A stretch of DNA of 32,803 bases from Rhodospirillales bacterium (GTDB lineage Bacteria > Pseudomonadota > Alphaproteobacteria > Rhodospirillales > Casp-alpha2): NCBI GenBank assembly GCA_017857825.1, contig JAFMCK010000005.1, forward strand, positions 1-32,803, in the 5' to 3' direction. The translations under genes were made by a program, and so were the position numbers. Numbering within the stretch: the stretch's first letter is position 1; every line of letters starts with the position of its first letter. Positions 1 through 32,803 of this stretch are shown piece after piece. A model generated the notes under the pieces. It did no database searches. It worked only from the letters and a program-made list of their open reading frames with translations, and had not been told where the DNA came from.

Positions 1-384
1 GTTTTGGAATACTGGAAAAATCTTTAGGCCATTCTTCTGTGCGGCGTCCCAGGCGGTCGTCAGCTGATCTGGGCGCATGAACGTTGGCTTTTCCATAATC
101 ACGTGTTTACCGAAATTGGCGAGCATTTCCATGCCGTGCTCAAAGTGCATACCGGACGGTGTGATGACCGCAGCAATATCGATATCGTCGATACTGTGCA
201 ACATTTCGCGATAATCGGTGAACGCCGGGACTCCAAACTGTTTGGCGTAGGCGTTGGCTTTGGACATATCCAAGTCGCACACGGCAGCCAACGAGATACC
301 GTCAACCGCGGTCAACGAGCCACAATGATGACCGGCAATGCGGCCGCACCCGATTAGGGCAACGCGAAGATCTTTATCGGGCAC
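1..384 (-). CDS. Gfo/Idh/MocA family NAD(P)-dependent oxidoreductase, 5' part (runs off left edge)
   Basis: The first 128 codons are present and the rest lies outside the window. The start is a GTG at 384-382, chosen because a clear GGAGG ribosome-binding site lies 8 nt upstream (about 393-397) and no ATG fits. The protein opens with a Rossmann dinucleotide fold: GCGRIAG at residues 12-18, then an acidic residue at the end of the second strand (CDLD, about 36-39). The family's EKP motif, which holds the catalytic lysine, is at 98-100. Family members oxidise or reduce a sugar hydroxyl; in surface-glycan loci they are often WlbA-like 3-dehydrogenases of nucleotide sugars. The substrate cannot be told from this fragment. 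The gene follows the preceding LIC13510-like gene by only 19 nt, so the two are almost certainly co-transcribed. Confidence 0.93.
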   Translation of the reverse strand, partial: MPDKDLRVALIGCGRIAGHHCGSLTAVDGISLAAVCDLDMSKANAYAKQFGVPAFTDYREMLHSIDDIDIAAVITPSGMHFEHGMEMLANFGKHVIMEKPTFMRPDQLTTAWDAAQKNGLKIFPVFQN

Positions 385-403
385 GTGTTTAGGCCTCCGA
401 TGG

Positions 404-2017
404 CTATGTGTTGAAAGGGGTTTTAGCACCTGTCAAAAGCTGGTTCCAGGCATCGAAGCGCGGATCGCTCAATATCTTGTCCCATTCGACGTTTACAGGC
501 GCTGGGGGCTGCGCGATGATCGACTCTACGGTTTCTAGGGTTGTCGTCGTAAGTGCGACAAAACGAGGTAGGACATTGATCGATATCAAGCCGTCTAATT
601 GAAGCCGAACCGCTGGTACGCCCGCTAGAACCGCGTCCAGGCCCGATGCACCGGACGCGAAAACAACCAACTTTAGCCGAGTTTGCGCGGCTAGCCCGAT
701 GTTTGTTTCTGATAAATTGGCGCGTTCAGGTACAGGCAACGGGTACATGGGGTGCGGCTTAACCAGCACTGTATGACCGGCGTCGGCAAAGCGCGCGGCG
801 ACCTGCAACTGTGCTTGGGCTGCCGTGCGGATCGCCGACAACGGCACAAACACCAACCCATTTGGATCATATGCCGGCGCGTGCCGTGCGAATCGCAAAG
901 CACCCAATATCTGCAATCGATCCGGCGGAGTGCCCCATGCCGCCAACTCGTCGCGGTAGGCCGGGCCATTGCAGGCGATAATGTCGGGCAAGCTGGCGTT
1001 ACCATCAATATTGGTCTTGGCGGCATAATTAAACTGATGCGGCCCGATCACGGTGTGCTGATAACCGATGGTCGTGGTCGGGTGGGCACCAGCGGCGCGG
1101 CAAAGATCACGCTCCCACCCATGGTTTTCCCAAGGCCAACATAGGGTGGCGGGTGCGGCGTCGGCTAAAAAGGCGCGTTGGCAGTGCTGTTGCCAAAAAT
1201 TCATCGCTGGTCCGCCGCCGCTGTTTTCAAGTGCCGCACTGCGCCGGATCAACCAACGCCAGCGACCGTGTTCGATACTGTCGTCCGGCGTCCAAAGCCG
1301 ACAGGGCACCCTCAGCAATACCGCATATCGGCCCCAGGCGTGCAGGCTGGCAGTCCTTGGGTCTGCGCCTAAGCGCTGCGCCGTTTCGTGCCCGGTATCG
1401 GTATGCAGCAACCGCTTTAGGCCTTGGATGCGCTGCATAAGGTCGGCGAAGTACGCATCTTGGCCATCAGCACGGCTATCCGGATGGCCATACACCAAGA
1501 TCACCGATGCGCCTAGCCTCATGCGCGTGCGCATATGGCCGAGCGCGCGCCGCGTGCGTAGCAACGATAAAGCCAACTTCAGGCGTGCCGCATAGCCGCG
1601 TATAAAGCGTTTTAGTGCGATTGGCCAAAGCGGCGGTGGCGTGCCGGCCTGGACGTGATCAATTGATGCCAGATGGCGGAATATCCAGGGATCATCGCAG
1701 ATGACCAAGGTGCGGGGCGCCGCCTTGGCGAGATCTGAACAGATCGTGTGCCAGGCCAACGTGATGCCGAAATCCGATCCGAATGCGCCGCACATCGGCA
1801 TGTGCGCAATTGCGCCGCTGGGCTCTGCCTGTAGGATTTTACCGATCCGCGACCAGTCGTCTCGAATGCCTTCAAAGGCCTGCTCTAGCCGTGGTGCGGT
1901 GTTCGGTGTTTTGAGGGCCAAATCAAGGGATGCGGGCGCATCGGCGTTGATTGTCAGCCATTGATCATAGGTCCCGTGCGCGGGCAAATCCGTTGTGGTT
2001 GTCAGCAGGATGCTCAT
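404..2017 (-). CDS. surface carbohydrate biosynthesis protein, LIC13510-like (GT-B-like)
   Basis: A 537-residue soluble protein. The overall arrangement resembles the uncharacterised O-antigen biosynthesis family typified by Leptospira LIC13510. The C-terminal half has GT-B-like features: a G-Y-Q-H motif near residue 314, VKPHPMYPLP around 417-426, and a late SGASGLDAVLAGVP segment of the kind that ends nucleotide-sugar-binding domains. I infer a glycosyltransferase-like role in making a surface glycan, but donor and acceptor are unknown. No signal peptide or clear membrane segment is visible. It is the first gene of the left-hand minus-strand unit, diverges from the plus-strand methyltransferase with only 46 nt between the starts, and is followed by the Gfo/Idh/MocA gene. 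No strong ribosome-binding site is seen before the ATG at 2017. Confidence 0.8.
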   Translation of the reverse strand: MSILLTTTTDLPAHGTYDQWLTINADAPASLDLALKTPNTAPRLEQAFEGIRDDWSRIGKILQAEPSGAIAHMPMCGAFGSDFGITLAWHTICSDLAKAAPRTLVICDDPWIFRHLASIDHVQAGTPPPLWPIALKRFIRGYAARLKLALSLLRTRRALGHMRTRMRLGASVILVYGHPDSRADGQDAYFADLMQRIQGLKRLLHTDTGHETAQRLGADPRTASLHAWGRYAVLLRVPCRLWTPDDSIEHGRWRWLIRRSAALENSGGGPAMNFWQQHCQRAFLADAAPATLCWPWENHGWERDLCRAAGAHPTTTIGYQHTVIGPHQFNYAAKTNIDGNASLPDIIACNGPAYRDELAAWGTPPDRLQILGALRFARHAPAYDPNGLVFVPLSAIRTAAQAQLQVAARFADAGHTVLVKPHPMYPLPVPERANLSETNIGLAAQTRLKLVVFASGASGLDAVLAGVPAVRLQLDGLISINVLPRFVALTTTTLETVESIIAQPPAPVNVEWDKILSDPRFDAWNQLLTGAKTPFNT

Positions 2018-2063
2018 CGTTTTGTGCGGCTTTTCACGTGCGGATTGAAAGCTGCCGCCGGAT

Positions 2064-3080
2064 GTGCGATTTTCCCCGCCATTCCCGCGCAGTTATTTTG
2101 GATCAAAATCTGTGACATTAAATTCTGACTTGTCCCTGGACGCCGTTCGCGACGCGATTGAAGCGACCGAAGCCACCCCGTTGTTGATTGATGCCCGCGA
2201 CCGAGGGCTTACCGGTATTTCCGGTTTGAAAACGGTGGGTCTGTTACAGCGTTTGGCGCGCGCTGCCGAAGGCCATGATAGCTGCTATCTTGAAATTGGC
2301 GTGTTTCAAGGGCTGACGCTGGTTTCCAGTGCGCTGGCGGCGCCCACGTTACCGTGTTTCGGGATTGATAATTTTCGCATCCTGGACCCTGAAGGCACTA
2401 ACAAAAGCATTGTCGACCAGCGGTTGAACGATTTTGCGACGACCAACGCGCACTTGATCAATATGGACTTCGAAGATGCGTTGGCGGGTTTGCTTGCGCA
2501 AACGGACGACCAGAAAGTGTCGGTCTATTTTGTTGACGGGCCGCATGATTATCGCAGCCAGTTGGTGTGTTTGTTGGCGGCAAAGCCGCTGTTGGCACCG
2601 GGTGCCGTGATCGTGATCGATGATGCGAACTATCCTGCTGTCCGCCAGGCCACCTATGACTTCTTGACCAGCCATCCGGATTTTGCGCTGATGTTTGAAG
2701 CCTATACCGATGCGCATCCGGCGAATTTGGATGCCGCGACGTTGGCGGCTGCAGAAAACGGCTGGCTCAATGGTGTTAACGTGATAGTTCATGACCCGGC
2801 GCACTGGGTGGACCGTACGTTGCCGCCGGTTTCGGAAGATCGGACGTTGTATTTCAACGATTGGCTTGTCCATCGTTTGGCACTAGCCGAGCTTGCACCG
2901 CAAGCGTTGGCCTTGGCACATGCCGTCGTCGATGGCGCAGATGCCAAAGCCGAATCCACAGCCCTGAAAGCGGCTTATACGTCGTTGGCGCCAACCGCCG
3001 AAGCGCGCTCGCGTGATCGCAATACCTATAGTGCCGGTCTAACTTCTGGCCACCTCGCCAATATCAAAGCCGCAGGCTAA
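2064..3080 (+). CDS. class I SAM-dependent methyltransferase (CmcI / Methyltransf_24-like)
   Basis: The glycine-rich SAM-binding motif I is seen as LEIGVFQG near residues 76-83. A later VDGPHDY motif (about 157-163) and an IVIDDAN segment are typical of the CmcI/Methyltransf_24 group, often annotated as cephalosporin-hydroxylase-like and common in glycan and glycopeptide clusters. It probably O- or N-methylates a sugar; the target is unknown. Two GTG starts are possible. The one at 2064 gives 338 residues but has no good ribosome-binding site. The one at 2112 gives 322 residues and has a GGAT 8-9 nt upstream. The domain is complete from either. This is the only plus-strand gene left of 27 kb. 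Its stop lies 5 bases from the end of the convergent operon. Confidence 0.85.
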   Translation: MRFSPPFPRSYFGSKSVTLNSDLSLDAVRDAIEATEATPLLIDARDRGLTGISGLKTVGLLQRLARAAEGHDSCYLEIGVFQGLTLVSSALAAPTLPCFGIDNFRILDPEGTNKSIVDQRLNDFATTNAHLINMDFEDALAGLLAQTDDQKVSVYFVDGPHDYRSQLVCLLAAKPLLAPGAVIVIDDANYPAVRQATYDFLTSHPDFALMFEAYTDAHPANLDAATLAAAENGWLNGVNVIVHDPAHWVDRTLPPVSEDRTLYFNDWLVHRLALAELAPQALALAHAVVDGADAKAESTALKAAYTSLAPTAEARSRDRNTYSAGLTSGHLANIKAAG

Positions 3081-3085
3081 ACTTT

Positions 3086-3856
3086 TTACAGCCAGTCGCC
3101 GCCGGTCAGCGGGATCATCTGGCCGGTGATGAATTGCGCCCAGCCCGACAATAAAAAGGTCATCAAGGCGGCGGCTTCATCGACGTGGCCCGGGCGTTTT
3201 AGGGGCACCATTTCTGCGCGGGCTTTCATGTCTGCATCCGTTTTGTCGTGCCAGCGCCCATGAAAGCCACTGTCGATGTAGCCGAACCTGAGCCCATTGA
3301 CCAACACCCCTGCGGGTGCTCCTTCGCGGGCCAAACCTTCGACCATACATTCGGTGCCGCGTTTGGCGATAGCATACGGAAAGCTCATGGCGCTGCCGCC
3401 GTGGATTGCCGATTCGGTTCCGGTTAAAAGAATACGCCCGCCGCGTTTGTTGTCCTGCATGTGCTGCATGGCGGCACGGGCCAAAAAGAACGGCTGGTTT
3501 AAATTGACGTCTATATCGCGCGCCCAGTCGGTATCTGGCATGTCTTTCCAATGGCCGCTGAAATGGATGCCGCCGCTAAGCACCACCAAAGCATCAATGC
3601 CGCCCGCTTCGGTGACGAATTCATGTACCAGCGCAACGCAATCATGGGCGCTGCTAAAAGCCTTGTTCAGATGGACCATGCGCGGATCATTGGACGGATG
3701 ACGCTTACTGGCCCCATGCGCGCCGATCCGGCAGTCGGGTCCTTGCAGCAGCATATCGACGAGCGCGCGGCCAAGCCCACCCGACGCGCCGGTCACTAAA
3801 ATACGCATCCCAGGGTCAATGGTGGGAATCCAATCAGGTGCTGTGAACGGGATCAT
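3086..3856 (-). CDS. short-chain dehydrogenase/reductase (SDR), last gene of the large operon
   Basis: A classical SDR: cofactor motif TGASGGLG near residue 22, a central serine in LTGTES, and the catalytic YAIAK pair followed by the usual NGLRFGYIDS loop. The C-terminal LTGGDWL is the common SDR ending. It should oxidise or reduce a sugar or a sugar-derived carbonyl with NAD(P)H. The start is uncertain. The frame is open from an ATG at 3886 (266 residues, overlapping the preceding gene by 17 nt, no ribosome-binding site). The ATG at 3856 sits 13 nt after the upstream stop with AAAGG ahead of it, so I prefer it (256 residues). It follows the TIM-barrel isomerase gene, and the two may act on the same intermediate. 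In Campylobacter the legionaminate cluster also contains an SDR (PtmA), but that match is by context only. Confidence 0.88.
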   Translation of the reverse strand: MIPFTAPDWIPTIDPGMRILVTGASGGLGRALVDMLLQGPDCRIGAHGASKRHPSNDPRMVHLNKAFSSAHDCVALVHEFVTEAGGIDALVVLSGGIHFSGHWKDMPDTDWARDIDVNLNQPFFLARAAMQHMQDNKRGGRILLTGTESAIHGGSAMSFPYAIAKRGTECMVEGLAREGAPAGVLVNGLRFGYIDSGFHGRWHDKTDADMKARAEMVPLKRPGHVDEAAALMTFLLSGWAQFITGQMIPLTGGDWL

Positions 3857-3869
3857 TGTCTGCGTGCCT

Positions 3870-4691
3870 TTATGCGTTACTGCCATAGACAGATTTTAAA
3901 TACGTTGCCGATTGCCGCACAGGACCCAACGCGTCCGTTGTGTCGACCATGCGTTGTTCGATCGAAATAAACCCTTCATAACCGACGTTCTTTAAAATTG
4001 CGGCAAAGCCGGCATGGTCTATTTCATCGGTGCTGCCAAGAATGCCAAGCCCTGGTTCGTTGACGTGGACGTGTTTTAAGTACGGCTTTGCGCATGCGGC
4101 GATCTCTGGCGTCATCTCGGCGTTTTCGGCGATCCCTTTGGCGTCGAGGTGCAACCCGACACTCGGCACCGCCAACGCTGTGACAAGTTTTTCGGCATCG
4201 ATCACCGAGTTGAGGAAATCACTGTCTTTCGGGCCTAACGGTTCAAAACAAAAACACGTGCCGTGAGTATTGATGCGCGCGTCTAACTCTTGAAAAAAGT
4301 CGATGGCATAGGCGTTGGCGTCGGCAAGGCTACGGCCATGACGCCATCGCCCCGCCCCCCAGATCAGTGTTTTTCCGCCAAGGTCGCGACAGATAGCAGA
4401 TAAATGCGTCATAAAATCAAGCACGCGTGCGCGGTCCGCCGACTCGGCAAAAAGGCCCATATCTTTTTGATCAAACAAAAGCGAATGTAGCCCTAAAATT
4501 TCGAGACCCGCCGCTTCGACATCGTGGCGATAGCGCGTCACCATGGCCGGTGTTAAGCCGTGCCATGTGTCTTGCCACACCCGACTAGGCGCGACCTCAA
4601 GCCCCGCAAAGCCGAGCTCGGCCAACGTCGGCAATTCGTGCAGATGGGAAAACGCTGTCAGTGCAATGTTTGAAATGGCGAATTGGCTCAT
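3870..4691 (-). CDS. sugar phosphate isomerase/epimerase (xylose-isomerase-like TIM barrel)
   Basis: A 273-residue protein of the AP-endonuclease-2 / xylose-isomerase-like TIM barrel family. The residues that normally bind the divalent metal are present in order: E150 (FCFEPLG), H181/D183 (GLHLDAKG), H207/H209 (KHVHVNEPG) and E245 (SIEQRM). Such enzymes isomerise or epimerise sugars and keto sugars through an enediolate; some are dehydratases or hydrolases. The substrate here is unknown, presumably a building block of the surface glycan. Its ATG overlaps the stop of the ABC transporter gene in an ATGA (4688-4691), so the two are translationally coupled. It is followed directly by the SDR gene. 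Confidence 0.88.
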   Translation of the reverse strand: MSQFAISNIALTAFSHLHELPTLAELGFAGLEVAPSRVWQDTWHGLTPAMVTRYRHDVEAAGLEILGLHSLLFDQKDMGLFAESADRARVLDFMTHLSAICRDLGGKTLIWGAGRWRHGRSLADANAYAIDFFQELDARINTHGTCFCFEPLGPKDSDFLNSVIDAEKLVTALAVPSVGLHLDAKGIAENAEMTPEIAACAKPYLKHVHVNEPGLGILGSTDEIDHAGFAAILKNVGYEGFISIEQRMVDTTDALGPVRQSATYLKSVYGSNA

Positions 4692-6469
4692 AAGTTGCCA
4701 AGCTCGACGAGGCGTTTAAAGCCGGGTTGGGTTTTGACTAGGTCTTCAAACGACCCTTTGCCGGCAATTTTACCGGCGTCGAAATATAAAATGTAGTCGC
4801 AGTCGCGAAGCGTCGAAAGCCGATGGGCGATGATGATGATGGTTTTGCTGCCCCGAAACGCATTGATCGCTTCGGTGATTTGGGCTTCGGTTTCGTTATC
4901 GACGGCTGACGTCGCTTCGTCGAGAATCAGAATGCTCGGGTTAAGATAGAGCGCGCGTGCGATGCCGATACGTTGCCGCTGACCCCCGGACAAGCGCACA
5001 CCTTTTTCGTTCAACCGGGTATCTAGCCCTGCGTCCATCTTTTTGATCGTGTCTGTTAAGCGGGCACTGTTGATGGCCGCCCAAACGGCAACATCGTCGA
5101 TCAACGCGTCTTCGACACCGAACGCAATATTGCGGCGCACGGTATCGTCAATGACCGATACCAGTTGCGGCACAAAGCCGATCTTTTTCGGTGGTGCAAT
5201 ATCTGTAACGTGGGTCCCGTCAACGATGACGTCGCCGCGCTGTGGAGAAATCAGACCTAGAATAATTTCAACTGTTGTCGATTTGCCGGCACCCGAAGAT
5301 CCTGCCAGCCCGACGATGTCACCATGTTTGACGACAAGATTAATGTCCTCAATCGACGGCTTATAGACGCTGGGATAGGTAAAGCTGACACCTGATAGCG
5401 CAATCGCGTCTTCGCCGGGCGCGGCATGTTCTATGTCAGCAGGCCGCGTATCAAGTTTGCGTTGCCAGTCGTCCGCCGCCACCATTTCGGCATGCAACAG
5501 TTGTATGATCTTGGTGCGGCGCGTCAGCTCTGACAAATTGGCGAGAATACGATTTGCCGACGGTAACAATCGAATGGCTGCGATCCCGAATATACTGACA
5601 ATGGCGGCATTATCAGCGGCACTGGCATCGGTCGTATCGGCCCAAATGACAAAGATACCGATCCCGGCAACAAGAATACTTTCCAAGACGAGGCGGGTGC
5701 CGCTCAGGTTTATGCTGGCGAGGCTTTGCAGCCGGCCACGGCGAAATACCGAGACGCTATAGCGATGTACGAAATGATCTTGATATCCGTAAACCAGGAT
5801 TTCTTTGATGGCGTTAAATGTCTCTTTCGCCAGGGTTAGCGCGCCCACTTCGAGGGTATACGCTTCTGCACCCCACCGACGAAACAGGGGGCTGACCAAC
5901 TTATGATATGTGAACGCGACGACCAATAAAGACACACCGGCTACGAGTGTCACCTTGGGTTGCGTGGCGATCAGTAGGCCGAGCGTTACAGTCGTCAATA
6001 AGAGGTCGAGCAGGGTTTCAAGCATCAGGCGTATCGAATCAAAGCCCGTGGGTGCACTGCTTGAAAGGTGATTAAGAAATTCACCGGTATTGCGCTGTAA
6101 GTATTGTTTGTAAGGCTGATGCAGATAATGCCGGTAAAGGCGCACCAAAAATGCCGACATGGCGTCATAGGCAATGCGCGCCGTGAAATAGTTCAACGCC
6201 ATCAAGACGACGTTTTTTAAAACCACAAATATGACGATAAATGCGGCGACCTTCGCGAGTTCAAAGTTATTTAGAAACGCATAGGCTGATTTCATCGGCC
6301 CTAACGTCGGCTCACTGGCACCGAGCAGCACATTGACTAGACTGACGAGCAGGGCCAAACTGCCAAGTTCAAGTAAGCTTGCAGCGCCCATCAATGGGAG
6401 GATCGCAAGTATTCTCATCCTTCCATTCCGGTTTGGAAGGGCAAACAGCATTTTAACTAAATTGAACAA
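4688..6469 (-). CDS. ABC transporter, fused permease/ATPase (lipid-linked glycan flippase type)
   Basis: A 593-residue half-transporter. The N-terminal part (about 15-310) holds the membrane helices of an exporter-type permease. The ATPase domain (about 355-590) is complete: Walker A GSSGAGKST at 390-398, Q-loop Q435 (FVPQ), signature LSGGQ at 493-497, Walker B ILILDE at 513-518 and H-loop histidine H549. All catalytic residues are present, so it should hydrolyse ATP as a homodimer. By family and context it most likely flips a lipid-linked oligosaccharide across the inner membrane, like PglK or MsbA; this is inference. It ends in an ATGA overlap with the TIM-barrel gene. A 49-nt gap separates it from the SDR gene upstream. 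Confidence 0.92.
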   Translation of the reverse strand: MFNLVKMLFALPNRNGRMRILAILPLMGAASLLELGSLALLVSLVNVLLGASEPTLGPMKSAYAFLNNFELAKVAAFIVIFVVLKNVVLMALNYFTARIAYDAMSAFLVRLYRHYLHQPYKQYLQRNTGEFLNHLSSSAPTGFDSIRLMLETLLDLLLTTVTLGLLIATQPKVTLVAGVSLLVVAFTYHKLVSPLFRRWGAEAYTLEVGALTLAKETFNAIKEILVYGYQDHFVHRYSVSVFRRGRLQSLASINLSGTRLVLESILVAGIGIFVIWADTTDASAADNAAIVSIFGIAAIRLLPSANRILANLSELTRRTKIIQLLHAEMVAADDWQRKLDTRPADIEHAAPGEDAIALSGVSFTYPSVYKPSIEDINLVVKHGDIVGLAGSSGAGKSTTVEIILGLISPQRGDVIVDGTHVTDIAPPKKIGFVPQLVSVIDDTVRRNIAFGVEDALIDDVAVWAAINSARLTDTIKKMDAGLDTRLNEKGVRLSGGQRQRIGIARALYLNPSILILDEATSAVDNETEAQITEAINAFRGSKTIIIIAHRLSTLRDCDYILYFDAGKIAGKGSFEDLVKTQPGFKRLVELGNL

Positions 6470-6518
6470 TAGACCTCACGTCTATGGGCTAAATAAATGC
6501 GCAGATTTGCGTTTGAAA

Positions 6519-7232
6519 TCATTCACCACCGGCAATGGCAATTATCTCGCCGGTCGCAAAACCATTTTGATCTGAACCATAAAAATATACTGCGCGGGCA
6601 ATATCGTCGGTGCTTGCCGCGCGTGCGGCCGGGATCATTTTGACCCGGTCACTCAGCCGCTTCGATGGGTCGTGATCATGAAATTTGGTGTCTGTGACGC
6701 CAACCCGAAGCGTGTTGATAAATACATTATCGCCCGCCCATTTTTTATAATCGTTGGGAATGAATTCGAGAAGATGCTTCGACACTGCGTAATTGAAACT
6801 GTTGCTGCCACCGCGAAATTTTACACCGATGCTACCGATATTGACGATACGGCCCCATTGCCGTGATTGCATCTGCGGCGCAAGTTCTTGGATGAGCCTG
6901 AACGTCGGCCACGAATTGGTTACGATCGCTGATAAAAAATCGTCAACATTTACATCTTCAAATCGACCCGGGAAAAAATTACCGGATAGATTGATCAGAA
7001 CATCACATTGCGAAATTTGGGCCTGGTTTTCAGAAATGAAGGTTTCCAATCCTTTTGGCGTCGCAAAGTCGCCTTGCGCGGTGATGGACGCCGAATTTTC
7101 TGAAATTAACGACTCTAACGCGGCATTTTGCGTGCGAAAGTGGCCAAGCACCGAAAACCCCGAATTAAGGTAAAGCTTAGTGACCGCAAGACCTATGTCT
7201 GAACTGGCGCCTGTGATTAAGACCTTTCGCAT
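6519..7232 (-). CDS. short-chain dehydrogenase/reductase (SDR)
   Basis: A 237-residue classical SDR: TGASSDIG at residues 7-14 binds NAD(P), and S134, Y148 and K152 (YAVSK) form the catalytic set. The ending (FATGEIIAIAGG) is typical of the family. It probably reduces or oxidises a carbonyl on a sugar intermediate. It is distinct in sequence from the SDR at 3086-3856, so the locus has two. It starts 12 nt after the stop of the radical SAM gene, suggesting the pair is co-translated and may act on the same intermediate. The substrate is not recognisable. Confidence 0.9.
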   Translation of the reverse strand: MRKVLITGASSDIGLAVTKLYLNSGFSVLGHFRTQNAALESLISENSASITAQGDFATPKGLETFISENQAQISQCDVLINLSGNFFPGRFEDVNVDDFLSAIVTNSWPTFRLIQELAPQMQSRQWGRIVNIGSIGVKFRGGSNSFNYAVSKHLLEFIPNDYKKWAGDNVFINTLRVGVTDTKFHDHDPSKRLSDRVKMIPAARAASTDDIARAVYFYGSDQNGFATGEIIAIAGGE

Positions 7233-7244
7233 CTTTGCACCCGA

Positions 7245-8135
7245 TCAAGAAGCCTCGATAATTTTTTGCCAAGCTTTTGCATGTTCCGCTCCCATGAGCG
7301 TCCCTTTAACATCGCAACGTTGACAGGGGGCCTTTGTGCGATCGCCACAATTTAACAACTTTCGCGCTTCCATGAAATTATCGCCACACCAAACATCCAT
7401 GAATGATTGATTGTTCATGTTGCCGACGACTTTAGACTTATTCCAATCGTGAGAGCACAATAAAACGTCACCATTGTAGTCCATAAAAAATGTATAGCTT
7501 GGATAGTAGCACGGCGTTTTTAGCGGCTCGACTACGTCACTAATGGCGAATTCTGCTTTCGACATGGCACCGCCACGATTGCTGAGTGTGATGCCGAAGT
7601 CTTGTTCAGGCGGAAGGTAGCGATGTCGAATGACGAATTGACCATCATTCAGTCCGGCATCAATGCACATTTTCTCAAACCGCTCGGCGTCTTCAGCACT
7701 GTCGTACACACTTATCAGTATCGTCGTCAGCCCACTGTCGATAAGACGTAATAAACGGTTTTTGTTGAGCACGTCGCCGTTCGTGACCATTTCAATGCGC
7801 GCATTAGGGACATGTGTCGCAACTGTTTTGATGTGATCGTATATTTTTTTGTCTAACAGCGGCTCGACAAAACCTGAAAATAAAACAATGCCATCATAGG
7901 CAACCTCGCCCAACTCTCGCATAAGTTTTTCCAAGAGTTTTGGTGAAAGAAATTCTTTGATATCCGGATAATCTGGATCACTTCTGGGGCAAAAAGAGCA
8001 AACCCGATTGCACGTTCCAGACTCGCTAATTTCAACGACGCCAGGTAGAGGCGTCTGCAAATCAGGCTGACGCTCTAGCGCTTTGGAAATATGCGAGGAT
8101 TTCCGCGGGATCGCAGGATCAAAGAAATAATCCAT
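7245..8135 (-). CDS. radical SAM / SPASM domain protein
   Basis: The radical SAM CxxxCxxC cluster motif is C42-N-R-V-C46-S-F-C49. A C-terminal SPASM-type domain has further cysteines at about 209, 227, 250, 263, 271 and 274, enough for auxiliary iron-sulphur centres. I chose the ATG at 8135 (296 residues) because AGGTG lies 8 nt upstream. The frame is open a further 67 codons to 8336, but that stretch has an unlikely composition and no site at its start. Radical SAM/SPASM proteins modify peptides or act as sugar dehydrogenases/epimerases (for example in butirosin synthesis). In this locus a radical-mediated sugar modification is plausible. No precursor peptide is visible nearby. It has 12 nt to the downstream SDR gene. 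Confidence 0.9.
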   Translation of the reverse strand: MDYFFDPAIPRKSSHISKALERQPDLQTPLPGVVEISESGTCNRVCSFCPRSDPDYPDIKEFLSPKLLEKLMRELGEVAYDGIVLFSGFVEPLLDKKIYDHIKTVATHVPNARIEMVTNGDVLNKNRLLRLIDSGLTTILISVYDSAEDAERFEKMCIDAGLNDGQFVIRHRYLPPEQDFGITLSNRGGAMSKAEFAISDVVEPLKTPCYYPSYTFFMDYNGDVLLCSHDWNKSKVVGNMNNQSFMDVWCGDNFMEARKLLNCGDRTKAPCQRCDVKGTLMGAEHAKAWQKIIEAS

Positions 8136-8374
8136 AGTTCTAACACCTAAAAAGTTCAATTTCTGAAGAAGATAGTCTGTCGTTTGTCCGAACATGTAAA
8201 TTGTTGGTACACATCGGGATGTTTGCATTCTGCCTCGGTTGATCTTGATGGCGTATGCACCAGATAACCGCGACACGCGCCCGCCACACTTTGATTGTCG
8301 CGGCGCAATTTGGTCAATTAATGTGCTTTCAACCAATGCACTGTCAACACATTCACGCCAGCGATGCGCGGGCT
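8136..8374 (-). other. 239-base intergenic region inside the operon
   Basis: This is the untranslated stretch between the stop of the 575-residue protein gene and the supported start of the radical SAM gene. It contains a perfect TTGACA on the minus strand at 8342-8347, but no convincing -10 hexamer at the right distance (the best is CATTAA after 18 nt). It could hold a weak internal promoter. It is also open in the radical SAM frame, so an N-terminal extension cannot be fully excluded. Confidence 0.4.
8342..8347 (-). promoter_or_regulatory. possible -35 box of an internal promoter
   Basis: TTGACA matches the sigma-70 -35 consensus exactly and lies about 200 nt upstream of the radical SAM start. 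The -10 partner is poor (CATTAA, 18-nt spacer). It may be chance. Confidence 0.2.
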
Positions 8375-10102
8375 TTACTTTAACGACGAATCCGTCAAAC
8401 CGATATCTTTCCGAAAAACACCAATAAAAGGTGTTTTTGAAAAATGAACCAAGCCTGAAAGTCGCGCAAAGAAGTCACTTTCATCGCCTGCTTCAATGGC
8501 CCGAATGCGCGCCGCTGCTTGGTGCGCATCACGAACGCAAATCTCTGGATAATCGCGAAGAATACTAGAAACTTGTTCGCGCATTAAATCTGCAAAAAAT
8601 GTATATTGCCCGAATTGCAGGCCTTCTATCACGACCGACGATGGATCCGAAAAGCCGTATTTTTTTGTGCAAAGCAGCTCGAACAACGGCGCATTCGTTT
8701 GTTTGACATTCGTTAAACCTTCGATGCAGTCTTTGAAAAATGATTTCCCGAGCGGGGTCTCTGAAAACGATTTTTTAAGCTGCAAGAAAATTGTCCGTTC
8801 TGGAAACTCTGTGGCGAGTTGTCTTACAAACGAAACCATTGTTGGCAAGCCGACAAAAGCAGACGTGTAAATGACAATATCGTCTGAACGCGGGCTGCCC
8901 ATCAAAGCAAAATCAGGCTCCTTCGCATTGAAGGATCCAACGGGCGAGACGATCATATTTTCGTCCCAAGTCTTTTTGGTCGTCTCATTATACAAAGCGC
9001 TGCTGTGTACATAAAATGTATCAAAGCTAATGTAATGCCACATGGGTGAATGTGTCGTGTAGGTCGGAAAGCCATGGATAACACCGTATGCCTTTCCGCC
9101 GATCCTATTTAACTGCTCTCGTCGCAGTATGTGCTCGACGTTATATTCGTCTCTACACCAAAAATGTTTGATTTTGAACCGATGAAATAACGCGTGAAAC
9201 ATCGCGCGTTTATATATGATGGAGCTGACTAAATAGTAGTGCGCAGGACGAAGCGTCCGGTATGCGGCATAGTAATTCAGCGTATCTTGAAAGGCCTGCT
9301 GAATGGCCAAGATTGCGGCCTTAACGTCAAAGCGGCCATCGGTCACCTCACATTTATCATATGCGGCTAACTCGAATTTATCCGTCGGTTGCGTTCTATT
9401 TCTTTTCACAAGAAGAACGTCACCGCCGACGCTAGCGGCGTCGTATAATTTAAAGTCCGAAGGGTTTAAATAAAAATCGGCACCTAAAAAATAATTCTTT
9501 GGCTGCAGCGAGCCAAGGCGCGTTCGTGATAAAATCCATGCGACGGAATACGACACAATAGCAAAACCAAGGCTAAAATTAATAAATGACCTGAGCCATT
9601 TTTTTGGGCGGCTTAAATTTATTTTCTCTGTTTTATCCGCCGTAAATGCATCGAAAAGACCGGCAGTATCGGAATCAATACCAGAATAGGAAACCGTGCC
9701 TTTCGGGACGGCTTTATTGATCGAATCAATCTTTAGTACCCGTATATGGGCTGGCTTCATGTAATTACAGGTTACTTGTTTGTAGGCGAATACATCAATT
9801 TTGTTCGGTAAGTTTATATTTGAATATCCGAACTGATTATTGTGCCACGCCTCGGTTTTTCCGAAGACGTCGTAAAATAATGTGCGAAGGGGATAGTCCC
9901 AGACTAGCTGCATCTCAGGCGCCAAAACGCGCGCATCTTTGACGCTATCAAAGCGGGTCAAAAAGTCGTGTGCACGGCTCAATATCGGGTTGAATATCGG
10001 TAGGTGCGCCGACACCTCGAGCACATAGGTGTCGTACCCTAATGCAGACCTAACGAGCACATTAAAGATCGTGATTTCGTTGAGGACATAAACTTTAATC
10101 AC
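8375..10102 (-). CDS. uncharacterised GT-B-like surface-glycan protein, 575 aa
   Basis: I do not recognise a named family. The C-terminal two thirds reads like the CDP-glycerol-transferase / capsule-type GT-B superfamily: a YGVIHGFPTYT turn followed by a segment on a partner's position (DTFYVHSSALYNE), then VSPVGSFN, then a second Rossmann-like half beginning IVIYTSAF and ending with a SSVVIEGLQFG motif where such proteins bind the donor phosphate. The N-terminal 200 residues match nothing I know and end in a single hydrophobic stretch (about 172-191) that could anchor or pack against the membrane. The start is GTG at 10102, with GGGGA 8 nt upstream. The gene is visibly A+T-rich compared with the flanks. 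A glycosyl- or alditol-phosphate transferase is an inference. Confidence 0.6.
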   Translation of the reverse strand: MIKVYVLNEITIFNVLVRSALGYDTYVLEVSAHLPIFNPILSRAHDFLTRFDSVKDARVLAPEMQLVWDYPLRTLFYDVFGKTEAWHNNQFGYSNINLPNKIDVFAYKQVTCNYMKPAHIRVLKIDSINKAVPKGTVSYSGIDSDTAGLFDAFTADKTEKINLSRPKKWLRSFINFSLGFAIVSYSVAWILSRTRLGSLQPKNYFLGADFYLNPSDFKLYDAASVGGDVLLVKRNRTQPTDKFELAAYDKCEVTDGRFDVKAAILAIQQAFQDTLNYYAAYRTLRPAHYYLVSSIIYKRAMFHALFHRFKIKHFWCRDEYNVEHILRREQLNRIGGKAYGVIHGFPTYTTHSPMWHYISFDTFYVHSSALYNETTKKTWDENMIVSPVGSFNAKEPDFALMGSPRSDDIVIYTSAFVGLPTMVSFVRQLATEFPERTIFLQLKKSFSETPLGKSFFKDCIEGLTNVKQTNAPLFELLCTKKYGFSDPSSVVIEGLQFGQYTFFADLMREQVSSILRDYPEICVRDAHQAAARIRAIEAGDESDFFARLSGLVHFSKTPFIGVFRKDIGLTDSSLK

Positions 10103-10151
10103 GTCAAAATCCCCAATATTGAATACGGCATATTTTCATTCGAATATGTGC

Positions 10152-10823
10152 TCATCTTGTTTCGTTATATAAGTTCGCGATGTCACATAACCCGTTCAAT
10201 ATCAGAACATTTTTCTTATCGAAGAACGCTTTCCAACCGTCAAATTCACTCATTTCGGTAAGGAATATAAAATCCATACCGAAGTGTTGGGCGGCCTCGT
10301 AATCGTATTTTGCATCGCCGACGAAAACCGGATTATTTGCCAGTATGCCTTTGTCTTTTAAGGCGTCGATGATCTCTACCTTATTTCTTGGGCTTCCGTT
10401 GATGCTTTGAAAAAGGTGGCTTAAACCCTTTTTCGAAAACACGTTATTCAATTCTATTTCATCGCCACCAGAGACGACGGCACATGTATGGCGCTTGTTC
10501 AATAAGGACAAGAATTCACGCAGGCACGGCGCTTCTTCACACGCCGGCAATGCATTGAAGACATACTCACCGTACTGAGCCAGCAGCGTTTCAGTTAACG
10601 CCTCGGGGTTTGGTGCGTTAAGAATTGTTTCGCTGAAATGCGCTAATTTTTTGTAACGTGAAATCCCCCCGTTGGAGACATGATACTCAACAAGCGACGT
10701 CATCGCTTCTGGTCCGTATGCGCGGCCGACTTCACGAAAGGCATTCGTCTTTATCTGATTGCTGTTCAATAGAACGCCGTCGCAATCGAACAGCCAGACG
10801 TCGTAGTCGCTGAGTGAGCGCAA
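10152..10823 (-). CDS. HAD-superfamily phosphatase
   Basis: A 223-residue HAD subfamily I hydrolase: motif I DCDGV with the nucleophile D13 and general acid D15, motif II serine in VVSGGDE, the lysine before the last motif in the NKVEI segment, and motif IV GDAKYDYEAA. The cap domain sits between motifs I and II (about 25-95). It should dephosphorylate a small phosphorylated substrate. It lies 25 nt after the KdsB-like gene, which in turn is coupled to the aldolase gene. By analogy with KdsA-KdsC-KdsB I infer that it removes the phosphate from the aldol product before CMP activation. The start appears to be TTG at 10823, with AAAGA about 9 nt upstream. Confidence 0.9.
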   Translation of the reverse strand: MRSLSDYDVWLFDCDGVLLNSNQIKTNAFREVGRAYGPEAMTSLVEYHVSNGGISRYKKLAHFSETILNAPNPEALTETLLAQYGEYVFNALPACEEAPCLREFLSLLNKRHTCAVVSGGDEIELNNVFSKKGLSHLFQSINGSPRNKVEIIDALKDKGILANNPVFVGDAKYDYEAAQHFGMDFIFLTEMSEFDGWKAFFDKKNVLILNGLCDIANLYNETR

Positions 10824-10848
10824 AACTATATTTCTTTCATCAACATTT

Positions 10849-11568
10849 TTATTGAATAATCTGCCGGATCTTTTCTAAATCTTCCGGCGTATCGACGGCG
10901 TAAGATTGGCCTGAAAGTTCAATCATATGAACTTCAAAGCCGAGCTCCAAAAACCGAAGAATTTCTATGTCTTCAATATTTTCCAGGTGTGTTTTTTTGC
11001 TTTGATCGGCAAATGCCTGCAAAGCGGCACGTGGGAATGCGTAAATACAAATCTGCCGTTTTGCAGTCTGAAAAGACAGCGCCTTCGTTGTTGGGATTGC
11101 GGCGCGGCTCATATACAAGAGTCGGCCATCCGGCCGCGCGACCACCTTGGGAATGGATGGGTTTCGAAAACTTTCTTCGTCCTCAATCACGGCCATGCCG
11201 TTGATCACGCTTTCGGGATTCTTCTTTGCGGCTCGAATGATATTTGAAATATCTTCCGGATCGATAATTGGCTCATCACCTTGAACGTTGATATATATAT
11301 CGGCATCAATTTTTTCTGCAACACATGCCAACCGATCCGTTCCTGTTAAACAATCGGCGGGGGTCATAACGACTTTCGCTGAAAATTCTTCGCAATGCCG
11401 TTGAATTCTTTCGTCGTCTGTTGCGATGTACACGTCTTCGGGTGACGTGCTCATGATGCACCGCTCATAGGTGCGCTGGATCATGCTTTTGCCGCAAATA
11501 TCAATGAGCGGCTTTCCAGGAAGTCGACTGGATTGATAGCGGGCCGGAATAACCACGATGGTTTTCAT
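10849..11568 (-). CDS. KdsB-like CMP-3-deoxy-ulosonate cytidylyltransferase
   Basis: A 239-residue member of the KdsB family, which transfers CMP from CTP to a 3-deoxy-2-ulosonic acid. It has the nucleotide-binding start IPARYQSSRLPGKPL, the VYIATDD and GTDR segments, the metal-binding NVQGDEP motif near residue 94, the HLENIEDIEILRFLE stretch and the C-terminal AVDTPEDLEKIR. Classical Kdo enzymes have His-Ser-Gly before TDR; here the stretch reads ADCLTGTDR. It may therefore prefer a sugar other than Kdo. Its ATG overlaps the stop of the aldolase gene (ATGA, 11565-11568), a tight coupling. The HAD phosphatase gene follows. It is the second CMP-sugar synthetase of the operon besides the LegF-like one. 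Confidence 0.88.
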   Translation of the reverse strand: MKTIVVIPARYQSSRLPGKPLIDICGKSMIQRTYERCIMSTSPEDVYIATDDERIQRHCEEFSAKVVMTPADCLTGTDRLACVAEKIDADIYINVQGDEPIIDPEDISNIIRAAKKNPESVINGMAVIEDEESFRNPSIPKVVARPDGRLLYMSRAAIPTTKALSFQTAKRQICIYAFPRAALQAFADQSKKTHLENIEDIEILRFLELGFEVHMIELSGQSYAVDTPEDLEKIRQIIQ

Positions 11569-13211
11569 GAGGATTTGTGCGTTCCAATTACAAGCGGATT
11601 GAATAGCGTTTGCTGCGTGACGGAAAACGTCGTCGGCGTTAATGCGATGAGCGGCACGTCGTGAGATGAAGCGTTGTAGGCCTCAATAATATGGTTCATT
11701 TCGCTGCGTGCTCGATGGCTCAAATCGTCGTCGCCGTCAAAACCAACTAAGAAGATACGCTTCGCGCCGGCAGCGACGGCAATGCAAATGGCATAGGCAG
11801 CCCCCAAAGAGCTCGGGATTGTGCAATCGAAACTACGGGCTTCGAATTTACGGGAATCAATCTTCACACCAAAATCGAATATATTCATACCTTCAAGGAT
11901 GCCCCCATGAAGATTATAGGTCTGATGTAGCGGCAGAATGATCGGTTGTTTTATCTCTAGATAATGCGCCGATTCAATCAATATCCTTGCTGGGTTGCAG
12001 GCAACAAAGGCGTCTATTAGGTCATTTGGAAGCGGCGTTGACGTGTTTATAGACAGCACGGATATTTCATTATTCGAAATGAAATTTTTGATGTCGTCTG
12101 AATATTCTCGAACACTTTGACCTGCACCGATGATAAGGAAATCATCCGCCGTAAATAATTCTGAAGGTGACCTTTCTTGCAAGGTCGACGTTGATTCCGT
12201 GCCCATTACGGCACTTGATAAATTCTGTAGGCTAAACGTGTGGCTGTTCTCACCCTTTAGCCGTTTCAAAACGCTCATCACGACATTTGGATCGTATTCC
12301 ATATCCGAGTGCATGGTTTGCACATAGGTCGGATGAATATTTTCTTTGGCAGAAAAATAATAAAGTGGGTTAGGGCCCCAGCGATATTTATCTTTTAAAT
12401 CTTCAATGTCCGTCATGCATATCGAGATCAGACTTTCTGAATTGAAAGTATTGTTGAAGCGGCTTTCCAATTCGCCGATTAAGACTTCGGTCTTGGCATT
12501 TCCCGCACCGCGGCCCATGCCCTGAAGCGTTGCATCCAACCACGTAACCCCTTCAGCGGCGGCAGCCAAAGAATTTTCAAGCGCGCGTTCCATATTATTG
12601 TGGGTATGAATACCAAGTTCACCCGACCATTCTTTGCGTAATGTATGAATGCATCGAACCACATCTTCTTTGCCCATGTTGCCTAACGAGTCTGCAAAAT
12701 ACAGAACTTCAATCGCCTCGCAGCGCGCCATCTTTAACGCAACTTCCGTCAACTCATCATCGCTGGCCCGCGATACCTGCATCAGGTTTACGATGACCGT
12801 ATAACCTTTGGCTTTTAATAAATCGGTGATCTCGGGGATATGGCTTACTTCGTGGAGGTGCGCAGCAACGCGAACAATCTCGACCGGCGAGTTTATACGC
12901 TCGTCAAATAGCATGTCGAGCGCAGCGGCAATGCCGTTTTCATGCTTTATCAAATCGCTCGCATTGACCATCACGGCGATTTTCGAATGCGTTGGTAAAT
13001 CTAGGCTTTTGAGAAAAAGGTCCGTGGTAAAAAAATATGGCCCATAAAATCCCTCTTTTGCAAAAGTGCGCAAGCCAAGCTCAAGAACATCAACGCGTGA
13101 CTCATCTAACGCGCGAAGATATTTCTCGACCAACGGTCGCGAGAAATTCCAAGCATTATAGTAGCCACCGTCTCTGAGTGTGCAGTCGAGAAGTTTGATA
13201 TTCTTGGTCAT
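11565..13211 (-). CDS. DRE-TIM metallolyase (HMGL-like aldolase) fused to a DUF115/MptE-like domain
   Basis: A 548-residue two-domain protein. Residues 1-290 form an HMG-CoA-lyase-like TIM barrel: the start LLDCTLRDGGY carries the catalytic R13/D14, and IHTHNN gives metal ligands H202 and H204. In this superfamily 4-hydroxy-2-oxovalerate aldolase joins or splits pyruvate and an aldehyde. Residues about 355-548 form a Rossmann-like domain starting FLIIGAGQS and containing KRIFLVGFDGDDD, similar to DUF115/MptE-like proteins of flagellin-glycosylation loci. I infer a pyruvate aldolase making a 2-keto-3-deoxy sugar acid, because the coupled KdsB-like and HAD genes supply the other two steps of such a route. 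The ATG at 13211 has AAAGG 9 nt upstream. The role of the C-terminal domain is unknown. Confidence 0.82.
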   Translation of the reverse strand: MTKNIKLLDCTLRDGGYYNAWNFSRPLVEKYLRALDESRVDVLELGLRTFAKEGFYGPYFFTTDLFLKSLDLPTHSKIAVMVNASDLIKHENGIAAALDMLFDERINSPVEIVRVAAHLHEVSHIPEITDLLKAKGYTVIVNLMQVSRASDDELTEVALKMARCEAIEVLYFADSLGNMGKEDVVRCIHTLRKEWSGELGIHTHNNMERALENSLAAAAEGVTWLDATLQGMGRGAGNAKTEVLIGELESRFNNTFNSESLISICMTDIEDLKDKYRWGPNPLYYFSAKENIHPTYVQTMHSDMEYDPNVVMSVLKRLKGENSHTFSLQNLSSAVMGTESTSTLQERSPSELFTADDFLIIGAGQSVREYSDDIKNFISNNEISVLSINTSTPLPNDLIDAFVACNPARILIESAHYLEIKQPIILPLHQTYNLHGGILEGMNIFDFGVKIDSRKFEARSFDCTIPSSLGAAYAICIAVAAGAKRIFLVGFDGDDDLSHRARSEMNHIIEAYNASSHDVPLIALTPTTFSVTQQTLFNPLVIGTHKSS

Positions 13212-13276
13212 TTAGATTGCCTTTTGTTTAAACCCTTGGCGTTTAACGGCCATGTTATCTTTTTGCCGAAATGTTT

Positions 13277-13441
13277 CTAAGCGTTCGTAAAATCACATAC
13301 GTGCAAACGCCCTAACGATCTTGGCGCAGCGGAGATGAATTTCAACCAAGCATACCACTGTTTGATCGACAAGTTGATGGCCCCAAGCGGTCTTGGAAGA
13401 CGCCTAAGCGGGGTGCGATAATCAAAAACGGTTTCGCCCAT
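13277..13441 (-). CDS. possible small protein, 54 aa
   Basis: In the 251-base gap between the LegF-like gene and the aldolase gene there is one open frame of 54 codons, ATG at 13441 to TAG at 13277. It starts 21 nt after the LegF stop, in the same frame but behind four stop codons. The predicted protein is basic and aromatic (QWYAWLKF in the middle). It shows no known motif, signal peptide or membrane helix. There is no clear ribosome-binding site. It could be a real small gene, a remnant of a longer one, or chance. Confidence 0.3.
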   Translation of the reverse strand: MGETVFDYRTPLRRLPRPLGAINLSIKQWYAWLKFISAAPRSLGRLHVCDFTNA

Positions 13442-13462
13442 TTATGCTTAACATGTCGTCTA

Positions 13463-14143
13463 TTATTGTGATTCTGCTAAAATCGCATGGCACAGCCGCA
13501 ACTGAAATTCCGTATCGATATCAATTGACCGCTCTTCGGGCATCACGATGGCACGGGTTTCATCGTCCATGAAAACGCGATGTGCTAAAAACCATTCGGT
13601 CCGAAACGCAAAGATAGCCCCGTTCAACATCACCGTTGCGCTCGAAGCCGACGCAGTTTGATCCGTCGCCATGGGCGTCATCCTGCCGTCGTGCGTTACC
13701 TTATAGCACCACCATGGCTGATGGCTCACTGGGCCGACGGCAACACAGCTGTCGATCTTGGTATCGGCCAACAACGCCAGCGCGGTTGAAATATCGTCTG
13801 AGCAACGAAGCGGCGAGGTCGGTTGTAGCAACACACCAACGTCATAGGTTTCGCCGATGCTTGAAAAGTGCTGCAACGCGTGGGCGACAACATCAGCTGA
13901 GGTGGCGTCATCACTCGCCAAGTCGGGCGGTCGCATAAACGGGATCTCGGCGCCAAAACTTTTTGCGACGTCGGCGATCTCGCGATAATCGGTTGAGACA
14001 ATCACCCGGTCAATAATAGCGCATCCAAGTGCGGCTTCAATCGTCCACGCAATCAGCGGGCGCCCGCCGACGTCGCGGGTATTTTTACCCGGCACGCGCT
14101 TTGATCCACCACGGGCAGGAATAATAGCGAGGACGCGCATCAT
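13463..14143 (-). CDS. legF: CMP-nonulosonate cytidylyltransferase (LegF/NeuA type)
   Basis: A 226-residue acylneuraminate cytidylyltransferase. The CTP-binding motif IPARGGSKRVPGKN is at residues 8-21, followed by VIVSTD, the VLLQPTSPLR motif (about 104-113) and the C-terminal SIDIDTEFQL with the metal-binding aspartates. It transfers CMP from CTP to a nine-carbon 2-keto acid. Neighbouring LegC, PtmE, LegI and LegG homologues point to legionaminic acid rather than sialic or pseudaminic acid. It starts with a double ATG (14143/14140), 31 nt after the LegC stop, without an obvious ribosome-binding site. The symbol rests on context as well as family. Confidence 0.88.
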   Translation of the reverse strand: MMRVLAIIPARGGSKRVPGKNTRDVGGRPLIAWTIEAALGCAIIDRVIVSTDYREIADVAKSFGAEIPFMRPPDLASDDATSADVVAHALQHFSSIGETYDVGVLLQPTSPLRCSDDISTALALLADTKIDSCVAVGPVSHQPWWCYKVTHDGRMTPMATDQTASASSATVMLNGAIFAFRTEWFLAHRVFMDDETRAIVMPEERSIDIDTEFQLRLCHAILAESQ

Positions 14144-14174
14144 TGGTGATGTTTTGAAATGATGTTGAAGATTG

Positions 14175-15347
14175 CTATTGGCCTTGCAGTTTATCTACGA
14201 GCTGCGGGCTCGAAGGCAGGTTGATGGTGCGGCGGTATAAATCGCCTGCGTTTTTCATGCGCGCATGCGGCGCGGATTTATAAATTGGCAAATCATGCAA
14301 CGGATACCAAAGTGGCCGACAGCTCAACCCGGCATCATTCAGTGCCGCCAGGATATCGTCGCGATGTTCGGCAACATGCTCATCCAAGATAATTGCATTG
14401 AGCCAGTAGTTGCTTTGCCTGTCAGTGCGCTCGATTAAAAACCGGACGTTATCTATGTTGCCAAAGGCGGCGTCATAAAGCGCGGCCAACCGTCTTTTGC
14501 GTTCTAATTTCGAGGATAGTTGCTCCAATTGTCCGCATCCCAACGCCGCATTTAGGTTAGGCATTCTAAAGTTATAGCCGATGGCGTCGTGCTTATATTC
14601 CCATTTGTGCGGCGCTTTTGCCGTTGTGCTTAAATGGCGCATACGTTTTGCCAACTCTTGGTTCGCTGTCAAAACCGCGCCGCCCCCTCCCGTGGTGACG
14701 ATCTTATTGCCGTTAAAGCTTAAAATACCGACATCGGCGAACGTGCCCGCATGCCGCCCATGATAGGTTGAGCCAACGGCGCCCGCTGCGTCTTCAATCA
14801 TCGGGATATCCAACCTCTTGGCCAGTGCGGCAATTTCTTCGATGTCACCAATATGGCCAAAAACGTGGGTCACGACGATGGCGGCGATTCGGCGACCGGT
14901 TGTGGCATTGACCCAGGACGTATCTGTTTTTTTGCAAGTTTGTTCTATGTGGGCCTGCAACATTTTAGCATCAATACCGAATGACTGTGGTTCGCAATCA
15001 ACGAAATGAGGAATCGCACCCAAATGAGACGCCGCCGCGGCCGTTGCCACGAACGTCGTTGACGGCACAATAACTTCATCCCCGGCGCCTACACCAACGG
15101 CGCGATATGCCAACTGTAGGGCCGCCGTGCCGGATGCCGTTGCGATCGCAAATGGGTTGCCGGTCAAGGTGCATAAATCGTCTTCGATTCGATCAACGTA
15201 AGAACCGACCGATGACACCCAACCTGAGCGCACGCAGTCACTGGTGTAGTCTTCTTCGCGCCCGGTGAATTCGGGCTCGTGCAGTGCTGCTGCCGCGGGC
15301 ACAACCGAGCGTGCGGCAAAACAGATCTGGTCGATCAAGTCTTTCAT
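14175..15347 (-). CDS. legC: PLP-dependent aminotransferase, LegC family
   Basis: A 390-residue DegT/DnrJ/EryC1 aminotransferase. The N-terminal PEFTGREEDY...SGWVSSVGSYV segment is characteristic of the LegC branch. The PLP lysine is K215 in SFNGNKIVTTGGGG and the cofactor-ring aspartate is D186 in IEDAAGA. LegC transfers an amino group to the C4 keto position of the 4-keto-6-deoxy nucleotide sugar, forming the amine later acylated on the way to legionaminic acid. An AGGA lies about 9 nt before the ATG. It sits between ptmE-like (11-nt gap) and legF-like, as an intact part of the pathway block. Its expected partner LegB is not in this window. Confidence 0.9.
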   Translation of the reverse strand: MKDLIDQICFAARSVVPAAAALHEPEFTGREEDYTSDCVRSGWVSSVGSYVDRIEDDLCTLTGNPFAIATASGTAALQLAYRAVGVGAGDEVIVPSTTFVATAAAASHLGAIPHFVDCEPQSFGIDAKMLQAHIEQTCKKTDTSWVNATTGRRIAAIVVTHVFGHIGDIEEIAALAKRLDIPMIEDAAGAVGSTYHGRHAGTFADVGILSFNGNKIVTTGGGGAVLTANQELAKRMRHLSTTAKAPHKWEYKHDAIGYNFRMPNLNAALGCGQLEQLSSKLERKRRLAALYDAAFGNIDNVRFLIERTDRQSNYWLNAIILDEHVAEHRDDILAALNDAGLSCRPLWYPLHDLPIYKSAPHARMKNAGDLYRRTINLPSSPQLVDKLQGQ

Positions 15348-15358
15348 CGGTGCAATTC

Positions 15359-16411
15359 CTATTGGCTCCGCTCAGTAAAATAGGACTGTGCTTCCTTGAA
15401 ATCTTCTTTCTGGCCAATATCAAGCCAGTACTCGCGTATTGGAAATGCAAGGCAGCGAATGCCATCATGCGACAGCATGTTGAAAAAATCAGTCATATAC
15501 AGGGGCGTATTTTCGGGCACCCGAGCAAAAAGATCACTGTTCAATACATAGATGCCCGCATTCACAAAGTACTCCTGAATAGGCTTTTCTTTGATTGCGA
15601 TGATTTCACTGTTTTCACACTGAACAACGCCATATGGAATTTGAAAGTCATAGCGCCGGATACACATGGTCGCCTGGGATTTCTGTTCCAAGTGATAAAG
15701 AAGCAAATTCGAAAAAGCGATGTCGGTCAGCACGTCGGCATTCATGACAATCACTGGCCGGTCCCCTCTCGGGGTGAAAAAACCCAGCGCACCTGCGGTG
15801 CCGAGCGCATTGTCTTCTTCGATATAATTAATGTTGGCACCAAAGCGCGCACCGTCGCCCAATGTGGCATACATCATTTCCTTTTTGTAATTCACCGCAA
15901 TCGTGATGTCGGTCAGTCCCTGCGAAACAAAATTTTCAATGATAATTTCAATCATTGGTTTTTCACCGATTGCAAGTAACGGCTTTGGCGTCGATTCTGT
16001 TAACGGCCACAGTCGCGAGCCCAATCCACCGGCCATCAAAATGACCTCTGCTGGAACCCTTCGTAGGTCTACATCGGCATGACTGACGTCCAAAACGTCG
16101 ATCACGCGACTGTCGTGATCAAGGATCGGAATATATTCCAGTTTTCGCTCACGGGCCTGGCGTATCAAACCTTTCTGCGCGGATCCGACGGTGCCCGTCA
16201 TCGGATTTTTGAACATTACGGTGCCGACGGGCTCGTCGAAACTTCGTCCATTAAGAATGGCGCGGCGAATATCGCCATCGGTGACGGTCCCGAGCAATCT
16301 GTCGTCTGCGTCGACGACGATACATATCTTTGCAACGTTTTTGTCGAGAACTTTGATGACGTCTGCGACTGTCGCTTCATCGCCTACAAAACAATTTTTA
16401 AATTGATCCAT
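15359..16411 (-). CDS. ptmE: nucleotidyltransferase with N-terminal CBS pair (PtmE type)
   Basis: 350 residues in two parts. The first, about 1-115, is a CBS-domain pair (VTDGDIRRAIL at 43-53 is the typical hallmark). The second, about 121-350, is a sugar-phosphate nucleotidyltransferase with MAGGLGSRLWPLT at 126-138, the lysine of PKPLL at about 143 and the metal-binding aspartate in VMNADVL (D226). In Campylobacter the matching protein PtmE makes GDP-glucosamine from glucosamine-1-phosphate and GTP, the first committed step to CMP-legionaminic acid. The CBS pair may bind a nucleotide for feedback control. The ATG directly abuts the stop of the methyltransferase gene (TAA-ATG), so they are coupled. 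Confidence 0.88.
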   Translation of the reverse strand: MDQFKNCFVGDEATVADVIKVLDKNVAKICIVVDADDRLLGTVTDGDIRRAILNGRSFDEPVGTVMFKNPMTGTVGSAQKGLIRQARERKLEYIPILDHDSRVIDVLDVSHADVDLRRVPAEVILMAGGLGSRLWPLTESTPKPLLAIGEKPMIEIIIENFVSQGLTDITIAVNYKKEMMYATLGDGARFGANINYIEEDNALGTAGALGFFTPRGDRPVIVMNADVLTDIAFSNLLLYHLEQKSQATMCIRRYDFQIPYGVVQCENSEIIAIKEKPIQEYFVNAGIYVLNSDLFARVPENTPLYMTDFFNMLSHDGIRCLAFPIREYWLDIGQKEDFKEAQSYFTERSQ

Positions 16412-17101
16412 TTACGATAGGCCATGTTCATTTTTTTGCGCTTGAATGACCCAATGCTTTAATTCCTTGGTGCCTTCCTCAAAGCTCCTGACCTGGTATT
16501 CTTTTGATCGCATTGAAAATCCGGCAAAAATTTCCGCGCAGTCTGCGTCGTTCGCGAAGTGATTTAAAACGGAATCATTATTTGGCCCGACAGAAATGCC
16601 CTTGAAAGTCCCAGGTGCTATTTCCTCACCAAAACCTTCGCCCCATGATCCTGTTGCCATCATGACCGAGAAAAACTGCCCACCGTCTTTGAGAAGTTCA
16701 CGGCAGTCCGCAACGATCCCGACCGTCGTTCTTAAAGGCATACATTGTAAGCAATTAACATCAATGACGGCGTCAAATGTATCACCGCCTACCAGCGCCC
16801 GAACGTCAAGTATATCGCCGACAAGAAGCTTCGTGTGATCCGATAGCCCTTCGTTATCGAGGCGGTCACGCGCTTGGCGTATGGCTGTTGCGGAGCCATC
16901 GATGCCCGTCACCGAAAATCCTTCACGCGCCATATACCAAATATTCGCGCCAGGCCCGCACCCCAGTTCTAAAATTCGGATGCTCTCGCGTGACTGAACC
17001 TTATAATAATTTCTCGCAACAAACCTGACTAAGCTCTCCGCTGGATAACGACCCCACTCATTTTCGGAAAATATCTCTTCCCAACGATGGCTCCATGACA
17101 T
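16412..17101 (-). CDS. class I SAM-dependent methyltransferase (PtmH-like)
   Basis: A 229-residue methyltransferase. SAM motif I is ILELGCGPGAN at about 43-53, the acidic ribose-binding residue is in VTGIDGS (about 64-70), and DVNCLQCMP follows. The opening WEEIFSENEWGRYPAE is typical of methyltransferases that stand beside ptmE in flagellin/legionaminate clusters (PtmH of Campylobacter), and here it also abuts the ptmE-like gene with no gap. It probably methylates a hydroxyl or an N-acyl group of the nonulosonic acid. A GGAG lies 11 nt before the ATG at 17101. Confidence 0.87.
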   Translation of the reverse strand: MSWSHRWEEIFSENEWGRYPAESLVRFVARNYYKVQSRESIRILELGCGPGANIWYMAREGFSVTGIDGSATAIRQARDRLDNEGLSDHTKLLVGDILDVRALVGGDTFDAVIDVNCLQCMPLRTTVGIVADCRELLKDGGQFFSVMMATGSWGEGFGEEIAPGTFKGISVGPNNDSVLNHFANDADCAEIFAGFSMRSKEYQVRSFEEGTKELKHWVIQAQKNEHGLS

Positions 17102-17157
17102 AGCAACATTTTCTCCGAATTTAAGGATACGTGATCAGCGGGTTAAATCAGTTTGGT

Positions 17158-18351
17158 TTATTTGAAATAGGCAACTGCACGTCGGTTCCTTAACCAGCCA
17201 GCCTGTTCATACAATTCGTACTGTTCCAAAACATCCTCAACCGCCGTTGGCGCAAGGCCAGCGGCTCGCCAGAGATGTCTTAGTTTGTCGATTAGCGGTC
17301 GAGAATGGATATAGAAATGATGAAGTCGCCTATTCTTGTCTATTAACGGTCGAATAAATTTACGAAAAATACTACGTGTTCTCGCAGCAGGTACAGCCGA
17401 TCCGGCACTTTTAGTAATATCTTGAATATCAAATATGGGGAGCTGTGGCTGATCAAGCTTATCTGCAGCTTTGGAAAACTCTATGATGAATTTTATATAA
17501 TGAGGCACATCTGCGGGCAAGTTGGTCTGCGGTGTCTTCTTTAATCTCGCAAAGCAATCCATCGCAATTTCTGTCTGGTTCATAATAATCGCATAGAACG
17601 CTAATTTTTGGAGGCGCGCGAATATGGCTGGCTTGTCTTGCCCGCTATTTTTTGTTGCTTCGGGCTTTTTAAGAAATAGCGCGTTCGTGACGATATCAAG
17701 ATTAGTTGAGCGGAGGCCTGTTGGTACTGATTGGGCACCAAACTTCATAAAGCCATCGAAACAGCAGAAGAAGAAGCCCAAACTTTCTAAGTAAGATTTT
17801 ACCTCAGAAAATGTTTTTTGTCCTTCATACAGTGGGTGCATTTCAGTTTCGGCAATGACGCATAGCGTTTCTTCGCGGAGACATTTTTCTGCGCCTTTCA
17901 ATACCTCCCAAGTGGCACCTTGAGCATCTATGGTGAGACAATGAGGCGGTCGCGCGAGTGCATCGCTAAAGCATATTTGATCTAAGGAACGAAATTCAGT
18001 CACTATTTCATGGTCGACTGACATAACGTTATCAAGTTTCGCAAGATATTTATATCTAGATATATAGTAAAAATTTTTGAATTCTTGCGATAATTGAAAA
18101 ATAGAACTCAGGTAAGGTTCGACCATAATATTAAATTTATCAGTATTGTTTTTATTGCTGATGCAAAAAGGGTAAACCGTTGCATATTTTCCAGCTTGAT
18201 CCAACGAACTGCGCGCTTCATTAATGCAGTCCGTATCAGGGTCATAATAGACGTAATCTATGTCATCATTAAATAACCTGGGTAGATGGATCGAGCCAGA
18301 GCCTTCTCTGGCACCAATATGATGATGGGAAAGGCGGTTACTGCTCATCAT
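17158..18351 (-). CDS. FkbM family methyltransferase
   Basis: An FkbM-type SAM-dependent methyltransferase. HIGAREGSGS near the N-terminus is the SAM-binding loop, YVYYDPD the acidic strand-2 end, and CLTIDAQGATWEVLKGAE the usual FkbM centre (normally KIDVEGxE). The C-terminal 130 residues (about 265-397) are extra, rich in basic residues, with no domain I know. The ATG at 18351 (397 residues) is fixed by a strong AGGAGG 6 nt upstream, and it overlaps the NeuB stop by one base. A longer frame to 18432 has no such signal. The gene is noticeably A+T-rich relative to its neighbours, which suggests separate acquisition. It would O-methylate a sugar; the acceptor is unknown. Confidence 0.85.
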   Translation of the reverse strand: MMSSNRLSHHHIGAREGSGSIHLPRLFNDDIDYVYYDPDTDCINEARSSLDQAGKYATVYPFCISNKNNTDKFNIMVEPYLSSIFQLSQEFKNFYYISRYKYLAKLDNVMSVDHEIVTEFRSLDQICFSDALARPPHCLTIDAQGATWEVLKGAEKCLREETLCVIAETEMHPLYEGQKTFSEVKSYLESLGFFFCCFDGFMKFGAQSVPTGLRSTNLDIVTNALFLKKPEATKNSGQDKPAIFARLQKLAFYAIIMNQTEIAMDCFARLKKTPQTNLPADVPHYIKFIIEFSKAADKLDQPQLPIFDIQDITKSAGSAVPAARTRSIFRKFIRPLIDKNRRLHHFYIHSRPLIDKLRHLWRAAGLAPTAVEDVLEQYELYEQAGWLRNRRAVAYFK

Positions 18352-19412
18352 TATGTGCCTCCTGTTTTGAGACTGATATCTATATGCGGATTTGGAAGAT
18401 CTAGTTTTTCGCCGGCAGAGAAATGTCGCCACGCAACCGATCCGACGACCCGATCAATGTCACGTGCCGGGATGCCGTCATTTGGCCGCAGCGCAACAAC
18501 ATCGTCATCGGCTATCGTCTCACCAAGCGCAATGTCACGCGCCGCAACCAAAGACCGACGCACAGACTTCACCACGTCTTTCTCTATCGGCAGCAGTCGC
18601 TTTTCCGCGGACCCCAGCATCGTCTCTGCGGTCCGGATGGAAGCGACGAGTCGAAACAGGGTTTCCGGGTCGGCAGACGCCATATGATCCGGTCCGGGGA
18701 GTGATCGATCGAGCGTATAATGCTTTTCAATGATTTTTGCGCCAAGCCCCACGGCGACCACTGCGGCAATCGTGCCGTTTGAATGATCTGACAAACCAAT
18801 GGGCAGCGAAAACTCTTCATGCAACGTTGTCATCGCCTTAATGTTCATATCTCTGTCAGGTGTTGGATACGCTGTTGTGCAATGTAGTAGTGTAATATCC
18901 AACGGATCATCGCTTATTTTCGCGCGGGCTTTGCGGAGTGTTTCTATCCCTAAGTTAACATCACTCAGATTACACATGCCTGTTGAAAGAATAATCGGAA
19001 GTCCATACGAACCGGCTAAGCGTACAAGCGGCACGTTATCAACGTCACCGGATGGAATTTTAATTCGTTGGATGTTTAGTTCTTCCACCAGGAACTTCAG
19101 GCTGGGAAGATCGAAGCCGGTTGAAAGAAATTCAATGCTGCGCGCGACGCAATGCCGTGCGAGGTCGACAAAAACCGATTGTTCTAACTCAAAGGTTTTT
19201 CCGAGTTCGTACATATCGTTGACACCCGACGTGCCAGCTTTTTGGTATTCAACCAAAGCGTTGTCTCGGCGCGTGACCAATTCGCGGTCCCACGTTTGGA
19301 ACTTCACCGCATCGGCCCCTGCATCCGCCGCAATATCGATCAAACGATGGGCCATGTCAGGGCTGCCGTTATGATTTACACCAGCTTCAGCGATGATATA
19401 GACACCACTCAT
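18351..19412 (-). CDS. legI: nonulosonic acid synthase (LegI/NeuB family)
   Basis: NeuB-family enzymes condense phosphoenolpyruvate with a six-carbon amino sugar to a nine-carbon ulosonic acid. The TIM barrel starts with IIAEAGVNHNG and continues through KFQTW, KIPSGD, ILSTGM, LLHCTTAYP and IGLSDHSNG, ending with IIEKHYTLD. An SAF (antifreeze-like) domain follows from about residue 288 and caps the active site of the partner subunit. Total length is 353 residues from the ATG at 19412, as usual for the family. This start has AAAGG 8 nt upstream and lies one base after the previous stop. The frame is open to 19439 without a better start. The LegI assignment is from the Leg-type neighbours. Confidence 0.92.
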   Translation of the reverse strand: MSGVYIIAEAGVNHNGSPDMAHRLIDIAADAGADAVKFQTWDRELVTRRDNALVEYQKAGTSGVNDMYELGKTFELEQSVFVDLARHCVARSIEFLSTGFDLPSLKFLVEELNIQRIKIPSGDVDNVPLVRLAGSYGLPIILSTGMCNLSDVNLGIETLRKARAKISDDPLDITLLHCTTAYPTPDRDMNIKAMTTLHEEFSLPIGLSDHSNGTIAAVVAVGLGAKIIEKHYTLDRSLPGPDHMASADPETLFRLVASIRTAETMLGSAEKRLLPIEKDVVKSVRRSLVAARDIALGETIADDDVVALRPNDGIPARDIDRVVGSVAWRHFSAGEKLDLPNPHIDISLKTGGT

Positions 19413-19413
19413 T

Positions 19414-20820
19414 TTACATACCTTTTGTCCTTGGCGCACATTGTTCTGCCTGCTTTGACAATGTCAAGATCTCGGCGTTAATGGCTGCCGTTGCGCTTTG
19501 CGACCCAGCCTTCATGGGGTCGTGGATTTTTTCGATTGGCGGAAAGGCGTCGAGGATCGCGGCGGCTATCTTGGGGGCTATTTCGCTGCGCACGGGTACG
19601 CGAGGGAAAAAGTATCCCGTTGTCTGTCCGCGTTTCAAAAATACAATCGCACCCACGACGCCATCAATCAAAATGATTTGGCTAAGAATATTGGGTGACG
19701 TCCGGCATCGATCAAACACCATTTGGTTTCGCGACCAGTTGGGTGCGTGCCCTGTTTGAGATTTGCGCGCGGCAAATTTCTCGCAAAGTGTTTGATGAAT
19801 ATATGCATAGTCGCCGGATGTTACTTTACGCTGCCCGACCTCATTGGCTGCGTCAGGGGCATCACTTTTGATATTGTGCGCCGGTTCTGTGGCCGCTGTT
19901 CGATAGCTTAAGAAAATGCCATCACGTCCGCCACCGATCGACTTATACGCTGTTGGGTTATGGATAATGCCGCCGACAAAGTAATTCAGCCGTAACGGTG
20001 AATATCGCTTTTTGAAATCCAACAAATGATCGTCGGGCCGTGTGGATCGGCCGCCGCCAAGGTGCATCCATTTAAAGCCTGCGTTTGCGTAATCGCGGAT
20101 CGCGATATCATGCAAAAGATACGAGGCATAGGTCTCTCGCCCACGCTGGGTTGATGCTGATAAATGCGTATGCGCAAAAATGCCGCCCGCGATACACAGC
20201 ATAACGCCAACCGGTTCGCCGTTGTCTTCTGCGACCCAGCTTCTGGAATAATCTTGCGCTAGGATATTTTTAAAATACTGCGCATCGAAATAATATCTCG
20301 CCGCTGCGTTGTTATGCTCCATACCGTCTTCATAGACGCGCCTAAATATCTCACTGTCATCTGCGCCTAAGCGCCGAACCTGCAACGCGGCGCCGGCAAG
20401 CCGAATGCGCTTTTGCGTGATCCTGTCATATGGCGGTACATCTTCTTCACGCCGTGTCGTCAAATCGACAAGGATTGTTGTCCGATTGAAACTGAAAAAA
20501 TCGAGATGTGGTCGCAATGCAGCGATATCGATAAACGGGTGAAACCGGATGAATTCGGCAACAACACCATCGTCGTAACATTTCTTTCGCCACGCGCGCA
20601 TGCCAACGTCTAAATCATCCGCCGTGCGGCTTAACGGACCGCCATAGCCCCACGGTGTCTCCGCATCAAACAGCCCTGTCGACTCTATCTCGCGGACCGT
20701 GGCCGAATGACAAAACCCATCGATATTGATTTCAGAAATATGTCCGTGGAATTGATGTATATTCAGAAACTCACGTTCATAATAAATATCATTCAAAATA
20801 TCGTCGTAATGATTTTTCAT
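19414..20820 (-). CDS. FemAB-like acyl-transferase (GNAT fold) with extra C-terminal domain
   Basis: A 468-residue protein whose first 330 residues resemble the FemAB / BioF2-like GNAT branch. An N-terminal half contains PWGYGGPL and FIRFHPF. The GNAT core has SWVAEDNGEPVGVMLC, then THLSASTQRGRETYASYLL and WMHLGGGRS, then DFKKRYSP. Residues about 340-468 form an additional domain I do not recognise. In legionaminate synthesis the C4 amine must be acylated, normally by the hexapeptide-repeat enzyme LegH. No LegH homologue is present, so this protein could be the acyl donor enzyme. FemAB relatives also use aminoacyl-tRNA, so an amino-acyl substituent is possible. It lies between legG-like and legI-like genes with gaps of 16 and 1 nt. 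Confidence 0.75.
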   Translation of the reverse strand: MKNHYDDILNDIYYEREFLNIHQFHGHISEINIDGFCHSATVREIESTGLFDAETPWGYGGPLSRTADDLDVGMRAWRKKCYDDGVVAEFIRFHPFIDIAALRPHLDFFSFNRTTILVDLTTRREEDVPPYDRITQKRIRLAGAALQVRRLGADDSEIFRRVYEDGMEHNNAAARYYFDAQYFKNILAQDYSRSWVAEDNGEPVGVMLCIAGGIFAHTHLSASTQRGRETYASYLLHDIAIRDYANAGFKWMHLGGGRSTRPDDHLLDFKKRYSPLRLNYFVGGIIHNPTAYKSIGGGRDGIFLSYRTAATEPAHNIKSDAPDAANEVGQRKVTSGDYAYIHQTLCEKFAARKSQTGHAPNWSRNQMVFDRCRTSPNILSQIILIDGVVGAIVFLKRGQTTGYFFPRVPVRSEIAPKIAAAILDAFPPIEKIHDPMKAGSQSATAAINAEILTLSKQAEQCAPRTKGM

Positions 20821-20836
20821 TAATTAAAACCGCACC

Positions 20837-21985
20837 TTAAGGATATTCAGTTTCTAAGAATGCTTTTATGTGTTCGACGATGACGCGGGACGGCAACGTG
20901 GCTTCAGAATATCTTGAGAGTGAATCGGTCTCAGCATTCCGCTTCAATGAGAGTGCTTTGTGAAGCGCGTTGGAAATGTCATCAATCCCCCCCGAACAAT
21001 CAATAATGGTCGGTGTCCGAATGCGGCCTTCCTGGCGTGATCCGATATTAACCGTTGGCGTGCCAAGGGCAGGTGCTTCTGTCATGCCGCTTGATGAATT
21101 CCCAACGACAACATCAGCCGCAGCGACCAGCGAAAGATAGCGTCGAAATCCAAGGCTTTGAACTTCCGCGGCCGTGGTCTTGTTCTGTGCAACAAAACGA
21201 CGAATTTTTGCGCTGACCTGTAAGCCGCCCGGATCTGCATTCACACCGGTAAATACGATATTTGAATCCGCAAATTGGCCAAGCACCGATAGCAACGCGT
21301 CGATACTGCTTTCTGTTTCCGCAGGATATGACGTCACCGGGTGGTAGGTTACGGCGAACAATCTTTGTTGCGGCGAAAGGCCCAATTCAGCGAGTATCTT
21401 AGTCGCATTTTCGGGAATGTGTACGCACGAGTTTTCGATTCCAAGGTGGCCGACATTGAACACGTGTGATCCGTCTAAGGCGCGCTTTTTAACATTTTCT
21501 TGGTATTCTTTGTCAGCGACGAAATGAATTCGCGACATATCGGTGACGAGGGCGCGAAAAATATTATCCAGCGCGCCAAGGGTCGTCTCACCGCCGCCGA
21601 TATGGGCAATAGGTATGCTCAAAAACGTGGCTGCAATTGCTGCTGGAACGATCTCGTAACGGTCCCCAAGTAAAATAAGCAGATGCGGCTTTTGTTGCGC
21701 AAAGGCGTCAAAGAATAATCCATGTGCTGTGCCCATTGCGTGAACGATGGCAGAGGCAGACTGGTCGCCAGAATCAAGCGGTATCGTCGCCGAGGGAGCA
21801 AACCCTTCTGTGACGATTTCCGAAAGCGTCGCCCCGTGTTCTTGCGATAGATGGGATCCCGTGACAATTAGCGACAACGCCACGTCCGGGTCATCATCAA
21901 GATGGCGCAGCAGGCGGCTCAGCAAGCCAAATTCGGCTCGGCTTCCGGTTACTGCAGCAACTCTAAAAGGTGTTAACGTTGTCAT
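20837..21985 (-). CDS. legG: hydrolysing nucleotide-sugar 2-epimerase (LegG/NeuC family)
   Basis: A 382-residue GT-B-fold hydrolysing 2-epimerase: VTGSRAEFGLL at the start, VTGSHLSQEHG, LLGDRYE, the HIGGGETTLGALD motif and the C-terminal VGNSSSGMTEAP and NIGSRQEGR donor-site segments. It releases a 2-epimerised free sugar from the activated sugar for the NeuB-type synthase. One conserved stretch is unusual: family members usually have Arg-His-Ala and Thr-Lys after the GGE motif, while here it reads FRALVTDMS. The start at 21985 is chosen because the upstream gene stops at 21991 and an AGGG precedes it; the frame is otherwise open to 22054. The FemAB-like gene follows at 16 nt. Confidence 0.9.
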   Translation of the reverse strand: MTTLTPFRVAAVTGSRAEFGLLSRLLRHLDDDPDVALSLIVTGSHLSQEHGATLSEIVTEGFAPSATIPLDSGDQSASAIVHAMGTAHGLFFDAFAQQKPHLLILLGDRYEIVPAAIAATFLSIPIAHIGGGETTLGALDNIFRALVTDMSRIHFVADKEYQENVKKRALDGSHVFNVGHLGIENSCVHIPENATKILAELGLSPQQRLFAVTYHPVTSYPAETESSIDALLSVLGQFADSNIVFTGVNADPGGLQVSAKIRRFVAQNKTTAAEVQSLGFRRYLSLVAAADVVVGNSSSGMTEAPALGTPTVNIGSRQEGRIRTPTIIDCSGGIDDISNALHKALSLKRNAETDSLSRYSEATLPSRVIVEHIKAFLETEYP

Positions 21986-21990
21986 CAGCT

Positions 21991-22485
21991 TTACCCTGCA
22001 TCCAAAACACGAAACAGGCATTCTGTTGCTGATCGATTTTTTGACAGAGCACAAAGTTGGTCGATGGAGTCGTCTGCGTTCAAAAGCGGGTTCTCGTCAG
22101 CCAATGTCTGCAGATCGGTTGCGGATAGGATGACAGGCATTTGCGAGAACAGCCAACAATCAATACTTGATGGTTCAGGCACGAACCCAACATAGGGGCA
22201 TCCAAGCGCGATGGTCTGAATAAGTGCACCGGAACTTACAGGCCCATTGGCAACGTCCGCCCATAACGCATGTGCTTGTAAACCGTCTGTTCGCGGAATG
22301 ACCGTCGCGTCTAATTTCATGCGCGAGAACAGTACCTGGAAAAATTCTGAATTATCAATTGCAGGATGTCCCTTAATGCGAACGACTTTACCTTGCTCAT
22401 TTAATACTCTGACGAGGTCGATAAGGTATTGAACGGTGTTGGCGCGAAGTGCGGCGGGGTCTGCAATTCCCGAATACACGGTCAT
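21991..22485 (-). CDS. C-terminal GT-B-like half of a surface-glycan protein, probably split from the 22530-23852 gene
   Basis: A 164-residue product. VVRIKGHPAID followed by ADVANGPVSSGALIQTIALGCP is the usual C-terminal, donor-binding half of capsule-type GT-B proteins. It lacks an N-terminal half of its own, and the gene directly upstream encodes just that half. The ATG at 22485 has no ribosome-binding site. The frame is closed by TAA-TGA a few codons upstream. I read this as the broken-off end of the preceding gene; two independently folded subunits remain possible. Confidence 0.6.
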   Translation of the reverse strand: MTVYSGIADPAALRANTVQYLIDLVRVLNEQGKVVRIKGHPAIDNSEFFQVLFSRMKLDATVIPRTDGLQAHALWADVANGPVSSGALIQTIALGCPYVGFVPEPSSIDCWLFSQMPVILSATDLQTLADENPLLNADDSIDQLCALSKNRSATECLFRVLDAG

Positions 22486-22529
22486 CTTTTGGTGTCATTA
22501 AAATGCACCGGCGTGCGCGGTCGCAAAGA

Positions 22530-23852
22530 TCACCGCGGTATCAATACATCAACCGCTGGATATTCAGCCGCGACGCTCAAATGCGCCAATGCTTTGTTGG
22601 GATAGGCCCGGCCAAGGTATTCACTCCATGCCAGATTCCGGTCGACAAGCGGGGTTTGGCCTCGGTCGCCGCATCGTGCGCCGTCACGCACAGGTGTTAC
22701 GAAGATGCCGTTCAATAGCTCTTCAATAGGAATACCTACTATTATTGCGATCTCTGCAACGACACGTGAGCGGGCGGGACGAACGTCAGACACAACAACC
22801 CGCGCTAATTTGATACGATTAAATAATTTTCGGGTTCGTCTTACAAACCCTGCCATGGCGTGAAGCCGCTCCGATTGGAACAAGTATGTTTCAACGAAGT
22901 GCCGGCGGGCTTGTTCGCGTGCTGTCAGCGGCGGCAGCCGATTCCATGCGTCTCGATAGCGGGCAATGATTTTGCGGACGTCATGGATATCTGATGGGTT
23001 TATTTTTTCTTGCGGCATGCTGACCAATGCACTGCCGTTCATCAGGCACTGGAATATATACTTTGGCGTTTTTCGTGTCGCTTGGCCGATAAAAACGGGT
23101 GAGAAGGATCGCGGACTTTTTGAAAGTATAATTCCCTCCGACGCCAAATCACTCAGCAAGAAGAAAACGCTTCGCTTATTTCTGCAAAAGACAAAACGTA
23201 GTTTGCAGATAAGTTCGACACATCCAACAAAAACATCACGTAGTCTATATATAGGGCGGATCTGCATAGTGCTTGAACCCGCAAAAACAGCAAAATCTTG
23301 ATGAAGCGAATCAGAACGCAAGGTTTCTGTGTTATGACGTGAAAACGCCACGTTGTTTTTCGTGCAAATGTCTTGGACGAGCACTTCAATGTTGGTGATG
23401 TCCAACATATCGCAGTACGCACGTACACCACGCAGTTCTATGTATTTAGGTGTGAAGGTTTGGCAGATGGCGTCCAAGGCGGCATGAATTCGACGAAACA
23501 TATAATCGGCTGTGGCAATTTGTGAATCGAATTGCCGACCTAAAGAAACACCCGCGAATTGTGAGGCATCTGTTTCGTCGAGATACACCCAACTGGCGGC
23601 GTCGATAAACACGCTGCCTGCAGCGCCGTATTGATCGCTTGTCCAATCTTCTAAAAAGGCATCCGTTAATACAGCCTCGCCGCCAAGATTTCGCCACGCC
23701 CAACTCACGGACAATTCTGTGGTCACAACCAAGACATCAGCGTCGTCTGGTGACAGCGTGTCAAGGTGCTTTTCCGTACTGACAAGAACGATCCGTTGAT
23801 ATGACGTTTTTGACGGGGCGGACCCAAATTTATCGGAAAATTTTAAGATCAA
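22530..23852 (-). CDS. N-terminal part of a GT-B-like surface-glycan protein (apparently interrupted)
   Basis: 440 residues from a TTG at 23852 (weak GGAT site upstream). I do not recognise a named family, but the end of the protein (VVVSDVRPARSRVVAEIA, then GIPIEELLNG, then AVDVLIP) is what precedes the C-terminal domain in GT-B capsule proteins. The reading frame then stops at 22530. The missing C-terminal domain lies 44 nt on, in another frame, at 21991-22485. At least one frame change and one stop codon separate them, so a simple single-base error does not rejoin them. The gene may be a degraded glycosyltransferase, or the two parts may work as a pair. It precedes the legG-like gene. Confidence 0.6.
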   Translation of the reverse strand: MILKFSDKFGSAPSKTSYQRIVLVSTEKHLDTLSPDDADVLVVTTELSVSWAWRNLGGEAVLTDAFLEDWTSDQYGAAGSVFIDAASWVYLDETDASQFAGVSLGRQFDSQIATADYMFRRIHAALDAICQTFTPKYIELRGVRAYCDMLDITNIEVLVQDICTKNNVAFSRHNTETLRSDSLHQDFAVFAGSSTMQIRPIYRLRDVFVGCVELICKLRFVFCRNKRSVFFLLSDLASEGIILSKSPRSFSPVFIGQATRKTPKYIFQCLMNGSALVSMPQEKINPSDIHDVRKIIARYRDAWNRLPPLTAREQARRHFVETYLFQSERLHAMAGFVRRTRKLFNRIKLARVVVSDVRPARSRVVAEIAIIVGIPIEELLNGIFVTPVRDGARCGDRGQTPLVDRNLAWSEYLGRAYPNKALAHLSVAAEYPAVDVLIPR

Positions 23853-23904
23853 GGCTATCCGGCGTTACAGAATGAGGGTTCGTGAGAAAATCAATTAACA
23901 AGGG

Positions 23905-24810
23905 CTACATTTCATGGGCTGATTTTGTTCCATAGCGGCGCCTATAGGCATCGCCCGGTCCACAATGACGGGATGATTCCAATGGAAAATCTTCACCGAC
24001 GGACAACAGCCATTTCTCCGGCGCTGACAGGTCGGCGATAATGTCTGATGAAATGTATCGTTGCTGATTAAGTAGTTGAGGAATACTTCGAAGGCGATAT
24101 TCGGTAAAGAATGTTCGGCGGCGGCGACCGCTCAAATTCTCTGACCCCCCATGCCAAACTTGTGAGTTTAACAGAACCCGTGATCCGGCTTTTGCTTCAA
24201 CCAGAACTTCATCTTTATGCTTTGCCGCTATATCGATGTGTTCTTGCGGATAATCCAAAATGCGATGGCTTTTTGGGATGATACGCAACGGCGCATTTTC
24301 AAGGGTCATATCATCGATCACAAAAAAGCAGAACATGCATTCAAAGGGGGCGGCTTCGTCCATTCGCGGCACCCAGTCGATGTGAATTTGTTGATTTCCG
24401 CCGCCTTTTAGTGGCTCGCGCATATCGACGGCGCTGACACGGAAGTCTGGGCCCAGAAGATGCTGCGCACCAAGCAGGACTTCCGGCATCGAGATAAGCG
24501 CCCGGAAACACCGATGCTTATTAATAAGATTGCCAAGACGAGCAGACCCGGGGTCGGCTAATTTTCCGGGTTCGCGCTCAATCACGAACTCCATCCCTTC
24601 CCAGCCGCCTTTGACACCTTCTTGGCGGCTAAGCTCATCTGTCACGTCACGTAGTTCTTCAAGCGACGTGCCGTGCTTGGACAAATGTTCAAGATCTGGC
24701 GGCAACACCACGTAGCCTAAATCATCGAACGTGCTGCGCTGCGCGTCCGTCAAGGCGGACGGCGAAATCTGATAGTATTGTAAAACGTCGTCGATATTAT
24801 TCATCGTCAT
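23905..24810 (-). CDS. phytanoyl-CoA dioxygenase (PhyH) family Fe(II)/2-oxoglutarate oxygenase
   Basis: 301 residues with the complete metal triad of the family: H143 and D145 in QIHIDW, and the distal H220 in VWHGGSEN. The arginine-rich stretch after it (SGRRRRTF) supplies the residue that binds 2-oxoglutarate. Such enzymes hydroxylate an unactivated carbon with O2. In a glycan locus the substrate could be a lipid carrier, a fatty acyl group or a sugar ring; nothing here decides it. It has 63 nt to the NAD-epimerase gene and 52 nt to the GT-B-like gene. An AGGG lies 7-8 nt before the double-start ATGACGATG at 24810. Confidence 0.88.
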   Translation of the reverse strand: MTMNNIDDVLQYYQISPSALTDAQRSTFDDLGYVVLPPDLEHLSKHGTSLEELRDVTDELSRQEGVKGGWEGMEFVIEREPGKLADPGSARLGNLINKHRCFRALISMPEVLLGAQHLLGPDFRVSAVDMREPLKGGGNQQIHIDWVPRMDEAAPFECMFCFFVIDDMTLENAPLRIIPKSHRILDYPQEHIDIAAKHKDEVLVEAKAGSRVLLNSQVWHGGSENLSGRRRRTFFTEYRLRSIPQLLNQQRYISSDIIADLSAPEKWLLSVGEDFPLESSRHCGPGDAYRRRYGTKSAHEM

Positions 24811-24873
24811 TCTACGGCCCTATCGCATCATTTGAGTTTTATGCACGGGGGATCGGCCTTGGCGAGCTATGGT

Positions 24874-25869
24874 CTATTTTAAAACCCAGTTGCCAAATAA
24901 GCTCTCAGCGCGATTAACGTCCTTAAAAAATCCCTGATTCAAGGCAGCCATCAATTCATCAATGCCGTCATCAATGCTGAATGCGGGCTCAAATTCCAAC
25001 TCGGAACGGACCTTGGCAAAGTTCACGCGGTAATTTCGCGGATCACCGCCGTGTTCCTCATAGGTGATGTGCGCGCCTGGAATGCGCGCCGCAATGGCTT
25101 CAACCAAAGACCGTTTAGTCGCGTTGTTGGTGTCACCGCCTGCATTAAAGACGGTGCCATGCACGATAGACTTTGGCGCGGCCAAGGTTTTCAAAAGCAG
25201 CCGTCCAAAATCACGGACGTGGCAATACGGCCGCCAGGTATCGGCATCAAATACGATGAGTTCATTGCCAATCGCCAGCTCTCGAGTGAACTCGCTGACC
25301 GTCAGATCAAACCGCATGCGCGGAGATAACCCGAACGCTGTTGCAAAGCGCAAAATCGTGGGCACATAGGGCAGCGTCGCGGCGGCTTCCATAAGGTAAA
25401 GCTCTGCCGCAACCTTTGCTTTTGCATAAAGCGATAACGGGTTCAGCGGCCAATTTTCGTCCGCAACAGCCCCTTCAGGGATGAGCCCATAGTTGGAACA
25501 CGTCGAGACAAAAATCACGCGATCAACAGTGCTTTCTGCCAGAACATCAAAAACCGTGCGGTAACCATCATCGTTGATCGCTTTTGATGCGTCGGGATAT
25601 GTTTTGGTGATTGGATCGCCGACCAGTCCGGCCAGCAAGATAACGTCATCAACGTCCGATAGCGCAGCGCGCACGGTATCTGCATCACACAAATCTCCAC
25701 GCATAAACTCGTAGCCCGGCTGGCCTAAGAAGCCGAATACAGTCCGATCATGTCCATAAACAAAAGAATCCAAGCATCTCACGGAGAAACCAGCCTCAAG
25801 GAATAAAGGTGTTACGGCTGTTCCCACGTAACCACCGCCACCAATTATTAGTACCTTGCGTTCGCTCAT
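24874..25869 (-). CDS. NAD-dependent nucleotide-sugar epimerase/dehydratase (extended SDR), first gene of the operon
   Basis: A 331-residue extended SDR. The glycine motif IGGGGYVG is at 9-16. The active site is S122-T-C-S and Y148-A-K-A-K152. Nucleotide-sugar 4,6-dehydratases carry an acidic pair (as in STDEVYG) where this one has CSNYG, so it is more likely an epimerase or reductase than the LegB dehydratase. It works on an activated sugar, probably a UDP- or GDP-sugar. It is the first gene of the 22.8-kb operon: its ATG at 25869 lies 44 nt after the ops-like site and 112 nt after the stop of the NusG-paralogue gene. The upstream TGATAAAAAG is a weak ribosome-binding site. Confidence 0.87.
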   Translation of the reverse strand: MSERKVLIIGGGGYVGTAVTPLFLEAGFSVRCLDSFVYGHDRTVFGFLGQPGYEFMRGDLCDADTVRAALSDVDDVILLAGLVGDPITKTYPDASKAINDDGYRTVFDVLAESTVDRVIFVSTCSNYGLIPEGAVADENWPLNPLSLYAKAKVAAELYLMEAAATLPYVPTILRFATAFGLSPRMRFDLTVSEFTRELAIGNELIVFDADTWRPYCHVRDFGRLLLKTLAAPKSIVHGTVFNAGGDTNNATKRSLVEAIAARIPGAHITYEEHGGDPRNYRVNFAKVRSELEFEPAFSIDDGIDELMAALNQGFFKDVNRAESLFGNWVLK

Positions 25870-25913
25870 CTTTTTATCAATCTCCGATATTCAATCGTGG
25901 GTTTTGATTTAGT

Positions 25914-25925
25914 CATGCTACCGCA
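25914..25925 (-). promoter_or_regulatory. ops-like antitermination element
   Basis: TGCGGTAGCATG on the minus strand differs from the enterobacterial ops GGCGGTAGCGTG at two positions and keeps the GCGGTAGC core. In E. coli, ops in the leader of long surface-glycan operons pauses RNA polymerase and recruits RfaH. Here it lies in the transcript leader, between the gene for an RfaH/NusG paralogue and the first gene of a 22.8-kb operon. The TGC/GCA ends can pair around GGTA, as in ops hairpins. Functional use is inferred. Confidence 0.6.
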
Positions 25926-25981
25926 CTCCGGGTGAAATCGCCCAAAGTGCAAATCGACGATAAAATCAGGCACCGCTGCGA

Positions 25982-26482
25982 TCAGATCGCGAACACGGCG
26001 TCTCCTGAAACAGTGGCCCGGACTTTCCGTCCGAGCAGGTCCAAAAGCACAACGACGCGGTTGCGCTCGTCTGTGCCTTCGAACAAAGCTTCTAGCTCAC
26101 CAAGCGGGCCCCGCTTTACCTGCACGGTTTCGCCTTGTTTAAAGCCGGTGGCGGTGCGGGTACGGATAAGGCCGCTGTCGTCCTGGCGGGCGCGAATTTC
26201 ATTGATCACAGGATCCGGGACGGCCGCCGGCTTTTCGCCAAAGCGGATCACATCGCGAATACCGACGGTGCCGCGAATGGCGCGCCAAGGGGCGCGATCC
26301 GGATCAATTGCGATAAACAAATAGCCTGGAAACAACGGTTTTGGGACCCAATCCACGCGCCGCGCATGGGCGCGGCGTTTCAGGTGTTTTGGCAGCAAAA
26401 CTTCAAACCCTTGGCGGATCAAATGGCCAGCGGCCACGTCTTCTGCGTTGATGTGGGTATGCGCGGCGCACCAATACGTCAT
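25982..26482 (-). CDS. NusG/RfaH-type transcription antitermination paralogue
   Basis: A 166-residue specialised NusG paralogue. The NGN domain (about 1-100) contains YWCAAHTHINAED and LFPGYLF at 50-56, hallmarks of the part that binds the RNA polymerase clamp helices. The KOW domain (114-166) has the KQGETVQVKRGPLGELEA and RVVVLLDLLGR segments. Such proteins (RfaH, LoaP, UpxY) keep polymerase going through long surface-polysaccharide operons and are often their first gene. Here it lies immediately upstream of a 22.8-kb operon with an ops-like site. Its ATG overlaps the stop of the winged-helix regulator (ATGA at 26479-26482), so the two are coupled. It is unlikely to be the essential housekeeping NusG, which usually sits by secE and rplK. 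Confidence 0.9.
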   Translation of the reverse strand: MTYWCAAHTHINAEDVAAGHLIRQGFEVLLPKHLKRRAHARRVDWVPKPLFPGYLFIAIDPDRAPWRAIRGTVGIRDVIRFGEKPAAVPDPVINEIRARQDDSGLIRTRTATGFKQGETVQVKRGPLGELEALFEGTDERNRVVVLLDLLGRKVRATVSGDAVFAI

Positions 26483-27144
26483 GTTGCACCTTCGTCGTCG
26501 ATGTCCGGTGCATGCCGCCGCATGCGATCGATGCCCAGAAATCCCGGTGCCATGATGCGGTCTTTCGGTAAGAAAACGCTGACAGCATTATGTGCTTCGA
26601 GGGGGCTATGTAGACGACAGATGATCGCCGCATCGAAGTTCGCGATGTCGTCAATGTGTTGTATGCGCTCTATCCCGGATAAATTGTCTAGTTTCGCATT
26701 TAACCCGCAAAAGATGGCCATTTGTTTTAGGCCTTCTGGCGCGGACATGGCGAAGATTTCTGCAAGATCGCCGTCGCCGACCAAAACAATGCGACGCCAA
26801 TCGTTGTTGAGGCACTGCTCATATATCTTTGCAGCCTCATTCCGCGTGGCGCGAAATAGACCCAGTGATTGCGTAAGATACTCCGCCGTCAATCGGGTCT
26901 TCTCTGTGAACCCGTGCGGCGTAAGGTAATATGCAAAGCGGTTGGCGGGGGCTTGGCGGACCTTGATCAGGCCTTTTTTGATGCAGCGTTTCAGATATGT
27001 ATTGGTTAAGCCAAGCGCGATCGATAGTTCGCTGGCGAGCGAGCGCTGCGATAGACTTTCATTGTCATGGACGGCATTCAGCAGGCCGAGCATGATACGC
27101 TCTTCACCATCAAATTTGTCCGACTGCAGATCTATTTTTGCCAT
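26479..27144 (-). CDS. EPS-associated MarR-like winged-helix regulator with C-terminal Rossmann-like domain
   Basis: 221 residues from the ATG at 27144 (a TTG at 27171 is also in frame). Residues 12-110 resemble the MarR family of EPS-associated regulators: EERIMLGLLNAV, the helix-turn-helix region at 31-60 (LSQRSLASELSIALG...) and YYLTPHGFTEKTRLT. Those proteins are usually about 110 residues long. Here a second domain follows (117-205) with a Rossmann-like GDGDLAE turn at 123-129, which could bind a nucleotide or nucleotide sugar as an effector. I infer that it represses its own promoter through the palindromes at 27223-27261 and perhaps the divergent tviB-like gene. It is coupled to the NusG-paralogue gene. 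Confidence 0.82.
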   Translation of the reverse strand: MAKIDLQSDKFDGEERIMLGLLNAVHDNESLSQRSLASELSIALGLTNTYLKRCIKKGLIKVRQAPANRFAYYLTPHGFTEKTRLTAEYLTQSLGLFRATRNEAAKIYEQCLNNDWRRIVLVGDGDLAEIFAMSAPEGLKQMAIFCGLNAKLDNLSGIERIQHIDDIANFDAAIICRLHSPLEAHNAVSVFLPKDRIMAPGFLGIDRMRRHAPDIDDEGAT

Positions 27145-27214
27145 GCGTCGTTCCGAGTGCCTCAACCCCAAATATCGCCGAACGGGTTGTAAAAACTTGC
27201 GAATCGATGGTCAC

Positions 27215-27242
27215 CATATACTGTTCATCCCATGAACGTCAA
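27215..27242 (-). promoter_or_regulatory. promoter of the regulator-NusG operon
   Basis: On the minus strand TTGACG (27242-27237) and TATATG (27220-27215) stand 16 bases apart, a reasonable sigma-70 promoter. One of the two palindromes fills the spacer, so a bound regulator would block polymerase. The -10 box lies about 70 nt upstream of the regulator's ATG. Confidence 0.55.
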
Positions 27243-27261
27243 TCGTGTTCATGGGATGAAC
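27223..27261. promoter_or_regulatory. double palindromic operator GTTCAT-N3-ATGAAC
   Basis: GTTCATCCCATGAAC (27223-27237) and GTTCATGGGATGAAC (27247-27261) are each a 6-bp palindrome around three central bases. They are also exact 15-base reverse complements of each other, with centres 24 bp apart and a 9-bp spacer. Two dimers could bind on nearly the same face of the DNA. The site lies between divergent genes and overlaps the promoter of the MarR-like gene. That regulator is the obvious candidate to bind it, by inference. Confidence 0.7.
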
Positions 27262-27279
27262 GCGATAAAGGATGGAGAA

Positions 27280-27300
27280 ATGAAGCTAAAAAGGCTTTAA
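27280..27300 (+). other. possible six-codon leader ORF upstream of the tviB-like gene
   Basis: ATG to TAA encodes MKLKRL, with AAAGGATGGAG just upstream, a better ribosome-binding site than that of the main gene. It lies 65 nt before the tviB-like start. It could act as a leader peptide or be chance. Confidence 0.2.
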
Positions 27301-27315
27301 CTTTGTCGTTTGATC

Positions 27316-27356
27316 CCTTATTCGCACATGCCGACGGTTAAACGATTCGAATAAGG
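27316..27356 (+). promoter_or_regulatory. inverted repeat enclosing the tviB-like ribosome-binding site
   Basis: CCTTATTCG (27316-27324) and CGAATAAGG (27348-27356) are exact 9-base reverse complements with a 23-base loop. The right arm contains most of the AAGGA (27353-27357) that precedes the TTG start at 27366. In RNA, pairing would hide the ribosome-binding site; as DNA it could be a regulator site. Confidence 0.4.
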
Positions 27357-27365
27357 ACGTTTTCT

Positions 27366-28661
27366 TTGGCAACGACGCATCCGCCAGAAGCTGCACTGCA
27401 GCTGCCAAAAATTGCCGTGCTCGGCCTCGGCTATGTGGGCTTGCCCCTGGCACTGGCATTGGCAAAGCATTTTGATGTGGTCGGTTTCGATATTTCTGCG
27501 ACGCGCCTGCGTGGGCTGCAAGCGGGTGAAGACGACACCGGCGAGGCGGAAAGCGCGGCGCTCGGATCTTCCAATATCACGTTCAGCGGTGATCCTGCAG
27601 CGTTGGAAGGGTGCAATGTCTTTATCGTCACCGTGCCGACGCCGATTGATGCCGAAAACCGGCCTGACCTTCAGGCCGTGACCTCTGCAAGCCGGACCGT
27701 CGGTGGGGCTCTCCAGCCGGGCGGGATCGTCGTTTTTGAAAGCACGGTGTATCCGGGTGTTACCGAAGATATTTGTGGGCCGCTGCTCGCGGAAGTTTCG
27801 GGCCTCAGCTGTGGCGAGGATTTTTTCCTAGGCTACTCACCCGAACGGATGAATCCAGGCGATAAGGCGCACGGCGTCGAAAACATCACCAAGGTGGTTG
27901 CTGGCCAAACGCCTGAGGTCGCCGCCGTCTTGCGGCACGTCTATGGGACCGTGAACGGTGACGACATTTTTGTCGCCAAAGATATTCGCACCGCCGAAGC
28001 CGCCAAGGTCATCGAGAATGCACAGCGTGACATCAATATCGCGTTTATAAACGAAGTCGCGATGATCTTTTCGAAGATGGGCCTCTCGACCCATGATGTG
28101 TTGGAAGCTGCCGGGACCAAGTGGAATTTCTTGCCGTTCACGCCGGGCTTGGTTGGTGGCCACTGCATCGGCGTGGATCCGTTTTACTTGTCCCATGCCG
28201 CCGAACAGCATGACCATCATGCCGAGGTGATTTTGGCGGGGCGCCGCATTAACGACAGCATGGCCGGATTCCTTGCGGACAGTATCCATGCGCAATTACA
28301 GCCTTCGAGCCGTATCCTCGTGATGGGCCTGACATTTAAAGAAAACGTTCCAGACCTCAGAAATTCCAAAGCGGCGGATTTGATCTTTGCGCTGCAACGG
28401 CATGGTCATCAGATCACAGTGATCGATCCGATCGCTCGCGTTGCGGAAGCCCGCGACATCTATCGCGTTGAGCCCATTACGTCGACAACGGGGCTGTCAG
28501 GTTTTGATTGCATTGTCGGCACTGTGCCGCATGACGCCTTTCGGCAAATGTCGCATGCAGAGATTACAGAATTAATCACGCCGACCGGTTTAGTTGCTGA
28601 CATCAAAGGCATTTGGCGGGAACTAGAATTACCCAAAAGCATCCGCCGCTGGAATCTGTAA
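27366..28661 (+). CDS. tviB: UDP-N-acetylhexosamine 6-dehydrogenase (TviB/WbpA type)
   Basis: A 431-residue UDP-glucose/GDP-mannose dehydrogenase family enzyme: NAD-binding GLGYVGLPLA at 20-29, K214 and N218 in AAKVIENAQRD, and the catalytic cysteine C267 in GGHCIGVDPFYL. NAQRD and the KWNFLPFTPGLVGGHCIG stretch are typical of the TviB/VipA group, which oxidises the C6 hydroxyl of UDP-GlcNAc or UDP-GalNAc to a carboxylate with two NAD. The product would be an acidic sugar for the glycan. The start is TTG with AAGGA 8 nt upstream, and no ATG is available nearby. It diverges from the regulator and is followed one base later by 6-phosphogluconolactonase. Confidence 0.92.
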   Translation: MATTHPPEAALQLPKIAVLGLGYVGLPLALALAKHFDVVGFDISATRLRGLQAGEDDTGEAESAALGSSNITFSGDPAALEGCNVFIVTVPTPIDAENRPDLQAVTSASRTVGGALQPGGIVVFESTVYPGVTEDICGPLLAEVSGLSCGEDFFLGYSPERMNPGDKAHGVENITKVVAGQTPEVAAVLRHVYGTVNGDDIFVAKDIRTAEAAKVIENAQRDINIAFINEVAMIFSKMGLSTHDVLEAAGTKWNFLPFTPGLVGGHCIGVDPFYLSHAAEQHDHHAEVILAGRRINDSMAGFLADSIHAQLQPSSRILVMGLTFKENVPDLRNSKAADLIFALQRHGHQITVIDPIARVAEARDIYRVEPITSTTGLSGFDCIVGTVPHDAFRQMSHAEITELITPTGLVADIKGIWRELELPKSIRRWNL

Positions 28662-28662
28662 A

Positions 28663-29364
28663 GTGACGATTGCACGTTATGCTGCAGATTTCGAAAATGA
28701 GGTAGCAACGGCGCTGGCAGAAAACATCGCCGAACGCTTACGACAAGTTTTAGATTTCAAAACGCGCGCCGTGCTGGCGCTGTCCGGGGGTCGAAGCCCG
28801 CAGCGTGTTCTGCCTGTTTTAGCGCGGGCACCGATGGATTGGTCTGCGGTTGATGTGACGCTCAGCGATGAACGCTGGGTGCCGCCAAGCGACCCCGCCA
28901 GCAATGCGGCATTGATTGACCGGTGCTTTCTTCAAGAAGGTGCGGCGCGCGTGAACTTCATACCGTTGTGGACGCCAAATACGCCGCATGCAGAAGGCCC
29001 TACCCACGCGGATGCGCGGTTACGCAGCATAACCATGCCGCTAGACATCATCTATTTGGGGATTGGCGAAGACGGTCACCTTGCCTCGCTGTTTCCGGCG
29101 GATACGGCGGCGGCATTTACCGCGTCGCACGGGTTTAGCGTTTCAACGTTGGCGGATGTGTATCAGGCACCACGAGAACGCATCAGCTTGGATCTACCGA
29201 CACTGCTTGAGGCGGCAACGATCTATTTGCATTTTGGTGGCGCCGCGAAAGCGGCGGTTTATGAGACAGCCGTGAATATGACCACGCCGTCGGCTACCTT
29301 ACCCCTGAGCCTGATCGTGCAGAGCGGACACCCCGATATCCGCGTGTTCAGTTTTCGCGGCTAA
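28663..29364 (+). CDS. pgl: 6-phosphogluconolactonase
   Basis: A 233-residue SugarP_isomerase-type 6-phosphogluconolactonase: LALSGGRSPQRV at about 38-49, VTLSDERWVPP, and LGIGEDGHLASLFP with the conserved GxGxDGHxxSLFP-like loop. It hydrolyses 6-phosphogluconolactone in the oxidative pentose phosphate or Entner-Doudoroff route, so it belongs to central metabolism rather than to glycan synthesis. The start is GTG one base after the tviB-like stop, suggesting one transcript. Its last 66 bases overlap the 3' end of the convergent ligase/polymerase gene. zwf and edd, its common partners, are not in the window. Confidence 0.92.
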   Translation: MTIARYAADFENEVATALAENIAERLRQVLDFKTRAVLALSGGRSPQRVLPVLARAPMDWSAVDVTLSDERWVPPSDPASNAALIDRCFLQEGAARVNFIPLWTPNTPHAEGPTHADARLRSITMPLDIIYLGIGEDGHLASLFPADTAAAFTASHGFSVSTLADVYQAPRERISLDLPTLLEAATIYLHFGGAAKAAVYETAVNMTTPSATLPLSLIVQSGHPDIRVFSFRG

Positions 29365-30600
29365 GTTTCGGCATAGGTTGTAGGCTAAAATAAACGTCAG
29401 AATGATCGCCGTAAGCCACCATTTCTGCCAAATGCCGAAACTGATGTTTGCTACGAAAAGCAATGTTGTCGCCGATCCCATCATGGCGGCACGCGCATTC
29501 TTCGTCAGATCGCTTTTCACGATGGTATAAAAACCTTGGGCAAGCAGGGCAATGAAAAGCAAGGTGCCGACCAGGCCGAGTTCCAGCCAGATTTGTAGCA
29601 TCACGTTATGCGGATGCAATGGAATCGGCTCAACGAAGATTTGCAACGGGCCATGATCGTAATAAACCTTCACCAACTTTCGCGTTGAGCTCGGGTAAAG
29701 ATTTTTGCTGGAATTCAGACCAAGCCCGATGATCGGTGTCTTTTCAATATTTTCGGCGGCGGCCCGCCAAATTAACATGCGACTTGCGACCGGTGGCCAC
29801 AAACCTTCGCCCGTGGGGACTTCTATGCGAGGGTCGGGCAATCGGTCTGTATTAAAGGGTAAACTTAAGCCGACAACGGTGAGCATTAATATAGCCGCAA
29901 TTGGAAAGGCACGCGGCAAAAGCCTTGCTGCGACAAAAGCCAGACAACCCACGCCCAAAGCAACGATGATCACAGCCGCATCGGCAAGCGCCGCTGCAGC
30001 GACGATCGCCAGCGCGAACAACACGCCAAGTCCACGTTGACGAAACCAAACCGCCAAGATCAATGGCACGGCCAAGCCGGTTAGGATGATCAGACCACTG
30101 TTGTACAGAACGCGGTAGTCCTTCAGCGTCGATTGTCCTTTGGAGAGGATATCGCGGCCGATGTACAGCAACATCCCATCGGTTGCATATTCAAACAGAT
30201 AAATGGCGCACATTACAGCAAAGCCGATCATCAAGCTTGTGCTGATTTTCCGTGTCGCCGCAGGTCCGGCTGAAGCAATGCTCAGGGCTAATATGATTGT
30301 GGCGGCGAAGACGCCCGAAATACCCGCAAGTGATTTCAATGCCGATGCATGGTCTGTCGCCCAAATCGTCGAGAGTGCCGCCCATCCAAGAAAGGCGAAC
30401 GGGACCAGCCATTGGCGCCCCAAATTTGGCAACGGTGGTCGTCGGCCCCACAGATCAACGGCCGCAATAATCATCAACAAAATGAGCGCAGGCACGATCC
30501 CTCTTGCAGCGAACAACACCAATGTCGGCATTAAGGCGAAGATAATGGCCATCATTTTTGATGTGGCGCTCGACATATCTGTGGTGATCTTTTCGGTCAT
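29299..30600 (-). CDS. O-antigen ligase/polymerase (WaaL/Wzy-like) membrane protein
   Basis: 433 residues, highly hydrophobic with about ten to twelve membrane helices. A large periplasmic loop carries RMLIWRAAAENIEKTP, GLGLNSS and LHPHNVMLQIWLELGLVG (H329, H331), the signature of the O-antigen ligase / Wzy_C family. It either joins repeating units into a chain or attaches glycan to lipid A-core or another lipid; sequence alone does not tell ligase from polymerase. Its 3' end overlaps the pgl gene by 66 bases tail to tail, yet the protein still looks complete. The ATG is at 30600, after a 128-base gap from the heparinase-like gene. Confidence 0.9.
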   Translation of the reverse strand: MTEKITTDMSSATSKMMAIIFALMPTLVLFAARGIVPALILLMIIAAVDLWGRRPPLPNLGRQWLVPFAFLGWAALSTIWATDHASALKSLAGISGVFAATIILALSIASAGPAATRKISTSLMIGFAVMCAIYLFEYATDGMLLYIGRDILSKGQSTLKDYRVLYNSGLIILTGLAVPLILAVWFRQRGLGVLFALAIVAAAALADAAVIIVALGVGCLAFVAARLLPRAFPIAAILMLTVVGLSLPFNTDRLPDPRIEVPTGEGLWPPVASRMLIWRAAAENIEKTPIIGLGLNSSKNLYPSSTRKLVKVYYDHGPLQIFVEPIPLHPHNVMLQIWLELGLVGTLLFIALLAQGFYTIVKSDLTKNARAAMMGSATTLLFVANISFGIWQKWWLTAIILTFILAYNLCRNLAAKTEHADIGVSALHDQAQG

Positions 30601-30655
30601 CGGTGCGGGGTCAATCAGTCGCGGTTTTTGCGTGGGTTAATGTGATCATCTTATT

Positions 30656-30667
30656 GAACGTACCGCC
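30656..30667 (-). promoter_or_regulatory. partial ops-like match in the leader of the ligase/polymerase gene
   Basis: On the minus strand this reads GGCGGTACGTTC: the first seven bases equal ops, then one G is missing. It lies 55 nt before the ATG, similar to the spacing in the large operon. The match is weaker and may be chance. Confidence 0.2.
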
Positions 30668-30728
30668 TAGCATGAAAATATCTGACGATAAAGCGCCGGT
30701 CATGGCAGTGTGCCAAACAAAAGCACGC

Positions 30729-32213
30729 TCACCCCTGCATCGCGAACCGCCACTTGATGGTCGTCGTCGCCGGTTCGTGATTGCCGAGAACGGTAATTTG
30801 TTGGCTGCGGTGCTGGCGACCATCATGAAAGCTGACACTCTCTTCGAGCATCACCGGATGACGGCAATGGAAGCGCCAGCCCTTGCCGCGTGGCGGTTTG
30901 ACGATCACCTCGCCCCCACCCTCGACCATGGATGCCCGAACGTCCGGGTGAAGATGAAACCGAATGGATAGTGGCTGCGAACTGCCACCGCTGAGGATGT
31001 CTTCCCCCCGGATGTCCGTACCGCCTGCATCGACATAGATACTGCGGGTATGCGTGATGCCGAATTTTCGATAGCCGTCGTGCTCGGCTTCGATCAGCCG
31101 CGCGCCTTCGTGGTCGCGGCGTGTTACCTTGGTATTCTGTATAGGGTCGGTATCCGTATCGTTTATCACCAAAGCCGTATGTGCGGCCGTCGACGCCAAG
31201 GCGTGCGCCCAGGCCTGATTGTTATCACCCAAGCGCCGACCGCAATTGCCGAATAGGCGCACCTTGCCGACGGCGACCTCGAAAGATGCCGGGGCGCGGT
31301 GGCCCCTGTCAGATGCGGGGTCCTCGCCGCAATCGAACAACAGCGTCGTTTGTCCGGCGCGGATGCGCTGATATCCGGTGTGGGTTGCTGACGTCATGGC
31401 GCGGGCTTTACTGGCGGACGCAGTGATCACGCGCTCGATCAGGTCTGCCGTGGCGTCTGTCGCACCCCCCATCAAGGCGAAGCCGCCATCGCCGAACTGC
31501 ATCGCTTTGATAAACGGCACCAAGCGGTCGATGGCAGACACCAAACCCACCGGCGGCTCAATATGATGCGCCAGCAATGCCGTTTGAATTTCAATCAAGA
31601 TCGCCAACACCGTCAGCGCAATCTGTGGTGCGCGCGATACGTGCCCCCCGTCACGCAGGATTTGGGCGTCGACATCGGCACCAAGTCGCGCCAACGCAGT
31701 CGGGAATGTTGCGCGCATGTCGGGGATCATCAGTGCGGCTGCAATGCGGGCTTGGTGCGCAAAAAAGCGCTGCCAAGCATACCCGTTGCCGCCATGCATG
31801 CGGTTAAGATGTTTGGCCGTGCGCAAAATTGCGACCGCCAACGACACTTTAAGCTCTGCCGGGATGGTTTGGTCGGCAGCCACATAAGCATCCAGCCAAC
31901 GTACCAAGCGCTCGCCGGCGACCTCGGGCCGCCACGTCTGGGCGTCCCAGCGATGATGTGCGCCCAGCCATTCGCCGAGTATGCCGCTGTCCGCCCCTAG
32001 TGAGGCTGCGTGCAACCAACGAAAATGCCCAATTGTTTCATCTTTTAGCGGCTGTGTGATCGGCCACGCGCCGTCGGCATACCAAGCGGCTTCGGCGCTC
32101 AACGTCGCATTCATGCCGGGCCCCTCAATCGTGGACGGCGCGCGTCGGCCCAGCCAGACGCTATAAGGCCAACTGCGATAAACCAGATGAGAAATTTTTT
32201 TAGCGACGCTCAT
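30729..32213 (-). CDS. heparinase II/III-like protein
   Basis: 494 residues. The N-terminal alpha-helical part (about 60-270) contains GNGYAWQRFFAHQARIA and DGGHVSRAP at 188-196, matching the usual DGGHxERSP helix-toroid motif with serine instead of glutamate. The C-terminal Heparinase_II_III beta domain spans about 285-480 (ISIRFHLHPDV-like segment present). Members cleave acidic polysaccharides or trim surface glycans. No clear signal peptide is visible, so the site of action is uncertain. In alphaproteobacteria this gene often follows rsmB, as it does here with a 57-base gap. Confidence 0.85.
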   Translation of the reverse strand: MSVAKKISHLVYRSWPYSVWLGRRAPSTIEGPGMNATLSAEAAWYADGAWPITQPLKDETIGHFRWLHAASLGADSGILGEWLGAHHRWDAQTWRPEVAGERLVRWLDAYVAADQTIPAELKVSLAVAILRTAKHLNRMHGGNGYAWQRFFAHQARIAAALMIPDMRATFPTALARLGADVDAQILRDGGHVSRAPQIALTVLAILIEIQTALLAHHIEPPVGLVSAIDRLVPFIKAMQFGDGGFALMGGATDATADLIERVITASASKARAMTSATHTGYQRIRAGQTTLLFDCGEDPASDRGHRAPASFEVAVGKVRLFGNCGRRLGDNNQAWAHALASTAAHTALVINDTDTDPIQNTKVTRRDHEGARLIEAEHDGYRKFGITHTRSIYVDAGGTDIRGEDILSGGSSQPLSIRFHLHPDVRASMVEGGGEVIVKPPRGKGWRFHCRHPVMLEESVSFHDGRQHRSQQITVLGNHEPATTTIKWRFAMQG

Positions 32214-32270
32214 AGGGCAGCCTTAAGGCGCAATGATGTCGAAAAAATGACCAAGGTTAAAATGATCGCC

Positions 32271-32803
32271 TCAAGCGGCTTTCTTAATCAAGCGGGCCGC
32301 AAAGAATCCATCCAGTCCGCCTTGATCGGCGAGTTGACTAGGCAGGGTGCGAAGATCACCCGCCGGCGTCACGGCTTCCTGTAAGCCGCCGATTTCTGCG
32401 GCCTGTATCGGCACGCGCGCGAAGTCGGGATGGCGGCGCAAAAAGCCGTCGATCCGCGCCGGCCCTTCTTCCGGCTGCAGCGAACACGTTGCAAATACCA
32501 ACAAACCGCCCGGGCGCAGCATCTCGACCGCCGCATCAAGAAGGTCATCTTGCACCTGTGCTAGTTTTGTGATGTCGGCGGCAGATTTTAGATGCTGGAT
32601 GTCCGGATGGCGCCTGAGTGTGCCCGTCGACGAGCACGGCGCATCCAAAAGTACGGCGTCGGCCAAAGCGGGCGGACACCATTTACGGGCATCAGCAGCC
32701 ACCAATTCAGCGCTGAGCCAAGTGCGGGTTAAATTATCCCGTACCCGGTTCAGGCGTTTTGCCGAGATATCTAACGCAGTCACAACAGCGCCCGCAGCTG
32801 CAA
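32271..32803 (-). CDS. rsmB: 16S rRNA m5C967 methyltransferase RsmB, C-terminal part (runs off right edge)
   Basis: The last 177 codons of an RsmB/NOP2-Sun family enzyme that methylates C5 of C967 in 16S rRNA. Both catalytic-site cysteine motifs are visible: DAPCSSTGTLRRHPD and FATCSLQPEE. The frame continues without a stop to the window edge (AAAGAVVTALDIS), so the N-terminus and NusB-like domain lie outside. The GTG at 32783 is internal, not a start. This is a housekeeping gene and marks a border of the glycan locus. Confidence 0.92.
   Translation of the reverse strand, partial: AAAGAVVTALDISAKRLNRVRDNLTRTWLSAELVAADARKWCPPALADAVLLDAPCSSTGTLRRHPDIQHLKSAADITKLAQVQDDLLDAAVEMLRPGGLLVFATCSLQPEEGPARIDGFLRRHPDFARVPIQAAEIGGLQEAVTPAGDLRTLPSQLADQGGLDGFFAARLIKKAA

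Follow-up and report, generated by a model that had tools for sequence, protein, structure and literature searches.

A conserved aldolase, KdsB-type cytidylyltransferase and HAD phosphatase gene trio in Proteobacteria as a candidate route to a CMP-ulosonic acid other than Kdo

We find that a tailed DRE-TIM aldolase, a cytidylyltransferase and a HAD phosphatase are encoded together at loci in Alpha- and Gammaproteobacteria, and consider it rather probable that they form a module making a CMP-activated 3-deoxy-2-ulosonic acid, other than Kdo, for a surface glycan. The trio was recognised in a 32,803-nt stretch of Rhodospirillales bacterium DNA (the window, meaning the whole stretch), in which open reading frames and family profiles bore out the three coupled genes, and their positions, given in a preliminary description made from the letters alone. 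The features referred to below are these:

11565–13211, minus strand: tailed DRE-TIM aldolase, 548 aa (open reading frame; HMGL-like, 1e-25)
11565–12170, minus strand: C-terminal tail of the aldolase, residues 348–548, with an MptE/DUF115-like fold
10849–11568, minus strand: KdsB-type cytidylyltransferase, 239 aa, of an aldolase-linked subclade (CTP_transf_3, 4e-48; motifs CLTGTDR, IPKV, RQICIYAF and EDIEILRF)
10152–10823, minus strand: HAD phosphatase, 223 aa, with a TTG start (HAD_2, 1.5e-16; nucleophile motif DCDGVLLNSN; GDAKYD)
13463–14143, minus strand: PseF/NeuA-like second cytidylyltransferase, counted with the adjacent nonulosonic acid set and not with the trio
14175–22054, minus strand: legionaminic-acid-type set (LegC aminotransferase, PtmE-like CBS-NTP transferase, NeuB, NeuC, methyltransferases and a GNAT-like gene)

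The aldolase stop overlaps the KdsB-type start in an ATGA, and ~25 nt separate the KdsB-type stop from the HAD start. The setting is a polysaccharide locus, shared with the legionaminic-acid-type set, and the G+C content is 44–47% in the trio and the genes downstream of it, compared to a window mean of 51%. The legionaminic-acid-type set accounts for the NeuB of the window and owns a cytidylyltransferase (13463–14143), and hence has no need of the KdsB-type gene.

The KdsB-type enzyme scores 164.7 bits with the NCBIfam KdsB profile TIGR00466, just above the cut-off of 155.2, which some other trio-type KdsBs miss, and 314.5 bits with PRK13368 (cut-off 255); its nearest solved relative is the capsule CMP-Kdo synthetase KpsU (1gq9), at ~40% identity. 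In a tree with 13 ordinary KdsBs, drawn from the PDB and from the same genomes or related ones, with KpsU among them, the trio-type KdsBs, phage domains among them, formed a single clade of 21 members with support of 100/98. The residues that bind CTP and Mg (R10, K19, the Asp of QGDEP and the Asp of VD; roles from PMC3149649) are invariant in the clade and shared with KpsU, but the Kdo-enzyme motifs are replaced. Ordinary KdsBs carry, with few exceptions, HxSG[TS][DE]R, VKV..YFSR..[IT]PxxR, [RKH]HxGIYAYR and ExLEQLR, whereas the clade has [CA]xTGTDR, [IV]PKV, xPxxK, [KR]QxCxYxF and EDIExxR, a set from which one bacterial fusion (L103, see below) departs slightly. Of the four differing motifs, the first belongs to the CTP half, the other three to the C-terminal, Kdo-binding half (domain assignment from PMC3149649). 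The observation in the preliminary description that the ADCLTGTDR stretch departs from classical Kdo enzymes thus holds: at this position ordinary KdsBs and KpsU have HxSG[TS][DE]R, with one exception seen.

These data bear on whether the trio could simply be a bypass to Kdo, in which the aldolase would condense pyruvate with D-arabinose 5-phosphate, the HAD enzyme would act as KdsC, and the KdsB-type enzyme would be a second CMP-Kdo synthetase like KpsU, serving a Kdo-containing glycan. The closeness of KpsU and the TIGR00466 score fit such a role, which we nevertheless regard as unlikely, since the motifs common to lipopolysaccharide and capsule CMP-Kdo synthetases (HxSG[TS][DE]R, [KRH]HxGIYAYR and ExLEQLR), kept by KpsU and nearly all ordinary KdsBs, are missing from every one of the 21 enzymes in the clade, trio and fusion alike, which share another set; KpsU, about equally distant from the window protein, retains them. 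Moreover, these genomes already make Kdo: ordinary KdsA and KdsB were encoded elsewhere in all 12 aldolase-bearing genomes tested, so that the trio is not the core Kdo route but an addition to Kdo synthesis, and the one locus with extra ordinary Kdo genes (G624:C7) duplicates kdsA along with kdsB. The loss of Kdo motifs suggests a sugar other than Kdo, and judged from the sequences the trio sugar is probably not Kdo.

Residues 1 to ~330 of the aldolase form a TIM barrel of the pyruvate-aldolase type. Its nearest solved relative is the 'putative aldolase' 3dxi (BVU_2661) from Bacteroides (8e-41), followed by 4-hydroxy-2-oxovalerate aldolases of the DmpG type; an AlphaFold model gave the same placement as the sequence matches, and a full-length structure search returned mostly TIM barrels. 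As an HMGL-like TIM barrel closest to the HOA aldolases, the protein belongs with the DRE-TIM pyruvate aldolases. In common with DmpG/BphI and 3dxi, members of the DRE-TIM superfamily, the protein has the fold, the Arg that holds the pyruvate enolate (R13) and the Asp/His/His metal site (D14, H202 and H204), these four residues being kept in every trio aldolase and phage fusion. It differs from DmpG/BphI in lacking an acetaldehyde dehydrogenase partner, in being located, as trio-type aldolases are, in glycan loci and joined to an MptE-like tail or, in the fusions, to KdsB, and in the catalytic His of DmpG (His21, after RDGS), for which every trio and fusion member has Tyr17, a Tyr shared with 3dxi. 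The proton-transfer step may consequently differ, and aldol chemistry is not assured.

The DRE-TIM superfamily also includes acetyl-CoA-dependent synthases such as IPMS and homocitrate synthase, and the enzyme could, with the three genes still linked, catalyse a Claisen or other condensation in place of a pyruvate aldol, with a different keto acid as the CMP acceptor. The exchange of the DmpG base His for Tyr would be compatible with this. However, profiles and fold favour the 4-hydroxy-2-oxovalerate aldolases and 3dxi over the synthases, and the RDGEQ motif of DRE-TIM synthases is missing from the protein, making a condensation of this kind improbable in our estimate.

The aldolase tail, described beforehand as DUF115-like, proved so in fold but not in sequence. 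Modelled separately from the barrel (AlphaFold pLDDT 86.5), it matched the MptE-type HPPK 8sd5 (Foldseek probability 1.00, E 1e-3, TM 0.46–0.51) and phage MptE-like proteins in BFVD, with a weak profile–profile match to the phage MptE-like family, but it did not reach the cut-off of the Pfam MptE-like/DUF115 family PF01973 (13.6 compared to 34.6 bits, E 0.06–0.17). A profile–profile match to a GT29-like protein was not meaningful. In the Maf flagellin glycosyltransferases, which the tail likewise resembles in fold only, pfam01973 spans the central domain; this domain resembles the sialyltransferase Cst-II, and the substrates are CMP-nonulosonates or CMP-Kdo (PMC11339370). Going by the modelled fold, a role of the tail in using or channelling a CMP-sugar is plausible.

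As to the third enzyme, trio HAD proteins retain the DCDGVxLxSN nucleophile motif (DxD) and a GDxxxD-type motif and hence should be active phosphatases, whose presence in the module would imply that the aldol product is phosphorylated.

Including the window, tailed aldolases were found at 19 loci: seven (L002–L008) in Idiomarina, Pseudoxanthomonas, Nitrincola, Pseudomonas and a gammaproteobacterial MAG, others on three Leisingera plasmids and in a single genome from the same family as the window, and the remainder in seven further genomes of the phylum, all of one order taken as gammaproteobacterial. At all 19, the aldolase is accompanied by genes for a HAD protein and a CTP_transf_3-type enzyme. 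At 18 loci the three are adjacent or, as at L003, separated by one or two genes; the other locus (L100) is interrupted by a contig end, and there the transferase gene lies two genes upstream of that for the aldolase. The order is either aldolase–transferase–HAD or aldolase–HAD–transferase, with content constant. The transferase is of KdsB type at 11 of the loci and of NeuA type at eight (those of the Nitrincola loci scoring under the Pfam cut-off), so that CTP activation is retained while the enzyme lineage is swapped.

Tailed aldolases are rare: in the limited genome sample to which the linkage statistics refer, they occur in 2 of the 399 phylum-wide genomes (the window's included) and, at full-length scores, in 7 of 395 from the one gammaproteobacterial order. 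Trio-type KdsBs, scoring at least 270 bits, were found in the latter 395 genomes solely at aldolase loci (5 of 5), and among the 399 genomes of the phylum the window's own was the only one; the next KdsBs scored at most 244 bits, and of the five with readable motifs four had the ordinary ones. In a plasmid collection searched with the clade profile, the three Leisingera plasmids stood apart.

The flanking stretches sampled at the other bacterial trio loci contained no NeuB or KdsA homologue, NeuB being confined to the nonulosonic acid set of the window, and there was a weak, distant KdsA match at one phage locus. Beyond general sugar genes, no fourth biosynthetic gene recurs at the bacterial trio loci; two have an additional HpcH/HpaI aldolase. 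One further locus with aldolase-family, KdsB-like and KdsC-like genes (L104) was not counted, its KdsB falling outside the trio clade. Other variant KdsBs are encoded alongside genes for HAD proteins and 2-hydroxyacid dehydrogenases in the family to which the window belongs, in one case immediately following an HpcH/HpaI aldolase. Modules combining an aldolase with a KdsB may have arisen more than once.

The aldolase and a KdsB domain of the trio subtype are also joined in a single open reading frame of ~555–590 aa at 33 viral loci in IMG/VR, from marine phages with contigs of up to 271 kb, some of them near-copies. The sampled flanks contain a small HAD-like ORF at 24 of these 33 loci and an MptE-like ORF at 19. 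In one phage type (L128–L130), three contiguous ORFs are arranged head to tail, one resembling GT29 sialyltransferases (PF00777, 2.6e-13), one for a small HAD and one for the fusion, the GT29-like ORF being upstream; the phage small HAD is weakly assigned (Pfam E 0.05; phrog_1238 2.5e-13). No aldolase–KdsB fusion was found among the phage isolates of INPHARED. A bacterial counterpart occurs in a genome of the same gammaproteobacterial order (L103), as a 768-aa aldolase–KdsB protein adjoining a HAD gene. The check by genome neighbourhood proposed at the outset has thus come out in favour of a trio conserved in other genomes, and its members are not chance neighbours. The opposite view, that they are mere neighbours in a mobile polysaccharide locus whose HAD enzyme and cytidylyltransferase serve other sugars, could draw on the many sugar genes of the locus, a second cytidylyltransferase among them, and on its G+C content below that of its surroundings, but is already largely refuted by content conserved at 19 loci in two classes, plasmids included, by the two gene orders, and by the fusions in phages and a bacterium.

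For a module making a CMP-ulosonic acid other than Kdo, we propose that the metal-dependent aldolase would join pyruvate to a phosphorylated aldose, most likely a C3–C5 aldose phosphate, to give a 2-keto-3-deoxy-aldonate phosphate, from which the HAD enzyme would remove the phosphate, and that the KdsB-type enzyme would convert the free acid and CTP to a CMP-ulosonate. The product would then be used by a CMP-sugar glycosyltransferase, possibly the tail with its DUF115/Maf fold or else another enzyme, for example the GT29-like protein in phages. Since condensation with PEP is chemically more favourable than a pyruvate aldol reaction, fast dephosphorylation and CTP activation, or a fusion of the phage type, would help to pull the latter forward.

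The scheme shares a three-carbon condensation, CMP activation by a CTP_transf_3 enzyme and use by a CMP-sugar transferase with the KdsA–KdsC–KdsB pathway to Kdo and with the NeuB-type pathways to sialic, legionaminic and pseudaminic acids, and a HAD dephosphorylation step with the former. It differs from both in the condensing enzyme, a pyruvate-class DRE-TIM metallo-aldolase where theirs is a PEP-dependent synthase, and from the Kdo pathway also in a KdsB devoid of Kdo-enzyme motifs. The logic of the trio is thus probably that of Kdo synthesis, as the preliminary description proposed, but with the PEP synthase exchanged for a pyruvate aldolase, so that the condensing chemistry and probably the sugar would be new. 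All bacterial routes to CMP-ulosonic acids that we know of begin with a PEP-dependent synthase. The preliminary description knew of no pathway with this trio, and our search of the open-access literature on DRE-TIM and HOA aldolases, ulosonic acids, KdsB and phages likewise found no description of such a module.

We give about even chances to the broader proposition that the trio represents a third way into CMP-ulosonic acid biosynthesis, next to those of the KdsA and NeuB types, by a metal-dependent pyruvate aldol and leading to a sugar acid undescribed in these organisms, present in two proteobacterial classes and, in fused form, in phages that decorate themselves or their hosts. The transferase of the Leisingera plasmids is annotated in the database as '3-deoxy-manno-octulosonate cytidylyltransferase', and glycans predicted from genomes may accordingly be wrong. 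If true, the aldolase route would explain the functionally unassigned sequence family of 3dxi and add a new acidic sugar donor; it would also mean that a motif code allows KdsB specificity to be read from sequence, and that phages carry the pathway as a fused enzyme.

Three further genes of the window lie outside the trio (genes for the tailed DRE-TIM aldolase, the KdsB-type cytidylyltransferase and the HAD phosphatase):
404-2017, protein resembling the TIGR04326 surface carbohydrate biosynthesis family, under the cut-off at 68.6 bits
7245-8336, radical SAM/SPASM protein, inside the polysaccharide locus
8375-10102, the next gene downstream of the trio, an ORF of 575 aa
The 575-aa ORF, possibly a glycosyltransferase, had no match in Pfam, NCBIfam or PHROG and no relative among the other trio loci.

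Trio loci of two other bacteria have an HpcH/HpaI-type aldolase gene within the trio or right behind it (L003:11612-12361; L098:9394-10188). On large viral contigs, a GT29 sialyltransferase-like gene, a small HAD gene and the aldolase-KdsB fusion are contiguous (L128-L130:9016-11710). Genome G624 carries such a fusion as well as a second KdsA/KdsB pair (C7:127340-129801), which looks like a Kdo duplication of capsule type.

Other aldolase relatives had different neighbours:
L105:1253-7272, L110:2405-6756 and L111:217-6273, distant aldolase-family genes (~540 aa) with SDR and split transketolase-like genes, plus a TPP-enzyme-like gene in L105 and L111
L061:7261-12809 and L062:8125-12224, untailed relatives beside SDR and HAD-IA genes on Paraburkholderia and Mesorhizobium plasmids, with an additional aminotransferase gene in L061
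Judged by reading the sequences, the former group looks like a different sugar pathway; near the plasmid-borne aldolases there was no annotated cytidylyltransferase.

A second group of variant KdsBs, for example of THTRALDR type, is accompanied by HAD and 2-hydroxyacid dehydrogenase genes:
G000, contig C169 (L178:5482-8963)
G036, contigs C3, C40, C116, C117, C128 and C133 (L179-L184)
One is immediately preceded by an HpcH/HpaI aldolase (L179:1193-2859), and about six copies occur within a single genome belonging to the window's family. These gene sets possibly constitute a further CMP-ulosonate module.
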